64,000 bases of DNA. Origin: Euzebya tangerina (GTDB lineage Bacteria; Actinomycetota; Nitriliruptoria; Euzebyales; Euzebyaceae). The DNA lies in NCBI RefSeq assembly GCF_003074135.1, contig NZ_PPDK01000003.1, positions 310,001 to 374,000 on the forward strand, given 5' to 3'. Shown here one piece after another: positions 1-64,000 of this stretch (positions within the stretch are counted from its first letter, which is position 1; every line of letters begins with the position of its first letter). Both the position numbers and the translations under genes were made by a program. Under the pieces are notes generated by a model. It searched no databases. It worked only from the letters and a program-made list of their open reading frames with translations, and had not been told where the DNA came from.

Positions 1-31
1 TCCGGTCGTCGGCGAGGGGCGGCGGCCACGC

Positions 32-58
32 TAAAGAACGAGGCCATCTGACCGATGA
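32..58 (+). promoter_or_regulatory. Candidate sigma-28 (FliA/WhiG-type) promoter
   Basis: TAAA at 32-35 and ACCGATGA at 51-58 are separated by 15 nt. This resembles the sigma-28 family consensus TAAA-N15-GCCGATAA, with two differences in the -10 element. A start about 7 nt after the -10 would fall at or next to the GTG at 66, so the downstream mRNA may be leaderless. That would fit the lack of a Shine-Dalgarno sequence. Confidence 0.4.
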
Positions 59-65
59 AACAGGT

Positions 66-1490
66 GTGTTCTTCCTCGGCTTGGTCCTTGGTGCGCTGAC
101 GGTCGTCGGCGTGGTCGTCGTGCGCGCACGGCGGCGATCAGACTCGCCGGCCAGGGTTCCGACCGCGGGCCTGGGGGACCTCCCGGTGGGCGTCATGGTC
201 TGTGACCCGGCAGGGGTGGTGGTGGAGACCAACGCCTCCCTCGGCTCGATCCTCGGTCTGGACGACCAGTTCACGCTGATGTCGGCCGAGGACCTGGCCG
301 GGCTCGACCTGAGCGACATCGACGGCTCCCCCGTTCCCTACGCCGAGCAGCCTGTCGCACGGGCACTCCGCGGCGAGGCGGCACCTGACAGCGTCCTCGG
401 TCGCCAGATGCCCGACGGCAGCCGTCGGTGGTTCCTGATCAACACGAGTCAGACGGCGGAGGCGACGCTGGTGACCTTCGCCGACATCTCCGGCCGCATC
501 GAGCACCTGAGCCAGACCATCGTCGAGGCCAGCATGCTCCGCCATCAAGCGCTCTACGACGGCCTGACGGGCCTGCCCAATCGCACCCTGCTGATGGACC
601 GTCTGACCCGGGCCAACGATCGAGCATCGCGGCGCGGCAGTGCGACGGCGCTGCTGGTGATCGACATGGACGGCTTCAAGGCCGTCAACGACACGCTCGG
701 GCACGCGGCCGGCGACGAGGTCCTGGTCCAGGTCGCCTTCCGCCTCCGCAGCGCCCTGCGGAACGAGGACACCGCGGTTCGGCTGGGCGGCGACGAGTTC
801 GTGGTGCTGTGCGAAGACCTCGACCCGGAGACGGCGGAGACGGCCGCCACGGCGATCGCCGAACGAATGCGCGACCTGCTGAACGAGCCGTACATGACGA
901 CGGCGGGTCCCGCCGCCACGTGGGCCAGCCTGGGCATGTCCATCGCCCCGCCGGGAACCTCCGTGGACCTCAGCCTGCTCCACCTGGCTGACGAGATCAT
1001 GCTGGGCGACAAGCGCGACCGGAAGGTCAGTCGCGGTGAGCAGCGTGCCGAGCCCAACCAGTCTGCTGCCCGTGCGCCGCGTAGCAGCACGCCGGCCGAC
1101 CAGGTCAGCCGCGTGTTCATCGTCGATGACGACGCGGCCATGCGCCTGCTGGCCTCACGGATCATCGACGTCGCGCCTGCCATGACCGTCGTCGGCGAGT
1201 CAGCCGACGGACTGTCGGCGATCAGGGAGATCATCGAGGTGGAGCCCGACATCGTCCTGTGCGACGTCATGATGCCCGGCGTGTCCGGCCCGGAGGTCGT
1301 CCGCGCCGTTCGCGCGGAGCGGCCAGGTCAACGGTTCGCGTTCTGGTCCGCGACGACGGTCGACCAACTCGAGCGGCACCACCGCAGCCTCGGCGTGCCG
1401 TACGTGCAGAAGGATCACATCGAAGAGCTCCCCACACGGCTGGCCGATGTGCTCTCAGGACTAGGCCAGAGCCTGGACAAGACAGCCTAA
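66..1490 (+). CDS. PAS-GGDEF diguanylate cyclase with C-terminal receiver domain
   Basis: Predicted membrane-anchored c-di-GMP synthase of 474 aa. A hydrophobic N-terminal segment (about residues 1-21) is followed by a PAS domain (about 37-150), a GGDEF domain (about 165-330) with intact GGDEF at 241-245, and a product-inhibition I-site RxxD (R232, D235) at the canonical five-residue spacing. A CheY-like receiver (about 350-465) has the acidic pocket D354-D356 and phospho-acceptor D400 in a CDVMMPG context. A receiver placed after the cyclase is unusual, because PleD/WspR types carry it first. The GTG start gives an immediate membrane segment. The frame stays open upstream to the window edge, so a longer protein cannot be excluded. 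Its phosphodonor may be the histidine kinase encoded next, but that is inference. Confidence 0.85.
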   Translation: MFFLGLVLGALTVVGVVVVRARRRSDSPARVPTAGLGDLPVGVMVCDPAGVVVETNASLGSILGLDDQFTLMSAEDLAGLDLSDIDGSPVPYAEQPVARALRGEAAPDSVLGRQMPDGSRRWFLINTSQTAEATLVTFADISGRIEHLSQTIVEASMLRHQALYDGLTGLPNRTLLMDRLTRANDRASRRGSATALLVIDMDGFKAVNDTLGHAAGDEVLVQVAFRLRSALRNEDTAVRLGGDEFVVLCEDLDPETAETAATAIAERMRDLLNEPYMTTAGPAATWASLGMSIAPPGTSVDLSLLHLADEIMLGDKRDRKVSRGEQRAEPNQSAARAPRSSTPADQVSRVFIVDDDAAMRLLASRIIDVAPAMTVVGESADGLSAIREIIEVEPDIVLCDVMMPGVSGPEVVRAVRAERPGQRFAFWSATTVDQLERHHRSLGVPYVQKDHIEELPTRLADVLSGLGQSLDKTA

Positions 1491-1515
1491 AGCAAGCCCG
1501 CCGAATAGCCGATAG
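1488..1515 (+). promoter_or_regulatory. Candidate sigma-28-type promoter for the conservon
   Basis: TAAAG at 1488-1492 and GCCGATAG at 1508-1515 match the sigma-28 consensus with a 16-nt gap after TAAA. The -35 overlaps the stop codon of the preceding gene. A start near 1522 would leave a leader of about 40 nt before the ATG at 1565, which has no obvious Shine-Dalgarno sequence. Confidence 0.45.
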
Positions 1516-1564
1516 CTAGAGCGACCAGCCCCTTCCCGCATCCGCCCCTGATCGGACCCCTCAG

Positions 1565-4426
1565 ATGTTACGCAACGCCAGTGTCCGCACCAGACTGATC
1601 GTCGGTGCCGCGATTCCAACACTCCTGTTGTTGCTCGCCGCCGGTTGGCAGGCCTTCGGAGCCTTCCAGGACTTCCGCGCCACCAACAACGTCGAGATCG
1701 TGGCCGACATCGCTGTTGACGGGCGTGGCCTGCTGAGCGCCCTGCAGGTCGAGCGAACCCAGTCGATCCAGTACGTCCTCGGCTCACGTGGCGACGACGC
1801 CGAGCGGACCGCCCGGCTCGAGGAGCAGCTGGCTGCCGCCCACGCCACCACCGACGTCGCTGCGGCCCAGGTCCTGTCTCTGGGCGATCAGCCGGACATC
1901 GAACTCCTCAGCGACCAGACCCGTGAGTCCTTGCGGGCCGCCGAAGCCGCCGTCGTCACCATCGCCGAGCTGCGCGAGCAGATCCTGTCCGGACAGGGCG
2001 CGAGCCTGGCCGTCTACAACAACTACGGCAGTCTGATCGGCTCGCTGTTGGACGCCGACCGCGACCTGCTGAACGAGGTTGACAACGCGCGCATCGAAGC
2101 GGAACTCCGCGCCCTGCAGACGGTGTCCAACGTCAAGGACGCCACGCTGGCCCTGTCCGCCGTCCGCCTGCTCGACGCCGACGCTGGCGTGAACCCGCGA
2201 AACCGCGAGCAGATCGAGGCTTCGGAGATCTCGGAGCGGCAGACCTGGCTCGAGATCGCCCAGGGCATCCTGACCCCAACGGAGCTGGACGAGCTGGAGC
2301 AGGCCGCGACTCCCGAGACGGCGTGCTTCGACGTGCCCGGTGCATCGGGCTGTGAGGACGGTGCGTCCGAGGTCGACTCCATGGTCGAGGGCAGCACCGA
2401 TGTGGCCGGCAGCCTCCAGGCACTGGAGCTGCGCTACGCCGCAGACGCCGTCGCCGCTGCAGACGCCGTCCGCAACGGCGCCGTCACGACCCTCGGTACC
2501 ACCGCAGTCCTCGGTGTGGTCGTCTTGGCCCTCCTTGCACTCCTCTCGGCGATCATCGGTGGTGTCGTCACGCCGCTGCGGCAGCTGACCAGCATCGCGG
2601 ACCGCGTGCGAACCTCTCTGAAGGAGGACGTCGACCGCATCGCCGACGGCGAGACGATCGAGGAGACCGCCTTCGATGGTGAGATCGCCGAAGAACTGAC
2701 CTCCCGTGCTGACGAGCTCGGCGAGCTGGCACGAGCGATGAAGTCATCGACCGGTGAGGCCGTCGAGATCGCCTCCCGACAGGCCGCCATCCGTGGTGGT
2801 GTTGCCCGGACGATCGAAGACGTCGCCCGGCGCGAGCAGACCCTGGTCGAACGGCAGCTGTCGCTGCTCGATGTCCTCGAGGACGCTGAGCGCGACCCCG
2901 ACCAGCTGGCTCAGTTGTTCAAGCTGGACCACCTGGCCACCCGCATGCGCCGGAACGCGGAGAACCTGTTGCTGCTGTCCTCCGGTCAGCTGCCCGGGGC
3001 ACACAACGCCCCGCCGGTGTCCCTGGTCGACGTGGTCCGCACCGCAGCGGCTGAGATCGAGCAGTACAACCGGGTCGACGTCCGCGTCGGCGTGTCCGCC
3101 ACCGTGGCTGGCTACGCCTCGACGCCGCTCTCGCACCTGCTCGCCGAGCTGATCGAGAACGCCGCCCAGTTCTCCCCGCCTGAGTCGCGTGTGCTCGTCA
3201 CGGGCTACACCGACCGGCACGGCATCACCATCGCGGTCTCCGACGAGGGCCTTGGCATGACCCAGGGCGACCTGGCCGACGCACGTCGCCGGCTGGCCTC
3301 GCCGCCACTGCTCGAGGTGGCGGAGTCTCGCCGCCTTGGCCTGTACGTGGTCGGGCTGATCGCGAACCGCCTGAACCTGGTTGTCGACCTCGACGTCAGC
3401 GACTCCGGCAAGGGCCTGACCGCAACCGTCGCGATCCCCGCGACCGCCTTCGTCGACGGCGTCGAGAATGCCGGCCAGCCCGCCCAGGACGAGTCCGCCC
3501 GTCGCGACGCCAACCTGCCCTCGAGCCTCGACTCCTCCGGAGATGCACTCGCGGCACTCAGCCAGCTGCTGGATGCCTCGCCGGCAGCCCCGCCGGAACT
3601 TCCGGCCGAGGTCGTGCCGAAGGAAGAGGTGGTCTTGCCCACCCGCGCCCGCTCCGAAGAACCCGCCAGCGACGGTGACCGTGGAGGCATCAGCCTGTCG
3701 GCTGCCTCCAAGGGACGGAAGGTCGACTTCGACCCCAGCTCGATCCGCGATCTGATGAGTGGCCTGAACGGCATCGGCGAGGAACTCAGCTTCGGCGACG
3801 ACTCGCCGTCGGACGTGCCCTCCGCAGCGCCGCAGGCCCCCGCCCCCGCTCCGGCACCGCAGGGTGCTGCTGCTCAGCCCGCCCGGGCGGCAGCGCACTC
3901 GCAGGCTCCGGGCAGCGAGCAGCCCATGCCGACTCGGCAGCCGTCCGTCACGGGCCAAGGCATGAACGGCCAGGGCACGAACGGACAGAGCATGCCACGT
4001 CCCGGCATGAACGGTCCCGACATGAACGGCCTGGCGGCAGCGGCTGGAGCATTCGGCTCGATCACTGGACAGCCGCAGCATCCGTCTGCTGGCGCACCGC
4101 CGCGGCAGCCAACTGCACCGCAGCAGCCTGCAGCGGGATCCGCAGCCCGTCCGGATGGCTTCCCGTCCGCACATCGCCCCAGCGGTGGGCCGGCTGACGG
4201 CCTGGCTGCTCCTGGCGAGCCAGCCACCCAAGCAGCGAGCCCCGCACCGATGACCACCGGGTTCCCCGGTCCATCAGCTGCTCGGCCGCAGAACGGACAC
4301 CCGAACCACCCTGACCAGCCCGACTCCGACCTGTCCGACTCCAAGCAACTGCGGCCGCAACGTCGTCGCCGCTCGACAACCCCATCCTGGTCCACCCCAT
4401 ACGCCCCGCAGGAGCAGAAGCAATGA
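1565..4426 (+). CDS. Conservon sensor histidine kinase (CvnA-like, nitrate/nitrite-sensor type)
   Basis: 953-aa membrane sensor kinase heading a conservon. TM1 lies near residues 12-28. An extracytoplasmic domain of about 250 residues has the L-x-x-ER-x-x-S pattern of nitrate/nitrite-sensing (NIT) domains. TM2 is at about 304-336, followed by HAMP. A helical segment carries LDHLATRMRRN (about 453-463), the conservon equivalent of the phospho-acceptor region. The ATPase has ELIENAAQF (N box, about 528-536) and DEGLGM (about 559-564). Residues from about 650 to the end form a Pro/Ala/Gln-rich tail of roughly 300 residues, including GMNG-like repeats (about 797-825), probably disordered. The stop overlaps the next start (ATGA). 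The true signal is unknown; NIT-domain assignment is by pattern. Confidence 0.88.
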   Translation: MLRNASVRTRLIVGAAIPTLLLLLAAGWQAFGAFQDFRATNNVEIVADIAVDGRGLLSALQVERTQSIQYVLGSRGDDAERTARLEEQLAAAHATTDVAAAQVLSLGDQPDIELLSDQTRESLRAAEAAVVTIAELREQILSGQGASLAVYNNYGSLIGSLLDADRDLLNEVDNARIEAELRALQTVSNVKDATLALSAVRLLDADAGVNPRNREQIEASEISERQTWLEIAQGILTPTELDELEQAATPETACFDVPGASGCEDGASEVDSMVEGSTDVAGSLQALELRYAADAVAAADAVRNGAVTTLGTTAVLGVVVLALLALLSAIIGGVVTPLRQLTSIADRVRTSLKEDVDRIADGETIEETAFDGEIAEELTSRADELGELARAMKSSTGEAVEIASRQAAIRGGVARTIEDVARREQTLVERQLSLLDVLEDAERDPDQLAQLFKLDHLATRMRRNAENLLLLSSGQLPGAHNAPPVSLVDVVRTAAAEIEQYNRVDVRVGVSATVAGYASTPLSHLLAELIENAAQFSPPESRVLVTGYTDRHGITIAVSDEGLGMTQGDLADARRRLASPPLLEVAESRRLGLYVVGLIANRLNLVVDLDVSDSGKGLTATVAIPATAFVDGVENAGQPAQDESARRDANLPSSLDSSGDALAALSQLLDASPAAPPELPAEVVPKEEVVLPTRARSEEPASDGDRGGISLSAASKGRKVDFDPSSIRDLMSGLNGIGEELSFGDDSPSDVPSAAPQAPAPAPAPQGAAAQPARAAAHSQAPGSEQPMPTRQPSVTGQGMNGQGTNGQSMPRPGMNGPDMNGLAAAAGAFGSITGQPQHPSAGAPPRQPTAPQQPAAGSAARPDGFPSAHRPSGGPADGLAAPGEPATQAASPAPMTTGFPGPSAARPQNGHPNHPDQPDSDLSDSKQLRPQRRRRSTTPSWSTPYAPQEQKQ

Positions 4427-4833
4427 AGACCGAAACCGACGTCAACTGGTTGTTGACCGCGTTCACCGACCGGACTCCTGGTGTCATCGAGTCCGTGGTG
4501 GTCAGCGTCGACGGCCTCCTGATCGCCCAATCATCCGGCCTCGACCGGGCGACCGCCGACCGCATTGCTGCCGTCGCATCGTCGCTCGCGTCGATCACCC
4601 GAGGCGCCTCGCGCGTGTTCGACGGTGGGTCGCTGCGACAGGTCCTCGTGGCCTACGAGAACGGCTACATCGTTCTCAGCTCGCTGCGGGAGGGTGCGGT
4701 CCTGGCCGTCCTGACCGCGGCAGCCAGCGACATCGGTCTGGTGGGCCACGAGATGGCCACACTCGGCCAGCAGGTCGGCGGCCAGCTGAGCCCGCAGCTG
4801 ATCGAGTCGATGCGCACGCAGCTGCCGAGGTGA
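4423..4833 (+). CDS. Roadblock/LC7 domain protein (CvnB-like)
   Basis: 136-aa roadblock/LC7 protein. The N-terminus (NWLLTAFTDRTPGV, VSVDGLLIAQSSGLDR) and the following segments match conservon roadblock proteins, which in Streptomyces and in myxobacterial MglB relatives regulate small Ras-like GTPases. It overlaps the kinase by 4 bp and precedes the DUF742 gene by 7 bp, so it is translationally coupled. The likely role is to dimerise and act on the GTPase two genes downstream. That is family knowledge, not something visible here. No transmembrane segment is present. Confidence 0.92.
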   Translation: MKTETDVNWLLTAFTDRTPGVIESVVVSVDGLLIAQSSGLDRATADRIAAVASSLASITRGASRVFDGGSLRQVLVAYENGYIVLSSLREGAVLAVLTAAASDIGLVGHEMATLGQQVGGQLSPQLIESMRTQLPR

Positions 4834-4840
4834 GTGTGGA

Positions 4841-5248
4841 ATGAGTGCCCCACGTCGTCTGCGTGCCTACGCCCTGACCCAGGGACGGACGCACGTCACG
4901 ACCAAACTGACACTGGACACCCTGTTGTCCAAGGCTGGCGGGTCGGCATCGACCATTCCGGGTTCACCCGAGAAGACCGAGATCATGCGGCTGTGCGAGG
5001 CCGAGCCTCAGTCCCCCGTGGACCTGAGCGCCTCTCTCAAGCTGCCGATCGGGACCATCAAGGTCCTCGTCGCTGATCTGCTCGCCTCGGAGGACCTCGT
5101 CGCCGGCTCCACCGGCATCGACAACGAACCCGATGTGAACCTCGATCTGGACGCTCTCACACCGGCTCACGCTGGTGTGTCAGCTGCCCCCGCGCACAAA
5201 GACCTAACGCTCCTGGAGGAAGTCCTCAATGGCATCGAATCCCTCTGA
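4841..5248 (+). CDS. DUF742 protein (CvnC-like)
   Basis: 135-aa DUF742 protein. It opens with RLRAYALTQGRT, the signature of the family, and carries the winged-helix-like region around SPVDLSASLKLPIGTIKVLVADL. Conservon DUF742 proteins are thought to be part of a membrane-associated complex with the kinase, roadblock protein and GTPase. The 3' end overlaps the start of the GTPase gene by 20 bp, and the GTPase Shine-Dalgarno (ggagga near 5215-5220) lies inside this reading frame, which implies tight coupling. Confidence 0.92.
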   Translation: MSAPRRLRAYALTQGRTHVTTKLTLDTLLSKAGGSASTIPGSPEKTEIMRLCEAEPQSPVDLSASLKLPIGTIKVLVADLLASEDLVAGSTGIDNEPDVNLDLDALTPAHAGVSAAPAHKDLTLLEEVLNGIESL

Positions 5249-5843
5249 CACCGCGACCGCTGCCACCGAGACGCGTCGTGGCCCGACATCCGTCAAGATC
5301 GTCGTGGCCGGTGGCTTCGGCGTCGGCAAGACCACCATGGTGACGGCCGTGACCGAGATCACGCCCTTCACGACCGAGGTCCCGATGACCGAGGCCAGCC
5401 TCGGCGTCGACGACACCTCGATCGTCGGAGAGCGCAAGACCACCACCACGGTGGCGATGGACTTCGGTCGCATCTCACTCGGCAACGACCTGTACCTCTA
5501 CCTGTTCGGCACCCCCGGCCAGGAACGGTTCTCCTTCATGTGGGACGACCTGACGGCCGGCGCCGTCGGGGCGATCGTCCTGGTCGACAGTCGGCGACTG
5601 GCCGAGTGCTTCGACGCCGTCAACTACTTCGAGCAGCGGGACATCCCCTTCGTCGTCGCGCTCAACTGCTTCGACGGCAACGTGCTGCACTCCCCCGACG
5701 CCGTGCGTCAGGCACTCCAGGTCACGGAGGACACCCCGGTCCTCCTGACCGACGCCCGCGACAAGAGCCAGGTGAAGGTGGCGCTCGCCAGCGTCGTCCG
5801 TCACGCGATGGCTCGCGCCCGCGGCGTCGCCGAGGTCGCCTAG
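5229..5843 (+). CDS. Conservon Ras-like GTPase (CvnD-like)
   Basis: 204-aa small GTPase of the MglA/conservon type. The P-loop is GGFGVGKTT at 28-36. Switch/G3 is GTPGQERF, with Gln in the usual catalytic neighbourhood. The G4 motif reads NCFD rather than NKxD, as I recall for conservon GTPases, which suggests relaxed guanine recognition. It is the last gene of the kinase-roadblock-DUF742-GTPase cassette, followed by a strong hairpin. The likely role is as the output switch of the kinase complex at the membrane; the effector is unknown and none is encoded next door. Confidence 0.93.
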   Translation: MASNPSDTATAATETRRGPTSVKIVVAGGFGVGKTTMVTAVTEITPFTTEVPMTEASLGVDDTSIVGERKTTTTVAMDFGRISLGNDLYLYLFGTPGQERFSFMWDDLTAGAVGAIVLVDSRRLAECFDAVNYFEQRDIPFVVALNCFDGNVLHSPDAVRQALQVTEDTPVLLTDARDKSQVKVALASVVRHAMARARGVAEVA

Positions 5844-5864
5844 ACCGTCACGCTCGGAACACAA

Positions 5865-5899
5865 CAAGAGGTGGCCTGGATTCGTCCGGCCACCTCTTG
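5865..5899. terminator. Bidirectional hairpin between conservon and sdhCAB
   Basis: A perfect 12-bp stem, CAAGAGGTGGCC (5865-5876) pairing with GGCCACCTCTTG (5888-5899), encloses an 11-nt loop. It lies between two converging transcription units. There is no long T tract on either side. Confidence 0.75.
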
Positions 5900-5926
5900 T
5901 GCTGTTCAGCTTCCTGCTGCGCCGAG

Positions 5927-6667
5927 CTACCGCGTGAACTGGGCCCGCAAGTAGTCCCGGTTCATCTCGGCGATGTAGTCGAGGGAGATGTCCTTGGGGC
6001 AGGACACCGAGCACTCACCGATGTTGGTGCAGGACCCGAAGAACGACTCCATCGTGTCCACCATGTTGCGGGTGCGCTCGGCCTTCTCCGGCTGCCCCTG
6101 CGGCAACATGTTGAGCTGCGACAGCTTGGATGAGGTGAACAGCTGCGCGGCGCCGTTCGGGCAGGCCGCGACACAGGCCCCGCAGCCGATGCATGCTGCC
6201 GCGTCAAAGGCACTGTCCGCCACCTCCTTCATGACCGGGGTGAGGTTCGCGTCGGAGGCGGATCCCGTCGGGACCGAGATGTAGCCGCCGGCCTCGATGA
6301 TCCGGTCGAAGGCGGACCGGTTGACCGTCAGGTCCTTGATGATCGGGAACCCGGCAGCGCGCCAGGGCTCGATCGTGATCGCGTCGCCGTCGGAGAACTT
6401 CCGCATGTGCAGCTGACAGGTCGCCGTCGAGGCTTGCGGACCGTGGGCCTGGCCGTTGATCATCACGCCACAGGAGCCGCAGATGCCCTCACGGCAGTCG
6501 TGGTCGAAGTTGACCGGCTCGGTTCCCTCCTCGATCAGCTGCTGGTTCAGCACGTCCAGCATCTCGAGGAACGACATGTCCTCGCTGATGTCGTCGAGCT
6601 TGTAGGTCTCGAATCGGCCGGCGTCGTCCGGGGAGGACTGACGCCAGACGTTCAGGGTGAGCTTCAT
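5927..6667 (-). CDS. sdhB: Succinate dehydrogenase/fumarate reductase iron-sulfur subunit
   Basis: 246-aa iron-sulfur subunit of complex II. The [2Fe-2S] ligands are C58, C63, C66 and C84. The ferredoxin-like part has C159-x2-C162-x2-C165-x3-C169 and C213, C219, C223, as expected for the [4Fe-4S] and [3Fe-4S] clusters. It passes electrons from SdhA to the membrane cytochrome. It is the last gene of sdhCAB, 13 bp after sdhA. The length and cluster spacing fit the B-type (Bacteroides/fumarate-reductase-like) enzymes, in agreement with the single cytochrome subunit upstream. Confidence 0.96.
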
Positions 6668-6680
6668 GAGGTGTGTGTTC

Positions 6681-8621
<1,941 letters not shown>

Positions 8622-8624
8622 GGG

Positions 8625-9428
8625 CTACTCCTCTTCCTCAAACTCTTCGACGACGGCTTCGCACTCGGTGTTGCACTCGATGACCCCGAACAGGGTGCCG
8701 AGTGGGAACGTCAGATTGATACCCGTTACGACGACGGTCAGACCAATGGCCAGATATCTGCGCCACGCATTGAACCGGGTGCTGTTCAGTCCCAGCGTCT
8801 GGAACAGGCTCCAGGTGCCGTGGTAGATGTGCGTGCCCAGGGCGAGCACCGCCAGGATGTAAAACAGGGCGACGGGGATCCGGGAGAGGCTGGCGGTCAG
8901 GTTGTTGGTGATCGCCCCGCGCACGTACTCGTCCGTGGTCCACCCCCACGTCAGATCCGCCAGGTGGAACACGATGAACGCCAGCAGGATCGTCCCGGTG
9001 TAGATCATGGTCCGCGAGGCGTAGTCGGCCGTGATGTAGGAGCGCGCGGACTGGTACTTGACCGGCCGAGCCTTGCGGTTCTGCCAGGTCAGGGTGTAGG
9101 CCGCGTGGACGTGGACCAGCAGCGCACCGAGCAGTCCGAGCCGGCCGATCCACAGCAAGAAGGTGCGTGGGACCAGGGGCTCGCCGATCTCACGAAGCCC
9201 CTCGCCGTACTCCGTGAACTTGACGGCTCCCTCGTAGACGTGGAGGTTCCCGAGCGCGTGGACGACGATGAAGCCGAGGCCGATGATGCCCGACAGGGCC
9301 ATCACGTACTTCTTGCCCATGGCCGACCGGTAGAAGTCCACGATCCAGAAGCGCGAGCGTTCGATGCTGGGCTTCGGCGCCTTGCCCAGAGGATCGATCG
9401 AGCTGCGTGGAGGGGTCGCCGTACTCAT
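8625..9428 (-). CDS. sdhC: Succinate dehydrogenase cytochrome b subunit (B-type)
   Basis: 267-aa single membrane anchor with about five transmembrane helices and conserved histidines in helices (VVHALGNLHVY, LLVHVHAAY, IVFHLADL, GTHIYHG) suitable for two b hemes. One long subunit rather than SdhC plus SdhD marks it as the B-type family (TIGR02046-like), which usually uses menaquinone. The C-terminus is an acidic tail (EEFEEEE). A Shine-Dalgarno AGGAGA precedes the ATG by about 9 nt. The 206 bp between this gene and the divergent YceI gene must hold the sdh promoter. Confidence 0.93.
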   Translation of the reverse strand: MSTATPPRSSIDPLGKAPKPSIERSRFWIVDFYRSAMGKKYVMALSGIIGLGFIVVHALGNLHVYEGAVKFTEYGEGLREIGEPLVPRTFLLWIGRLGLLGALLVHVHAAYTLTWQNRKARPVKYQSARSYITADYASRTMIYTGTILLAFIVFHLADLTWGWTTDEYVRGAITNNLTASLSRIPVALFYILAVLALGTHIYHGTWSLFQTLGLNSTRFNAWRRYLAIGLTVVVTGINLTFPLGTLFGVIECNTECEAVVEEFEEEE

Positions 9429-9603
9429 CTGTCGCTGTCTCCTGGAAGGAAGGAACCGAACAGCGAAAGGGTATCAGCGGGGCCGCTGTGGCCTGGCATC
9501 GAGCGACCGCACGTGTCGGCTCGGGTGACATTCACGAGCGGCGTCACAGATTCTCGGAGGCGGGGGAATATCCGCGGGTCGAGTCCGTTGTAGCTCCGAC
9601 AAG

Positions 9604-9619
9604 TTAGATTTCAAACTAA
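9604..9619. promoter_or_regulatory. Imperfect palindrome, candidate MarR-type operator
   Basis: TTAGATTTCAAACTAA is a 16-bp near-palindrome (TTAGnTTnnAAnCTAA) just upstream of the Shine-Dalgarno (AAGGAG, 9622-9627) of the YceI gene. It is strikingly AT-rich for this genome. Its size and form are like MarR-family sites, but no MarR gene is present in the window. Confidence 0.45.
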
Positions 9620-9634
9620 TCAAGGAGCATCGTC

Positions 9635-10210
9635 ATGACCACCGCCACCGCAACCCTCGACCGCAGCGTCGACGGCCAGCCGTTCCCGGCCGTCGGGACC
9701 TACGAGATCGACGCCGCCCACTCCCAGGTTCAGGGCATCGTGCGCCACCTCAAGGTCAGCAAGGTGCGCGCCAACTTCACCGACTTCGCCGGCACCATCA
9801 CGGTGGCCGAGGAGCCCACCCGCTCCGGCGTGCAGATCGCCATCGCCGCGTCCACCGTCGACACGCGCAACGCCGACCGGGACGCCCACCTCCGCAGCGG
9901 CGACTTCCTCGACGTGGAGCAGTTTCCCGAGATCACGTTCCGCTCCACATCCGTGGAACCGGGGTGGCGGGTGACCGGGGATCTCACGATCGCCGGTGTG
10001 ACCCGCTCGGTGGTCCTCGACACCGAGTACCTGGGCACGCACAAGAGCCCGATGGGCCCCACCATCGCTGCCTTCGAGGCGACCACCACGATCAATCGCG
10101 AGGACTTCGGGATCACCTGGAACGCGCCGATGGAGGCGGGCGGCGTCCTGGTGAGCAAGGAGGTCAAGATCGAGCTCGAGATCCAGGCCGCGCTGCAGGG
10201 TCAGGAGTAG
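9635..10210 (+). CDS. YceI-family lipocalin-like protein
   Basis: 191-aa YceI-family protein. The core GTYEIDAAHSQVQGIVRHL, followed by NADRDAHLRSGDFLDVEQFPEITF and a DFGITWN segment near the end, is diagnostic. YceI proteins form an extended lipocalin-like barrel that binds long isoprenoids or other lipids. This copy has no signal peptide, as is common in actinobacteria, so a cytoplasmic role is likely. A Shine-Dalgarno AAGGAG sits 7 nt before the ATG. It is monocistronic and convergent with orn, 18 bp away. Regulation by a MarR-type repressor is suggested only by the palindrome at 9604-9619. Confidence 0.9.
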   Translation: MTTATATLDRSVDGQPFPAVGTYEIDAAHSQVQGIVRHLKVSKVRANFTDFAGTITVAEEPTRSGVQIAIAASTVDTRNADRDAHLRSGDFLDVEQFPEITFRSTSVEPGWRVTGDLTIAGVTRSVVLDTEYLGTHKSPMGPTIAAFEATTTINREDFGITWNAPMEAGGVLVSKEVKIELEIQAALQGQE

Positions 10211-10228
10211 CCGTCCGCACGGGGTGCG

Positions 10229-10792
10229 TCACCGGTCCTGGAAGATCGCCTTGCGGTAGTAGCGCAGCTCGTCGATCGACTCCTGGATGTCGGCCAGGGC
10301 TCGGTGGTCCCCACCCTTCTTCGGAGCCGCCTCCTTGGCCTCCGGGAACCAGCGGGCGGCCAGTTCCTTGACCGTCGACACATCCACGTTGCGGTAGTGG
10401 CAGTGCGCCTCGAGCTCTGGCATGTAGGCCTTGAGGAAGGCCCGGTCAGCGTGCACCGAGTTCCCTGCCAGCGGTGCCACGCCTGACTCGGGGATGTGCT
10501 CGCGCAGGAAGTCGAGCACCACCTGCTCCGCCTGTCGGGCCGTGACATCACTCTCCCGAACCGCAGTCGTCAGGCCGGACTTCTCATGCATCTTGACCAC
10601 CACGGGGTGCATCGCGTCCAGCACCTCCTCCGGTGCGTTGATGATCAGCTCCGGCCCCTCGATCTGGGTGTCCAACTGGCCATCCGTGATGATGACGGCG
10701 ATCTCGACGATCACCTCCGTCGCCGGGTCCAGTCCGGTCATCTCGAGGTCGACCCAGATGAGTGGATCATGCAGGTCCTGCAGTGCGCTCAT
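10229..10792 (-). CDS. orn: Oligoribonuclease
   Basis: 187-aa DEDDh exonuclease that degrades 2-5 nt RNAs and pGpG, the breakdown product of c-di-GMP. The motifs are WVDLEMTGLD (Exo I acids), HADRAFLKAYMPELE (Exo II) and HRALADIQES (Exo III His and Asp). I chose the ATG at 10790-10792 because the family begins about ten residues before the first motif. The frame stays open to 10960 with an in-frame ATG at 10840, giving up to 243 aa, but the extra residues do not look like the family. Its presence fits the two c-di-GMP enzymes in the window. Confidence 0.94.
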   Translation of the reverse strand: MSALQDLHDPLIWVDLEMTGLDPATEVIVEIAVIITDGQLDTQIEGPELIINAPEEVLDAMHPVVVKMHEKSGLTTAVRESDVTARQAEQVVLDFLREHIPESGVAPLAGNSVHADRAFLKAYMPELEAHCHYRNVDVSTVKELAARWFPEAKEAAPKKGGDHRALADIQESIDELRYYRKAIFQDR

Positions 10793-10855
10793 CGCCTGAG
10801 CGTAGTCGGACCGCGGCACGACGTGTCCGTGGACAGCCATCCGTCGGATGTGATA

Positions 10856-10892
10856 TGTTCTGCTATATGGCATTATCCCGCATGGTGAGACT
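10856..10892. promoter_or_regulatory. Two copies of a shared 15-bp motif upstream of the methylene-THF reductase gene
   Basis: TGTTCTGCTATATGG (10856-10870, plus) and AGTCTCACCATGCGG (10878-10892, read on minus) face each other 31-67 bp before the start at 10923. Similar 15-mers occur at 28581-28595, 28599-28613 and 33884-33898, all next to betaine genes. This suggests an operator for a common regulator, possibly the IclR protein encoded at 21643-22416. Confidence 0.45.
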
Positions 10893-10922
10893 TTCTGAAT
10901 CTGGGATTGGTGAGGTGGCGAA

Positions 10923-11882
10923 TTGTCCGTGAGGGCGATGGCCCCATCCGCAGAAGACATGGTCGTGGTGGTTCCAACGGGGATCCAGACCGCGCTCGCG
11001 CGGCTGATGGCGGGGGCCAGCGTCGAGGTGACGCCGCGCGATGTGGACGCGGTCGAGGTGTTGCGGCGGCGGCTGCCGTCCGGAGCGTCGGTCTACATCA
11101 CCCACCTCCCTGGACAGCCACTCGAGGCCTCACTGGAGGTCGCCGTCGCGCTTCGCGCGTCAGGTCTCCGACCGGTGCCCCACATCGCGGCCCGCTCCCT
11201 GCGAAGCCGCCAGGAACTCGACCAGGCGCTGCGGTCACTGCGCGGTGACGCAGGCGTCGACGACGTGCTGTTGATCGCCGGCGGCGTGGACCCGGTCGGG
11301 CCGTTCACATCGAGCCTCGACCTGCTGCGCGAGGGGGTCCTGGTTGAGCACGGGATCACCTCGCTGGGCGTTGCAGGCCATCCAGAGGGGGCCCCGGACA
11401 TCGCCGAATCCGAGCTGGCCGACGCCATCGCACTGAAGAACGCCTACGCCGTCGAGACCGGAACCGCCGTACGCCTGGTCACGCAGTTCACCTTCGACCC
11501 CGAGCCGACCATCGCGTGGGAGCGCCGGCTGCGTGCGGCCGGCAGCTCCTTGCCCATCCACGTCGGCCTGCCGGGTGCAGCCGCGGCCCAGACGCTCATC
11601 CGGTTCGGGATCCGCTGCGGGGTCGGCCCGTCCCTGTCGGTGCTGAAGAAGCAGTCGCGGCGCCTGCTGCAACTCGCGTCGATGACGCCGCAGTTCCCCG
11701 ACGCCACCGTCCTCGGTGTGGCCTCGGCCGCAGACGCGGACCCAGCAAGTCTCTTCCAGGCCTTCCACTTCTTCCCGTTCGGCGCCCTCGACCGAACACT
11801 CACCTGGGCGGCCGAGGTCCAGTCCGGACAGGCCGGCCTCGACCGCGAGAACCGCTTGATCACCCCCAGCCGGCGGGGCTGA
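10923..11882 (+). CDS. metF: Methylenetetrahydrofolate reductase (MetF-like)
   Basis: About 319-aa TIM-barrel flavoprotein of the MTHFR family. It contains VTQFTFDPEPTIAWERRLRAAG, matching the TQ-x-FFD region of MetF, and SLPIHVGLPG, the usual following strand. The start is uncertain: TTG at 10923 follows GAGGTGG by about 6 nt, while ATG at 10938 has a Shine-Dalgarno that is too close. It lies 47 bp before formate-THF ligase, and the shared motif with the betaine operon upstream suggests it works in the oxidative direction, turning methyl-THF from demethylation into methylene-THF. That direction is inference from context. Confidence 0.85.
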   Translation: MSVRAMAPSAEDMVVVVPTGIQTALARLMAGASVEVTPRDVDAVEVLRRRLPSGASVYITHLPGQPLEASLEVAVALRASGLRPVPHIAARSLRSRQELDQALRSLRGDAGVDDVLLIAGGVDPVGPFTSSLDLLREGVLVEHGITSLGVAGHPEGAPDIAESELADAIALKNAYAVETGTAVRLVTQFTFDPEPTIAWERRLRAAGSSLPIHVGLPGAAAAQTLIRFGIRCGVGPSLSVLKKQSRRLLQLASMTPQFPDATVLGVASAADADPASLFQAFHFFPFGALDRTLTWAAEVQSGQAGLDRENRLITPSRRG

Positions 11883-11929
11883 CCGACCACGACGTGTGAC
11901 CCCCCGACGGCACGACGAAAGGCATTGCT

Positions 11930-13627
11930 GTGGCCATGATGAGTGACCTGGAGATCGCCCAGGAGGCGACACTGCGGCCGCCCACCGAGATCGCGGAGGT
12001 CATGGGCCTGCCAACCGACCTGTTGGAGCCCTACGGCGACTCCCTGGCCAAGATCAAGCTGCGCGCCATCGATGAGCTGGCCGACGTCCCGAGGGCCAAG
12101 TACGTCGTGGTGAGCGCGATCACGCCGACCCCGCTCGGCGAGGGCAAGACCACGACGACGGTCGGTCTCGGGCAGGCCATGACCCACATCGGGAGACGGG
12201 CCACGATCACGCTGCGCCAACCGTCCATGGGGCCGACCTTCGGCATCAAGGGCGGGGCGGCAGGTGGCGGCTACAGCCAGGTCATCCCGATGGAGCTGCT
12301 CAATCTGCACCTCACCGGGGACTTCCACGCGGTCACTGCCGCGCACAACCTGCTGGCGGCGATGCTTGACAACCACCTCTTCCGAGGCAACGAGTCCGGG
12401 CTCGACCTGGACAACATCACCTGGCGTCGGGTGCTCGACGTCAACGACCGGGCCCTCCGCAACATCGTGGTCGGCCTCGGCGGGAAGATGGACGGGGTCA
12501 CCCGCCAGACCGGCTTCGACATCACGGCGGCCAGCGAGGTCATGGCGGTCCTCTCCCTGGCCTCCGACCTGGGCGATCTGAAGCAGCGGCTGGCCCGTCT
12601 CGTGGTCGGCTACACCCCCGACGGCGAACCGGTGACCGCCGACGATCTCCAGGCCGCCGGCGCGATGGCGGCGATCATGCGCGATGCCGTCAAGCCGAAC
12701 CTGCTGCAGACGCTGGAGGGCACCCCGGTCCTGGTCCACGCCGGTCCGTTCGGCAACATCGCCACCGGCAACTCATCGGTCATCGCCGACCGGATCGGGC
12801 AGCACACCGGCGACTTCCTGATCACCGAGGCTGGCTTCGGTGCCGACATGGGGGCCGAGCGGTTCTTCAACATCAAGTGTCGGCAGTCCGGGATGGTGCC
12901 CGATGCCGCGGTGCTCGTGGCAACCGTCCGCGCCCTGAAGGCCCACAGCGGCAACCATCACATCGTCGCCGGCCGTCCACTCCCCGACGACCTGCTGGCC
13001 GAGAATCCGGATGAGGTCTTCCAGGGAGGGGCGAACCTGCGCAAGCAGATCGACAACGTCCGCCTGCACGGCGTCTCGCCGGTCGTGTGCATCAACGCCT
13101 TCCCGACCGACCACGAGTCGGAGTGGGACGCAATCCGGCAGATCGCTGAGGAGGCGGGCGCCCGCGTGGCTCTCTCCCACCACTTCACCAACGGCGGAAA
13201 GGGAGCCACCGACCTGGCGGAGGCGGTCGCCGAGGCGGCCGAGGAGCCGTCCGACTTCACCCTGCTCTACCCGGACGACGCCCCACTGCGCGACAAGATC
13301 GAGGCCGTGGCGACCAGGGTGTACGGCGCCGAGGGGGTGGACTACTCCGCGAAGGCGGCGAAGGCGCTGGACACCTACGAGGCCAACGGCTTCGGCCACC
13401 TCCCCGTCTGCATCGCCAAGACCCACCTGTCGATCTCGTCGGACCCAACCCTGCTCGGCGCTCCGACGGGCTGGCGCCTGCCGGTGACCGAGGTGCGCGC
13501 CTCGGTCGGGGCCGGGTTCATCTACCCGCTCTGCGGCGACATGCGGACGATGCCCGGTCTTGGCTCCTCGCCGGCGGCGTTCCGCGTGGACGTGGACGAC
13601 GACGGCACCATCTCGGGGCTGTCCTGA
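11930..13627 (+). CDS. fhs: Formate--tetrahydrofolate ligase
   Basis: 565-aa enzyme interconverting 10-formyl-THF + ADP + Pi with formate + THF + ATP. It has the P-loop-like TPTPLGEGKTTTTVGLGQAM, then LRQPSMGPTFGIKGGAAGGGYSQV, and TEAGFGADMGAERF, all standard for the family. The length is typical (about 557 aa). A GTG at 11930 is preferred because AAAGG sits 7 nt upstream; ATG codons at 11936 and 11939 are alternatives. With MetF, FolD (50768) and the demethylases it completes oxidation of methyl groups to formate with ATP gain. Confidence 0.97.
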   Translation: MAMMSDLEIAQEATLRPPTEIAEVMGLPTDLLEPYGDSLAKIKLRAIDELADVPRAKYVVVSAITPTPLGEGKTTTTVGLGQAMTHIGRRATITLRQPSMGPTFGIKGGAAGGGYSQVIPMELLNLHLTGDFHAVTAAHNLLAAMLDNHLFRGNESGLDLDNITWRRVLDVNDRALRNIVVGLGGKMDGVTRQTGFDITAASEVMAVLSLASDLGDLKQRLARLVVGYTPDGEPVTADDLQAAGAMAAIMRDAVKPNLLQTLEGTPVLVHAGPFGNIATGNSSVIADRIGQHTGDFLITEAGFGADMGAERFFNIKCRQSGMVPDAAVLVATVRALKAHSGNHHIVAGRPLPDDLLAENPDEVFQGGANLRKQIDNVRLHGVSPVVCINAFPTDHESEWDAIRQIAEEAGARVALSHHFTNGGKGATDLAEAVAEAAEEPSDFTLLYPDDAPLRDKIEAVATRVYGAEGVDYSAKAAKALDTYEANGFGHLPVCIAKTHLSISSDPTLLGAPTGWRLPVTEVRASVGAGFIYPLCGDMRTMPGLGSSPAAFRVDVDDDGTISGLS

Positions 13628-13859
13628 GCGGCCACGGCGGGCCCGCCTCGACGACAATGACCTGGGCCCCGGCACGGACGCTGAGGTGGCAGGCACAGAC
13701 GGCCGTACACGGGGCGCCGTCCAGACGGACCTTGCCCGCGTAGGACGAGAAGCGCGAGATCCCCCGCGGTCTGCGGGTGGACATCTCCGACCGGATCTGA
13801 CTCGACAGGTCCCAGCCCGGCCGCTTGACGCGCGTCTGGCCGTTTGATCTGGTGGAGCC

Positions 13860-14384
13860 GTGGCCGTCGTCGGGAACCTGCTGGCTGGTATCGGGTTCGT
13901 CTGGCTCCTCGTGGTCGTGCACGAGTACGGCCACGTGTTCGCCGGGCGCAGCCTCGGCGTGCCTGCCGATCACATTCGCGTCGAACTGTCCAGCCCACCG
14001 GCGCACGTCGCTCTCCGGGACGGTGACACCTGGCTATCACCCGACGAACCGGGCTATCAGGCCGCCTTCCAGCGCTTCAACCCGTCCGGTGATGCGGCGT
14101 GGCTGTACGTGGCTGCGGGCCTTGGGGCTGAGACGGTGCTCGCTGTGGCCGCAGCCGCCTCCCTCATTGCTGTGGGATTGGACGGAGCATCGACGACGCT
14201 GCTGATCGCCTCCTTGCTTCTCGGCGCCGGGTACCTGTTGGTGGACGTGCTGGGGACCGCGCGAGCCGGCCGACCGACCGGTGATCACTCAGCCATGTGG
14301 GCGATGCGGCGCCTACCGACCGCCGCGCTTGTCCTCGTGTCCCTCTGCCTGAAGATCATTGGTGTGAGCTGGGCCAGTCAGTAG
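13860..14384 (+). CDS. Small membrane protein with HExxH motif (M50-like)
   Basis: 174-aa hydrophobic protein of unknown function. The first helix contains HEYGH at residues 21-25, the zinc-binding HExxH placed inside a membrane helix as in M50 site-2 proteases. A later helix has LLVDVLG, where M50 enzymes place the third ligand Asp (normally in an LDG context). Three to four more hydrophobic segments follow. It is shorter than typical site-2 proteases and lacks a PDZ domain. The GTG start has GGTGGAG just upstream. The 232 bp before it (13628-13859) contain no credible gene; I see only a GC-rich palindrome (GGCGGGCCCGCC, 13636-13647). Confidence 0.6.
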   Translation: MAVVGNLLAGIGFVWLLVVVHEYGHVFAGRSLGVPADHIRVELSSPPAHVALRDGDTWLSPDEPGYQAAFQRFNPSGDAAWLYVAAGLGAETVLAVAAAASLIAVGLDGASTTLLIASLLLGAGYLLVDVLGTARAGRPTGDHSAMWAMRRLPTAALVLVSLCLKIIGVSWASQ

Positions 14385-14458
14385 CTGACGACCTCGAAGG
14401 GGCCGGTGCCGGTCTGACGACCCGGTCGCGCTGATCGTCGGGCGTCGGGCCAAGGCCG

Positions 14459-14875
14459 TCAGCGCTGGACGGTGAACGCGAGGCCCCGATCGCGTCCGAA
14501 GCGGTAGATGGCGAAGTCGTCGTCGAAGGTGACGACGGTGTGGAGGCCGAGACGCTCCATCACCGCGAAGGAGGTTCGGTCAGCCAAAGACCACCCTTGA
14601 TCCGAGAACGCCATGCCCGTCGCCCAGGCATGTTCGCGGTCTGCCGGTGTCACACCTTCGACGTGCGCCGCGCCACGTCGAATGGTGCCGAAGAACTGCT
14701 CCGCTACGTGCCAACCCAAGCGGTGGGCGGCCAGGCGCCAGGTCTCCACCAGCACGTGGTCGGTCAGGACGAACCGGCCTCCTTCGGCCAGACGCGCGGT
14801 GGCGGCCCTGTGGTTTCGGTCCGCCGAGTCCATCGCGCTGTACCACGCTGACGTGTCGACGAACCGCCGCGTCAC
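14459..14875 (-). CDS. VapC-type PIN-domain toxin
   Basis: 138-aa PIN-domain ribonuclease. Acidic residues are in the expected places: D7 in RFVDTSAWY, Glu in HVLVETWRLA, Asp in SLADRTSFAVME, and a DDDF near the C-terminus. The start overlaps the stop of the antitoxin gene by 4 bp (14872-14875), the usual antitoxin-first arrangement. The toxin probably cleaves a tRNA or rRNA; the target cannot be seen from the sequence. Confidence 0.88.
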   Translation of the reverse strand: MTRRFVDTSAWYSAMDSADRNHRAATARLAEGGRFVLTDHVLVETWRLAAHRLGWHVAEQFFGTIRRGAAHVEGVTPADREHAWATGMAFSDQGWSLADRTSFAVMERLGLHTVVTFDDDFAIYRFGRDRGLAFTVQR

Positions 14876-15132
14876 TGGCGCGGCGACGTCTTCGCCGACC
14901 CGATGGCGTCCGCGAGGTAGTCGTCCTTGTGCACCGCAACGTCGGATCCACCAGAGTCACCAATACCGAACAGCTCAGACACGTCCGGGCGATCCTCCTC
15001 GGCATCGTCCGCCAGGTCGGACCGGACCAAGCGCCGCAGGTACTCAGCCAACGAAATCCCGTGCGCGGCAGCCCGTTCTGCAGCACGCAGGTGATCGTCC
15101 TCCGAGATCGTGACCTGCATTCGAATACTCAT
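14872..15132 (-). CDS. VapB-type antitoxin
   Basis: 86-aa partner of the PIN toxin. The N-terminal part (MSIRMQVTISEDDHLRAAERAAAHG, then SLAEYLRRLVRSDLA) looks like a ribbon-helix-helix DNA-binding domain. The C-terminal part would wrap the toxin. I start at the ATG 15130-15132 because the RHH strand begins directly after it; an in-frame start 24 bp upstream would run through the operator palindrome. The palindrome on its start codon suggests autoregulation. Confidence 0.82.
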   Translation of the reverse strand: MSIRMQVTISEDDHLRAAERAAAHGISLAEYLRRLVRSDLADDAEEDRPDVSELFGIGDSGGSDVAVHKDDYLADAIGSAKTSPRQ

Positions 15133-15146
15133 GGTGTTGACACCAT
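15131..15146. promoter_or_regulatory. Palindrome on the antitoxin start, candidate VapB operator
   Basis: ATGGTGT-TG-ACACCAT is a perfect 7-bp inverted repeat that includes two bases of the antitoxin start codon (read on minus). RHH antitoxins usually repress by binding such repeats. On the minus strand TATGGT at the repeat edge could serve as a -10, which would make the mRNA nearly leaderless. Confidence 0.55.
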
Positions 15147-15173
15147 ACCACCACATACTTTTGGCGGACGGGA

Positions 15174-15842
15174 CTAGATCAGGTCTCGGACCGCCTGGGC
15201 GAAGTTGTCGACGTGGTGGCGAGCGACCTCCCGCGCCCGATCCGCCTCGCCGGCACAGATGTGGGCGATCAGCGCACGGTGTTCGTCGACGTGCGACCCG
15301 AGGTCCGTCAGCCGATCGGTGAACTGGTACCAGAGCCGAGTCGAGTGGGCGTGGTACCGACTCGCGGTCTCGATCAGGAAGTGGTTGTGCGTCGCCTCGT
15401 AGATGTGGCGGTGGATGGCGGTGTCCTTGCGCATCTGCTCGGCCGGGTCACCCCCGGGCCGGACGTCCCCCTCCTGTGGCGACAGTGCCCGCAGCGCCTC
15501 GCGGTCCGACTCGGTCGCCGAGTAGGCCGCCAGCCCGGCCGCCAGCGCCTCGATCTCCCGCCGCAGGTCGGTCAACAGCGGTAGGTCCGCCAGGTTTATC
15601 TCAGCCGCGAACGTCCCGCGGCGCGGATACTTCTGGACCAGCCGCTCCTCGGTCAGACGGTTCACCGCCTCGCGCAGCGGGGTCCGGCCGACCCCCAGTC
15701 GCTCCATCAGGACCGCCTCGGAGATGGGCTCACCAGGGCGTATCTCAAGGGTCACGAGCATGTCGCGCAGCGCCTCGTACGCCGCATGCGCCTGCGACGG
15801 TGGCGGCTCCGCAGTGGACAGCAGATCAGGTGTTGCCGACAT
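15174..15842 (-). CDS. GntR-family regulator (FadR/FCD subfamily)
   Basis: 222-aa regulator. The winged-helix domain (about 17-80) has the GntR signature around ISEAVLMERLGVGRTPLREAVNRL. The C-terminal helical FCD domain has RREIEAL, an IHRHIYEATHNHFL segment and a late EHRALIAHICAGEADRAREVARHH, with His/Asp residues of the metal/ligand site. It is divergent from the dimethylglycine/sarcosine dehydrogenase-ETF operon, with a 77-bp shared control region. It probably senses a betaine breakdown product and controls that operon, which is inferred from position. Confidence 0.9.
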   Translation of the reverse strand: MSATPDLLSTAEPPPSQAHAAYEALRDMLVTLEIRPGEPISEAVLMERLGVGRTPLREAVNRLTEERLVQKYPRRGTFAAEINLADLPLLTDLRREIEALAAGLAAYSATESDREALRALSPQEGDVRPGGDPAEQMRKDTAIHRHIYEATHNHFLIETASRYHAHSTRLWYQFTDRLTDLGSHVDEHRALIAHICAGEADRAREVARHHVDNFAQAVRDLI

Positions 15843-15862
15843 GAGGGTCCGCAGTCTAGCAT

Positions 15863-15900
15863 GACTGGTATATCAGTTGTCGATCAGTCATCGACCAGTC
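15863..15900. promoter_or_regulatory. Inverted repeats, candidate GntR operator region
   Basis: ACTGGTATATCAGT (15864-15877) is a 14-bp near-palindrome, and GACTGG at 15863-15868 also pairs with CCAGTC at 15895-15900. It lies between the GntR gene and the dehydrogenase gene. Short palindromes of this size are typical FadR-subfamily sites. Confidence 0.45.
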
Positions 15901-15919
15901 GAACATCAGGAGGACCGCC

Positions 15920-18451
15920 GTGTCCCAGCAAGAGCTCCCCACCCAAGCCCAGTGCGTCGTCATCGGAGCCGGCATCGTCGGCAACTGCTTGGTCGGCCAT
16001 CTCTCCGACATGGGCTGGACCGACATCGTCCAGCTCGACAAGGGACCGCTGCCCAACCCCGGTGGCTCGACCGGACACGCCTCCAACTTCATCTTCCCGG
16101 TGGACCACAACAAGGAGATGGCCTTCCTGACGCTCGAGAGCCAGCGGCAGTACGAGGAGATGGGCGTCAACACCACCTGCGGGGGTATCGAGGTGGCTCG
16201 GTCCGAGGAGCGCATGGAGGAGCTCCGACGGCGGATGACGTCGGCCAAGACCTACGGGATCGACGCGGAACTGCTGACGCCGCAGCAGGTCCAAGAGCTG
16301 GTCCCATTCGTGGAGGACGACGTGATCCTGGGCGGCTTCCACACGCCGTCGGTGTCGGTCGTCGACTCACTCCGGGCCGGCACCCTGATGCGTGAGAAGG
16401 CCCAGGATGCCGGCCACCTGCAAGTCTTTGCCAACACCGAGGTGCTGGACCTGGAGACCACACCCACGGACTTCGGCCGTCCGCGGATCACCGCGGTGGT
16501 GACCGACCGCGGCCGGATCGAGGCCGAGACCGTCGTGGTCGCCTGCGGCGTCTGGTCGCCGCGGATCGCCGAGATGGCGGGCGCAACCATCCCCCTCACC
16601 CCGGCCGTCCACCAGATGGCCGACGTCGGGCCGATCGACATCCTGCAACAGACCGGCAACGAGATCGGCTACCCGATCATCCGGGACATGGACACCTTCA
16701 TGTACGAGCGGCAGTCCGCCGGCTCCATGGAGGTCGGCTCCTACGCCCACCGCCCGATCTTCCACCGGCCGGACGAGATCCCCTCCAACGAGGAGGCGGC
16801 TCTCTCCCCCACCGAGATGCCCTTCACCGACGAGGACTTCGACGCCCAACTGGAGGATGCCCTGGAGATCATGGGCGGGATCCTCGAGGAGGCCGAGATC
16901 CGCTACGCCATCAACGGACTCCTGTCCCTGACCCCGGATGCCATGCCGGTCCTCGGCCCCACCACCGAGGTCGACGGCCTCTGGTCGGCAGCCGCGGTCT
17001 GGATCAAGGAGGGCCCGGGCATCGCCCAGCTGATCGCGGAGTGGATGACCCACGGCTACCCCCACATGTGCGACCCGCACGGCTCGGACATCGCGCGGCT
17101 GTACCCGCAGGAGCGGTCCGTCCACCACATCGAGGCGCGGTGCGCCGAGCACTTCAACAAGACCTACGGCATCGTCCACCCGCGGGAGCAGTGGGCCTCC
17201 GAGCGAGGCATCAAGCGGTCGCCCTTCCACGCCCGCACCGAGGCCCTGGGGGCGGAGTACTACGGGGCCCGCGTGTGGGAGCGGCCCCAGTGGTACACCT
17301 CGAACAGCGATCTGGTCGAGCGCTACGACGTGGCGGACCGCGACCATGAGTGGGACCGCCGCTGGTGGTCGCCGATCATCACCGCCGAACACCTGCACAT
17401 GCGGGACCACGTCGCGATGGTCGACCTCTCGGCCTTCCAGATCCTCGACTTCACCGGCCCCGGGGTCGTCTCCTACATCGAGAAGATGACGGTCAACAAG
17501 TGCGACAAGCCGGTCGGCTCCTCGATCTACACCCCGATCCTCACCCCCGGCGGCGGGTTCCGGTCCGACCTGACGGTCCTCCGCCTGGGCGAGCGCCATT
17601 TCCGGGTCGTGACCGGCGTGTTCGACGGCGGCCGTGACGACTTCTGGTTCCGCTCCCACTTGCCGACCGACGGCTCGGTGCAGATGGTCAACAACTCCGA
17701 CGCGATCTGCACGATCGGGGTCTGGGGGCCGGACGCCGGCGACCTGCTGGCCACGGTCACCGAGACCGACCTGTCCCAGGACGCCTTTCCCTACGCCACC
17801 GTGCAGCAGGCGATGATCCAGGGGATCAACGTCACGCTGTTCCGGATCTCCTACGTCGGCGAGAACGGCTGGGAGGTCTACACCGACGCGCCGCAAGGTC
17901 TGGCGCTGTGGGACATCCTGGCCGAGGCCGGTGCCGACCTCGACGTCCGACCCGTCGGCATCGGCGTGTACGGCACGACCGGCCGGATCGAGAAGGGCTA
18001 TCGCCTCATGGGCGCGGAGCTCGAGAGCGAGTACACCCCGGTCGAGGCCGGCCTGGCCCGACGCCTGGTCAAGCAGGCCGACTTCATCGGCAAGGAGGCC
18101 TACCTGGCGGCCCGGGAGGAGGAGCCGGCGGCAATCCTGTGCACCCTGACGATGACCGATCACACGGCCGCCGACGGCACCAAGCGGTACCCGACGGGCG
18201 GCAACGAGCCAATCCTCACGTTGGACGGCGAACGGATCCTGGACGCGAAGGGCCGGGTCTCACGGGTCACCACCGCCGGCAACGCCCCATCGCTCGGCAG
18301 CTACCTGCTGATGGCCTACCTGCCACCCGAGCACGCAGTCGAGGGACGCGAACTGCAGGTCATGTACATGAACGAGCTGTTCCCGGTCGTCGTCACCGTC
18401 GCCGGCTCCCGCCCGGCCTTCGACCCCGACAACAAGCGGATGAAGGGGTAG
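15920..18451 (+). CDS. FAD-dependent dimethylglycine/sarcosine dehydrogenase fused to GcvT
   Basis: 843-aa two-part enzyme. The N-terminal half is a DAO-type FAD domain (CVVIGAGIVGNCLVGHL) with His in GSTGHASN at the position of the covalently bound FAD in this family. The C-terminal half is a GcvT-like folate domain (YVGENGWEVY, then GRIEKGYRLMGAEL). The family oxidises dimethylglycine or sarcosine, channels formaldehyde to THF as methylene-THF, and sends electrons to ETF, which is encoded next. GTG start with AGGAGG 6 nt upstream. Which N-methyl glycine is preferred cannot be told from sequence, but linkage to a betaine demethylase favours dimethylglycine. Confidence 0.9.
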   Translation: MSQQELPTQAQCVVIGAGIVGNCLVGHLSDMGWTDIVQLDKGPLPNPGGSTGHASNFIFPVDHNKEMAFLTLESQRQYEEMGVNTTCGGIEVARSEERMEELRRRMTSAKTYGIDAELLTPQQVQELVPFVEDDVILGGFHTPSVSVVDSLRAGTLMREKAQDAGHLQVFANTEVLDLETTPTDFGRPRITAVVTDRGRIEAETVVVACGVWSPRIAEMAGATIPLTPAVHQMADVGPIDILQQTGNEIGYPIIRDMDTFMYERQSAGSMEVGSYAHRPIFHRPDEIPSNEEAALSPTEMPFTDEDFDAQLEDALEIMGGILEEAEIRYAINGLLSLTPDAMPVLGPTTEVDGLWSAAAVWIKEGPGIAQLIAEWMTHGYPHMCDPHGSDIARLYPQERSVHHIEARCAEHFNKTYGIVHPREQWASERGIKRSPFHARTEALGAEYYGARVWERPQWYTSNSDLVERYDVADRDHEWDRRWWSPIITAEHLHMRDHVAMVDLSAFQILDFTGPGVVSYIEKMTVNKCDKPVGSSIYTPILTPGGGFRSDLTVLRLGERHFRVVTGVFDGGRDDFWFRSHLPTDGSVQMVNNSDAICTIGVWGPDAGDLLATVTETDLSQDAFPYATVQQAMIQGINVTLFRISYVGENGWEVYTDAPQGLALWDILAEAGADLDVRPVGIGVYGTTGRIEKGYRLMGAELESEYTPVEAGLARRLVKQADFIGKEAYLAAREEEPAAILCTLTMTDHTAADGTKRYPTGGNEPILTLDGERILDAKGRVSRVTTAGNAPSLGSYLLMAYLPPEHAVEGRELQVMYMNELFPVVVTVAGSRPAFDPDNKRMKG

Positions 18452-18457
18452 ACGGCA

Positions 18458-19234
18458 ATGGCTGAGCTCCGGACCCTGGTCTGCTTGAAGCGGGTGCCGA
18501 TCCCGGGCGCCAAGATCGCCGTCACCGACGACGGTCAGGCCGTCCAGACCGCTCACCTGGGCTTCACGATGAGCCCCCACGAGGAGTGTGCGGTCGAGGA
18601 GGCGGTCCGGCTGCGCGAGGCGCACGGCGGTGAGGCCGTTGCGCTCACCATGGGACCCGCCGAGGCCGAGGAGCAGGTGCGCTACGCCATCTCGCTTGGG
18701 ATGAGCCAGGGCGTCCTGGTGCCGACCGATGGCACCGACACCGACCCGCAGGCCACCGCTCGCGCCCTGACCGCGGCAATTCGCATGCTCGAGGACCGCG
18801 ATGGCCCCTTCGACCTGATCCTGTTCGGCAACGAGTCGGCGGACTCAGGTGGCTACCAGGTGGGCGTGCGGGTCGCGCACGCGCTGGACCGGCCCATCGT
18901 GAACGGCATCAAGGGTCTGCAACTCGGCGATGGCGAGGTGACGCTGACCCGACCGGCCGGTGACGCCGACGAGGTCTACCGGCTCCCGCTGCCCGCCGCG
19001 GTCGGCGTCCGGGAGGGGCTGAACCTGCCCCGGTATCCGACCTTCAAGGGTCGCCTGACCTCCAAGAAGGCTGCGGTGGAGTCTGCCGAACAGCAGCCAG
19101 AAGCCGGTGGTCAACGGATGGTCCGGCTGGTCCAGACCGCTGAGCAGGTCACCGAGACCGAGGTCATCGGCACCGGCCCGGAGGCTGCCGACCGGGTCGT
19201 GGAGATCCTGGAGGAGTTGGAGGTACTGCGATGA
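18458..19234 (+). CDS. etfB: Electron transfer flavoprotein beta subunit
   Basis: 258-aa ETF beta. It shows the N-terminal VCLKRVPIPG, the MSPHEECAVEEAVRLRE segment and FGNESADSGGYQVGVRVAHAL, typical of the AMP-binding beta subunit. It starts 6 bp after the dehydrogenase and overlaps etfA by 4 bp, so the pair probably serves as the dedicated electron acceptor of the dehydrogenase. An ETF:quinone oxidoreductase is not in this window. Confidence 0.95.
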   Translation: MAELRTLVCLKRVPIPGAKIAVTDDGQAVQTAHLGFTMSPHEECAVEEAVRLREAHGGEAVALTMGPAEAEEQVRYAISLGMSQGVLVPTDGTDTDPQATARALTAAIRMLEDRDGPFDLILFGNESADSGGYQVGVRVAHALDRPIVNGIKGLQLGDGEVTLTRPAGDADEVYRLPLPAAVGVREGLNLPRYPTFKGRLTSKKAAVESAEQQPEAGGQRMVRLVQTAEQVTETEVIGTGPEAADRVVEILEELEVLR

Positions 19235-20220
19235 TCCTGACCTTCGTCGAGACGGACGGCACCGGCGCTGCGCTGACCGAGCTGTCCCGTCAGGCCGTGA
19301 CCGCGGCGCGTGTCGTGGCGGCTGAGCATGGCTGGCCGGTCCACGCGCTGCTGATCGAGTCGAGCGGCGTCGAGCGCGCCCCGGTCGCTGACGACCTGAG
19401 CCGGCACGGCGCCGAGGTCATCCACATCGCTGGTGCCGACGTGCTGAGCGAGTACGGGCCGGAGCTGTGGGGTGCCACCCTTGCCGACGCGGTGCGGACG
19501 TTGGAGCCGACTGCGGTCGTGGCAGCCGCCTCCGACCGCGGGTCGGAGGTGATGGCCCACGCCGCGGCGATCGCCGATGCCCCGCTGGTGGCCAACGTGA
19601 CGGAGTTCCGCGACACCAGTGGTGACCTGTGGCAGCTGACGCGGGTGCGGTGGGGCGGATCCCTCCTAGAGCACGCGGAGCTATCGGCTCGGGTCCCGAT
19701 GGTGACCACGGCGCCCCACGCCATCGGCGCGGCCAGCACGGTCGACGATCCGATCGAGGCGAAGGTCGAGCCCCTCGTGGTCCACCTGGACGACCGACTC
19801 GTGCGCAGTCGCGTCGTCGACCGGGTTGTCACGGCCGAGGGTGTGACGCTGGCCGAGGCGCCAGTTGTGGTGGGCGGGGGCCGCGGGGTCGGCTCTGCCG
19901 AGGGCTTCGCGCCGCTGGAGGAGTTGGCAGAGTTGCTCGGCGGCAAGGTCGGGTGTTCGCGGGTGGTGACCAACAACGGCTGGCGACCACACGCCGACCA
20001 GGTCGGGCAGACCGGGACGGCGATCGCACCGAAGATCTACATCGCGTGCGGGATCTCCGGCGCCATCCAGCACTGGGCCGGCGCGAAGGGCGCGTCGCAC
20101 GTCCTGGCCATCAACACCGATCCCGAGGCCAACATGGTCAGCCGCGCGGACTACGCCGTCATCGCCGACCTGCACGAGGTCGTCCCGGCGATCGTGGCGG
20201 CCATCAAGGCGCGCGGCTGA
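19231..20220 (+). CDS. etfA: Electron transfer flavoprotein alpha subunit
   Basis: 329-aa ETF alpha. The C-terminal FAD domain is clear: GGGRGVGSAEGF, then RVVTNNGWRPHADQVGQTG, then KIYIACGISGAIQHWAG and a closing INTDPEANMVSRADYAVIAD. It overlaps etfB by 4 bp. The pair transfers electrons from the dimethylglycine/sarcosine dehydrogenase to the respiratory chain. The 51 bp after it lead directly to a second VapBC operon. Confidence 0.95.
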   Translation: MILTFVETDGTGAALTELSRQAVTAARVVAAEHGWPVHALLIESSGVERAPVADDLSRHGAEVIHIAGADVLSEYGPELWGATLADAVRTLEPTAVVAAASDRGSEVMAHAAAIADAPLVANVTEFRDTSGDLWQLTRVRWGGSLLEHAELSARVPMVTTAPHAIGAASTVDDPIEAKVEPLVVHLDDRLVRSRVVDRVVTAEGVTLAEAPVVVGGGRGVGSAEGFAPLEELAELLGGKVGCSRVVTNNGWRPHADQVGQTGTAIAPKIYIACGISGAIQHWAGAKGASHVLAINTDPEANMVSRADYAVIADLHEVVPAIVAAIKARG

Positions 20221-20253
20221 AGTCCGCCTCCGCCAGAGTTGTGGCTGTGAAGC

Positions 20254-20272
20254 TGTGTTACTGTGTGACACA
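20254..20272. promoter_or_regulatory. Inverted repeat at antitoxin start, candidate operator
   Basis: TGTGTTAC (20254-20261) and GTGACACA (20265-20272) form 8-bp arms with one mismatch, and the last base is the A of the ATG at 20272. No Shine-Dalgarno precedes the ATG. This is the same design as at 15131-15146 but with a different sequence. Confidence 0.5.
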
Positions 20273-20523
20273 TGGCCAACATCACCGTGAGTGTGCCGGA
20301 TGCGGTGTATCGCTCGGCACGCATCCGGGCCGCTGAACGCGGGACGTCGGTCAGCGCCATGGTCGCCGAGTTCCTGGCGGGGACGGACGACCGGGATGCC
20401 GAGTTCGAGCGATTGCAGGCGCTCCAGGGCGAGGTGATCGCCGAGGTCAGGGCGCAGGGCACCGCGTTCTCGGCTGCAGACCGGCTGTCACGCGAGGATG
20501 TCCATCACCGTGCAGTTCGTTGA
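20272..20523 (+). CDS. RHH/CopG-like antitoxin
   Basis: 83-aa antitoxin. The N-terminal strand and two helices (ITVSVPDAVYRSARIRAAERG then SVSAMVAEFLAG) are a ribbon-helix-helix domain. The C-terminal half is charged and probably unfolded without the toxin. Its last 26 bp overlap the toxin gene in another frame. The ATG sits on the edge of an inverted repeat and has no Shine-Dalgarno, so a leaderless, self-repressed transcript is likely. Confidence 0.82.
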   Translation: MANITVSVPDAVYRSARIRAAERGTSVSAMVAEFLAGTDDRDAEFERLQALQGEVIAEVRAQGTAFSAADRLSREDVHHRAVR

Positions 20524-20923
20524 CACCAGCGTCCTCCTGTACGTCATCTCGACCGATCCCGCAGAAGCCACGAAGAGCGCAGCGGCCCGAGAGTTGTTGA
20601 CCGGCCGGGATCTGGGGCTGTCCACCCAGGTGCTCGGCGAGTTCTACGTGCAGGCCACTCGACCGTCGCGCGCTGACCGCATCTCCCAGGACCAGGCCGT
20701 ACGGCTGGTCCGGTCGTTCCAACGGTTCGCGGTTCAGCCGATCACTGCGGGGGTGGTCGATGCGGCCATGGAGGCGGTGGCCCGTCATCAGGTTTCCTAC
20801 TGGGACGCGGCGATCATCGAGGCGGCCCGTGAGTTGGGCTGTGAGACGGTCATCTCGGAGGACCTCAACGCAGGACAGTCGTACTCGGGTGTCACCGTCG
20901 TCAACTCGTTCGACGCGGACTGA
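20498..20923 (+). CDS. VapC-type PIN-domain toxin
   Basis: 141-aa PIN-domain protein. QFVDTSVLLY gives the first Asp, STQVLGEFYVQATR the conserved Glu, SYWDAAIIEAARELGC the third acid, and VISEDLNAGQSY the C-terminal acidic turn. The ATG at 20498 overlaps the antitoxin and is preceded by GAG only, so translation probably depends on the upstream gene. It is distinct from the toxin at 14459-14875 and the two pairs are not recent duplicates. Confidence 0.88.
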   Translation: MSITVQFVDTSVLLYVISTDPAEATKSAAARELLTGRDLGLSTQVLGEFYVQATRPSRADRISQDQAVRLVRSFQRFAVQPITAGVVDAAMEAVARHQVSYWDAAIIEAARELGCETVISEDLNAGQSYSGVTVVNSFDAD

Positions 20924-21012
20924 GGGAGCTCGACGGGCTGGCCGCGCGCCACACCCGGCAACGGGCGGGCGAACGCTCTCCGCGCTGGCCTGGAGTCGGC
21001 CACGCCACTGAG

Positions 21013-21597
21013 ATGCTTCACTGGAAACCGATGGCAACCTCGATCGGCTCCGTGCTGCTCGACCACGATCGCCTGGCTGTCGCCGGGGCGCTGGCCGTTC
21101 GCCCGATGACCTCGGAGGAGCTGGTGGACGTCTCCCGCCGCGACCGCCGAACCGTGCTGACGTCCCTGGGCCAGCTGCGCGCGGTGGGACTCGTGCACGA
21201 GCGGGCGGGCAGGTACGAGCTCGATGTCGGGCGGCTGCAGGAGGGTGCCCGGGAGCAGGCTGAGGCCGAGATACCCATGGACCCGGTGATCGGCTTCGGG
21301 ATGACCGAGGACGAACGCGAGGTGCTGGAGCACTACTTCAGTGGTCGCACGCTGCTGCGGTTGCCGACACAGCGCAGCAAGCGGGTCATCGTGCTGGCCC
21401 GCGTGGCCCTGGAGTTCGACGTCGGCCGGCGCTACCCGGAGTCCGAGGTCAACGCCATGCTCCTCCCCTTCTCAACCGACTGGTCGACCTTGCGCCGCGC
21501 TCTGGTCGACGAGGGCTTCCTCGACCGGCAGCCAGCTGCCGGTGGCGCGGAGTACTGGCGCAGCGGCGGCCGCGTCATAGGCCTGCCTGGTGGCTGA
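21013..21597 (+). CDS. Winged-helix protein with DUF2087 domain
   Basis: 194-aa putative regulator. The N-terminal 65 residues read as an ArsR-like helix-turn-helix (MTSEELVDVSRRDRRTVLTSLGQL). The C-terminal 85 residues form a DUF2087 domain (HYFSGRTLLRLPTQRSKR, YPESEVNAMLLPF, DWSTLRRALVDEGFLDR). DUF2087 proteins are poorly characterised and often predicted to bind nucleic acid. An in-frame ATG at 21031 is an alternative start. It stands alone between VapC and the convergent IclR gene, so context gives no function. Confidence 0.72.
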   Translation: MLHWKPMATSIGSVLLDHDRLAVAGALAVRPMTSEELVDVSRRDRRTVLTSLGQLRAVGLVHERAGRYELDVGRLQEGAREQAEAEIPMDPVIGFGMTEDEREVLEHYFSGRTLLRLPTQRSKRVIVLARVALEFDVGRRYPESEVNAMLLPFSTDWSTLRRALVDEGFLDRQPAAGGAEYWRSGGRVIGLPGG

Positions 21598-21642
21598 ACC
21601 CGTCTCGTCCGGTGTGCACCGCGGAGGCTCGCCGGCCAGGAC

Positions 21643-22416
21643 TCAGGCGCGACCGCCGATGCGGATGTAGGCGGCGGCATCCCGCACCACCTCACCGATT
21701 CCCTCGGCCTGGCCGAAGGCAGGGAACCGGTAGCTGGGCCCGTGAGCATGGACCGCGCCGACCATCACACCGTCCGTGTCTTGGACGGGGGCCGCCACCG
21801 AGGAGATGCCCTCGGCGAACTCGTCGTGGATCCAGAGGTAGCCGTCCTCCTCGATCTGCTCCAGGCGTTTGCGGATCTCCTCCGGATCGGTGACCGTGCT
21901 CGGCGTGAATGCGCCGAGCGGTCGCTCCAGGTATCGCGACAGCTCCTCCGCCGGCCACGCCGTCATCATGCACAGACCACTCGGACCGACGTGGGCCGGA
22001 CAGACCGTCCCGGTGTAGTCGCGGATCTGCACCGGTGTCGGGCTCTCGACGTGAGCGATGAAGCGGACGCGATAGCCCTCCAACACCGCGAAGCCCGTTG
22101 CCTCCCCGACCGCCATGGTCAGGTTCTTCAGGTGCGGCGTGACCATGCTGACCAGTCGCGCGTCCAGGTCCGTGGCGCGGGCCATCTCGGCGATGGCCGG
22201 ACCGACACGGTAGTTCCACCCGTCGTCCTCCCGCTCGACGGCCCCCAGCGCCTCGAGTGTCGTGAGGAGGCGTGCCACCGTCGACTTCGGCAGCATGGTC
22301 TGGGCGGCGATCGCCGTCAGCGGCATGGCCTCGCCGGACAACACCGACAGGATCGTGAAGGCCCGCTCGACCGACTGGACCAGAGACATGCGACCGACGC
22401 TACCTGTTGCGGTCAC
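21643..22416 (-). CDS. IclR-family transcriptional regulator
   Basis: Up to 257-aa IclR regulator. The winged helix (SVERAFTILSVLSG, then LPKSTVARLLTTLEALGAV) is followed by the GAF-like effector domain (GPSGLCMMTAWPAEEL, GYLWIHDEFAEGISSVAAPVQD). The GTG at 22416 abuts the stop of the methyltransferase gene; the ATG at 22389 fits the family N-terminus better. It is the last gene of the demethylation operon, so it probably provides feedback control of that operon. I propose it as the binder of the motif repeated at 10856-10892, 28581-28613 and 33884-33898, which is inference. Confidence 0.92.
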   Translation of the reverse strand: MTATGSVGRMSLVQSVERAFTILSVLSGEAMPLTAIAAQTMLPKSTVARLLTTLEALGAVEREDDGWNYRVGPAIAEMARATDLDARLVSMVTPHLKNLTMAVGEATGFAVLEGYRVRFIAHVESPTPVQIRDYTGTVCPAHVGPSGLCMMTAWPAEELSRYLERPLGAFTPSTVTDPEEIRKRLEQIEEDGYLWIHDEFAEGISSVAAPVQDTDGVMVGAVHAHGPSYRFPAFGQAEGIGEVVRDAAAYIRIGGRA

Positions 22417-23976
22417 TCAGATGTCCGAATCAGGAACGGCAGCCTTGCGCGTGCGAATCCACTCCTGCAACTCCTCGTCGACGGCGTCATCGAGCCCTGG
22501 GTCGAGGTACTCGCCCAGGCGGGACGTCCACGTCTCGCTGGCCGTGGCGACAGCGTCCTTGGCCCCCTCCTCCGCCCACTGCTCGTAGCTGTCGTGATTG
22601 GCCACGGCTGACGACCAGAACGCCGTCTCGAAGTTGGCCAGCGTGTGCGGGTGTCCCAGGAAGTGCTGGCCCGGCGGGTTGGTGGTCAGCGCCTCCATCG
22701 CCTGGGCGTTGTCGTCCAGGGACACCCCGTCGGTGTAGGTGCCGGCCATCGAGACCCGGTCGGCGTCGAGGATGTACTTCTCGAAGCCCATGACCAACCC
22801 GCCCTCCAACCAGCCGGCGCTGTGGAGCACGAAGTTGACTCCGGCCTGGATGGTGGCCAGGAACGTGATCGCACTCTCGTAGGCAGCCTGGTAGTCGGCC
22901 GTCTTGGCCGACGTCAGGTTGCCCCCGCTACGGAACGGCACCCCCAGTCGGCGAGCCAGGGCCGCGTTGACCATCAGCATCAGCTGGGCCTCGGGCGTTC
23001 CGAAGGTCGGCGCCCCGGTCTGCATGGACATGGACGAGGCGAACGAGCCGAAGATGACCGGTGCACCCGGCCGCACGATCTGGCAGAACGCCATGCCGGC
23101 CATCGCCTCGGCCAGTGACTGGGTGGCCACACCGGCGATGGTCACCGGGGCCATCGCGCCGGCCAGGATAAACGGTGTGATCAGGCAGCCCTGGCCAGCC
23201 TCGGCGTAGGCCTTGGCCGAGCCCAGCATGGCGTAGTCCCACGACATCGGGGAGTTGGCGTTGCACAGGCTGACCAGCACGCAGTCAGACTCGAGCCGCT
23301 CGGCCCCGAACGCGATCCGAGCCATCTCCACCGTGTCCTCGGCTCGCTCAGGTGCCGTCACCGAGCCCATGAACGGCTTGTCGGCGTACCGCAGGTGGGC
23401 GTACACCATGTCGAGGTGCCGCTTGTTGACAGGCAGGTCCGTCGGCTCGCAGAGCGTCCCTCCGCCGTGGTGCAGGGCCGAGGTCATCTGCCCAACCTTC
23501 ACCAGGTTGGTGAAGTCCGCGAAGGTTGCGTAGCGGCGACCCCCCACCAGATCCCGTACGAATGGGGGTCCGTACGTGGGTGCGAAGACGGTGTGATCTC
23601 CGCCGATCTGAACGCTCTTCGTGGGGTTGCGTGCGTGCTGGGTGAAGACGGCGGGTGCCGACGCCGTGATGAGGTCCCGGCACATCCCGCGCGGAAATCG
23701 CACTCGACTTCCGTCGACCTCCGCCCCTGCCGCTGCGAAGATCTCGGTCGCCTCAGGGAAGTCGACCACGTCGACCCCGACAGTCTCGAGCAGGATGTCG
23801 GCGTTGAGTTCGATCAGCTCCAATCCCTCGGTGGACAGCACCTCCGTGGGCGCCAGCTTGCGGGTCAGGTAGGGAACCGACTCCACGGCCTTGGCCAGGC
23901 GTTCCGCCTGTCGCGCAGCCCTGCCGCCCCCACGCCTGCGCCCCGGAGTGCGGCTCGAGGACGTCTCGCGGCTCAT
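22417..23976 (-). CDS. MttB-superfamily corrinoid methyltransferase (non-pyrrolysine)
   Basis: 519-aa member of the trimethylamine methyltransferase (MttB/MtgB) family, a TIM-barrel enzyme moving a methyl group from a quaternary amine to Co(I)-corrinoid. Family landmarks include PRGMCRDLI near the N-terminus, KPFMGSVTAPERAEDTVEM, and GAPTFGTPEAQLMLMVNAALARR. There is no in-frame TAG, so it is a non-pyrrolysine member. Characterised relatives act on glycine betaine, proline betaine, carnitine or butyrobetaine. Linkage to dimethylglycine dehydrogenase and betaine uptake favours glycine betaine. The start overlaps the RACo gene by 4 bp. Confidence 0.9.
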   Translation of the reverse strand: MSRETSSSRTPGRRRGGGRAARQAERLAKAVESVPYLTRKLAPTEVLSTEGLELIELNADILLETVGVDVVDFPEATEIFAAAGAEVDGSRVRFPRGMCRDLITASAPAVFTQHARNPTKSVQIGGDHTVFAPTYGPPFVRDLVGGRRYATFADFTNLVKVGQMTSALHHGGGTLCEPTDLPVNKRHLDMVYAHLRYADKPFMGSVTAPERAEDTVEMARIAFGAERLESDCVLVSLCNANSPMSWDYAMLGSAKAYAEAGQGCLITPFILAGAMAPVTIAGVATQSLAEAMAGMAFCQIVRPGAPVIFGSFASSMSMQTGAPTFGTPEAQLMLMVNAALARRLGVPFRSGGNLTSAKTADYQAAYESAITFLATIQAGVNFVLHSAGWLEGGLVMGFEKYILDADRVSMAGTYTDGVSLDDNAQAMEALTTNPPGQHFLGHPHTLANFETAFWSSAVANHDSYEQWAEEGAKDAVATASETWTSRLGEYLDPGLDDAVDEELQEWIRTRKAAVPDSDI

Positions 23977-26015
23977 CGTCTGCTCCTTGTTCGTCGTCCG
24001 CTCGTCCGCGCAGCGGGCGGACCCGTCGTCGGTGCCGGGAGGGCCACGTGCTCGGCCAGGTGGCGGTAGGTGGCGGTGGTGTGCGGGAAGCCCATGGCCG
24101 CGACGAAGTGCTCTTGGAACCTCGGCTCGATCGCCGTCTCGACCTTCTCGATGCTGCTGGCCAACTGCTCCCCGCGTCGCCGGGCCGCGACCGACAGCAG
24201 GCTCATGAGCGAGCCATGGCCGGCCGCATTGCCGACGGAGGTGACGTGGGCCGGTTCGCAGTCGGGCACCAGTCCGAGGACCAGCGCCCGGAGCGGGTCG
24301 ATGTGGTTGCCGAACGCGCCAGCCAGATGGACTCGATCGACGGCGTCGACCCCCAGTCGGTCCATCAGCAGTCGGGCCCCGGCGTACAGCGCCGCCTTGG
24401 CGAGTTGGATCGCTCGGACATCGTTCTGGGTGATGTCCACGGCCATCTGGCCCCGGCCCGGGTCACCCTCGACCAGCCGGTAGCGCCACGTCCGCTCGTC
24501 ACGAACCAGCCGGGGGTGGCCGGCGTCGCCGTCACGCGGCTGCAGCCGACCATCAGCGGTGATGACGCCGGCCAGGAACAGCTCTGCCAGGACCTCGATG
24601 ATCCCCGACCCGCAGATGCCGGTGATGCCGGTCGTCTGGATCGAGGCAGCGAAGCCCGGGTCGTCCGACCAGAGCTCCGAGCCGATGACGCGCAGACGCG
24701 GCTCCAGCGTGATCGGGTCGATCCGAACCCGTTCGATGGCACCTCGTGCCGCTCGCTGGCCGCTGCTGATCTGGGCCCCTTCGAACGCCGGACCGGTGGG
24801 TGAGGAGGCGGCCAGCAGCCGATCGGCGTTGCCCAGGACCAGTTCGGCGTTGGTGCCGACGTCGACCAACAGCGTCAGCTCGTCGCGCTGGTCCGGCGCG
24901 TCAGCCAGCACCATCGCGGTGGCGTCCGCGCCGACGTGGCCGGCGATCAGCGGTGGCAGGTAGACGCGTGCACCCGCATGGGTGCCGAGGCGCAACTCGG
25001 CGGCTGGCACGGTGATGGCCTCCGTCGTGGCCAGCGCGAACGGGGCGCTGCCCAGGGGGGTCGGATCGAGCCCGAGGACCAGGTGGTGCATGATCGGGTT
25101 GCCGACCAGGCAGACCTCCAGGATGTCGTCGGGGTCGATACCCGCGTCGCGCGACAGGTCCTGCACCAGGTCGGCCAGCGCCCCGCGCACGGCGGCGGTC
25201 AGGCGCTCACGTCCGTCGGCGTTCATCATCACATAGGAGACCCGACTCATGAGGTCCTCGCCGTAGGCGATCTGCGGGTTCATCCGGCCGGCTGACGCGA
25301 GCACCTCCCCGGATCCCAGATGGCAGAGGTGGCCGGCGACGGTGGTCGAACCGATGTCGAAGGCAGCCCCGTAGACCGCGTCCTTCAAGCCCGGCCACAC
25401 CGCCACGATCCGGGCTGCACCGTCCTCCCGGCGCAGCGCGACGGTGACGCCGCCCCCGTGCTGTGCGATGGCGGGCCCGAGCTCCGCCAGGGCGGCAAGG
25501 TCCACCGTTGCCTCAGCGACACCCCAACTGTGCGCGAGCGCATCCCGAAGTCGCTGCAGATCACCGCGACGGTCCTCCATGGTCGCGGGGGGTATCTCCA
25601 CGTAGCGCAGGACCACCACCGGGTCGACGTCGACCGGTCGGTCGCCGGCCGCCTTGCGCACGACCTGTCGATGGGCCTGGCTCTCGGGCGGCACAGCGAT
25701 GACGACGTCGCCCTCCACGATCGCCGCGCAGCCCAGGCGTCGGCCTTCGAGCAAGGGCCGTCGCCCCCGATAGGCGCGTTCGGTGGAGGTGACCGCGCCG
25801 AGATGGGACGGGTCGGCCCCGACGCCGGGTTGCTCGCCCAGGCCGATCTGGCAGCGGCCGCACAGCCCCCGGCCCCCGCAGACGCTGTCGAGGTCCACGC
25901 CCAGGGCCCGGGCGGCGTCCAGCACCGTGGTCCCCGGAGCCACGCGGCCGCGGCGGCCCGAGGGGCTGAACGTGATCGCGACGGTCGAGTCGCCGCCCGG
26001 CTCAGGCGGTGGCAC
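23973..26015 (-). CDS. RACo-like corrinoid activation protein (ferredoxin-ASKHA)
   Basis: 680-aa reductive activator of corrinoid proteins. The N-terminus is a plant-type [2Fe-2S] domain with Cys 46, 52, 55 and 96. The large C-terminal part is the ASKHA ATPase domain (DUF4445), with FDIGSTTVAGHLCHL and VDVGTNAELVLGN as the two phosphate-binding loops. It uses ATP and low-potential electrons to return inactive Co(II) to Co(I). I start at the GTG at 26015, where GAGGTGG sits about 7 nt upstream and the 2Fe-2S domain follows after about 12 residues. The frame is open to 26132, inside the upstream gene. It overlaps the genes on both sides. Confidence 0.92.
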   Translation of the reverse strand: MPPPEPGGDSTVAITFSPSGRRGRVAPGTTVLDAARALGVDLDSVCGGRGLCGRCQIGLGEQPGVGADPSHLGAVTSTERAYRGRRPLLEGRRLGCAAIVEGDVVIAVPPESQAHRQVVRKAAGDRPVDVDPVVVLRYVEIPPATMEDRRGDLQRLRDALAHSWGVAEATVDLAALAELGPAIAQHGGGVTVALRREDGAARIVAVWPGLKDAVYGAAFDIGSTTVAGHLCHLGSGEVLASAGRMNPQIAYGEDLMSRVSYVMMNADGRERLTAAVRGALADLVQDLSRDAGIDPDDILEVCLVGNPIMHHLVLGLDPTPLGSAPFALATTEAITVPAAELRLGTHAGARVYLPPLIAGHVGADATAMVLADAPDQRDELTLLVDVGTNAELVLGNADRLLAASSPTGPAFEGAQISSGQRAARGAIERVRIDPITLEPRLRVIGSELWSDDPGFAASIQTTGITGICGSGIIEVLAELFLAGVITADGRLQPRDGDAGHPRLVRDERTWRYRLVEGDPGRGQMAVDITQNDVRAIQLAKAALYAGARLLMDRLGVDAVDRVHLAGAFGNHIDPLRALVLGLVPDCEPAHVTSVGNAAGHGSLMSLLSVAARRRGEQLASSIEKVETAIEPRFQEHFVAAMGFPHTTATYRHLAEHVALPAPTTGPPAARTSGRRTRSRR

Positions 26016-26898
26016 GTCGGCGGCCACCTCGACGTCGGCCCCGGCTCTCGGTCTCGACTGGCCGGTAGGTGCTGATCCAGGTCGCACAGTCCGGGTCGTG
26101 GCCGGCCAGCACGTCCGCGGCACGGATGGCACGGACGATCTCGGGTTCCAGGGGATTGGTGATGGCCGAGGTCATGCCGGCGGCGATGGCCATGGCGAGG
26201 AACGCGCTGTTGATTCCCGCCCGCTCCGGCAGACCGAAGCTGACGTTGGACGCGCCGCAGGTGGTGTTGACCTTCAACTCGTTGCGAAGCCGCCGCACCA
26301 GCTGGAACACCTGCTGGCCTGCCGTCGCCATGGCGCCGATGGGCATGACCAACGGGTCGACGACGATGTCGGAGGCGGGGATGCCGTGGTCGGCCGCCCG
26401 GTTGACGATCTTCTGGGCGACGGCGAAGCGAACGTCCGGATCCTCCGAGATGCCGGTCTCGTCGTTCGAGATGGCCACGACGGCGGCGCCGTGCTTGGCG
26501 ACCAGGGGGAGGACCTGCTCCATCTGCTCGTCTTCGCCGGTGACGGAGTTGACCAAGGCCTTGCCCTCATACGCCTCCAGCCCGGCCTGCAGGGCAGCGA
26601 CGATCGAGGAGTCGATCGACAGCGGCACGTCCACCAGGGACTGGACCAGCCGGATCGTGTCGGCGAGGATCGCCGGCTCGTCGGCCAACGGGATTCCGGC
26701 ATTGACGTCCAGAACGGGCGCGCCCGCTGCCACCTGCGCCAGGGCATCCGCCTCGACCCGGCTGAAGTCGCCGTTCTTCATCTCCTCGGCCAGCGCCTTT
26801 CGGCCGGTCGGGTTGATGCGTTCGCCGATCATGACGAACGGGCGGTCGAACCCGATGACGGTCTCTCTCGTCGCCGAGCTGATCATGGTGTCGGTCAT
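26002..26898 (-). CDS. Methyltetrahydrofolate:corrinoid methyltransferase (MtgA-like)
   Basis: 298-aa pterin-binding TIM barrel of the AcsE/MtgA/DHPS-like family. IGERINPTGRKALAEEM is the pterin-binding start. VLDVNAGIPLADE, PLSIDSS and ALVNSVTGE follow in order, and NTTCGASNVSFGLPERAGIN is the strand-7/8 loop typical of MetH/AcsE-type domains. It would transfer the methyl group from the corrinoid protein to THF. The C-terminus ends in a basic RGRRRGGRRR tail not usual for the family. It starts with a 4-bp overlap with the small gene upstream and overlaps RACo by 14 bp. Confidence 0.92.
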   Translation of the reverse strand: MTDTMISSATRETVIGFDRPFVMIGERINPTGRKALAEEMKNGDFSRVEADALAQVAAGAPVLDVNAGIPLADEPAILADTIRLVQSLVDVPLSIDSSIVAALQAGLEAYEGKALVNSVTGEDEQMEQVLPLVAKHGAAVVAISNDETGISEDPDVRFAVAQKIVNRAADHGIPASDIVVDPLVMPIGAMATAGQQVFQLVRRLRNELKVNTTCGASNVSFGLPERAGINSAFLAMAIAAGMTSAITNPLEPEIVRAIRAADVLAGHDPDCATWISTYRPVETESRGRRRGGRRRATA

Positions 26899-27224
26899 GC
26901 GGTGGGTGATCCCTTCTCATCAGGTGTTGCGCCGCTCATCGTGCGCAGTGTCGTGGCGTCGAAGGCGCCCTCGAGTCGCTCGGCCTCGGCCCGGACCTCT
27001 GCGACCAGGTCCGGTCCGCAGGGCCGCGTCCGCCGCTCCCAGGCGTCCAGGTAGTCATCGGTCCCGTCCAGCCCGAGCCGCATGGACAGCACATCGATGG
27101 CGCGCTGGAAGCGCAGCGGCAGTTCGAGCTTCTCAATCGCGCGCCCGTGTCGCGCGGTGACCTGAGCCGGAATGCCCCGCCACTCGATCACGGTGAGTTC
27201 AGGGCCCCGGGACCGGCGGCTCAT
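26895..27224 (-). CDS. Small 'virulence factor' family protein of unknown role
   Basis: 109-aa soluble protein. The pattern LTVIEWRGIPAQVTARHG, a helical middle (LPLRFQRAIDVLSMRLG) and DYLDAWER resemble the Pfam family misleadingly named 'Virulence_fact'. From memory such genes sit in corrinoid methyltransferase operons of other bacteria, but I cannot confirm this here. The ATG at 27222-27224 overlaps the DUF1638 stop, and its own stop overlaps the MtgA-like start, so it is embedded in the operon. A structural or corrinoid-related helper role is possible; none is known to me. Confidence 0.72.
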   Translation of the reverse strand: MSRRSRGPELTVIEWRGIPAQVTARHGRAIEKLELPLRFQRAIDVLSMRLGLDGTDDYLDAWERRTRPCGPDLVAEVRAEAERLEGAFDATTLRTMSGATPDEKGSPTA

Positions 27225-27865
27225 GCGGCTGGGAGGGCCGACGGCGCCGACGACGGAGGTCGCTGCCCCAGTGCCACGAGCTGCGGGACCGTCTCGCCGT
27301 AGCCGACGTGCTGGTGCTCGAATCGGAGCCCCAATCGCTCGGCAGCCTCGCGTGCCGTGGTCAGCAGCGTCTCCGTGGGTTCCTGTGACAGGTACAGCAG
27401 TCGCGTGTAGTTGCCGAAGTAGGCGTCGCGAAGCTCGGGATGCCGGTCGAGCCACAGGCCCTGCCACACCCACCGGTCGAAGAACCGCACCAGGTAGTCG
27501 GTCAGGTAGAAGGTGCCCGGCTCCGCGTCGTGCAGTTCCGCGAAGGTGTCCGCCCCGGCGTAGAACTGGTAGCAGTGAGCCCCCGGCAGACGCTCCGCTC
27601 CCCATCGGCGTGCGACCCGGTCCACAGCACCGCCCGTGCCGCAGTCGGCGTAGCCGATGAACACGGTGGAGTACGGACCGGCCACGCGCTGCAGCCGCCG
27701 TTCCAGGGCTTCGGCGATCTCCCCCGGCCGATTGTGGAGCTCGGCTGGCAGGCACTCCAAGCGCACCGTGTCCAGGCTGTTGGCGGTCATCACGGCGCGC
27801 AGCTCGCGTGCCAGGGCGCCACAGGCGATCACCAGGGTGTCGGGCGGTGAGACGGTCCCGCCCAT
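27221..27865 (-). CDS. DUF1638 protein
   Basis: 214-aa soluble protein. It begins TLVIACGALARELRAV and contains STVFIGYADCGTGGAVDRV, PGAHCYQFYAG and FYLTDYLVRFFDRWVWQGL, which I recognise as DUF1638. Conserved Cys and His residues (DCGTGG, HCYQ) suggest metal or cofactor binding. I start at the ATG 27863-27865, 4 nt after the corrinoid protein stop; the frame is open to 27934 but that part overlaps the upstream gene. The family is repeatedly linked to corrinoid methyltransfer genes, so involvement in corrinoid handling is a fair guess. Confidence 0.8.
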   Translation of the reverse strand: MGGTVSPPDTLVIACGALARELRAVMTANSLDTVRLECLPAELHNRPGEIAEALERRLQRVAGPYSTVFIGYADCGTGGAVDRVARRWGAERLPGAHCYQFYAGADTFAELHDAEPGTFYLTDYLVRFFDRWVWQGLWLDRHPELRDAYFGNYTRLLYLSQEPTETLLTTAREAAERLGLRFEHQHVGYGETVPQLVALGQRPPSSAPSALPAA

Positions 27866-27869
27866 CAGG

Positions 27870-28565
27870 TCACGCAGCCGCCAGTCGGCGGGCGGTGACG
27901 AGTGCCTGCGCGGTCTCCGCCGCAACCGCGGCATCGCGGCAGTAGGCGTCGGCCCCGACGGCCGCCCCGAACTCCTCGTTCAGCGGCGCGCCCCCGACCA
28001 GCACGATGTAGTCGTCCCGGATGCCGCGCTTCTTCATCTCCTCGATGACCACCTTCATGTACGGCATCGTGGTGGTCAGCAGTGCGGACATGCCCAAGAC
28101 GTCGGGCTTGTGCTCCTCCAGCGCGGCGATGTAGGTCTCGGCTTCGATGTTGATGCCGATGTCGATGACCTCGAACCCGGCGCCCTCGAGCATCATCCCC
28201 ACCAGGTTCTTGCCGATGTCGTGGATGTCGCCCTTGACGGTGCCGATGACGATCTTGCCGACCTGTTCAGCTCCGGTCTCGGCCAGCAGCGGCCGCAGCA
28301 GCTCCATGCCGGCCTTCATCGCGTTCGCGGCCAGGAGGACCTCGGGGACGAACAGGATCCCGTCCCGGAAGTCGATCCCGACGATGCGCATGCCCTCCAC
28401 GAGTGCGTCCGCCAAGACCTTCTGCGCATCCCAGCCGCGATCGAGCAGGATCTGTGTCCCCTCCGCGATCTCCTCGGCCAACCCGTCGTAGAGGTCGTCG
28501 TGCATCTGGGCGACGAGTTCCTCGTCGTCGAGCGCCGAGAGGTCCAGGTCGTCGTCTTGCTCCAT
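27870..28565 (-). CDS. Corrinoid (cobalamin-binding) methyl carrier protein
   Basis: 231-aa MtgC/MtbC-like protein. An N-terminal helical cap is followed by the Rossmann-like B12 domain with GDIHDIG (DxHxxG, the His that ligates cobalt), then NIEAETYIAALEEH, LTTTMPYMK and IVLVGGAPLN. It carries the methyl group between the MttB-family enzyme and the MtgA-like enzyme, and is re-reduced by RACo. I start at the ATG 28563-28565, giving the usual length; an in-frame GTG-rich extension to 28616 runs through the operator motifs. It is the first gene of the seven-gene operon. Confidence 0.95.
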   Translation of the reverse strand: MEQDDDLDLSALDDEELVAQMHDDLYDGLAEEIAEGTQILLDRGWDAQKVLADALVEGMRIVGIDFRDGILFVPEVLLAANAMKAGMELLRPLLAETGAEQVGKIVIGTVKGDIHDIGKNLVGMMLEGAGFEVIDIGINIEAETYIAALEEHKPDVLGMSALLTTTMPYMKVVIEEMKKRGIRDDYIVLVGGAPLNEEFGAAVGADAYCRDAAVAAETAQALVTARRLAAA

Positions 28566-28580
28566 CGTCACCACCAGGGT

Positions 28581-28613
28581 TGTTCCGCTATGCGGTACTG
28601 TTCTACCAGGTGG
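28581..28613. promoter_or_regulatory. Direct pair of the shared 15-bp motif in the divergent betaine/channel region
   Basis: TGTTCCGCTATGCGG (28581-28595) and TGTTCTACCAGGTGG (28599-28613) are spaced 18 bp start to start. The first contains a perfect CCGC-TAT-GCGG palindrome. They sit 16-48 bp before the corrinoid protein ATG and 65-97 bp before the channel gene, so one protein bound here could affect both. Related sites are at 10856-10892 and 33884-33898. Confidence 0.55.
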
Positions 28614-28677
28614 CATTCTAGCAATTCTCTCGTGCGGAGTCGAGAGCTAGGATTCAGGCCCGAGCCAGGAGGCACTG

Positions 28678-30786
28678 GTGCATCGACCTCTTCACAGGCA
28701 CATCGTCGCGGCGATCGGCCTTCTCTGCCTCCTCATCGTCACCATCTCCCCTGCTGAGGCTCAGTCCGAGCAGCCCCCGTCTGCCGACGACCAGGTGCCG
28801 ACGGTGCGATTGGCGCGTCCCACCTGGGACACCGGCTGGTTCCAGGCGGAGATCAACCGCATCCTCCTGGAACGCCTGGGATTCGCGGTCGACGGCCCAC
28901 AGACCATGGAGAACGAGGCCTTCTACGATGCGGTCGCCCGTGGCGACATCGATCTGTGGGCCAACGGCTGGTTCCCGCTCCACGGCCCACTCCTCGGCGA
29001 TGACGACGACGTCCGCATCGTCGGAACCCAAGTGGACGACGGTGCCCTCCAGGGGTACTTCACTGACCTCGCCACGGCCGAGGAGGTCGGGATCACCTCG
29101 CTCGGTGACCTGGCCGATCCCGAGATCGCCGCGCGGTTCGACACTGACGAGGACGGACGTGCCGACCTGATCGGCTGCAACCTCGAGTGGGCCTGTCACG
29201 AGATCGTCGAGCACCACCTGACCGCGTACGAGCTGACCGACACGGTCGAACAGGTCTCGGGCGACTACTCGCCGCTCATGGAGGAGACGGTGCGACGCTT
29301 CCAGGCCGGCGAGCCGGTGCTGTACTACACGTTCACCCCGAACTGGATCCCGGCGTTCCTGGAGCCCGGCGAGGACGTCGCCTGGCTGCAGACCCCCTTC
29401 CCCAGCCTGCCCGAGCCGTCTCCGGACCCGTCGGTGCTGGACTCGATGACGCTGGCGGACGTGCCCGGTTGCGCCGATGATCCCTGTCAGACCGGCTGGG
29501 CACCCAACGACATCCGGGCGGTGGCCGGCGCCTCGTTCCTCGACGCCAACCCACAGGTCGAGACGCTGCTGGAGCAGGTGCAGATCCCGCTTGCCGACAT
29601 CCAGCGTCAGAACGCGCGGATGGTCGACGGCGAGGGCGACAGCACCGACATCGCCCGACACGCCGAGGAGTGGGTGGCTGAACATGAGGCCACCGTCCAG
29701 GAGTGGCTGAACCTGGCCGACCCGGATGCCGTGCCCCTCGACCAGCAGCGAGGAACGGGCCCGGCTGGCACGGGCGAGACCTGGCAGGTCGCGGTGCGGA
29801 CCTTCGAACCGTTCGTCACCTACGAGAACCGTGTCTATGGCGGGTTCTCGGTGGAGCTGACCGAACTCCTCGCCGCGCGGATGGGCGTCGAGGTCGAGTA
29901 CTACGGGGTCAACAGCGTCGCCAAGCAGATCGACGACGTGCAACGCGGCGCCGCCGATCTCGCCCTCTCCGGCATCAGCATCACCGCCGACCGGGAGGCC
30001 GGGATCGACTTCTCCCTGCCGGTGTTCGACACCGGTCTGACCATCCTGGTTCCTGCTGACCAGGGCCGTGGGATCGGTGATCGCATCCGGTCGCTGGCGG
30101 GGGCAATCTTCACCACCGAACTGCCATGGCTGATCCTGGCCTTCGTGCTCGTGCTGCTCCTCGCGGCGCACATGATCTGGTGGCTCGAACGGCGGGACAA
30201 CCCCGACTTCCCCGAGCTGTACGGCCGCGGGATCTGGGACTCCTTCTGGTGGTCGGCGGTGACGATCACCACGGTCGGGTACGGCGACAAGGCACCGAAG
30301 GGCGTCGCCGGGCGGGGCTTCGCGCTGCTGTGGATGATCGCCGGCTACTTCGTGTTCGCCTCGTTCACCGCATCGATCACGTCCTCGCTGGCCGTCGATG
30401 AGTTGCAGGGCTCGATCGCCGGACCGTCAGACCTTCCCAACCACGTCGTGGCCACGCTCCCGAACTCCCCGGCCGAGGCGTACCTGAACGGGCAGGGCAT
30501 CGGACCGGTGCTGGTCGGAGACCTGCCGGAGGCCTACGAACTGCTCGACGAGGGTGAGGTCGACGCCATCGTCTTCGACGCCCCGATCCTGCAGTTCTTC
30601 GCGGCCCGGGAGGGCAGCGGACGGTTCCGCACCGTCGGGCCGGTGTTCGAAGACGTCCGCTACGGGATCGCCGTCGGGGACGACGCCGATCGCCGCGAGC
30701 AGATCAACCTGGCATTGCTCGACGTGATCGAGAGCGGTGTCTACGACCAGCTGCACGACCAGTGGTTCGGGGCGCTCGCCGATTGA
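28678..30786 (+). CDS. ProX-type betaine-binding domain fused to a GluR0-like potassium channel
   Basis: 702-aa secreted/membrane fusion protein. A signal peptide (1-29) is followed by a ProX-type substrate-binding domain (about 40-345). This has TWDTGW, DLWANGWFPLH, a DxDxDGxxD loop at 155-163, GCNLEWAC at 166-173, YELTDTV and YYTFTPNW. After a linker comes glutamate-receptor lobe S1 (about 368-460) with ADLALSGISITADRE, TM1 (about 483-501), a pore helix, TVGYGD at 532-537, TM2 (about 547-571) with SFTASITSSL, and lobe S2 (about 585-700) with IVFDAP. TVGYGD is a perfect K+ selectivity filter, so the core resembles GluR0. GTG start with AGGAGG 5 nt upstream. The gene is divergent from the betaine demethylation operon and convergent with a stand-alone ProX lipoprotein. 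Confidence 0.9.
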   Translation: MHRPLHRHIVAAIGLLCLLIVTISPAEAQSEQPPSADDQVPTVRLARPTWDTGWFQAEINRILLERLGFAVDGPQTMENEAFYDAVARGDIDLWANGWFPLHGPLLGDDDDVRIVGTQVDDGALQGYFTDLATAEEVGITSLGDLADPEIAARFDTDEDGRADLIGCNLEWACHEIVEHHLTAYELTDTVEQVSGDYSPLMEETVRRFQAGEPVLYYTFTPNWIPAFLEPGEDVAWLQTPFPSLPEPSPDPSVLDSMTLADVPGCADDPCQTGWAPNDIRAVAGASFLDANPQVETLLEQVQIPLADIQRQNARMVDGEGDSTDIARHAEEWVAEHEATVQEWLNLADPDAVPLDQQRGTGPAGTGETWQVAVRTFEPFVTYENRVYGGFSVELTELLAARMGVEVEYYGVNSVAKQIDDVQRGAADLALSGISITADREAGIDFSLPVFDTGLTILVPADQGRGIGDRIRSLAGAIFTTELPWLILAFVLVLLLAAHMIWWLERRDNPDFPELYGRGIWDSFWWSAVTITTVGYGDKAPKGVAGRGFALLWMIAGYFVFASFTASITSSLAVDELQGSIAGPSDLPNHVVATLPNSPAEAYLNGQGIGPVLVGDLPEAYELLDEGEVDAIVFDAPILQFFAAREGSGRFRTVGPVFEDVRYGIAVGDDADRREQINLALLDVIESGVYDQLHDQWFGALAD

Positions 30787-30810
30787 TCGTGTGACCAATC
30801 GGTGAGCGCC
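30771..30810. terminator. Hairpin shared by channel gene and ProX lipoprotein gene
   Basis: GGCGCTCGCCGATTG (30771-30785) pairs with CAATCGGTGAGCGCC (30796-30810), 14 of 15 bp with a 10-nt loop. The left arm is the last coding part of the channel gene including its stop. It lies between convergent genes and is probably a bidirectional terminator. Confidence 0.65.
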
Positions 30811-30825
30811 CTCGTCGGGGCCGCG

Positions 30826-31908
30826 TCAGCCTCGTGCCGTCTCCAACCACCCGTCCACGAGCTCGCGGTTGTCCTCGATCCAGTCCGCCGCGTCCTGGGC
30901 GACCTGGGCGTCGGTGTACTCGCCCGCTTCGTTCATCCGGGCGTTCTGGTCGGCGATGTCCTGCAACGGGATCTCCACGACCTCGAGCAGTCGTCGCACC
31001 ACCGGGTTGTCGTCCAGGAAGTCCGGGTTGGCGACAGCACGGATGTCGTTGACCACCCAACCGAGGTCGCAGGGCTCCTCGCCCGCACAACCCTCGATGT
31101 CGACCTCGGTCGACTCCTCGACGTCCTCCCGTGCCGTCGACTCCAGCCAGACGACATCCTCACCGGGCTGCAGCACGTCGATCGTCCAGTTCGGGGTCCA
31201 GGTGTAGAACAGCGTCGGCTCGCCCTCCTCGACGCGGCTCTGGACGTCCTCGAGCAGGTCGTTGTACTCGCCGACGACCTGCTCGACGTTGTCCCCCCAC
31301 CCGAGCTCCTCGATCTGTGAGGTGATCTCGAGGTTGCAGCCCCACCCCTCGTTGCAGCCCTGCAGGTCAGCCCGACCGTTGCCGTCGATGTCGAAGACGG
31401 CCGCGACGGCTGGATCGGACAGGTCATCCATCGACGTGATGCCCATCTCCTCCGCCGTGGCCCGGTCGATCAGGTAGCCCTGGACGGCTCCTCCCTCGAC
31501 CTGGGTGCCGACGACCTCGATCGACTCCGAGATCTCCTGCCCGGTGAAGAGCGGGCGGCTCAAGTAGATGTCGTGGAGCGGGAACCAGCCGTTGGCCCAG
31601 AGGTCGACCTGTCCTTGCGCAAGAGCCGGATAGAACGTGGCGGCATCGCGGGTGAGGTCGGCGGGGTCGCTGACCTCATAGTCCAGTTCCTCGAGCAGTT
31701 GACGGTAGATCTCGGCTTGCATCCAGCCGGTATCCCAGGTGGCACGGGCCATCGTGATGCTGGCGCCACCACCTCCTTCCCCTGCAGCGGGCCCGCCATC
31801 GGCAGTCCCGTCGTCGGTGCTGTTGCAGCCAGCCAACGCCAGCAGCAGCACGACCAGCACTGCCAGGTGGCGATCAGGTTGAAAGCGCGTCCTGGCCACA
31901 GTGATCAC
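30826..31908 (-). CDS. ProX-like glycine betaine-binding lipoprotein
   Basis: 360-aa lipoprotein with lipobox LAGC (Cys28). The mature part is a ProX/OpuAC-type binding protein closely related to the N-terminal domain of the channel fusion. Shared blocks are TWDTGWMQAEI, DLWANGWFPLH, DxDxNGxxD, GCNEGWGC and TWTPNW, so the Trp residues of a betaine-binding aromatic cage appear present. It overlaps the BCCT gene by 4 bp. No ABC permease or ATPase gene is nearby, which is unusual for this family. It may deliver betaine to an unlinked ABC system, assist BCCT uptake, or interact with the channel. Confidence 0.92.
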   Translation of the reverse strand: MITVARTRFQPDRHLAVLVVLLLALAGCNSTDDGTADGGPAAGEGGGGASITMARATWDTGWMQAEIYRQLLEELDYEVSDPADLTRDAATFYPALAQGQVDLWANGWFPLHDIYLSRPLFTGQEISESIEVVGTQVEGGAVQGYLIDRATAEEMGITSMDDLSDPAVAAVFDIDGNGRADLQGCNEGWGCNLEITSQIEELGWGDNVEQVVGEYNDLLEDVQSRVEEGEPTLFYTWTPNWTIDVLQPGEDVVWLESTAREDVEESTEVDIEGCAGEEPCDLGWVVNDIRAVANPDFLDDNPVVRRLLEVVEIPLQDIADQNARMNEAGEYTDAQVAQDAADWIEDNRELVDGWLETARG

Positions 31909-33773
31909 GCGTCCTTCTCGTCGTCGGCGCTCGGCTTGTCGGCCACGGCGACGGCTGCGGGCTGGTCAGTCGACTCCACCGCGGCGTCGCCATCCGGCAC
32001 ACCGCCCTCGCCACCCGGGTCAACCCGTTCGTACAGCCCCGTGTGCTGGGCTCGATGCAGCGCAGCGTCGTAGTGCGCCCCGAGCAGGTCGAGCTCTTCG
32101 TTGAAGGCGATGTAGAGGCTGTAGCACATGATCAGCAGGACGATGGCGAACGGCAGCCCGGTCGTGATCGCGGCGGTCTGGAGGGCATCCAGGCCACCAC
32201 CGATCAGCAGCACCGCGGCCAGCAGCCCCTCCATGATCGCCCAGAAGACGCGCTGCGGGACTGGGGAGTCCAGCTTGCCGCCGGAGGTCAGGTGGTCCAC
32301 GACCAGCGACCCCGAGTCGGAGGAGGTGACGAAGAACGATGTCACCAACAGGATGCCGAGGATCGAGGTGACCGAGGTGAGTGGGAACGCCTCGAGCATG
32401 TCGAAGAGCGCCGTCGCGACATCCTCGTTGACTGCCGCTGCGACGTCGCGGACACCGTTCAGCTGCAGGTTGATCGCCGTGCCACCGAAGACCGACATCC
32501 ACAGCGCCGACAGCAGTGTCGGGAACGCCACGACGCCGAGCAGCAACTCACGGACCGAGCGCCCCTTGGAGATGCGGGCGATGAACATGCCCACGAATGG
32601 CGACCACGAGATCCACCAGCCCCAGTAGAAGATCGTCCACGATCCCTGCCACTCGCCTGCCGTGAACGCCTCGTTCCAGAAGGACAGCCGTGGCAGGACC
32701 GTGATGTACTCGCCGAGACTCTCCACGAACACGCTGGCGATGAACAGCGTCGGCCCCACGACGATGATGAAGATCATGAAGGCCATCGCCAGATAGATGT
32801 TGATCTGGCTGAGTCGCTTCACGCCGCCATCGAGCCCGGCGACGACGCTCATGGTGGCCATCCCGGTGATCACCGCGATCAGGAGCACCTGGAACCCGGT
32901 ACCCGTCGGGGTCCCGAACAGGAATCCGAGACCGGCGGCGGCCTGACCGACACCGAACCCGAGTGAGGTGGCCAGGCCGAAGAGGGTGGCGAGGACGGTG
33001 AGGATGTCGATGACATTGCCCCACGTGCCGTAGATCCTCGGCCCCAGGATCGGGTAGAAGACCGAGCGGAACGTCAGGGGGAGGCCGCGGTTGTAGGCGA
33101 AGAAGGCGAGTGCCAGCGAGACCAGCGCGTAGATCGACCAGGGGTGCAGGCCCCAGTGGAAGAAGGTCGTGGCCAGGGCGGCGTTACCGGCCTCCCCCGT
33201 GCCACCCTCGACCCCGAACAGCGGCGCGGGGCCGGTGAAGTGATAGATCGGTTCGGCGACGGACCAGAACATCAGACCGATCCCCATGCCTGCACTGATG
33301 AGCATCGCGTACCAGGCGCCGGAGGAGAACTCCGGCTGGGCGGTCGGTCCACCGATCCGGATCTTGCCGTAGCGGCTGAAGGCGAAGAACCCGCAGGCCA
33401 GGACGAAGATGTTGGCCGCCATGATGTAGAGCCAGCCGAAGGTGTTGCCGACGAAGTTGAGGACGGTGTCGAAGGCACTCGACGCCTGCTCCTGGAAGAT
33501 CAACGTGAGGGCGACGAAGGCGACGAGGATGCCGCCCGACCAGAAGGTCACCTGCGGGTGCAGGTCGAAGCCCCACTTGACGATGTTGGTGTCGCCGGGT
33601 TCGCGGTCTGCCACCTCGGGGTAGAAGTCGATGTCAGGATCGATCTGCAGACCCTCGAACTTGGCTCTCTCGTGGATGGCCGCGTGCCGTCTGTGGCGCT
33701 CCTCGGCCTCCACGGCGTCATGTTCGGCGACCTCGTCTGTCAGGTCATCGTGGTGCGAATCGTTCTCGGCCAT
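31905..33773 (-). CDS. BCCT-family betaine/choline/carnitine transporter
   Basis: 622-aa secondary transporter with about twelve membrane helices. The glycine-rich SAGMGIGLMFWSVAEP and the Trp-rich helix YWGWWISWSPFVGMFIARIS correspond to the BetP substrate and sodium-site regions. Long charged N- and C-terminal tails (about 80 and 60 residues) resemble osmosensing tails of BetP-like members. I start at the ATG at 33773, which has AGGGAG about 7 nt upstream; the frame is open to 33869. It overlaps the ProX-like lipoprotein gene and probably feeds betaine to the demethylation pathway. Confidence 0.94.
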   Translation of the reverse strand: MAENDSHHDDLTDEVAEHDAVEAEERHRRHAAIHERAKFEGLQIDPDIDFYPEVADREPGDTNIVKWGFDLHPQVTFWSGGILVAFVALTLIFQEQASSAFDTVLNFVGNTFGWLYIMAANIFVLACGFFAFSRYGKIRIGGPTAQPEFSSGAWYAMLISAGMGIGLMFWSVAEPIYHFTGPAPLFGVEGGTGEAGNAALATTFFHWGLHPWSIYALVSLALAFFAYNRGLPLTFRSVFYPILGPRIYGTWGNVIDILTVLATLFGLATSLGFGVGQAAAGLGFLFGTPTGTGFQVLLIAVITGMATMSVVAGLDGGVKRLSQINIYLAMAFMIFIIVVGPTLFIASVFVESLGEYITVLPRLSFWNEAFTAGEWQGSWTIFYWGWWISWSPFVGMFIARISKGRSVRELLLGVVAFPTLLSALWMSVFGGTAINLQLNGVRDVAAAVNEDVATALFDMLEAFPLTSVTSILGILLVTSFFVTSSDSGSLVVDHLTSGGKLDSPVPQRVFWAIMEGLLAAVLLIGGGLDALQTAAITTGLPFAIVLLIMCYSLYIAFNEELDLLGAHYDAALHRAQHTGLYERVDPGGEGGVPDGDAAVESTDQPAAVAVADKPSADDEKDA

Positions 33774-33883
33774 CCAGCACTCCCTAGTGTCACGCCGGGA
33801 GGACGGCGGACGACCTGAGCCTCCCGAGGCGGGTTGAGTCGGCGGGACCTTATCAAACCGCCGGTCCACCCTTTGGGATTATC

Positions 33884-33898
33884 CCACATGGTGGAACA
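33884..33898 (-). promoter_or_regulatory. Shared 15-bp motif upstream of the BCCT operon
   Basis: Read on minus, TGTTCCACCATGTGG contains a perfect CCAC-CAT-GTGG palindrome and matches the sites before the demethylation operon and the methylene-THF reductase gene. It lies about 110 bp before the BCCT start. The following minus-strand bases (GATAAT) are also shared with the site at 10872-10891. Confidence 0.5.
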
Positions 33899-33953
33899 TC
33901 GCCTACAGGTCGTCCGTCAGTCCCGGCTGTGGGGGTCGGCGGGTGAGGCGCAA

Positions 33954-35711
33954 TCAGGACTCCGCGAGTTCGGCGAGCTCCAACCAGCGTGTCTCGACCG
34001 AGTCCAACTCGGTGTTCACCGCCGACAGATCCTCGGCGAGGCTCGCGGCGACGACGTAGTCATCAGCTGCGTCCACCAACTGCGCCTCCAACGCCTCCCG
34101 TCTGGCCTCGAGTTCAGGAATGCGCCGTTCCAGCCGCTTGTACTCACGCTTGTCGTTGTACGTCAGCTTCTGACGGGACACCGCGGGCTCTTCGGAGCCT
34201 CCGCTCGACTCCGTCTGGTGCGCCTGCCGCGAGAGCTTGGCGATACGTGCCTGCTCCTTCTGCTGCTCGCGGTAGGCAGTCCACCCACCCGGTTGGTGCT
34301 GCAGACGGCCGTCGGGCTGGATGGCGTAGAGGTCGGTGCACACGCGGTCGAGGAAGTGGCGGTCGTGGGATGCGACCAGCAGGGCGCCCGGCCAGCTGTC
34401 CAGGTAGCTCTCGAGCATGGTGAGCGTGTCCAGGTCCAGGTCGTTGGTCGGCTCGTCCAGGATCAGGTAGTTGGGGGCGTCGGCCAGGACCCGCAGCAGT
34501 TCCAACCGTCGCCGCTCGCCGCCGCTGAGCTCCTCCACGTAGGCCCGCTGAGCCGGCTTGGTGAACAGGAACCGCTCCAGCAGATCGCCCGCGCTGACGA
34601 CCAGGCCGTCGATGGTGGAGGCCTCCTCGGCCACCTCGCGCACCGCGTCGATCACCCGAGTTCGCGGGGCGAGCCTGGCCGGGTCCTGGCCGTACCAGCC
34701 CACGTGGACGGTCGCGCCGAGCCGAACGGATCCCGTGTCGGGTTCCAGCCGGCCAGCCAGGAGTTGCAGGAGCGTGGACTTGCCCGAGCCGTTGGGTCCC
34801 ACGAAGCCCCAGCGGGCGTCCGGCGCCACGAGCAGGTCGACGTCCTGGAGGACGGTTCGGCCGTCATAGGACTTCCCCGCGTTGGTGGCGTTCGCGACGG
34901 TCGAGCCCAGACGGCGCGAGGGGAAGTCGATCGACAGCTCGCGCTCCTCGACCCTGATGGACGTCTGCTCGATCAGCTCGTTCGCAGCATCGACCCGGTA
35001 CTTGGCCTTGGACGTTCGGGCCTTCGGTCCACGGCGCAGCCACTCGAGCTCCGTCCGGGCAAGGTTCGCACGCTTGCGAGCCTCGGCTTGGGCCTGCTCC
35101 ACCCGGGTGGCTCGCGCCTCCAGGTACTCCGCGTACGAGCCGTGATGGGTGAAGACCTCGCCCTCGTGGACCTCGATGATCCGGTCGGCGACGCGGCTGA
35201 GCAGGTAGCGGTCGTGGGTGACGAACAGCAGGGCGCCGGGGCGGCTGAGGAGCAGACCCTCCAGCCATTCGATGACGTCGGGGTCGAGGTGGTTGGTCGG
35301 CTCGTCCAGGATGAGCAGGTCGGGATCGTCCGCGAGGACGGTGGCCAGGGCGACCCGGCGGCGCTGCCCGCCGCTCAGGGTCCCGACCGGCTGGGTGACG
35401 TCGCCGAGCCCCAGCTTGTCGAGGTAGGCCTCGGCCTGTCGTGAGCCACCGGCTGCCTCGAGGGGCGTGTGACCGGAAGGCAGGTCGGGGTCCTGGTCCA
35501 GGTAGCGGACCCGCAGGCCGCCGCGGTGGACGACCCGCCCATCGTCCGCGGGCTCGAGGCCGGCGATGATCTTGAGCAGGGTCGACTTGCCGCTGCCGTT
35601 GATCCCGATGACGCCGGCACGGTCGCCGTCGTCCAGGCCCAGGCTGACGCCGTCGAGTGGGACCTTCTCGGCGTACTGCTTCCGGACGTTCTCCAGGCTG
35701 ACGATGTTCAT
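33954..35711 (-). CDS. ABC-F family ATPase (Uup-like)
   Basis: 585-aa protein with two ABC ATPase domains and no membrane segments. Walker A motifs are GINGSGKST and GPNGSGKST, signatures LSGGQRRR and LSGGERRR, and Walker B motifs LLILDEPTNHLD and YLILDEPTNDLD. The basic linker between domains (PKARTSKAKYRVD) is the P-site tRNA interaction motif region of ABC-F proteins. A C-terminal coiled coil starts with YNDKREYKRLERRIPELE, as in Uup. It probably acts on stalled ribosomes or branched DNA. It lies 88 bp downstream of trpS on the same strand and may be co-transcribed. Confidence 0.93.
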   Translation of the reverse strand: MNIVSLENVRKQYAEKVPLDGVSLGLDDGDRAGVIGINGSGKSTLLKIIAGLEPADDGRVVHRGGLRVRYLDQDPDLPSGHTPLEAAGGSRQAEAYLDKLGLGDVTQPVGTLSGGQRRRVALATVLADDPDLLILDEPTNHLDPDVIEWLEGLLLSRPGALLFVTHDRYLLSRVADRIIEVHEGEVFTHHGSYAEYLEARATRVEQAQAEARKRANLARTELEWLRRGPKARTSKAKYRVDAANELIEQTSIRVEERELSIDFPSRRLGSTVANATNAGKSYDGRTVLQDVDLLVAPDARWGFVGPNGSGKSTLLQLLAGRLEPDTGSVRLGATVHVGWYGQDPARLAPRTRVIDAVREVAEEASTIDGLVVSAGDLLERFLFTKPAQRAYVEELSGGERRRLELLRVLADAPNYLILDEPTNDLDLDTLTMLESYLDSWPGALLVASHDRHFLDRVCTDLYAIQPDGRLQHQPGGWTAYREQQKEQARIAKLSRQAHQTESSGGSEEPAVSRQKLTYNDKREYKRLERRIPELEARREALEAQLVDAADDYVVAASLAEDLSAVNTELDSVETRWLELAELAES

Positions 35712-35735
35712 CGGGCGTCGCTGATCCCCCGTCCT

Positions 35736-35793
35736 GCGGGGAGGGTTACCGACATGGCGGGGAGGGTTACCGGCATGGCGGGGAGGGTGACGG
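35736..35793 (+). repeat. 21-bp tandem repeat between trpS and the ABC-F gene
   Basis: About 2.75 copies of GCGGGGAGGGTTACCGRCATG occur at 35736-35756, 35757-35777 and 35778-35793 (partial and diverged). It is non-coding and sits immediately before the trpS stop and upstream of the ABC-F start. It may be a slippage product in the leader of the ABC-F message. Confidence 0.8.
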
Positions 35794-35799
35794 CCCCCA

Positions 35800-36777
35800 T
35801 CACTGGAGGAAGCCGACCGCCTCGCGGACGTCGGCCATGGTCTGCTCCGCCACCTCGCCGGCCTTCGTGGCCCCAGCGGCCAGCATCCGCCTCACCTCGG
35901 CCGGGTCCTTCTCCAGTTCGGCGTAGCGCTCACGGGCCGGTCGGACGAAGTCGTTCACGGCCTCGGCGACCGTCTTCTTGAGATCCCCGTACATCTTGCC
36001 CTCGAAGTCGGCCTCGAGGGTCGGGATGTCCCTGCCGGTCACGGCGCTCAGCAGGTCGAGCAGGTTGGTCACGCCAGGCTTGTCCGGGCCGGCCACGACC
36101 TCCGAGCCCGAGTCGGTGACGGCCCGCATGATCTTCTTGGCCGTCTGCTTCTCGGTCTCGGCCAGCAGGATCGCTCCAGACTGGCTCTCGGCCGACTTGG
36201 ACATCTTGTCCTCGGGGCGCTGCAGGTCCATCACACGAGCGCCGGCTCTTGGGATCGTGGCCTTGGGGATGACGAAGGTCTCGCCATGCCGGGCGTTGAA
36301 GCGCTGCGCCACGTCGCGCGTGAGCTCGATGTGCTGGGTCTGGTCATCGCCGACGGGGACCTCGTCCGTCTGGTACAGCAGGATGTCGGCGGCCATGAGC
36401 GTCGGATAGGTGTAGAGGCCGGCACTGACCCCATCCTTGCCGTCGGACTTCTCCTTGAACTGGGTCATCCGGTTGAGCTCGCCCATCTGGGTGGTGCACG
36501 CGAGGATCCAGGCCAGCTCGGTGTGTTGGCGGACGTGGGACTGCACGAAGACGGTCGAGACCTCGGGGTCCAGGCCTGCTGCGAACAGCCACATCGCAAG
36601 GTCGAGGGTCTTCTCGCGCACCTCGCCCGGCGGCTTGGGGATGGTGATGGCGTGCAGGTCGACGATGCAGAAGACGTGGTCGGGCTGTTGCTCGTCGGCC
36701 CAGCGCGAGATCGCCCCGATCCAGTTGCCCAGGTGCGGGTCGCCGGTCGGTTGGATGCCTGAGAACACGCGGGGCAC
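35800..36777 (-). CDS. trpS: Tryptophan--tRNA ligase
   Basis: 325-aa class I aminoacyl-tRNA synthetase charging tRNA-Trp. VFSGIQPTGDPHLGNWIGAI carries the HIGH-like motif and PEDKMSKSAES the KMSKS loop. VGDDQTQHIELTRDVAQRFN and TYPTLMAADILLYQTDEVPVG are typical of TrpS. The length is standard. It probably heads a transcription unit with the ABC-F gene. Confidence 0.97.
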   Translation of the reverse strand: MPRVFSGIQPTGDPHLGNWIGAISRWADEQQPDHVFCIVDLHAITIPKPPGEVREKTLDLAMWLFAAGLDPEVSTVFVQSHVRQHTELAWILACTTQMGELNRMTQFKEKSDGKDGVSAGLYTYPTLMAADILLYQTDEVPVGDDQTQHIELTRDVAQRFNARHGETFVIPKATIPRAGARVMDLQRPEDKMSKSAESQSGAILLAETEKQTAKKIMRAVTDSGSEVVAGPDKPGVTNLLDLLSAVTGRDIPTLEADFEGKMYGDLKKTVAEAVNDFVRPARERYAELEKDPAEVRRMLAAGATKAGEVAEQTMADVREAVGFLQ

Positions 36778-36822
36778 GGTCGTCTCTCCTGAATGTGAGG
36801 TGCGTCGAGCTTTCGAGCGTAG

Positions 36823-38067
36823 CTACCCGTCGAGTGGTGGGACGGGCGGGTCACAACCGGCGACGCTGTCGACGGCCCATCCGCCCCCTCGTCCCGTGGC
36901 GTTGGCCTGCACGACCTCCTTGCCCCGCAGCACCAGGGTTGCTCGAGTTCCGTCCGCCGAGATCACGATCTCGCCGCCGTAGGTATCCCGATACGGCTCA
37001 AGTTGCTCCCGGAGCACCGTCTCCGCGTCCGGGGCGTATGCACCGCCCTGATCAAGTAGTCCGTCGATGCCCCAACTCCCTCCGGCGCACCGGTCCAGGT
37101 ATCCGTCGCGAGGTTGATCGACAGCTTCGACCTCGTAGGTGATTCGCACGATGTCGCCCTCGGAGAACTCAGGTTCGCCTTGGGTCGACGGCCGGGCCCA
37201 GCGGACGACCTGGTCGAGCACGTACCGGCCCGTCAAGACCGGAGTCGGACCAACCGCTGCATCGTCGGTCTGGATGCGGACGAGGCGGGACGCGGACTCA
37301 TCCTCGGTGAGCTCGACGTAGCGAAGATCGGTGGTACAGGGGATGACCACCTCGTCGCGCTCGGGGTCGTACTGGGCGCCACACCCTCGGCCAGACGTCA
37401 CGAGTTGACCCTCACCGAAGCGATTTTGTGTGATGCCCACGAAGCGTGGGTCGTCCAGCAGCAGATCACCGTCGCTGGACGTGAAGATGACATCGTGCCG
37501 TGCCTCACCGCCCTCCACGAACCGGTCCGGACGGGTGACCGAGACCGTGTAAGGAGCGTCGGCGGGCGTTTGGCCATCCAGCGCCAACAGTTCGATGGAG
37601 ACCCTGATGTTGATCACGTCGGATGCAGACGGTGGCGGAGTCGGCTGGAGTGCAACCTGCGCCTCGTCCAGCACAGCTTCGCACACCGCGGCCTCCCCGC
37701 CCAGGGCGATCACCGTCGTGGCGTCCAACCGACGAACCTCCTCAGCAACCTGAACGGGCAGATCGTTGCAGCCTGGCACCAGCAGAATCGGGCCGTCTGT
37801 CAGCGTTCCGCCGACGATGGCGTCCACGGGGTTGTCTGCGTTGGCCAAGTATGCGACATCGGCTCCGTCCGGGAACGCGCGCTGGGCGATGGCCACGGCC
37901 GTGTCGATCCGGGTCTCACCCGCCAGTCGGTCGCTGCTCTGACGGGTCTCGGCCATGGACGCTGCAGCGCCCGCCAGTACAAGGACCGCCAGACTCAGGA
38001 CGGTGAGTGACCGCCATCGGGCGGCCGATGGTCTCCGGCCTCGCGGGTGGACTGGCGGCGGGTGCAT
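36823..38067 (-). CDS. Secreted protein with one cell-wall-binding-repeat-2-like module
   Basis: 414-aa exported protein of unknown function. A signal sequence (about 18-40, LTVLSLAVLVLAGAAASMAE) is followed by SDRLAGETRIDTAVAIAQRAFP, the beginning of a cell-wall-binding repeat 2 (CWB2), ending near TVIALGGEAAVCEAVL. Only one repeat is seen, where three are normal. The remaining 280 residues contain six cysteines and no domain I recognise; they are rich in Asp/Glu and beta-like segments. Convergent with the upstream Uma2 gene's neighbours and not obviously in an operon; trpS lies 45 bp downstream on the same strand. Confidence 0.7.
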   Translation of the reverse strand: MHPPPVHPRGRRPSAARWRSLTVLSLAVLVLAGAAASMAETRQSSDRLAGETRIDTAVAIAQRAFPDGADVAYLANADNPVDAIVGGTLTDGPILLVPGCNDLPVQVAEEVRRLDATTVIALGGEAAVCEAVLDEAQVALQPTPPPSASDVINIRVSIELLALDGQTPADAPYTVSVTRPDRFVEGGEARHDVIFTSSDGDLLLDDPRFVGITQNRFGEGQLVTSGRGCGAQYDPERDEVVIPCTTDLRYVELTEDESASRLVRIQTDDAAVGPTPVLTGRYVLDQVVRWARPSTQGEPEFSEGDIVRITYEVEAVDQPRDGYLDRCAGGSWGIDGLLDQGGAYAPDAETVLREQLEPYRDTYGGEIVISADGTRATLVLRGKEVVQANATGRGGGWAVDSVAGCDPPVPPLDG

Positions 38068-38164
38068 TACTCAGGCTCCAAACAGAGGGGGAGGGTTGCG
38101 ACGTCTCTTGGACGCCACGCGGGGCCGCCGTGTTCCCACTGGATCCGTCGGAACCATCCCGCAG

Positions 38165-38683
38165 TCAGATCGTCGGCCACTCCAGTTGCTGCGCGAGCCC
38201 GGCGCCGTCGATGGCGAGGAGTTGGCTCCCGCCCACTGCGGTCATGGTGTCCCCAGAGCGGTGCAACCACTGGATGCCCTTCGTACGCGGATCGACGATG
38301 AGCATTTCCTGGACGCCGTGTGCAGCGTAGAACTCGAGCTTCTCCCAGGATTCATCGCCTGGAGACACGATCTCGACGACGATCTCGGCGGTCGGATGAA
38401 AGACGGCGGACGACCGCACGGTGAGGAACGCCTGGTCCGGCACTCGGTAGTCATCGGGCTGGCCGATGTTGATGGGGCCGAACCCGACGAGGTCCACCGC
38501 GTCAGCGAGTGGCCCGAGCACCCGGCTCAGCTGGTGATCGAGGTCGCCATGCGCACCGCTCGGCGCCGGGGCCACGTGTCGCACCCCCGCCCAGACTTCG
38601 TCATAGGTGTCCAGACCACGAACGCGCCGCTCTTCGAGCCACTCCGCGACGAGCGGGGGTGTCTCGATCAGGACTGTCCGCAT
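38165..38683 (-). CDS. Uma2-family putative restriction-endonuclease-fold protein
   Basis: 172-aa PD-(D/E)XK-fold protein. INIGQPDDYRVPDQAFL supplies the PD motif and AEIVVEIVSPGDESWEKLEFYAAHGV the ExK-type catalytic region, followed by MLIVDP. Uma2 proteins are widespread in actinobacteria and cyanobacteria, often without a methylase partner, and their role is unclear. I start at the ATG 38681-38683 because the family begins a few residues earlier than the helix that follows; the frame is open far upstream (to 39325) but antisense to the permease gene. Confidence 0.82.
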   Translation of the reverse strand: MRTVLIETPPLVAEWLEERRVRGLDTYDEVWAGVRHVAPAPSGAHGDLDHQLSRVLGPLADAVDLVGFGPINIGQPDDYRVPDQAFLTVRSSAVFHPTAEIVVEIVSPGDESWEKLEFYAAHGVQEMLIVDPRTKGIQWLHRSGDTMTAVGGSQLLAIDGAGLAQQLEWPTI

Positions 38684-38821
38684 CGGAATCGATCGTATCC
38701 TCCATGGGCGGATGACCGTACTCCACGTGCCTCGATCGCCTGATCGGTTGTCCACAGGGCCGTTCCAGCGGAGCGGAGTCGGCTGGCGACGCCGGGTGCC
38801 CGGGACGCACGGAGCAGGCCG

Positions 38822-39601
38822 ATGAGCGGCGACGTCCAGCCCATCGGCGTCGCCGTGGCGCTGGTGCTCATCCTCGTGGCAGCAGGGGTGTCGTGGCGGT
38901 TCAGGCTGGGCCTGATCCGCGACCTGGGTGGGGCGACCGTTCTCGCGCTGGTCCAGTTGCTCATCGTCGGCTCGGCGCTGGGCTTGATCATCGCGCCCGA
39001 GCAGCCCATCGCCTACAGCTGGGTGTGGGTCGTCGGAATCATCGGTGCCGCCGTGTGGACCGTCCGAAGCCGGGTGCCACACGCCCCCGGTGTCACCGTG
39101 GCAGCAGCGCTCGCATTCGGCGCCACAGCCGCGGTGTCGCTGGGCGTCCTCTTCGGGCTCCGGGTGTTTCCGCTGGAGGGGCGGACGCTGATCCCGCTGG
39201 CCGGGATGGCACTGGGCAACTCCATGACGGCCACCATCGTGGCCGCGAGGACGATGACCGAGCGCTTCGTGAGCGACATCGGACAGGTCGAGGCCGGCCT
39301 TGCGCTCGGGATGACGCCAGGTCAAGCGGTCGAACCCATGCTGCGCCTGGTCCTGCGGGATGCCCTCTCACCGCAGATCGAGCGCACCAGGACCGTCGGG
39401 ATCGTGTCCCTCCCCGGCGCGATGGTAGGGCTGATCCTGGCCGGCGTGGAACCGGTTGACGCGGTGCTGGTCCAGATCGTGGTGATGTACCTGGTCCTCG
39501 GAGCGGTCGCGACCTCGACGAGTGTGATTGCCCTGGTGATCAGCCGCCAGCTCTTCACCGCCGACTGGCGGCCACGTCGAGACGTCGTTGGAGACGCGTA
39601 G
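38822..39601 (+). CDS. FetB/YbbM-like ABC transporter permease (UPF0014)
   Basis: 259-aa membrane protein with seven or so helices. GGATVLALVQLLIVGSALG and LIPLAGMALGNSMTATIVAARTM match FetB (YbbM), and LGMTPGQAVEPMLRLVLRDALSPQIERTR is the cytoplasmic loop that contacts the ATPase. E. coli FetAB exports iron. No FetA-like ATPase gene adjoins it, so the partner must be elsewhere or shared. The 138 bp upstream hold no gene I can support. A GGAGCAGG Shine-Dalgarno lies just before the ATG. Confidence 0.87.
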   Translation: MSGDVQPIGVAVALVLILVAAGVSWRFRLGLIRDLGGATVLALVQLLIVGSALGLIIAPEQPIAYSWVWVVGIIGAAVWTVRSRVPHAPGVTVAAALAFGATAAVSLGVLFGLRVFPLEGRTLIPLAGMALGNSMTATIVAARTMTERFVSDIGQVEAGLALGMTPGQAVEPMLRLVLRDALSPQIERTRTVGIVSLPGAMVGLILAGVEPVDAVLVQIVVMYLVLGAVATSTSVIALVISRQLFTADWRPRRDVVGDA

Positions 39602-39656
39602 GGCCGACTAGTCCTTTCGGCTCAACTCGGTGGTCCGGCGGCCTTAAGGGCTCAAG

Positions 39657-40868
39657 GTGAGCGCTCACTCGACGAAATTCAGCACCATGCCAATACTACT
39701 AAGAGTGCTCTCGACAGTCGTTTCTGTAGTGTCACTAATGGTTGCTGGTCCTGGCATTGCGCTGGGCGACACGCCGCCGCAGGACCCGGGGCTCTCCGTG
39801 GGCAAGGCGCACGATCATGCCGTGGCGGCTGACGTTGTCACGACGCTGGGCATCAACGGTGGCAGCGCGACGGGTCTGGGCGTCGGTGTGGCGTTGATCG
39901 ACACGGGTGTCAGCCCGGTTGCGGGACTCGAGGACGTGGTCTTCGGGACCGACGTGTCATCGGATCAAACCGTTCCGGCTCTTCGCGACCTCGACGCCTT
40001 CGGGCACGGGACGCACCTGGCCGGTCTGATCACGTCGGACCGTCCTGACGCGCCGGGCGTCGCCCCCGATGCGCGACTGGTGTCGATCAAGGCCGGGGCC
40101 TCCGACGGCTCGGTCGAGACCGAGCAGGTCATCCAGGCTGTCGAGTGGGCGACGGCGAATCGGACCAGCCACGGAATCGATGTGTTGGTGTTGGCGTACG
40201 GAACCGAGGACCGCGATCCGAATGCCGAGGCACTGGTCGAGGCCGTTGACGCCGCTGCTGAAGCAGGCATCGTCGTGGTCGTCTCGGCCGGCAACCATGG
40301 GGCCGAGGCGCCGGAGGTGTCCCATCCGGCCAGCAGCCACCGGGTCATCGCGGTCGGCGCCGTCGAGGGATGGCAGACGGCCGAGGCGTCCGACGACGCG
40401 GTTGCGGCGTACTCCCCCGTCGGGACGGCGCTGCGTGGACCGGACGTTCTGGCGCCGGGGACACGCGTGGTGTCGACCGGCGTGCCAGGATCGTGGTTGT
40501 CGGAGGCCAACCCGGTGGCGGACCGCGGACGTGGCCTGTTCCGGGGGACTGGCACGTCGCAGTCGGCTGCCATCGTCGGCGGGGCCGCAGCGCTGCTCCT
40601 CGAGGTGGCCCCCTCGCTCTCCCCCGACGAGGTCGCCAGTGTGTTGGTCCGGACCAGCACGGCGATCGATGGGAGCACGGCCGGCGTGATCGATGTCGAG
40701 GCGGCCCTGGCGGCCATCGGGGCATCTTCAGTCGACGAGGGGCCGGACCTAGGCTGGGACGGCCAACGCTGGGACGGCCAACGCTGGGACGGCCAACGCT
40801 GGGACGGCCAACGCTGGGACGGCCAACGCTGGGACGGCCAACGCTGGGACGGCCAACGCTGGGACTAG
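39657..40868 (+). CDS. Secreted S8 subtilisin-like peptidase with C-terminal WDGQR repeats
   Basis: 403-aa subtilase. A signal peptide spans about 11-37. The catalytic triad is D82 (LIDTGVSP), H117 (FGHGTHLAG) and S301 (GTGTSQSAAIVGG), and SAGNHG supplies the oxyanion Asn. The C-terminus is seven exact WDGQR pentapeptides plus a final WD, encoded by 15-bp repeats identical at DNA level. There is no propeptide of normal size, so processing may differ from standard subtilases. The GTG start has no clear Shine-Dalgarno beyond CAAGG. The upstream 55 bp contain GACTAGTC (39606-39613), which recurs before the other subtilase gene. Confidence 0.92.
   Translation: MSAHSTKFSTMPILLRVLSTVVSVVSLMVAGPGIALGDTPPQDPGLSVGKAHDHAVAADVVTTLGINGGSATGLGVGVALIDTGVSPVAGLEDVVFGTDVSSDQTVPALRDLDAFGHGTHLAGLITSDRPDAPGVAPDARLVSIKAGASDGSVETEQVIQAVEWATANRTSHGIDVLVLAYGTEDRDPNAEALVEAVDAAAEAGIVVVVSAGNHGAEAPEVSHPASSHRVIAVGAVEGWQTAEASDDAVAAYSPVGTALRGPDVLAPGTRVVSTGVPGSWLSEANPVADRGRGLFRGTGTSQSAAIVGGAAALLLEVAPSLSPDEVASVLVRTSTAIDGSTAGVIDVEAALAAIGASSVDEGPDLGWDGQRWDGQRWDGQRWDGQRWDGQRWDGQRWDGQRWD
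40755..40865 (+). repeat. 15-bp tandem repeat encoding WDGQR
   Basis: Seven identical copies of TGGGACGGCCAACGC (40755-40859) are followed by TGGGAC (40860-40865) and the stop codon. Perfect identity, including third codon positions, implies recent expansion or gene conversion, and copy number is likely variable. Confidence 0.97.
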
Positions 40869-40922
40869 TTCTTTGGCGGTACGCTCAGATACCGAGCGCA
40901 CAAGTCGATGATGTAGGGAGCG

Positions 40923-43349
40923 ATGTCCCAGACCAGCAGCGGTGGTGATGCCGGAGCACGGCGCATCTGGCTGCTCAGCGCTGCCCTGACCCTGGTCGCC
41001 CTACTCGGGACCGGCACGCTCCCGACGCCAGCACAGACCAGCCAGACGTTCCTGTCACTGGCCGCAATGACCGGTGCGTTCGTCATCTTCGAGTGGCAGA
41101 CCATCTCCATTCGACTGGCGAAGCAGACCACCAGCCTGACCCTCAGCGAGATCCCCCTGGTCATCGGCCTATTCATCGTCAGCCCCGTCGTCCTGGTCGT
41201 CTCACGGGTGCTCTCGGTCCTCATCAGCTCTCTGCTGGTGATACGGCAGCAGCCGTTCAAGGCCGCCTACAACGCGGCCTTCATGTGGCTCGAGACGCTC
41301 CTGTGCGTCGTCGCCTTCCAACTCGTCGCCCCCTCCGACGTGGGCGACGCCCTCCGCGTCTCCGTCGTGGTCCTGCTGGTCGCGATCATCACCGCCTTCG
41401 GCAGCACGGCGGCCATGTCCGCCGCCGTCTCGGCCTATCGGGGACAGCTGAAGGTGATCCGGCCGGCTTCCGTCCTCTACCAGACCTTCGGCCCCGCCTT
41501 CGCCAGTGCTGCGTTCGGCCTCCTGACGCTGGCGATCTGGGAAGCGTCACCGTGGCTCACCTGGGCCCCGCTCCTCACGGTCATCGTGCTGTACCTCGGC
41601 TATCGCAGCCACATCGACCTGATCCATCTTCACGAGCGGCTCGGTCAGGTGCTCACCTTCACGCGGGACACCAGCGGCGGTGACGGGGACGACACGGTCC
41701 TGGCACAGGTCCTGGGCACCACACGAGATCTGGGGGGCGTCCACCGAGCGGGGATCGTGGCGCACACCGCCGACGGGCAGGTCCTCTCAACGATCGGTGA
41801 CTTCGGCGATCGGCAGGCCCAGAACCTGCTGGAGGGGACGATCTCGGAGTCCGACCGCACCACCACGCTCACGTGGCCGCTCGGCGAGAACAGCGCGTTC
41901 ACGTTGATCGTCCAGACCGACCCCGACGGCCCCTCCTCCAGCGTCCTTGCCGGGACCATCTCACAGATCGTGAACCACGCCTCCGTCGCGCTCAGCAACG
42001 CCTCCAAGTCGGCTGCGCTCCGCGAACAGGCCGAGGATGCTGCCCGCCGGGCCCTCGTCGACTCGCTGACCGGGTTGCCCAATCGCTCGGCCCTGCTGAA
42101 GGAGATAGCCAAGATCCTGTCGGCCGAGATGCCCTTCGCGACGCTCCTCATGGACCTCAACAACTTCAAGGAGATCAACGACGCGCTGGGGCACTCCGCC
42201 GGCGACGACGTGCTGATCGAGGTGTCGAAGCGCCTCCAGCCGATGGCCGAGGACCTGCTGCTGGTCTCGCGACTGGGTGGTGACGAGTTCGCCGTCCTGG
42301 TGGCCGGGGATGAGGCGGTCGCTCGTCGGACCGCCCAGCGGATCCTGCGCGAGGTGCGCCGTCCGGTTCGTGTGGGTCAGTACAGCCTCCAGGTCGACGG
42401 CTCGATCGGCATCGCGATGTACCCGGAGGACGGCAAGGACGCGGTCGAGCTGCTCAAGCACGCGGATCTGGCCATGTACGACGCCAAGGCCAGCAGCGAG
42501 AAGGTGGTGACGTTCGGCGCGGCGGCAGCCGGTCGGGCGTTTCGACAGCTGGAGGTCAGCACCCGCTTCCGCGACGCCCTGGGCGACCGTGAGATCATCG
42601 CCGCCTACCAGCCTCAGATCGAGCTCAAGACGGGTCGACTGGTGGGCGTCGAGGCGCTGGCACGGTGGCACGACAACGAGCTGGGTCAGGTCCTGCCCGA
42701 GGAGTTCATCCGGGTCGCCGAGCAGTCCGGCCTGCTACAGGAGCTGACCGATGTGGTCCTCGACGACGCGCTGCACTGGCACTGCGAGTGGGCGCGAGAG
42801 GGCTTGGACGTCCCCGTCTCGGTCAACGTCAGCCCCCGCTCGTTGCTCGACATCGGGCTGCCACGCCGTGTCGATCGGCTGCTGGCACACCATGGCGCGG
42901 ACCCCACGAACCTGACACTCGAGATCACGGAGAGCAGCGTGATCAGCGATCCGGGACGGTCGTTGATCGTCCTCAACGAGCTGGCCGAGTTGGGCGTGCG
43001 ATTGTCGATCGACGACTTCGGGACCGGGTACTCCTCGCTGGCCTACCTGCAGCGGCTGCCCGTTCGCGAGATCAAGATCGACAAGTCCTTCGTGCTGCCG
43101 ATCGCAGCCGATCCGGACAGCAGCACGCCGCTGGTCGGCGGGATCCTGCGACTGTGCCATGAGCTCGGCTTCGAGGTGGTGGCGGAGGGCATCGAGACCG
43201 CCGCGATCCAGTTGACCCTGGAGACCATGGCGTGTGATCGAGGGCAGGGATTCCACATCGCATTCCCCATGCCTCCACAGCATCTGCCCGACTGGTCGCG
43301 AGCCCGTGACCGCAACGCATCGGACGCCACGCCGGAGCCGACCTACTAG
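40923..43349 (+). CDS. Membrane GGDEF-EAL protein (c-di-GMP synthase/phosphodiesterase)
   Basis: 808-aa integral membrane protein. About eight hydrophobic segments (8-230) form a MASE-like sensor. A linker of about 160 residues, weakly GAF-like, precedes a GGDEF domain with intact GGDEF at 452-456 and an EAL domain with EAL at 577-579. The EAL domain retains the DFGTGYSSLAYLQRLP loop and the catalytic Lys in KIDKSF. The inhibitory I-site is absent (EDLL in place of RxxD). Both activities could be present. AGGGAG precedes the ATG by about 4 nt. It lies between two secreted subtilase genes, 54 bp after the first. Confidence 0.93.
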   Translation: MSQTSSGGDAGARRIWLLSAALTLVALLGTGTLPTPAQTSQTFLSLAAMTGAFVIFEWQTISIRLAKQTTSLTLSEIPLVIGLFIVSPVVLVVSRVLSVLISSLLVIRQQPFKAAYNAAFMWLETLLCVVAFQLVAPSDVGDALRVSVVVLLVAIITAFGSTAAMSAAVSAYRGQLKVIRPASVLYQTFGPAFASAAFGLLTLAIWEASPWLTWAPLLTVIVLYLGYRSHIDLIHLHERLGQVLTFTRDTSGGDGDDTVLAQVLGTTRDLGGVHRAGIVAHTADGQVLSTIGDFGDRQAQNLLEGTISESDRTTTLTWPLGENSAFTLIVQTDPDGPSSSVLAGTISQIVNHASVALSNASKSAALREQAEDAARRALVDSLTGLPNRSALLKEIAKILSAEMPFATLLMDLNNFKEINDALGHSAGDDVLIEVSKRLQPMAEDLLLVSRLGGDEFAVLVAGDEAVARRTAQRILREVRRPVRVGQYSLQVDGSIGIAMYPEDGKDAVELLKHADLAMYDAKASSEKVVTFGAAAAGRAFRQLEVSTRFRDALGDREIIAAYQPQIELKTGRLVGVEALARWHDNELGQVLPEEFIRVAEQSGLLQELTDVVLDDALHWHCEWAREGLDVPVSVNVSPRSLLDIGLPRRVDRLLAHHGADPTNLTLEITESSVISDPGRSLIVLNELAELGVRLSIDDFGTGYSSLAYLQRLPVREIKIDKSFVLPIAADPDSSTPLVGGILRLCHELGFEVVAEGIETAAIQLTLETMACDRGQGFHIAFPMPPQHLPDWSRARDRNASDATPEPTY

Positions 43350-43377
43350 GGATTGGTTTTTCCTCAGGCGAGGTGTA

Positions 43378-43410
43378 TAGGATCCGGCCAGCTGGACTAG
43401 TCAGATCCTA
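43378..43410. other. Inverted repeat and GACTAGTC palindrome before the large subtilase gene
   Basis: TAGGATC (43378-43384) pairs with GATCCTA (43404-43410) around a 19-nt spacer that contains the palindrome GACTAGTC (43395-43402). The same octamer stands 43 bp before the other subtilase gene. It could be a terminator for the GGDEF-EAL gene or a control site. Confidence 0.3.
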
Positions 43411-43468
43411 ACGGGGAGCGACTGTCCAGCCGCCGCCATATCGCCGATCAGAAGGAACCACTTCGCGC

Positions 43469-46400
43469 ATGGGACACACCCGTCTTTCCCGAGCACATCG
43501 ACACGTGCTCCTCCTCGGCAGCGTCATCGCCATGATCCTGGCTCTGATGCCTGCCATCCCCGGTCTCGCCGAGTCCGCGCAATCCGCAGACGAGCGCACC
43601 GAGACCACCGTCGCAGATCAACGAGACCAACTCGAGGAGGCCGGCGCTCGTGCGGTCCCCGCCGCAGGGGTGAACCAGTTCATCCCAGGTGAGAGCGAGA
43701 CCGGCCTGTGGATCGTCCGACTGACGGAGGACTCGTTGGCCGCCCACGCCGAGGGGCGGGCCGAGTTCCAGCAGGAGGGGGCGAACGGTGCCCGCCTGGA
43801 CGCGAACTCCGACGCCGCAGTGGCCTACTCCCAGCAGCTGACCAGCCGCCAGGACGTGGTGCTGGAGAGCGTCACCGATGTCCTCGAGCGTGAGGTGGAG
43901 GTGGCCTACCGCTACACCGCAGCCTTCAACGGATTCGCCGTCGAGGTGTCGGCGAACGAGGCCAGCAGCATCGCAGCGCTTCCGGGCGTTGCCAGCGTGC
44001 AGCCCGACTTCGTCCGCCAGCTGACCTCAGATGTCGGTCCCTCCTACATCAACGCCCTCGAGTACGTCGACGACGTGGTCTCGCCGCTGATCGAGACCGA
44101 CACCGGCACGGGCACGTTGGGTGAGGGGATGGTCGCCGGCATCCTGGACTCCGGCATCTCGCCCGCCAACCCCTCCTTCGCGGCCAGCGTCCCGGTCGCC
44201 GACGGCGGCGACGGCTACGTCCACACCTACGACGGCGACTACCTCGGGGTCTGCGACCCGACGAACGACAGCTCGGACCCGCTGAACCTGCCCGACCCGT
44301 TCTGCAACGACAAGCTCATCGGTGCCTGGAACTTCGTACCGGTGGCCCAGTCGGAGTTCGGCGCCCGCGACGACGACGGTCACGGGTCGCACACGGCCTC
44401 GACGACCGCCGGAAATCAGGTGCTCGCCACCATCGGTGACACCGAGACCGAGACGCAGGTCACCATCTCCGGTGTGGCTCCCCACGCCCACATCATCTCC
44501 TACCGCGTCTGCGACATCGGGGGCTGCCCCGGCTCGGCGATCCTGGCCGGGATCAACCAGACGGTGCTCGACGGCATCGTCGACGTGATCAACTACTCCA
44601 TCGGTTCGAGCGCACCGGCTCGGCCCTGGGAGGACCCTGACACGTTGGCCTTCCTCGACGCTCGCGCGGCCGGCATCTTCGTCGCCACCTCCAACGGCAA
44701 CTCGGGACCGCTGCCGGCGACCGTCGGCTCTCCTGCCGGCACGCCCTGGATGACCAGCGTCGGTGCCAGCCAGCACAGCCGGTCCTACCTGCAGACCCTC
44801 GACGTCATCGAGGGATCCACGGTGGTCGACAGCTTCACCGGCAAGGGCTTCACACCCGGTCTGCCCGATGCTGCACCGATCGTCTACGCCGGCGATTTCG
44901 GTAGTCCGCTGTGCATCCCCGAGGACTTCGAGCCCGGCACCGACTTCTCCGGCCAGATCGTGATCTGTGACCGCGGCGAGATCGGCCGGGTCCAGAAGAG
45001 CGTCAACGTCGCTGAACTCGGTGCCGTCGGCTTCATCCACGTCAACGACCCCGTCAACTCCGCGTCATTGAGCGGCGACGCCTTCGCACTGCCCGGCATC
45101 CACCTGACCGACGTCGATGGTGGTGCCCTGAAGGACCTGGTCGCCGCCGGCGCGGTCGAGGGGACGATCAGCCCGACCGAGGCCGTCATCGACGACGACT
45201 TCGGTCTGCTGCAGGCCTCGTTCTCCTCCCGCGGGCCGAACCGCGGCGTGGACTACCTGACCCCGGACGTCACCGCTCCCGGTGTCGACATCATCGCCGC
45301 GATCGGCATCGCCACCGCGGCCAACAACGCACCGGTGGAGTGGGGCTTCCTCTCGGGAACGTCGATGTCCTCACCGCACGTCGCAGGCGCTGGTGTCCTG
45401 CTGGCTGCCGCCCACCCCGAGTGGACGCCAGCCGAGATCCAGTCCGCTCTGATGCTGACGGCGCGGTACGACGGCCTCCTGAAGGAGGACAACGCCACGC
45501 CGAGTGATCCGTACGACCACGGGGCCGGCTACGTCGACGTCGACTCTGCCAACGACACCGGTCTGATCATGGATGCGCCGCTGATCGAGTACACCGACGC
45601 CAACCCGGCTGAGGGTGGCGACCCGACCGACCTCAACCACGCCTCGCTGTCGAACCAGGACTGCCTGGACAGCTGCAGCTGGACCCGGACCATGACGCCG
45701 CTCATCGAGGGCGACTGGGTGGTGTCTGTCGTGAGCGATGACGGACTGGACCTGACCACGAGCGCCGATGGCGTGGAGGTCAGCACCACACCGGACACCG
45801 ACTTCGACATCGAGGTGACCGCCTCGGTGACCGGCGCACCGGTCGGGGAGCCGCTGTTCGGGCGCGTCGTCTTCGATGCCGACGACCCGTCGGTCCCGGA
45901 TGCCCACCTGACCGTCGCCGTGATCCCCTCCGCCGGAGTGGTTCCGGACGAGATCGTCGCCGACACCCGTCGTGACGCGGGCAGCGTCGTCGAGGAGGGC
46001 CTGGAGACCATCGCGGCCGACCCGCTCGAGATCGAGGTCACCGGCCTCGTCGCCGGCGACGTCACCGAGGGTGCGGTCCCGCAGGACCCGACCAACGACG
46101 AGATCTACGACACCGACAGCGGCACCGAGACCACCGTCGTCGAGGTACCTGCGGGCACCAGTCGCTTCATCGCCGAGATCGTGGACTCCGAAGCGCCGGA
46201 CCTCGACCTCTTCGTCGGGACCGGTGACACTCCGTCTGCCGAGACGGAGTTGTGCCGGTCGACCTCGGCCACGGCCGCGGAGTTCTGCGAGCTGACTGAT
46301 CCGGAGGCCGGCACCTACTGGATCCTGGTCCAGAACTGGACCGCCTCGGCACCCGATGCCGTGGACGCCTACTCCCTGTCGACCGTCCTGGTCGGCGGCG

Positions 46401-48634
46401 ACGAGGGCAACCTCGCCGTGATCCCGTCCGTGGAGTCGCCCGACTTGGGTGTCCCCTACGACCTGACCGTCGCCTACGACGAGGAGATGGAACCAGGCCG
46501 CAGCTACTACGGCACGATCACCCTCAGCTCGGATGAGAACCTCATCGGGACCATCCCGGTGACGATCAACCGCTTCGAGGACGACGTGGTCAAGACGGCG
46601 AACGTCGAGGAAGCCGAGACCGGTGACACCGTCAGCTACACCATCGAGGTGCTCGACAACGTCACCGACACCGACATCGAGTACGAGATAGTCGACGAGC
46701 TGCCCGACGGCATGGAGTTGGTGGAGGACTCGATCCAGGTCGACGGGGAAGACCCCGGCGATGAGGTGTCGGTCGACGACAACACCATCACCTGGACCCC
46801 CACCCAGCCGACGCTGGTCGGCTTGGACGGAACCTACGAGGTGGTGGTCGGTGACCCCGCCGGCTCAGACCTCGAGATCTCCTGCTTCAACAACTTCAGC
46901 TACCTGGACCTCACCGCGTTCGGCATTCCACCCGGTCCTGACTTCGACGGCGACCTGTTCGCCTTCACCGCCTTCGCCACGGGTGAGCCGTTGCCGTTCT
47001 ACGAGGACGCCTACCCGGGTGTGGTCTTCACCTCCGATGGTTACCTCGACTACACCTACGACGGCATCGTCTTCGACGGCGCCACCATCCCCGATCCGGC
47101 GGACCCGAACGGCATCACCGCGCTGCTGATGCAGGACCTGGTGGTCTCGGCGGATCTGACCCCGGGATCGCAGACGGGCATCCGTCTGGCGTCGACCGGC
47201 GACACGCCGGGCGCGCTGTGGATCGTCGACTACGACACCGTCGCCCCTGCGGGTGGCGGAGCCCCGTCGACCTTCCAGTTCACCGGCGTCCGCGGTGTCT
47301 CCGACGCCCCTGGCGTCTACGAGTTCGGCATCGGGTTCGAGACCGTTGGCGACCTGTCAGAGACGGCAACCGTCGGGGTCGAGAACACCACGGGCACCAT
47401 CGGGACCGCCATCTCGAGCCTGGGTGACGGCGTCGATGACATCGTCGACGGCGCGACCTTCTGCTTCGACTACGTGGGCCCGTCCTTGGACCCGACGGTC
47501 CTCACCTTCGACGCCACGGTGGCCGAGGGTGTGGAGGGCACAGTGACCAACCAGGCCATCTCGATCGACACGGCTGACCCGTTCAGCCAGCTGGTCCCGA
47601 CCAGCGCCTCGGTCGAGGTGACCGACACGCGCCCTGAGCCGACGGACCCCCCGACGGAGCCAACGGACCCGCCAACCGAGCCCACCGACCCCCCGACCGA
47701 GCCCACCGACCCACCGACCGAGCCGACCGACCCCCCGACAGGTGAGGTGGAGCGTCTGGCCGGACTCAGCCGGATCGAGACGGCCGTCGCCATCTCCCAG
47801 AACCTCTTCCCCGAGGACGGGAGTGCCGACGCGGTGATCATCGCTCGGGCCGACATCCCCTTCGATGCCCTCGCATCCACGCCGCTGGCACCGGAGCTGA
47901 ACGGCCCGCTGCTGCTCAGCCCGACGGCTGAGTTGCACCCCGCGACGTTGGCGGAGATCGAGCGCGTGCTGGCTGACGACGGCCAGGTGATCGTGCTCGG
48001 TGGCACGGCCGCGCTCTCCGCCGAGGTGGAGGCCGAACTTGCCGCGCAGGGCGACGTCACCCGACTGTCCGGTCCCACCCGTGTGGAGACCGCGCTCGAC
48101 GTGGCCGACTTCATCGGTGATCCGGATGCCATCCTGATCGCCAGCGCCGACAACTTCCCGGACGCGCTGACCGGTGGTGCGGCGGCAGCCCAGGCCGACG
48201 GTCTGGTGCTGCTCTCACCCGAGGCCAGCGCACACCCCGCCGTCGTCGCCTACCTGGAGGACCGGCCGGACACCGACGTGTTCGCCATCGGCGGGCCTGC
48301 CGCCGGTGTCTTCCCTGACGCAACCGCGATCAGCGGAACGGGCCGGGAGGCCACAGCACGACTCGTCGCCGAGGAGTTCTTCGACGACCCGACCACGATT
48401 GGCCTGGCCGTCGGCAACAACTTCGCCGACGCGCTGACGGGTGGCGCTCATGCGGCACTCTCTGGCGGACCGGTCCTGTTGACCCCCACCGACCTGCTCC
48501 ACCCGGAGGTGGAGGCCTACATCTGCGGAACCGGCCCAGCTGACGGCTTCATCTACGGCGGTACGGCCGCGATCGATGAGAGCGTCGAGGACGCCTTCAC
48601 CGACCGGCTGAGCGGGGAGGGCTGCGACAGCTAG
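43469..48634 (+). CDS. Large secreted subtilisin-like peptidase with cell-wall-binding repeats
   Basis: 1721-aa exported protease. In order: signal peptide (about 11-34); inhibitor-I9-like propeptide (about 60-185); S8 catalytic domain with D227 (ILDSGISP), H305 (DGHGSHTAS) and S632 (SGTSMSSPHVAG); an inserted PA domain (about 450-565); a fibronectin-like Fn-3 region; a pre-peptidase C-type domain (about 870-980); a DUF11-like adhesion domain (about 1035-1120); a PTEPTDP linker (1390-1424); and three CWB2 repeats to the end (ERLAGLSRIETAVA, TRLSGPTRVETALD, ISGTGREATARLVA). The CWB2 repeats probably hold it on the cell wall. It is transcribed alone; hairpins follow at 48652-48731. Confidence 0.93.
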   Translation: MGHTRLSRAHRHVLLLGSVIAMILALMPAIPGLAESAQSADERTETTVADQRDQLEEAGARAVPAAGVNQFIPGESETGLWIVRLTEDSLAAHAEGRAEFQQEGANGARLDANSDAAVAYSQQLTSRQDVVLESVTDVLEREVEVAYRYTAAFNGFAVEVSANEASSIAALPGVASVQPDFVRQLTSDVGPSYINALEYVDDVVSPLIETDTGTGTLGEGMVAGILDSGISPANPSFAASVPVADGGDGYVHTYDGDYLGVCDPTNDSSDPLNLPDPFCNDKLIGAWNFVPVAQSEFGARDDDGHGSHTASTTAGNQVLATIGDTETETQVTISGVAPHAHIISYRVCDIGGCPGSAILAGINQTVLDGIVDVINYSIGSSAPARPWEDPDTLAFLDARAAGIFVATSNGNSGPLPATVGSPAGTPWMTSVGASQHSRSYLQTLDVIEGSTVVDSFTGKGFTPGLPDAAPIVYAGDFGSPLCIPEDFEPGTDFSGQIVICDRGEIGRVQKSVNVAELGAVGFIHVNDPVNSASLSGDAFALPGIHLTDVDGGALKDLVAAGAVEGTISPTEAVIDDDFGLLQASFSSRGPNRGVDYLTPDVTAPGVDIIAAIGIATAANNAPVEWGFLSGTSMSSPHVAGAGVLLAAAHPEWTPAEIQSALMLTARYDGLLKEDNATPSDPYDHGAGYVDVDSANDTGLIMDAPLIEYTDANPAEGGDPTDLNHASLSNQDCLDSCSWTRTMTPLIEGDWVVSVVSDDGLDLTTSADGVEVSTTPDTDFDIEVTASVTGAPVGEPLFGRVVFDADDPSVPDAHLTVAVIPSAGVVPDEIVADTRRDAGSVVEEGLETIAADPLEIEVTGLVAGDVTEGAVPQDPTNDEIYDTDSGTETTVVEVPAGTSRFIAEIVDSEAPDLDLFVGTGDTPSAETELCRSTSATAAEFCELTDPEAGTYWILVQNWTASAPDAVDAYSLSTVLVGGDEGNLAVIPSVESPDLGVPYDLTVAYDEEMEPGRSYYGTITLSSDENLIGTIPVTINRFEDDVVKTANVEEAETGDTVSYTIEVLDNVTDTDIEYEIVDELPDGMELVEDSIQVDGEDPGDEVSVDDNTITWTPTQPTLVGLDGTYEVVVGDPAGSDLEISCFNNFSYLDLTAFGIPPGPDFDGDLFAFTAFATGEPLPFYEDAYPGVVFTSDGYLDYTYDGIVFDGATIPDPADPNGITALLMQDLVVSADLTPGSQTGIRLASTGDTPGALWIVDYDTVAPAGGGAPSTFQFTGVRGVSDAPGVYEFGIGFETVGDLSETATVGVENTTGTIGTAISSLGDGVDDIVDGATFCFDYVGPSLDPTVLTFDATVAEGVEGTVTNQAISIDTADPFSQLVPTSASVEVTDTRPEPTDPPTEPTDPPTEPTDPPTEPTDPPTEPTDPPTGEVERLAGLSRIETAVAISQNLFPEDGSADAVIIARADIPFDALASTPLAPELNGPLLLSPTAELHPATLAEIERVLADDGQVIVLGGTAALSAEVEAELAAQGDVTRLSGPTRVETALDVADFIGDPDAILIASADNFPDALTGGAAAAQADGLVLLSPEASAHPAVVAYLEDRPDTDVFAIGGPAAGVFPDATAISGTGREATARLVAEEFFDDPTTIGLAVGNNFADALTGGAHAALSGGPVLLTPTDLLHPEVEAYICGTGPADGFIYGGTAAIDESVEDAFTDRLSGEGCDS
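47636..47740 (+). repeat. 21-bp repeat encoding EPTDPPT linker
   Basis: Five units of 21 bp encode EPTDPPT before the cell-wall-binding repeats of the large subtilase. The copies differ at third codon positions, so unlike the WDGQR repeat they are old or under selection at protein level only. Confidence 0.93.
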
Positions 48635-48651
48635 TCACGCCCGGAAGCACG

Positions 48652-48678
48652 ACGGCCGCCCCGATTCGGGGCGGCCGT
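48652..48678. terminator. GC-rich hairpin after the large subtilase gene
   Basis: ACGGCCGCCCC (48652-48662) pairs perfectly with GGGGCGGCCGT (48668-48678) around GATTC. It lies 18 bp after the stop codon and is followed by a short T-rich stretch (ctgtggttctga). Confidence 0.8.
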
Positions 48679-48692
48679 CTGTGGTTCTGAGT

Positions 48693-48731
48693 GGGTGGAC
48701 TTCCTGCCGCTAGGCGGCGGGAAGTCCACCC
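48693..48731. terminator. 39-nt near-perfect palindrome between convergent genes
   Basis: GGGTGGACTTCCTGCCGC (48693-48710) pairs with GCGGCGGGAAGTCCACCC (48714-48731), 17 of 18 positions with one G-T wobble on the RNA, around a 3-nt TAG loop. It stands 8 bp beyond the acs stop on the minus strand and 15 bp after another hairpin. It is probably the acs terminator. Confidence 0.65.
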
Positions 48732-48738
48732 GCCCTAT

Positions 48739-50700
<1,962 letters not shown>

Positions 50701-50767
50701 GGGAACGCGGCTCCGTATCGCTGGATGATCGAGTGGCGTGTCGGTCGGTGATCTAGCCTACAAACGC

Positions 50768-51625
50768 ATGGTTGCACAGTTCCTGGAAGGCACGCCGGTC
50801 GCCGAAGCCGTTCTCGATGCTGCCGCAGCACGCGTCGCCGAGATGGCGGAGCAGGGGGTGACGCCGGGGCTGGGGACGATCCTCGTGGGCGACGACGGGC
50901 CCTCGGCCGGCTACGTGCGGAAGAAGCACGAGGCGTGCGAGCGGATCGGGTTGGCCTCGTTCAACATCGAGATCCCGGCGGGGGCGGGTCAGACGGCCCT
51001 GCTCGAGGCCGTGGACGCCTTCAACGGCAACGACGAGGTGGACGGCTACATCATCCAGCACCCGGTGCCCGACGGCTTCGACTTCAACGCGGCACTGGCC
51101 AGGATGGACCCGCAGAAGGACGCGGACGGGCTGCACCCGACCAACCTGGGACGGCTGGTGCTGCAGGAGCCGGGGCCGGTCCCCTGCACCCCGGCAGGCA
51201 TCCAGGCCATGCTCACCCACTACGGAATCGACACGGCGGGCAAGAACGTCGTCGTGGTCGGCCGCGGCCCGACGCTCGGACGTCCCATGGCGCTGATGCT
51301 GTCCAACAAGGGCGCGGGCGGCGATGCGGCGGTGACGGTTGTTCACTCCCGCGTCCCAGACCTGGCCGAGTACACGCGTGCCGCCGACATCGTGATCGGC
51401 GCGGTGGGCGTGCCGAACATCATCCAGCCCGACATGGTCCGCCCCGGCGCCGTCGTGGTGAGCGGTGGGATCACCTGGGAGGGGCGGAAGCTGCTGCCTG
51501 ACGTGGACGAGTCGGTCGCCGAGGTCGCCTCCTGGATCACCCCCCGTCTTGGCGGTGTCGGGCCGACCACCGTGGCGATGCTGCTCAACAACACGGTCGC
51601 TGCCGCGGAGCGCCGCGTGCACTGA
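50768..51625 (+). CDS. folD: Methylenetetrahydrofolate dehydrogenase/cyclohydrolase
   Basis: 285-aa bifunctional FolD converting methylene-THF to 10-formyl-THF. The active-site SAGYVRKKHEACERIG has the Tyr and Lys of the family, DGYIIQHPVPDGF the substrate loop, and VVVVGRGPTLGRPMALML the NADP-binding motif; GGVGPTTVAMLL closes the protein. I start at the ATG at 50768 because the upstream in-frame GTG at 50738 adds ten residues the family lacks. It links methyl-group oxidation (MetF, dehydrogenase-GcvT) with Fhs and with the purine formyltransferases PurN and PurH in the same window. Confidence 0.95.
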   Translation: MVAQFLEGTPVAEAVLDAAAARVAEMAEQGVTPGLGTILVGDDGPSAGYVRKKHEACERIGLASFNIEIPAGAGQTALLEAVDAFNGNDEVDGYIIQHPVPDGFDFNAALARMDPQKDADGLHPTNLGRLVLQEPGPVPCTPAGIQAMLTHYGIDTAGKNVVVVGRGPTLGRPMALMLSNKGAGGDAAVTVVHSRVPDLAEYTRAADIVIGAVGVPNIIQPDMVRPGAVVVSGGITWEGRKLLPDVDESVAEVASWITPRLGGVGPTTVAMLLNNTVAAAERRVH

Positions 51626-51656
51626 GCCGATGTGGAGCCGGGTCGCCACGGTCGCG

Positions 51657-52250
51657 CTAGCCAGGCGCCAGCACCTCGAGGGTGACCAGCGTGGGTCCCG
51701 AGTCGACGGTGATCCCGATGACCTGACCCGCCCCGACCGTCAGGTCGATCCGGTCGAACCCGGCATCGGGCAGCCGGTCGTTGATCGTGACGACGGTCTG
51801 CAGCCCAGTCGCCAGGTTGGTCACGCGGACGTCGGTGCCGAACTCCAGGGTCGGATGGGCGGCGGTCGGGCCCTGCGGGTCGAAGGTGTCGCCGCTGGCC
51901 GTGGTCGTGCTCGTGATGCCCGGTCCGTACACCGTCGCCGTGGCGTCGAACGCCTCGACCACCTCACGCTGTCCTGCGGCCTCGGAGCCCTGCGCGGTGC
52001 TCTGGTCCGTGGTCGCGGTCCCAGACTCGGTTGCAGATGACTCAGGGGCATCGGCGTCACCACCGACCAGCACCCGGATCAGCAACCAGAGCACCAGCAG
52101 GGCCGTGAGCACGAGCAGCACCGCGTAGACGATGACGCCGCGCTCGGTCAGTCGGGTGCCGTCAGGCACCAGACCGATCCGTCGGGCGCCGGACTCGATG
52201 CGGTCGGCGATGTGCTGCAGGTCAGGACGGCGGGCGTCTGGGTCGATCAC
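51657..52250 (-). CDS. Membrane-anchored RlpA-like double-psi beta-barrel protein
   Basis: 197-aa protein with a cytoplasmic N-terminus of about 45 residues, a single transmembrane helix (about 46-68), a Thr/Ser/Gln-rich linker and a C-terminal RlpA-like barrel (ATVYGPGITSTTTASGDTFDP, then AHPTLEFGTDVRVTNLATG, then INDRLPDAGFDRIDLTVGA). RlpA-type domains bind or cleave denuded peptidoglycan. The RlpA catalytic Asp and His positions look only partly kept (SGDTFDP and AHPTLEFG are present). I start at GTG 52250; an upstream frame to 52364 overlaps the neighbouring kinase gene end. It follows the kinase gene by 44 bp on the same strand. Confidence 0.72.
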   Translation of the reverse strand: MIDPDARRPDLQHIADRIESGARRIGLVPDGTRLTERGVIVYAVLLVLTALLVLWLLIRVLVGGDADAPESSATESGTATTDQSTAQGSEAAGQREVVEAFDATATVYGPGITSTTTASGDTFDPQGPTAAHPTLEFGTDVRVTNLATGLQTVVTINDRLPDAGFDRIDLTVGAGQVIGITVDSGPTLVTLEVLAPG

Positions 52251-52294
52251 AGGGCGGCACCGTAGCGGCTGAGCCCCCGACCGGCTCACAACGC

Positions 52295-53626
52295 TCAGCC
52301 CCCGCCAGTCACCACCAGCCGTGGCAGGCCACCGAGGATGCGAGGGATCAAGCCGATCATCCACACCAGGGTCCAGGCCGAGCGACGTCGGACGTGCACC
52401 AGCCGTCTCGCCGTGCCGATCAGCGCAAGCGTCACCACGACGACCAGCGGGACCACGGCCGCGGCCTGGCTGGTCACGGCCAGTGCCACACCGCCGACTG
52501 CCACCAGGATCAGGCCGGCGATGACGTCCGCCAGCCAGGTGGCCCGCGGGTCGCCGTACGCCTGGCGTCCCGAGAGCAGCTCACTCCACGCCCACGGCGG
52601 CGCGAACAGCCCGAGGGCCGCCCGGCGGGTCAGGACGTGGGTGAGGAGGTGGGCAGCAACGGCGCCGATGAGCACCGACCGCACGAGCGTGGCGTCGATG
52701 AGGGAGGGCTGGGTCTGCCGGGCAGCCCAGACCGTCGCCGGGATCACCGTCACGGCCGTCAGTGCGACGAGCGCCCATCGGGGCCCGCCGATCAGCCGCT
52801 CCGGCGGGTCATGTCGGAGCGGTGGCACCAGTCGGGTGGCCAGGTCCTGCTCGCCCCGTACCGGCGTCGGGGGATCGGCCGTGACGGGCCGTGGATCGGT
52901 CAGGTCGGTGCAGCGCAGCGGCCGCGCGGCCGGGTCGGGGTCCAGCGCGGCACACACGGCGCGAGGGAGGTCGTGCGCCCAGGGGTCGCGGAGGACGGGC
53001 ACGAGCGAGCCGCCACGTCGACCGGTGAGCAGCGCGGCTGCCGTCGCCGCCAGCGAGTAGACGTCGGCGAGCGGGCCGAAGTGACCGGAGTGGACCTCGG
53101 GAGCGACGTAGGCGGGCGTGCCGACGCGGGTCAGATCCCGCGTGTCCAACCCCCGCATGGTGGAGGGGTCGACCAGTACCAGCCCATCCCGGGAGGCGAT
53201 CAGGTTGCCCGGCTTCACGTCGCGGTGGATCAGCGGGACGCCCTCGGACCAGGCGCCGGCGTGCAGCAGATCGAGTGCTTCGGCGATGGGGGCCAGGCGC
53301 TCGAGCGCATCCGGGATGGGGCCAACCGACTGGAGCGACGGGCCCTCGACCAGGTCCATCTCGACGAACCCCCAGCCAGCGAGGTCGCCTGCCGTGAAGC
53401 GGCCGCCTCGACTGACCTGAACGAGCGCAGGGTGGTCGATGCGGACCAGCCAGGCACCCCGACGCCGCACCTCCTCGGGGGCCGGGAGCACCGCAGGACG
53501 GACCAGCTTCAGGGCACACGAGGTCCCGTCGGGACGGGTTGCGCACCACACATCCCCCTCGCCGCCGCTGCCGAGCAGCGAGACCAGACGACGATCGGCG
53601 ATCACATCTCCGGGCCCGACCTCCAT
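52295..53626 (-). CDS. Serine/threonine protein kinase with C-terminal membrane helices
   Basis: 443-aa Hanks-type kinase. The glycine loop is LGSGGEGDVW, the VAIK Lys is in CALKLV, the catalytic loop is IHRDVKPGNL, and the activation segment ends in VGTPAYVAPEVHSG. The DFG motif reads DPS: the Mg-binding Asp is kept but Phe-Gly is changed. The C-terminal 190 residues carry about five hydrophobic helices in place of a PASTA sensor. I start at the ATG 53624-53626. It may act on cell-envelope proteins such as the RlpA-like protein downstream, which is inference. Confidence 0.85.
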   Translation of the reverse strand: MEVGPGDVIADRRLVSLLGSGGEGDVWCATRPDGTSCALKLVRPAVLPAPEEVRRRGAWLVRIDHPALVQVSRGGRFTAGDLAGWGFVEMDLVEGPSLQSVGPIPDALERLAPIAEALDLLHAGAWSEGVPLIHRDVKPGNLIASRDGLVLVDPSTMRGLDTRDLTRVGTPAYVAPEVHSGHFGPLADVYSLAATAAALLTGRRGGSLVPVLRDPWAHDLPRAVCAALDPDPAARPLRCTDLTDPRPVTADPPTPVRGEQDLATRLVPPLRHDPPERLIGGPRWALVALTAVTVIPATVWAARQTQPSLIDATLVRSVLIGAVAAHLLTHVLTRRAALGLFAPPWAWSELLSGRQAYGDPRATWLADVIAGLILVAVGGVALAVTSQAAAVVPLVVVVTLALIGTARRLVHVRRRSAWTLVWMIGLIPRILGGLPRLVVTGGG

Positions 53627-53685
53627 ACGACTCCGACGGTAGCGCCGTGGCGGCACCGATCCGACGTCCCGCCCCGCCGTTCGGG

Positions 53686-55245
53686 TCAGTGTCGGAAGTG
53701 CCGACGCCCGGTGAAGACCATCGGGATGCCGCGCTCGTTGCACGCTGCCACCACCTCGTCATCACGCACTGACCCGCCGGGCTGGACGATGGCGCGGACG
53801 CCGGCGTCCATGGCTGCGTCTGGCCCGTCGCGGAAGGGGAAGAAGGCGTCGCTGGCCAGGACGGAGCCCTCGTGCCGACCCTCGGACTTCGCGACCGCGA
53901 GGTTCACCGAGTCGACCCGGGACATCTGCCCCGCGCCGACCCCCACCACGGCCCGGTTGCTGGTCAGGACGATGCCGTTGGACTTCACGTGCTTGCAGAC
54001 GGTCCAGGCGAACGCCAACTCGGCCAACGTCGCCTCGTCCGGCTTGGCCTGCGTGGGTGTGGTCCAGGTGTCGGGTGTCTCGGGCGCACTGTCGGGCTCC
54101 TGGACCAGCAGCCCACCACTGACGGAGCGGATCACGCGGTCACCTCCGGGGCGGGTCGGGCGCTCGACCGCGAGGATGCGCAGGTTCTTCTTGCCTCGAA
54201 GGACGTGGAGCGCGTCGTCGTCGAACCCCGGCGCGACGACCACCTCGGTGAACACCTCGACGATCTGCTCCGCGGTGGCACGGTCGATCGTGCGGTTCGC
54301 GGCGACGATGCCGCCGAAGACGCTCACCGGGTCGCCGGCCCGGGCCAGCGGGTATGCCGCCGCAAGGGTGTCCGCAACGGCCAGGCCGGCGGGGTTGGTG
54401 TGCTTGATGATGGCGATGCAGGGGTCGTCGAAGTCGAGGGCCATCCCCAGTGCCGCGTCGGTGTCGAGGATGTTGTTGTAGGACAGTTCCTTGCCACCGA
54501 GCACGGTCGCGCTTCCAAGCCCCCACGGCTGCCCGCGCTCCACGTAGTAGGCGGCGCCCTGATGCGGGTTCTCGCCGTAGCGAAGGCCATGGGCCTTGGC
54601 GTAGACCGGCCCGTGACGTTCGGGGAACGCCACGTCGCGGGCGAACCAGGCCGACACGTCGGCGTCGTAGCTGGCGGTGTGCGCGAACGCCTGGGCGGCC
54701 AGGTTCCGTCGCGTCTCACCCGACAATCCGCCGGTGGCGTTGATCTCGGCGATGATGGCCTCGTAGCCGGCCGGCGAGGTGACGACACCGACGTGCCGGT
54801 GGTTCTTCGCGGCGGCACGGACCATGGTCGGGCCACCGATGTCGATCATCTCGATGGCGGCGGCGGGCGTGACATCGGGGTCGGCGACCGTGTCCCGGAA
54901 CGGGTAGAGGTTCACGACCACCAGGTCCACCGGGGTGATGCCGTTCTCGTCGAGGGCCTGGCGGTGCGACTCGTTGTCGCGGTCGGCCAGGATCCCGCCG
55001 TGGATGGCCGGGTGGAGCGTCTTGACCCGCCCGTCCATCATCTCGGGTGAGCCGGTCACGTCGGCGACCTCCGTCACCTCGATGCCGACTGACCGGATGC
55101 GGGCGGCGGTCGAGCCGGTGGACACGATCTCGACACCGGCGCCGAAGAGGCTGGTGGCCATTATCTCCAGGCCGGTCTTGTCGTAGACGCTGATCAGGGC
55201 TCGCCGGACCTGTGTGACGTCGGTGTTCTGGGCGTCGGGTGTCAT
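53686..55245 (-). CDS. purH: Bifunctional AICAR transformylase/IMP cyclohydrolase
   Basis: 519-aa PurH. The N-terminal IMP cyclohydrolase domain starts RRALISVYDKTGLEIMATSLF and contains VTGSPEMMDGRVKTLHPAIHGGIL. The C-terminal transformylase domain has RYGENPHQGAAYYVE, KHTNPAGLAVADT and the late SDAFFPFRDGPDAAMDAGVRAIVQPGGSVRDDE. It makes IMP using 10-formyl-THF. Downstream of purN by 112 bp on the same strand. Confidence 0.97.
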   Translation of the reverse strand: MTPDAQNTDVTQVRRALISVYDKTGLEIMATSLFGAGVEIVSTGSTAARIRSVGIEVTEVADVTGSPEMMDGRVKTLHPAIHGGILADRDNESHRQALDENGITPVDLVVVNLYPFRDTVADPDVTPAAAIEMIDIGGPTMVRAAAKNHRHVGVVTSPAGYEAIIAEINATGGLSGETRRNLAAQAFAHTASYDADVSAWFARDVAFPERHGPVYAKAHGLRYGENPHQGAAYYVERGQPWGLGSATVLGGKELSYNNILDTDAALGMALDFDDPCIAIIKHTNPAGLAVADTLAAAYPLARAGDPVSVFGGIVAANRTIDRATAEQIVEVFTEVVVAPGFDDDALHVLRGKKNLRILAVERPTRPGGDRVIRSVSGGLLVQEPDSAPETPDTWTTPTQAKPDEATLAELAFAWTVCKHVKSNGIVLTSNRAVVGVGAGQMSRVDSVNLAVAKSEGRHEGSVLASDAFFPFRDGPDAAMDAGVRAIVQPGGSVRDDEVVAACNERGIPMVFTGRRHFRH

Positions 55246-55261
55246 CGCTGTGCTGCTCCGT

Positions 55262-55305
55262 GGGTGGCGGTGGTCTGGCTGGGTGGTGGCAGGGGTGGGT
55301 CTGGG
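55262..55305 (+). other. G-rich stretch with quadruplex potential between purN and purH
   Basis: The plus strand has runs GGG at 55262-55264, 55281-55283, 55292-55295, 55297-55299 and 55303-55305 within a T/G-only-like stretch. It is on the template strand of the pur genes, so their mRNA is C-rich here. It might form a quadruplex in single-stranded DNA. Confidence 0.4.
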
Positions 55306-55357
55306 TGGTGGCGTGGTGTCTGGCGGACGTGCGGCCCACCAGGGCGGTAGGGCGGCG

Positions 55358-55957
55358 TCAGGCTGGCGCGATGGTCACCCGTCGGCCGGTGCGCGTCACC
55401 CGGCCGGCGCAGATCGCCGCGACCACCTCGGGGAGGAGGATGTGCTCCTGCTGCTGGATCCGCCCGTGCAGCGTAGCGACCGTGTCGTCGTCCAGGACCG
55501 GGACGGCCCGCTGCGCGATGATCGGACCGTGATCCACTTCCTCATCGACGTAGTGGACCGTGACACCGCTGACCTTCACGCCCCACTCCAGCGCATCGGC
55601 GGGGGCGTGTGCCCCGGCGAAGGCCGGCAACAGGGAGGGGTGGACATTCACCGTAGGCCAGGTCGACACGAAGGTGCCGGAGAGGATCTTCATGAATCCG
55701 GCGAGCACGACCAGGTCGGGGCGGACCGCGGCCACCTGGTCCTGGAGGGCCGCTTCCCAGGTGCGGCGGTCAGGGTGGTCAGCCAGCCGCACGCTGGTGG
55801 CCGGAACACCGGCGTCCACCGCACGGGCCAGGCCACCGGCGTCTGGGGTGTCCGAGGCGACGAGGACGATCTCCCCGCCCAGGTCGGGAGAGTCCAGCAG
55901 CGCCTGGAGGTTGGATCCCGACCCACTGATGAGCACTACGATCCGTGGTTTTGCCAT
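55358..55957 (-). CDS. purN: Phosphoribosylglycinamide formyltransferase
   Basis: 199-aa 10-formyl-THF-dependent GAR transformylase. IVVLISGSGSNLQALLDS is the phosphate-binding start, FMKILSGTFVSTWPTVNVHPSLLPAF has the catalytic Asn and His, and VHYVDEEVDHGPII the catalytic Asp. I start at the ATG 55955-55957; the frame is open to 56308 but that part is antisense to the hemolysin-III gene. With purH it forms a small purine operon and shares C1 folate with the pathways above. Confidence 0.96.
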   Translation of the reverse strand: MAKPRIVVLISGSGSNLQALLDSPDLGGEIVLVASDTPDAGGLARAVDAGVPATSVRLADHPDRRTWEAALQDQVAAVRPDLVVLAGFMKILSGTFVSTWPTVNVHPSLLPAFAGAHAPADALEWGVKVSGVTVHYVDEEVDHGPIIAQRAVPVLDDDTVATLHGRIQQQEHILLPEVVAAICAGRVTRTGRRVTIAPA

Positions 55958-56083
55958 CACAGAACCCGACGGTTTGGTAGCCTCGGTTGCCTGACCCACC
56001 GGTACATCATCATCCCTGGCCCCGTACCCTAGCCGTGCAGACCCGGGAGTCTTCCCGGTGCATGAGCGGTACGACCCCACGGA

Positions 56084-56767
56084 GTGGCAGTGGCACGAGA
56101 CAAGGCTGATGGCCTGCAGGCGCATCACACGCCTGAGTATGTGGCCAGCCGACCCCGATTGCGGGGCATCAGCCACCTCGTCATGGCTCCGGTCGCCGCG
56201 GTGATGGCCGTGGCCCTCGTCTGGAACGCCAGTGGTGTCGGTCGGATCACGACCGGGGTCTTCGGTGTGCTCCTGGTCGGGCTGTACAGCATCTCGGGCA
56301 GCTATCACGTGCCGGCCTGGACCGGGCGTGTGCGCATGCTGTGGGGACGGGTCGACACGGCGATGATCGTGCTGTTCATCGCCGGGACGTTCACCCCGAT
56401 CGCCTGGAGCGCCCTCGACGGGCAGTGGCGGTTCTGGAGCCTCATCATCGCCTGGCTCGTGGCACTGGTCGGCGCCGGCCTGGCCATCTCACCCGTCACG
56501 GCGCCCCGCTGGCTCCGGACCTTCGGATATGTGGCCATCGGCTGGCTGATGGTCGTCCCGATGTTCAAGATCGCAGCCAGCCTGCCACTGGCTGGCACGC
56601 TGCTGATCGTCCTCGGCGGGGTGCTCTACACCCTCGGCGGTGTGGTCTACGCCCGCGAGCGTCCGAACCCCGCTCCGGAGTGGTTCGGGTACCACGAGAT
56701 CTTCCACCTTTTCGTGGTCGCCGCCTCGGTCTGTCACTACGTGGCGATCCTGCGCTACGTGGCCTAA
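56084..56767 (+). CDS. Hemolysin III/TrhA family membrane protein
   Basis: 227-aa protein with seven membrane helices, of the PAQR/hemolysin III family. The family residues are present: SGSYH in helix 2, RVDTAMIVLFIAGTFTPIAW, and a C-terminal YHEIFHLFVVAASVCHYVA, giving the three His plus Asp expected to hold zinc. Bacterial members are involved in membrane lipid homeostasis rather than haemolysis. GTG codons at 56084 and 56090 are both possible starts; GGAG at 56081-56084 favours the second. A small hairpin (CCGGGA-GTCT-TCCCGG) lies in the 126-bp divergent region before it. Confidence 0.9.
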   Translation: MAVARDKADGLQAHHTPEYVASRPRLRGISHLVMAPVAAVMAVALVWNASGVGRITTGVFGVLLVGLYSISGSYHVPAWTGRVRMLWGRVDTAMIVLFIAGTFTPIAWSALDGQWRFWSLIIAWLVALVGAGLAISPVTAPRWLRTFGYVAIGWLMVVPMFKIAASLPLAGTLLIVLGGVLYTLGGVVYARERPNPAPEWFGYHEIFHLFVVAASVCHYVAILRYVA

Positions 56768-57062
56768 GCTTTCGGCCGCGCGTCGGGGCCGGGACCAGCG
56801 TGTTCAATGGCCGGTCACACGTGCCCGACCGTCCACGAGTTGTTCACGGGGGTGTGGGTACTCTTGGCTTCGGCGGTCGGCGTCGCAGTGCGAGACCCAG
56901 ATGGGTCGCGCCGCCCGTGACAGATCGCGAGGAGACGCATCATCACATCCGCGTCCGCTGCACTCGCATCCATCACCCAAACGGACCCGCACAGCGGGCC
57001 CGTCGATCGCTACCGCGGCCGCACTGACATCGCCTGGCCGCACCTGATGGAGGAACCAACGA
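56768..57062 (+). other. 295-bp leader region upstream of ahcY
   Basis: No gene can be supported here. It has short inverted repeats: GACCCA-GA-TGGGTC (56894-56907) and GGACCCGC / GCGGGCCC around ACA (56983-57001, one mismatch). A long structured leader before ahcY could hold a control RNA, but I could not match it to the S-adenosylhomocysteine riboswitch consensus. Confidence 0.35.
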
Positions 57063-58535
57063 ATGAACGTTGACCGCACCAATCACCTGACCTACAAGGT
57101 CGCCGATCTCTCGCTGGCCGAGGCCGGCCGGCACCAGATTCGCCTGGCCGAGCACGAGATGCCCGGCCTGATGGCGATCCGCGAGGAGTACGGCGAGGCG
57201 CAACCCCTGGCCGGCGCCCGCATCGGCGGCTCGCTGCACATGACCACCCAGACCGCGGTGCTGATCGAGACCCTCGTGGCCCTCGGCGCCGATGTGCGCT
57301 GGTGCTCGTGCAACATCTTCTCCACCGAGGACGGCGCAGCAGCAGCCGTCGTGGTCGGTCCCGAGGGCACGCCGGAGGACCCGCAGGGCATCCCCGTCTT
57401 CGCCTGGAAGGGCGAGACGCTGGAGGAGTACTGGTGGTGCACCGAGCAGATGCTCGACTTCGCCAGCGCGTCAGATGACGCGGACGTTCGCGGCCCGAAC
57501 ATGATCCTGGACGACGGCGGCGACGCCACCCTGCTGATCCACAAGGGCACCGAGTTCGAGGCGAACGGGGTGGTCCCACCGACCAACGAGGACGACAGCG
57601 AGGAGTACGCCGTCATCCTCGACCTCCTGCGCCGCTCGCTGGACAGCAACTCGAGCCGCTTCACGGAGATGGGCGCTGGCATCAAGGGTGTCACCGAGGA
57701 GACCACGACCGGGGTCATGCGCCTGTACGAGTTCGAGCGCGACGGGACCTTGCTGTTCCCTGCGATCAACGTCAACGACGCGGTGACGAAGTCGAAGTTC
57801 GACAACAAGTACGGCACCCGCCACTCACTGGTGGACGGCATCAACCGTGCGACGGACACGCTGATCGGCGGCAAGACCGCCGTGGTGTGTGGCTACGGCG
57901 ACGTCGGGAAGGGCTCGGCGGAGTCGCTCCGCGGCCAGGGTGCCCGCGTGATCATCACCGAGATCGACCCGATCTGTGCGCTCCAGGCCGCCATGGACGG
58001 CTACCAGGTGACAACGCTCGAGGAGGTCATCGACACCGCTGACATCTTCATCACCGCCACCGGCAACAAGGACATCATCTCGGCCGAGCTGATGAAGCAG
58101 ATGAAGCACCAGGCCATCGTCGGGAACGTCGGCCACTTCGACAACGAGATCGACATGGCCGGTCTGGCCCGGATCCCGGGGATCACCAAGACCGAGATCA
58201 AGCCGCAGGTGCACGAGTGGACCTTCGAGGGCGGCAAGAACCTCATCGTGCTGTCGGAGGGTCGGCTGCTCAACCTGGGCAACGCGACCGGTCACCCGTC
58301 GTTCGTCATGTCCAACTCCTTCGCGAACCAGACGATCGCCCAGATCGAGCTGTGGACGAAGACCGAGGAGTACCCGCTGGGTGTCTACACGATCCCGAAG
58401 CACCTGGATGAGAAGGTCGCGCGCCTCCACCTCGACGCACTCGGGGTGAAGCTGACCGAGCTGACCAAGGCCCAGGCCGAGTACATCGGCGTGGACGTCG
58501 ACGGCCCCTACAAGCCGGACGCCTACCGCTACTAG
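57063..58535 (+). CDS. ahcY: Adenosylhomocysteinase
   Basis: 490-aa NAD-dependent hydrolase splitting S-adenosylhomocysteine into adenosine and homocysteine. [58 protein letters not shown], then [20 protein letters not shown] (NAD site) and a C-terminal [18 protein letters not shown], closing PYKPDAYRY, are diagnostic. It carries the insertion common in actinobacterial and eukaryal-like types. A GGAGGA Shine-Dalgarno lies about 8 nt before the ATG. Preceded by a long leader and followed by a strong hairpin, so it is monocistronic. Confidence 0.98.
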
Positions 58536-58551
58536 CACCTCGACCCTGATC

Positions 58552-58577
58552 AACGGCCGGCCTTCGGGCCGGCCGTT
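58552..58577 (+). terminator. UUCG-capped hairpin after ahcY
   Basis: AACGGCCGGCC (58552-58562) pairs perfectly with GGCCGGCCGTT (58567-58577) around a TTCG tetraloop, 16 bp after the ahcY stop. A short TTCC follows rather than a U tract. Confidence 0.85.
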
Positions 58578-58612
58578 CCGTGCCAGGCCCCGTTCGGTGC
58601 CTGCTGTCCGCA

Positions 58613-58659
58613 CGCATGCGTGAGTTGACCCGGTCAGGGCGGTACAACTCACGCATGCG
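58613..58659. promoter_or_regulatory. 15-bp perfect inverted repeat spanning the AlkZ-like start codon
   Basis: CGCATGCGTGAGTTG (58613-58627) and CAACTCACGCATGCG (58645-58659) are exact inverted copies 17 bp apart. The right arm includes the ATG at 58655. It could be a dimer operator, or an RNA stem that hides the start codon if transcription begins upstream. Confidence 0.6.
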
Positions 58660-59851
58660 GAGACCCATCAGCGATGAGAGCAGACGGGCGCTGCTGGCCG
58701 AGCGGCAGCTGCTCGGAGGAGCCGCCTCGTCGGGATGGGGCGACCGCGGGGTTGTGGACGTCGCGGCGGCCGTGGGGCCGTTGCACTCCACCGATCCCTC
58801 CTCCGCCTACCTGCAGATCGCGGCCCGGGCCGACGTCTCGCCCAGGGACATCGACCAAGCGCTGTACGAGGATCGGGAACTGCTCCGCCACACCACCCTC
58901 CGGCGGACCGTCCACCTGCTCCTGCCCGACGTCGCCGCCGCGGCGCACGGGGCCTACAACTACCGCATGCTCCCGACGCTGCGAGGGCAGCTGGTCAAGT
59001 GGCTGGACGCGTGTCCGGACGTGAAGGGCGACGCGGCGGCCTGGCTGGCGGAGGTCGAAGACCGGGTCGTGGCCGCCGTCACCGATTTGGACGAACCCTC
59101 GGGCGGTGACCTGAGCACGGCCGTTCCGGAACTCGGGACCGTGGTCGAACCGGCGCCGGGCAAGTCCTACGGCAAGCCGATCAGGATCACCTCGAAGGTC
59201 CTCGAGATCCTCATCGCAGAGGGGCGCATCGCCCGCAACCGGCCTCGTGGCGAGGACTGGACCTCAGGTGCGTGGAGCTACGCGCCAGTCACGGGCTGGA
59301 TCCCGGACGGACTCGGCACGCCGGATCCTGAGCCGTCGCTCGCCAAGCTGCTCACCGTCAGGCTGACCTCCCTCCCGGCGGCAAGCGTCGTCGACCTGGC
59401 CTGGTGGACCGGTCTGCCCAAGGGGCAGGTCAAGACCGCACTGGCCACGATCGAGGCGGAGGAGGTGGAGCGGGAGGACGGCGCCGTCGGCTACGTGCTG
59501 CCGGAGGACGACCTGACGCCGGTCGGGCACGAGCCAGCGGCCGCCCTGCTGCCCGGACTCGACGCCACCCCGATGGGCTGCAAGGAGCGCGACTGGTTCC
59601 TGGGTCGACTCGAGGACGAGCTGTTCGACCGCAACGGCAACATCGGACCCACGGTCTGGTGGGGCGGGCGGATCATCGGCGGGTGGACCCAACGCACGGA
59701 CGGGCAGGTGGCCGTGGGGTATCTGGAAGACGTCGATGCGGCAGTTCGCCGTGCTGTGGAGGACGAGGCCGAGCGGCTGCAGGCCTGGATCGGGGAGGTC
59801 AGGGTGAACTGGCGCTATCCGACCCCGCTGCAGAAGCGCCTGGAGGCGTAG
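58655..59851 (+). CDS. AlkZ-like winged-helix DNA-binding protein
   Basis: 398-aa protein of the HTH_42/AlkZ family, whose members include DNA glycosylases unhooking bulky or cross-linked adducts. Family-like parts are LGGAASSGWGDRGVVDVAAAVGPLHS near the start, RELLRHTTLRRTVHLLLPD, LRLTSLPAASVVDLAWWTGLPKG-like helices and the C-terminal PTVWWGGRIIGGWTQRTDG then RVNWRYPTPLQKRL. The QxQ or QxD catalytic motif of AlkZ is not obvious, so glycosylase activity is uncertain. The ATG lies inside an inverted repeat; the frame continues upstream to 58580 without similarity. No Shine-Dalgarno is seen. Confidence 0.75.
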   Translation: MRRPISDESRRALLAERQLLGGAASSGWGDRGVVDVAAAVGPLHSTDPSSAYLQIAARADVSPRDIDQALYEDRELLRHTTLRRTVHLLLPDVAAAAHGAYNYRMLPTLRGQLVKWLDACPDVKGDAAAWLAEVEDRVVAAVTDLDEPSGGDLSTAVPELGTVVEPAPGKSYGKPIRITSKVLEILIAEGRIARNRPRGEDWTSGAWSYAPVTGWIPDGLGTPDPEPSLAKLLTVRLTSLPAASVVDLAWWTGLPKGQVKTALATIEAEEVEREDGAVGYVLPEDDLTPVGHEPAAALLPGLDATPMGCKERDWFLGRLEDELFDRNGNIGPTVWWGGRIIGGWTQRTDGQVAVGYLEDVDAAVRRAVEDEAERLQAWIGEVRVNWRYPTPLQKRLEA

Positions 59852-59858
59852 CGCGCGG

Positions 59859-60848
59859 CTAGATGAGGTCGAGCCCGGCGACGGTGTCCCGCTCGTCAGC
59901 CAACTCGGCGACAGTCGCGTCGACCCGACCACGACTGAACTCGTTCAGATCCAGCCCCTGGACGATGCTCCAGGCGCCGTCGCTCGTGGTGCATGGGAAG
60001 GAGGAGATGAGCCCCTCGGGCACGCCGTAGCTGCCGTCGGACGGGACGGCCATGCTGACCCAGTCACCCTCCGGCGTCCCCAGCGCCCAGTCCCGCATGT
60101 GATCCAGCGCCGCGGAGGCAGCCGACGCAGCTGACGACGCTCCACGCGCCTCGATGATCGCCGCGCCGCGCTTCTGAACCGTCGGGATGAAGGTGTCCTC
60201 CAGCCACGCCTGATCGTCCACGCGCTCGGCGGCGATCTGACCGTCGACCTGGCAGTGGAACAGGTCGGGGTACTGCGTGGCCGAGTGGTTGCCCCAGATC
60301 GTCATCTTGGTGATGTCGTTGACGCTGGCGCCGGTCTTGGCGGCGAGCTGGGACATGGCCCGGTTGTGGTCGAGCCGGGTCATGGCGGTGAACTGCTCGT
60401 CGGGAAGGTCAGGGGCGTTGTTCATCGCGATCAGGCAGTTGGTGTTGGCCGGGTTGCCGACGACGAGCACCTTGACCTCGCGGGAGGCGTGATCGTTGAG
60501 GGCCTTGCCCTGACCGGTGAAGATCGCGCCGTTGGCCTCGAGCAGATCGGCCCGCTCCATGCCCGGGCCACGTGGCCGCGAGCCGACGAGCAGCGCGAAG
60601 TCGGCATCGGCGAACGCCACAGCCGGATCATCGGACTGCACGGTTCCGGCCAGGAGCGGGAAGGCGCAGTCGTCGAGCTCCATCACCACACCCTTCAGCG
60701 CGTCCATCGCAGGTGGGATCTCGAGCATCTGCAGGATCACGGGCTGGTCGGGACCGAGCATCCCGCCGCTGGCGATCCGGAAGAGGAGTTGATACCCGAT
60801 CTGACCGGCGGCTCCGGTGACGGCGACACGGACGGGCGGCTTGCTCAC
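59859..60848 (-). CDS. mdh: Malate dehydrogenase
   Basis: 329-aa NAD-dependent malate dehydrogenase of the MDH type 2 family (cytosolic-like). [22 protein letters not shown] is the NAD-binding start, [20 protein letters not shown] the mobile loop with the substrate Arg residues, [18 protein letters not shown] the following strand, and [14 protein letters not shown] holds the catalytic His. Convergent with the AlkZ-like gene, only 7 bp away, with no room for a separate terminator. Confidence 0.97.
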
Positions 60849-60905
60849 GGTTGACTCCCTGCTCGGCTGGACGGGGTTGGCTGAACTGAGTTGGCGCCCG
60901 GCAGC

Positions 60906-62642
60906 CTACCCAGCCTCCTCGTCGCCGGTCGAGGCGGCTCCCAGGACGATGACCTGGTCGGCCACGGCGCGGATGCGTTCGCGATGACTGACCACGATCA
61001 GGGTCTGGCGGGCCTTCGCGGCGAGAAGCCGTTCCCAGACGATGGCCTCGGTGTCGGCATCGAGCGCCGAGGAGAGGTCGTCGACGATCAGCAGGTCCGG
61101 CTGCCGGGCGAAGGCACGGGCCGCTCCCGCCCGCTGGATCTGACCGCCCGACAGGCGGACCCCCTTGGGGCCGACTATGGTGTCCAGTCCGTCGGTCATG
61201 GTCGCCAGGTCCGGCGCGAGCGCCGCGATGTGGATCGCGTCGTGCAGGCCCGTCCCGGTTCCCAGCAGGATCGTCTCGCGCAAGGTCTCGCTGAACAGCC
61301 GCGGCACCTGTGGCACGTAGGCAACACGCGGTGGCACCATGTCGAGCGCTGGCTGCGCGACCGGGTGGCCGTTCCAGAGGATCTCACCCTCGCTGTCCAC
61401 CAGACCGAGCAGCGCCCGGAGCAGCGTGCTCTTGCCGGTCCCGACCGCGCCCGTGACGACGGTGAGCGAGCCGGCGGGGATCTCCACGTCGATGGGATCG
61501 AGCAGCCCGGTCGTCTCGCCGAGGTCGACGCGGAGGTGGCGAACGGAGAGCGTCTCCAGTGGCGGCAGCTCGCTCCGCCGGCGAGTCCGGTCGTCGAAGC
61601 GGCCGGGACCGTCACGCAGCGAGGACGCGAGGGGGGCATCGAGGCGGTCCAGCAGCCGCTCCGCATGGCTCGCAGGCGCCATCAGCCGCTGCATCCGCGT
61701 GACGCTGACCTCCGCCTGACGTGTGTAGGTCCCCATCCTGGCAACCCAACGCGGGACGCCCGCGATGACGATCGCGGCGCTGGCGAATAGACCGATGTCC
61801 CCGACGGTGGCCTCCCCGGCCGCAAGTGCCGGCGCGAGGAGGAGCAGGGCGAGACCGGTCGAGAGGTTGCCGGTCGCACCGGACAGCGTCTGGAGGGTCT
61901 GGGTGGCGACCTGGTCCTTCAGGGCCGCCGCCGCACGGTCACGACCGAGGGCGTCGAACCGGCCTCGTACCGCGCCCTCCGCGCCCGCGGCCTTGATCGC
62001 TGTGATGGCGCCGTAGGTGTCACCGATGAAGCCCGTGACCGCGGCCGTGGCGCGCCGCTCCACGATGCGGTACTCCTTCAGCCGGCCGGCCATGCCTCGG
62101 GTCAGCGCGAGGGCGACGCCGGCCGGCGCGATGACCAGGACGCCGGCCCGCCAGTCCACGGCGATCAGGATCAGGGCTGCGGTGACCGACGAGACGGCCA
62201 CGGCAGACATGTCCAGCCACACGTCGGCCACTAAGGCGAGGTGCTTGGTGTCGTCGCGGAAGCGGCTCATCGCCTCGCCGGGGGACTCGGGCAGTCGTCC
62301 CGCGGCCGGCCCCGGGGCCGCCACCAGCGATCGCAGCATGTTCACCATCGGAACGGTGTGCCAGAAGATCCACTGGCCGAACCACTGCCAGGCGCTGAAC
62401 ACGTAGACCAGCCAACGCCCGACCTCGATCCCACCCAACGCCACCAGGGCGCCGATGATGAGCCGCGCCTCGCCATCCGCCTGCACCTGGTCCAGCACGA
62501 CCTTGAGCAGCACACCTGCGAAGACCGGGATGATCTGGAACGTGGTCCATGCCACGAGGGCGATCAGATACGCGACCGGTTCCTGTCGGACGATTCGCCA
62601 GGCGGTGCCCGTCGCAGTCGGCGGCATCGAGTCACTCGCCAC
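60906..62642 (-). CDS. ABC exporter subunit (membrane + ATPase half-transporter)
   Basis: 578-aa half-transporter. Six membrane helices occupy about residues 20-300 and the ATPase domain about 345-570. Walker A is GAVGTGKST, the signature is LSGGQIQRAGAARAFA, and Walker B is LLIVDDLSSALD, where Asp replaces the catalytic Glu after Walker B. The degenerate second acid suggests that this half binds ATP at a non-hydrolysing site, as in heterodimeric exporters. I start at GTG 62642 (GGCGGAAG about 7 nt upstream), overlapping the previous gene by 11 bp; ATG 62627 is possible. The substrate is unknown. Confidence 0.88.
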   Translation of the reverse strand: MASDSMPPTATGTAWRIVRQEPVAYLIALVAWTTFQIIPVFAGVLLKVVLDQVQADGEARLIIGALVALGGIEVGRWLVYVFSAWQWFGQWIFWHTVPMVNMLRSLVAAPGPAAGRLPESPGEAMSRFRDDTKHLALVADVWLDMSAVAVSSVTAALILIAVDWRAGVLVIAPAGVALALTRGMAGRLKEYRIVERRATAAVTGFIGDTYGAITAIKAAGAEGAVRGRFDALGRDRAAAALKDQVATQTLQTLSGATGNLSTGLALLLLAPALAAGEATVGDIGLFASAAIVIAGVPRWVARMGTYTRQAEVSVTRMQRLMAPASHAERLLDRLDAPLASSLRDGPGRFDDRTRRRSELPPLETLSVRHLRVDLGETTGLLDPIDVEIPAGSLTVVTGAVGTGKSTLLRALLGLVDSEGEILWNGHPVAQPALDMVPPRVAYVPQVPRLFSETLRETILLGTGTGLHDAIHIAALAPDLATMTDGLDTIVGPKGVRLSGGQIQRAGAARAFARQPDLLIVDDLSSALDADTEAIVWERLLAAKARQTLIVVSHRERIRAVADQVIVLGAASTGDEEAG

Positions 62643-64000
62643 GGGGCACTTCCGCCGCAGCACCCGGCAGCGCAAGCTGTGCCTGGAGCCGAGCGAACCG
62701 CGATGAAGGGTCGCCGGCCAGGTCCGCTCGCCGGCCGGACTCGACGATGCGGCCCTGGTCGACGACGGCGATCCGGTCCGCCCGGTCGAGGGTCGCCAGA
62801 CGGTGGGCGATGATGACGACCGTCCGGCCCGCCAGGGCCCTGTCCGCGGCGCGGGTGACCAACTCCTCGGTCTCGGGATCCAGTCGACTGGTTGCCTCGT
62901 CCAGCACCACGATGCCGGGGTCGGTCAGGAGGATGCGCGCGAAGGCCAGCAGTTGGGCCTCGCCAGCGGACAGCGCTGCGCTGCCATCGACGACGGCGTC
63001 GAGGTCCTCGCCGAGCCCGGCGAACCACTCCGCGAGGCCCACCGCGACGATGACCTGCCGCAGGTCGTCATCGGTTGCCGGACCTGCGCCGAGGAGAGTG
63101 AGGTTCTCCCGGAGGGTCTGCCGCAGGATCTGGACCTCCTGCGTGACGACCCCGACGCGCCGGCGCAGCTGGGCCTGCGTGAACTCGCGAACGTCGACGC
63201 CGCCGATGGCCACCGAGCCGCCGGTCACGTCCCAGAAGCGGAGCAGCAGCCGGCCGAGCGAGGTCTTGCCCGACCCGGTGCGGCCCACGACACCCAGGAT
63301 CGTCCCCTCCGCCAGGTGGAGGTCGACCCCCGAGAGCACCGGCCGGTCGGGCTCGTCGGGGTAGGCGAAGTGCACGTCGCGGAAGTCGACGGCCAGCGCA
63401 CCACTCGGCAGGTCCGCTCCGGGGCCGTCGGTCAGCCGCGGCTCGGTGGCCAGCAGGCGTGCGGCGCGGGTGGATCCGGCCAGCGCGCGCTGGAACTCGG
63501 TGATCTGCTCGGCGATGGCCTCGAGGGGCTGCCGGACCATCTGGGCGAAGCGGAACAGCGCAAGGGTGGATCCCAGCGTGAGTTGGCCCTGGCGGTTGAG
63601 GTAGATGGCAAGCCCCAGGGTGAGGACGGAGCCCAGGGTGAACGCACCCGCGGCGGCTGCGTAGGCGCTCTCACCACGGACCGAGGCCCGCCGGGCGGTG
63701 TCCCACCAGCGCGACTGCGTGGCCTGGAGTCGGTGGACGACGTAGGCCGCCGCGCCGTTGGCCCGGATGTCCTCGAGTCCCCCCAGCCGCTCCTCCAGGT
63801 CGGCGTACATCTGCGCTTGGATCTCGCGCTCGGCATCGTAGGCCGGCACGGCGACACGGCGGAGCCGAGCCAGGATCAGACCCGCGACGATGGTGACCAC
63901 GGCGATCAGCGCCCCGGCCCGGACGTTGATGATGAGCGCGGCGACCAGGGTTCCGGTCAGCAGGATCGCGTTGCCCAGCAGGTTCAGGACGGCCGTCGAG
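62632..64000 (-). CDS. ABC exporter subunit, 5' end beyond window
   Basis: Partial half-transporter (457 codons seen including stop), cut at its N-terminal side by the window end: the frame is open to 64000 and reads as a continuing membrane helix (LLGNAILLTGTLVAALIINVRAG cannot be the start). The ATPase part has Walker A GRTGSGKTS, signature LSAGEAQLLAFARIL and Walker B IVVLDEATSRLD with the catalytic Glu intact, plus HRLATL switch His. With the neighbour's degenerate site this predicts a heterodimeric exporter. The two genes overlap by 11 bp. Confidence 0.88.
   Translation of the reverse strand, partial: STAVLNLLGNAILLTGTLVAALIINVRAGALIAVVTIVAGLILARLRRVAVPAYDAEREIQAQMYADLEERLGGLEDIRANGAAAYVVHRLQATQSRWWDTARRASVRGESAYAAAAGAFTLGSVLTLGLAIYLNRQGQLTLGSTLALFRFAQMVRQPLEAIAEQITEFQRALAGSTRAARLLATEPRLTDGPGADLPSGALAVDFRDVHFAYPDEPDRPVLSGVDLHLAEGTILGVVGRTGSGKTSLGRLLLRFWDVTGGSVAIGGVDVREFTQAQLRRRVGVVTQEVQILRQTLRENLTLLGAGPATDDDLRQVIVAVGLAEWFAGLGEDLDAVVDGSAALSAGEAQLLAFARILLTDPGIVVLDEATSRLDPETEELVTRAADRALAGRTVVIIAHRLATLDRADRIAVVDQGRIVESGRRADLAGDPSSRFARLQAQLALPGAAAEVPRGE

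Follow-up and report, generated by a model that had tools for sequence, protein, structure and literature searches.

Can a glycine betaine-binding protein form part of an ion channel? The question is raised by one gene in the window, by which we mean the whole 64,000-nucleotide stretch of Euzebya tangerina DNA analysed here. The first-pass annotation of this DNA had read the gene as a ProX domain fused to a glutamate receptor-type K+ channel, and had proposed that the ProX part senses external betaine and controls K+ flow. We ask here whether the fusion is genuine, what its ligand sites, relatives and neighbours suggest about its function, and how it might act.

A ProX domain and a GluR0-type channel share one reading frame

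Translation of the window gives a single unbroken frame of 702 residues plus stop at 28678-30786 (+), preceded by a good ribosome-binding site. The frame and all of the motifs quoted in the first-pass annotation (TWDTGW, DLWANGWFPLH, GCNLEWAC, YYTFTPNW, TADRE, TVGYGD, SFTASITSSL and VFDAP) are thus borne out. The gene and its parts are as follows.

28667..28672 (+): ribosome-binding site AGGAGG, 5 nt 5' of the GTG start (read from the sequence)
28678..30786 (+): ProX-GluR0 fusion channel, 702 aa (translation, Pfam, NCBIfam and PDB matches, homologues)
28678..28761 (+): signal peptide, about residues 1-28 (sequence; AF2 helix at 6-21, then low-confidence coil)
28798..29718 (+): ProX/OpuAC glycine betaine-binding domain, about residues 41-347 (Pfam, NCBIfam, PDB, alignment, Foldseek)
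29719..29781 (+): linker without a transmembrane segment, about residues 348-368 (sequence, AF2 model)
29782..30057 (+): S1 half of the amino acid-binding domain, about residues 369-460, carrying R439
30121..30192 (+): TM1, about residues 482-505 (AF2 model)
30220..30288 (+): pore helix and K+ selectivity filter TVGYGD, the latter at residues 532-537 (sequence, AF2 model)
30304..30411 (+): TM2, about residues 543-578 (AF2 model)
30412..30783 (+): S2 half of the amino acid-binding domain, about residues 579-702, carrying D634

Cleavage of the signal peptide is likely to follow the AEA motif. Pfam places OpuAC at residues 42-335 (E 7.2e-43), SBP_bac_3 at 374-698, Ion_trans_2 at 493-570 and Lig_chan at 484-589, with all four matches exceeding the Pfam gathering scores, and the N-terminal part scores 321.7 bits with the NCBIfam ProX equivalog NF008334 (cut-off 215). 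In the PDB, the N-terminal part is closest to E. coli ProX (1r9l), and S1/S2 to 2pyy, a bacterial ionotropic glutamate receptor ligand core. The order S1-TM1-pore-TM2-S2 is evident from the Pfam coordinates and from AF2 helices at 482-505, 515-532 and 543-578, and the filter carries the K+ signature TVGYG(D), so that the domain assignment, the layout and the resemblance of the pore to a K+ channel are all correct as first read. The AF2 monomer (pLDDT 75, pTM 0.45, built on an 11-row alignment) folds into two domains joined by a linker of low confidence and shows the pore helices expected of a channel; the relative placement of the domains is unreliable. Foldseek searches with this model return E. 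coli ProX (TM 0.83 by target, 37% identity) and AMPA-receptor LBD-TMD chains, and a viral fold library gave no informative match.

In common with Synechocystis GluR0 and the Group 1 channels of Ger et al. 2010 (PMC2950845), the fusion has a signal peptide, S1, TM1, a K+ filter, TM2 and S2, an Arg in S1 and an Asp in S2 for an amino acid, and no M4. As described so far, those channels have only the signal peptide ahead of S1 and, as the first-pass annotation stated, no N-terminal domain (PMC6385376), whereas the fusion adds ProX at this position; the bare N-terminus is a matter of description and is not required for function. It is therefore a variant of the GluR0-type channel and not an ordinary member. 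The added domain has the same fold as E. coli ProX and other ProX/OpuAC proteins, with an aromatic cage accompanied by His and Cys, but those proteins are normally free in the periplasm or are lipoproteins of ABC importers, and this one is covalently joined to a channel. Eukaryotic glutamate receptors have an amino-terminal domain of another periplasmic-binding-protein type. Like the fusion, they place an extracellular bilobed domain before S1 and have a ligand-binding domain and a re-entrant pore, but they differ in that the K+ filter is not conserved and an extra M4 is present (PMC6385376).

We found no description of a ProX-GluR0 fusion in the open-licence papers searched, in which this GluR0-type variant is apparently undescribed. 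The main text of Ger et al. 2010, which surveyed the glutamate receptors of prokaryotes (PMC2950845), contains neither 'betaine' nor 'N-terminal', and betaine binding is absent from the domain list in its Figure 6 legend.

The fusion recurs in actinobacteria and cyanobacteria

The same architecture was found in seven more genomes, giving eight intact fusions with that of the window; two further copies are broken. Intact full-length relatives are present in Salsipaludibacter albus AS10 (class Nitriliruptoria; 64% identity), in the Nitriliruptorales MAG Ww637 (58%) and in another actinobacterium, G647 (57%). Four more intact copies (G101, G306, G115 and G163), with 41-53% identity per domain, belong to a single cyanobacterial class, which is that of G101, a MAG of an uncultured cyanobacterium, and a fifth member, G433, has a fusion split by a frameshift. 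OpuAC, SBP_bac_3, Ion_trans_2 and Lig_chan all score above the Pfam gathering scores in each of the seven other intact proteins. The distribution across sampled genomes is sparse: the fusion occurs in 3 of 66 genomes of the window's class and 4 of 396 of its phylum (the window's own counted in both), and in 5 of 340 genomes of the cyanobacterial class when the split copy is included. None was found in the class (0/289 sampled genomes) or phylum (0/349) of an alphaproteobacterial relative, G102 (Pseudomonadota).

These relatives bear on whether the gene is an artefact of gene fusion, sequencing or assembly. Some copies do come from MAGs, G433 is frameshifted and a copy in G009 lacks ProX and TM1; but S. 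albus AS10, a named strain whose record carries no MAG label, has the fusion whole, as do seven further genomes (the window's among them), and the eight intact copies refute this explanation, to which we assign a negligible probability. A chance open reading frame or a sequencing artefact is likewise excluded, since there are full-length actinobacterial relatives at 57-64% identity together with the cyanobacterial ones matched domain by domain.

Several related sequences are also recorded here. A cyanobacterial fusion at 8339-10532 (+) of locus L081 has its frameshift near the pore. In G009 (L041/L025, the same record) the segment at 10586-11467 (-) has S1 in frame with TVGYGD, TM2 and S2, with ProX and TM1 missing, and this remnant is either a decayed copy or a MAG error. 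A 672-aa frame with a ProX match in G1254 (L119) proved to be a proX gene overlapping a permease gene and not a channel fusion. A plasmid-borne origin was rejected, there being no plasmid record that covers 80% of the query.

In a tree of ProX domains the fused copies form one clade on one side of a branch (90/94), away from the ProX proteins of uptake. The tree of the channel half places all eight fused copies in a starred clade of eleven rows that also holds three unfused channels, and a single origin of the channel half is compatible with the tree (p-AU 0.313, not rejected). The simplest reading of these sequences would be one fusion, transfer between the phyla and a few losses of ProX, although a history with separate fusion events is conceivable.

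Conservation of the two ligand sites

We take the ligand residues of E. coli ProX to be W65, H69, W140, C142 and W188, which we verified on the 1r9l sequence; they correspond to W98, H102, W171, C173 and F219 of the window protein. The first four positions are W, H, W and C in all nine aligned fused ProX domains, and at the fifth six domains have W and three have F (the window, S. albus and Ww637), one of the nine domains being from a frameshifted copy. Counted over intact fusions only, the W188 equivalent is Phe in three of eight, the window's among them. G101 has the most divergent cage, with a gap and substitutions beside the conserved residues; the first Trp lies in ETW-PDH (NGWFPLH in the window) and the last in FYAWTPHE (YYTFTPNW in the window). 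The tryptophan cage of ProX has been described (PMC10087775). The first-pass annotation missed both the Phe substitution and the altered surround in G101. Because of these two departures the ligand may differ, and an alternative explanation is that the fused domain senses, in place of betaine, some compound such as choline, carnitine, ectoine or DMSP (another osmolyte, or a different quaternary ammonium or sulfonium compound), the mechanism being otherwise unchanged. We consider this fairly unlikely given that the ProX equivalog score is well above its cut-off, that the choline-binding model gives the window protein only 25.7 bits against a cut-off of 379, and that the neighbouring genes are of betaine type.

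In the channel half, R439 of S1 and D634 of S2 align to the amino acid-binding pair of 2pyy, and both residues and TVGYGD are kept in all eight intact fused channels. Many stand-alone cyanobacterial relatives of GluR0 (channels in L058-L077) lack the TVGYGD filter and have one of LAT--QAE type; judged by filter sequence, these are of another selectivity class than all intact fused copies.

Both halves are constrained, since dN is low relative to dS in each for the close cyanobacterial pair L079/L080: 0.091 and 1.1 for ProX (dN/dS about 0.08) and 0.039 and 0.691 for the channel (about 0.06). Identity in the linker of the same pair is 35%. This pattern bears on the proposal that an amino acid at S1/S2 gates the channel and that ProX serves mainly in assembly or trafficking, with little ligand-driven effect. 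A GluA1-based K+ channel chimera lacking the N-terminal domain did keep robust agonist responses (PMC6385376), a point in favour of this proposal. However, a domain needed for assembly alone requires no cage, and the W/H/W/C residues with an aromatic fifth are conserved across two phyla in a ProX domain that is under purifying selection; we therefore regard this explanation as improbable.

Betaine-type genes adjoin the channel gene in actinobacteria

The neighbours of the channel gene in the window are the following.

22417..23976 (-): MttB-superfamily methyltransferase with an uninterrupted frame (non-pyrrolysine, MtgB-like; PF06253 693.6 bits)
23973..26132 (-): RACo-type corrinoid reductive activator
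26002..26898 (-): methyltetrahydrofolate:corrinoid methyltransferase, MtgA-like (NF005719 369 bits, above cut-off)
27870..28616 (-): MtgC-like corrinoid protein, divergent from the channel gene across a 61-nt gap
30762..30824: strong terminator-like hairpin between the convergent channel and ProX genes (-44.5 kcal/mol, z -5.5 versus shuffles)
30826..31908 (-): stand-alone ProX lipoprotein, 48% identical to the fused domain
31905..33869 (-): BCCT-family transporter, glycine betaine BCCT-like, its stop overlapping the start of the ProX gene

The BCCT gene scores 500.4 bits with TIGR00842 BCCT, above the cut-off, and 566.7 bits with the betaine_BCCT model, below the cut-off of 650. There are no ABC importer genes adjacent to the channel gene of the window. 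Each of the four actinobacterial loci with an intact fusion has a BCCT-ProX pair next to the channel gene. The two are convergent in the window and in S. albus and Ww637, which share its gene order; in G647 the channel gene is divergent from the BCCT gene but still adjacent to it. Within the flanks examined, the cyanobacterial copies have no match to the betaine-type neighbours or to the corrinoid genes of the window, and the linkage evidence is therefore actinobacterial only.

On the other side of the channel gene, the MtgC-like, MtgA-like, RACo and MttB-family genes suggest betaine demethylation, and are likely an actinobacterial corrinoid set for that purpose. The best NCBIfam model for the corrinoid protein is MtgC at 210.8 bits, below the curated cut-off of 370, and the MttB-family protein scores 243.9 bits with the TMA/Pyl equivalog, below the cut-off of 525. 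Corrinoid methyltransfer genes were seen in the window only, being absent from the other loci within the flanks examined; we therefore set aside their linkage as a general feature and do not count it as general evidence. Farther away, at 39657-40868 (+), the window encodes a protein of the subtilase family whose C-terminal region carries a run of WDGQR repeats.

BCCT-ProX pairs also occur without the channel gene in further relatives. A ProX-type lipoprotein directly adjoins a BCCT gene in many Nitriliruptoria and in G647 (pairs at 30826-33869 (-) of the window and in L023, L024, L025, L026, L027, L028, L031, L033, L034, L035 and L098). We know of no BCCT transporter that works with a binding protein, and the pair may thus constitute a binding-protein-assisted BCCT system. 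Three further OpuAC proteins are encoded elsewhere in the window's genome, and the frames flanking two of them resemble ABC transporter genes, judged by their starts.

These observations bear on the possibility that the fused ProX is simply a tethered substrate-binding protein that feeds betaine to the BCCT transporter or another importer, the channel half being an independent and ordinary GluR0. Where a lipoprotein lies beside a BCCT gene with no channel, as in many related genomes, the ProX protein probably does serve uptake. Three observations count against this explanation, which we think quite unlikely to be correct. The genome already encodes a lipoprotein next to the transporter, as well as three other OpuAC proteins; the fused domains group separately from the ProX proteins of uptake; and the cyanobacterial copies have no BCCT match within the flanks examined.

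A model for control of K+ flow by betaine

We know of no ligand-gated ion channel described as sensing compatible solutes. The reading that we favour, and consider probable, is that the fusion is a GluR0-type K+ channel liganded by an amino acid and modulated by an extracellular betaine sensor. Two observations favour betaine sensing, as first proposed: the conserved aromatic cage and, in actinobacteria, the linkage to a BCCT-ProX pair. That the fused ProX domain would bind betaine and thereby gate or modulate K+ current, and the sign and physiological end of this effect, are further steps that we too infer.

By analogy with GluR0, the protein would be a tetrameric, K+-selective, ligand-gated channel, with the extra extracytoplasmic domain where eukaryotic glutamate receptors have their amino-terminal domain. 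Glycine betaine from outside, or a closely related compound such as proline betaine, would close the ProX lobes, and the linker of about 20 residues would transmit this movement to S1/S2, where an amino acid ligand would also bind, and so alter the open probability of the K+ pore. Arrival of betaine outside the cell, together with its uptake through the neighbouring BCCT transporter, would then lead to K+ release, the likely physiological use being to swap K+ for a compatible solute and to restore the membrane potential. In Synechocystis, GluR0 conducts K+, exposes its soluble parts on the outside and takes part in the fast first response of cell volume to KCl upshock (PMC13099474); Bacillus subtilis exports K+ during osmoadaptation while compatible solutes accumulate (PMC8844918). 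A K+ channel that responds to betaine, encoded next to an importer of betaine type, would fit such an exchange.

A fuller version of this model, which we offer tentatively and hold somewhat short of an even chance, is a two-ligand K+ channel in which betaine and amino acid sensors in one subunit jointly set K+ flow in a swap of K+ for betaine during osmotic adaptation. It would be a bacterial counterpart, of separate origin, to the way in which animal glutamate receptors are built with an amino-terminal domain.

If betaine does modulate the channel, the fusion would connect osmolyte availability with K+ flux directly, at the molecular level; these two sides of osmoadaptation are usually joined only through regulation. 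It would also offer a small bacterial model, present in one named strain (S. albus AS10), of how an N-terminal binding domain gains control over a glutamate-receptor pore, a modulatory domain of this kind being one feature that separates GluR0 from animal receptors.

Follow-up and report, generated by a model that had tools for sequence, protein, structure and literature searches.

The window, i.e. the whole stretch of 64,000 nucleotides that was analyzed, carries on its plus strand a gene for a subtilase (S8) with a C-terminal Trp-pentad array (39657..40868), which starts with GTG and encodes 403 aa. The protein matched the Pfam Peptidase_S8 model (PF00082) with an E value of 2.6e-39; the domain covers residues 75-336 (39879..40664, plus strand), contains the catalytic residues D82, H117, N213, and S301, and resembles subtilisins in sequence. 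The N-terminal hydrophobic segment MPILLRVLSTVVSVVSLMVAGPGIALG (39687..39767, plus strand) was judged by eye to be a likely Sec signal peptide, and the subtilase is, as far as its sequence tells, probably exported. The array (40755..40865, plus strand) consists of seven identical WDGQR units and a final WD. Read in frame, the array runs through seven TGGGACGGCCAACGC units (40755-40859), TGGGAC (WD), and then TAG, which makes seven full units and eight Trp, the last Trp being the penultimate residue. Tandem Repeats Finder located the repeat at 40753-40865 (period 15, 7.5 copies, 100% matches), and zero base differences were found among the seven 15-bp units. The sequence-only reading, which had described a subtilase with an exact seven-unit WDGQR array up to the stop codon, was thus borne out by the Pfam match and the repeat.

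A pattern of five spaced Trp matched the window seven times, four on the plus strand and three on the minus strand over the same array, and had 0 matches in each of 100 shuffled windows. A 299-aa open frame with WPSQR units on the minus strand over the array was read as a shadow of the repeat, and the DNA identity of the array itself as recent repeat homogenization in the window gene. Pfam matched nothing outside the S8 domain and nothing in the tail alone, where no known wall-binding or sorting domain was found. In an alignment of 20 proteins, the window subtilase was short, being devoid of a region that many relatives have between the catalytic domain and the array. AlphaFold assigned pLDDT values below 50 to residues 359-403. 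Two further identities were rejected: the best NCBIfam match, T7SS mycosin (TIGR03921), scored 120 bits, far under the curated cut-off of 278.75, and a defense system was discarded since PADLOC returned for this protein only matches to a generic subtilase model (1.8e-24) and to IetS (2.5e-06).

The next gene on the plus strand (40923..43349) encodes a membrane sensor of 808 aa with an N-terminal multi-TM domain, a GGDEF domain (residues 377-525), and an EAL domain (residues 548-780); the sequence-only reading made no mention of this neighbor. The gap between the two genes (40869..40922, plus strand) is 54 bp long and contains, by eye, a ribosome-site-like AGGGAG before the ATG; no terminator-like sites were found between 38700 and 43600. 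The multi-TM domain (40950..41540, plus strand) has five segments by simple hydropathy, and its counterparts in six relatives have six or seven. It had no Pfam match of its own, and thus none to MASE9 (PF20972). Among ten sensor N-termini that were scanned, that of locus L209 passed (29.3 vs the 24.3-bit cut-off), those of L054 (22.6) and L187 (22.9) fell just below it, and seven were unmatched. The HMM built from the GGDEF-type TM domains also matched the kinase-type ones, and we infer through this HMM, common to the relatives, that the window sensor may be related to MASE9; its MASE9-like character is conveyed only via these homologues. Like MASE9 and the other MASE domains, it is an N-terminal multi-TM domain ahead of GGDEF/EAL or histidine kinase outputs; unlike them, the present sensors mostly have a Trp-pentad array as their partner, and most of their N-termini (7/10) go unmatched. 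PADLOC matched nothing in the window sensor, whereas the kinase region of the L054 sensor matched PDC-M43B (3.4e-07). Just upstream of the subtilase gene lies a UPF0014 permease gene (38822-39601), for which the FetB model scored only below its cut-off. A UPF0014-family gene also adjoins the subtilase site in genomes G001 and G003, and none was called in G002; at the equivalent sites there are one array subtilase in G001, three in G003, two in G002, and one in the window.

The window array is one of many C-terminal Trp-pentads that make up a family, with W every five residues and usually the form WxGxx. Loci were gathered by running the window protein against 41 related genomes and by applying Trp-spacing patterns to 396 genomes of the phylum and to a named genome collection, the latter giving at least 120 stretches. 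In the loci scanned for arrays (the window, L035-L054, and L085-L214), 88 ORFs that reach 200 aa contain five or more in-register Trp. Of these 88, 59 matched a subtilase HMM built from them, and 58 of the 59 are distinct because L120 apparently duplicates L041; the other 29 ORFs include at least four shadow frames of subtilase arrays. The taxa of the array subtilases include, among the matches listed, Dactylosporangium aurantiacum, Acidothermus sp., Frankiales, Acidimicrobiia, Thermoleophilia, and Chloroflexi, and the Trp register recurs in both Actinomycetota and Chloroflexota. The phylum-wide Trp-spacing pattern matched 82/396 genomes, a figure too noisy for counting, since a reversed control pattern also matched. 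A separate related-loci scan with the window locus found no relatives. In the open-access PMC literature, with subscription papers outside the search, nothing was found on a Trp-pentad tail or on the protease-sensor pair described below, and passages from PMC1274311 were unrelated to either.

The array proteins share the catalytic domain and the D/H/N/S residues with the S8 subtilases, e.g. subtilisin BPN'; for the relative L187, AlphaFold modeled a subtilisin fold. The window protein differs from these by its C-terminal Trp-pentad array and by the linkage to one type of membrane sensor. D/H/N/S were kept in 56/56 complete rows of the alignment, the window included, the remaining four of the 60 rows being partial. 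A pseudoprotease, suggested by a motif scan that missed His in some members, was ruled out by this proper alignment. The last Trp was the penultimate residue in 37/58 array proteins (binomial p 5e-13 against the one in five expected, with relatives treated as independent). The longest array, in L206 of the phylum family f14 (L205-L210), has 37 Trp in register. In this family, Arg-bearing units occur as ARQW in L205, L206, and L209 and as GRIW in L207, and the sensors end in a histidine kinase in L207-L209, while L210 has a subtilase-sensor pair with GGDEF-EAL output.

Sensor HMMs were built from ten downstream neighbors of array subtilases. A same-strand sensor was the next downstream gene in 45/59 array subtilases, or in 44/58 without the duplicate. 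Where at least 1.1 kb was available downstream, the sensor came next in 41/49, and in 32/39 after removal of the ten HMM-training loci. Nine array genes had less than 1.1 kb downstream; the start of a sensor was still visible in three (L152, L160, and L206) and not in six (L119, L126, L165, L190, L192, and L197), with L197 having its sensor upstream. Among the eight of 49 without a downstream sensor, the L037 gene at 12256 and the L043 gene at 460 precede a second array subtilase that has one, L050 and L144 have a divergent adjoining sensor, and at L180 an EAL end lies upstream, truncated where the locus stops; near the array subtilases of L035, L039, and L131, which had room, no sensor was found. 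The two adjoining array subtilases of L043 (460-3953) carry 15 and 19 Trp in register and have one sensor in common. The outputs of the 45 downstream sensors were GGDEF-EAL in 28, histidine kinase in 11, and GGDEF in 2, while in 4 nothing beyond the TM region was visible; at L205, the kinase frame had no TM match and the TM match was in another frame.

As a control, 21 tail-less subtilases from 20 loci were inspected, and 0/21 had such a sensor adjacent. They were lower-ranking matches of the window-protein search in the 41 related genomes, three of them with less than 1.2 kb downstream, and were more distant (E values of 1e-25 to 1e-55 with the subtilase HMM, vs 2e-61 or better in the array set), i.e. 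they are not tail-less members of the array subtilases' own clade. With these controls (0/18 with room), the Fisher p value was 2e-10 against 41/49 and 2e-9 against 32/39. One control, L235 in the window's own genome, is followed by a frame that matches histidine kinases weakly (1e-12) and has no TM-domain match.

The protease and its sensor are also co-inherited. Quick trees, with many weak forks, were made from 55 rows of catalytic domains and 54 rows of sensor N-termini, and they agreed with a Mantel r of 0.58 over 41 pairs, none of 5000 permutations being as high. When partners were shuffled only among the paralogues of one genome, 1/5000 reached the observed value. The nearest neighbor was common to both trees in 20/41 pairs vs 1.06 expected, and the kinase vs GGDEF output needed 3 changes on each tree. 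Genome G014 has one pair of each output type (L046 and L047): L046 clusters with the identical three loci on both trees, one of them kinase-type (L143), and L047 with identical kinase-type loci on both.

A reverse search with the first 366 residues of the window sensor gave 28 sensor matches in 13/41 genomes, 16 of them at array-subtilase loci. Around the remaining 12, no array subtilase was seen, and these initially partnerless sensors did not form one group on the sensor tree (7 changes). Beside four of the 12, in two congeners, a short protease-free Trp-pentad ORF lies divergently. The ORF at L240 (5337-5429) encodes 31 aa with five Trp and ends in W-A; its likely orthologue at L241 (6220-6327) encodes 36 aa with six Trp and has the same end. 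The ORF at L239 (5005-5235) encodes 77 aa with twelve Trp in register, and its likely orthologue at L242 (6305-6634) runs off the contig, the missing part being maybe at the end of another contig (L281). Three of the four have a ribosome-site-like sequence before the ATG (GGAAGGA at L240 and L241, AAGAGG at L239), and no signal peptide was evident by eye in these peptides. The protease-free arrangement is so far known only from a single genus, where it comprises two orthologous groups. Among the other sensors, L236 has a degenerate Trp tail next to masked bases, and no array was found near seven of the 28 (L237, L238, L243, L244, L245, L246, and L247), with L245 in the window's own genome and L247 at the edge of a contig. 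In G003, which has two contigs, the WxGxx pattern formed nine clusters, each within 1.8 kb of one of eight sensor matches; all 8 sensor matches were within 1.5 kb of an array cluster, vs 0.6% of random places. Further arrays in L278-L280 (L280 being in the window's own genome) and L282-L284 had no TM-sensor match nearby; at L284, there is a nearby GGDEF gene without such a match.

Since the loci are united by the array and the sensor, the protease being usual and not constant, the array was read as the part that the sensor recognizes. We lean, by a little, towards the view that the two genes form a signaling module, in which the sensor would recognize the Trp-pentad array and the protease would carry or control it. 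Gene 1 would supply a subtilase that is probably exported, keeps its catalytic residues, and has a Trp at every fifth residue of its C-terminal array, and gene 2 a membrane sensor with a putative MASE9-like multi-TM domain at its N-terminus and a cytoplasmic output, which is GGDEF-EAL here and histidine kinase elsewhere. The membrane domain of the sensor would recognize the array, the protease would carry, expose, or release it, and the presence of the array, its state, or its release by the protease may change c-di-GMP turnover or a phosphorelay. Such a pair, which would be an undescribed one in actinobacteria, is favored by the close linkage, the co-inheritance, the preserved catalytic residues, the purely synonymous divergence within several arrays, the penultimate Trp of many proteins, and the standalone arrays beside sensors that have no protease. 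Against it count the array subtilases and sensors near which no partner was found, the occurrence of standalone arrays in a single genus and their want of an evident signal peptide, the low pLDDT of the tails, the inhomogeneous arrays of L044 and L214, the excess of nonsynonymous neighbor differences over all arrays, the missing Pfam match in the window's sensor domain, and the more distant kinship of the control subtilases. A bolder version is offered tentatively, as one that could well be wrong: W-x-G-x-x arrays, standalone or on an active secreted subtilase, might be a new ligand class that acts as a switch for c-di-GMP enzymes or histidine kinases through a cognate MASE9-like domain that reads it, the own units of paralogous pairs serving as an address and the protease editing or releasing the ligand. 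We know of no input for most of the MASE-type sensors that stand ahead of c-di-GMP enzymes and histidine kinases. A linked and co-inherited partner, which in two loci has shrunk to a peptide of 31-36 residues, would open one such input to a direct test, and the module would also account for the repetitive Trp tails on actinobacterial subtilases.

Alternatively, the array may be an anchor at the surface or membrane interface, or a binder of cell wall or glycans, and the sensor a functional neighbor that reads, e.g., products of proteolysis. We hold this to be the less probable course, if a serious one. It is favored by the placement of these Trp-rich arrays at the C-terminus of proteases that are probably exported, by a composition that is flexible except for W and G, and by AlphaFold, which weakly suggested strands in the tail of L187, at a pLDDT of about 30-51. 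A second subtilase two genes downstream in the window (43469-48634, 1721 aa) has three CWB2 wall-binding stretches, which also speaks for it. However, protease-free arrays adjoin sensors in two congeners, the arrays are strongly linked to one sensor domain, and no wall-binding family was found in the window protein or its tail. The earlier suggestion that the array binds something is plausible; a known wall-binding domain to go with it was found in neither place.

For the form of such a tail, we considered the pentapeptide-repeat proteins (PF00805), which have the consensus A(D/N)LxG and fold into a beta-solenoid. The arrays resemble them in the period of five and, in many units, in a small residue two before and a Gly two after the central residue; they differ in that the central residue is Trp instead of Leu or Phe and in that AlphaFold gave no confident solenoid. 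The second tail of L043 (WTGAS units) matched as pentapeptide repeats in Pfam (28.4 bits vs the 20.2 cut-off, with no single stretch passing), the window tail and four other tails or peptides had no such match, and two pentapeptide models gave one match each among 20 whole proteins (E 0.001-0.004). A link to pentapeptide repeats is clear only in this L043 tail, where a solenoid is suggestive. Matches to lamprin, seen in one peptide and one protein, were taken as low-complexity chance.

A further alternative, which we consider rather improbable, is that the array is a tandem precursor of peptide pheromones, so that the protease, or another one, cuts between the units and the freed pentapeptides activate the sensor. 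Yeast precursors of the alpha-factor type likewise have short, near-identical tandem units and are paired with a receptor gene, in whose place the sensor gene stands here; unlike them, the present arrays are fused to a subtilase or have no evident leader. The units were compared over 719 units from 58 arrays, with the last unit of each array excluded. Trp is invariant by definition, Gly was at position 3 in 540/719, and positions 2, 4, and 5 were variable. Mean identity at positions 2-5 was 0.64 within arrays vs 0.30 when the most frequent units of different arrays were compared, which agrees with a pheromone, as do the standalone arrays and the paralogous pairs of one genome, each having its own units. 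Several arrays are conserved at the amino-acid level, another point in its favor: the differences between neighboring units were only or nearly only synonymous (synonymous/nonsynonymous) in the second gene of L043 (18/0), in L037 (10694; 16/0), and in L160 (38/1), L165 (26/2), L211 (19/1), L152 (5/0), and L050 (5/0). Nevertheless, many arrays have mixed units (L044, L131, and L214), the counts being 1/46 in L044 and 2/17 in L214; for these two, a structural repeat fits better than a fixed ligand. The strict five-residue spacing of Trp, together with the in-register C-terminus, also suggests a continuous structure. Over all arrays, there were 653 synonymous vs 895 nonsynonymous neighbor differences, and DNA-identical units occurred in the window array and in that of L099.

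The identity of the window units had led the sequence-only reading to a contingency locus, in which slippage alters the copy number between strains and so tunes the protein. Copy-number turnover does occur: array length ranges from 6 to 37 Trp in register across the subtilase genes and differs between two standalone orthologues (5 vs 6 Trp). However, a repeat unit of 15 bp preserves the frame, and frame switching is thus impossible. When copy number was compared between congeners, with one genome per species, two pairs of orthologous subtilases from G003 and G002 had equal numbers of Trp in register (8/8 and 16/16), which speaks against rapid variation of those tails. With each tail taken from its region's first Trp onward, synonymous/nonsynonymous codon differences were 10/6 in the tail and 97/33 in the body of the first pair, and 9/2 and 113/72 in the second. 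The outcome named beforehand as refuting such a locus, constant copy number in many strains with synonymous differences between copies, was nearly matched by these two congeners, the count being constant and the tail differences mostly synonymous. Given also that units diverge only synonymously in several relatives, we regard a contingency locus as very improbable. That the array is a functionless, low-complexity by-product of replication slippage can practically be dismissed: exact repeats arise easily, a 15-bp unit keeps the frame, and nonsynonymous differences accumulate in many arrays, but the Trp register is shared by Actinomycetota and Chloroflexota, the differences within several arrays are purely synonymous, and the linkage to the sensor is tight.

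Other repeats and wall-binding proteins were seen in the window. The 1721-aa subtilase at 43469-48634 has, besides its CWB2 stretches, an I9 inhibitor, PA, PPC, and DUF11 domains, and a Thr/Asp/Pro-rich linker with a 21-bp repeat at 47636-47739. On the minus strand, a 414-aa protein (36823-38067) contains one CWB2 domain. A 953-aa protein (1565-4426) matched a custom HMM as a histidine kinase (1e-09) and carries a degenerate 15-bp repeat at 3953-4031 with G-M-N-like units.
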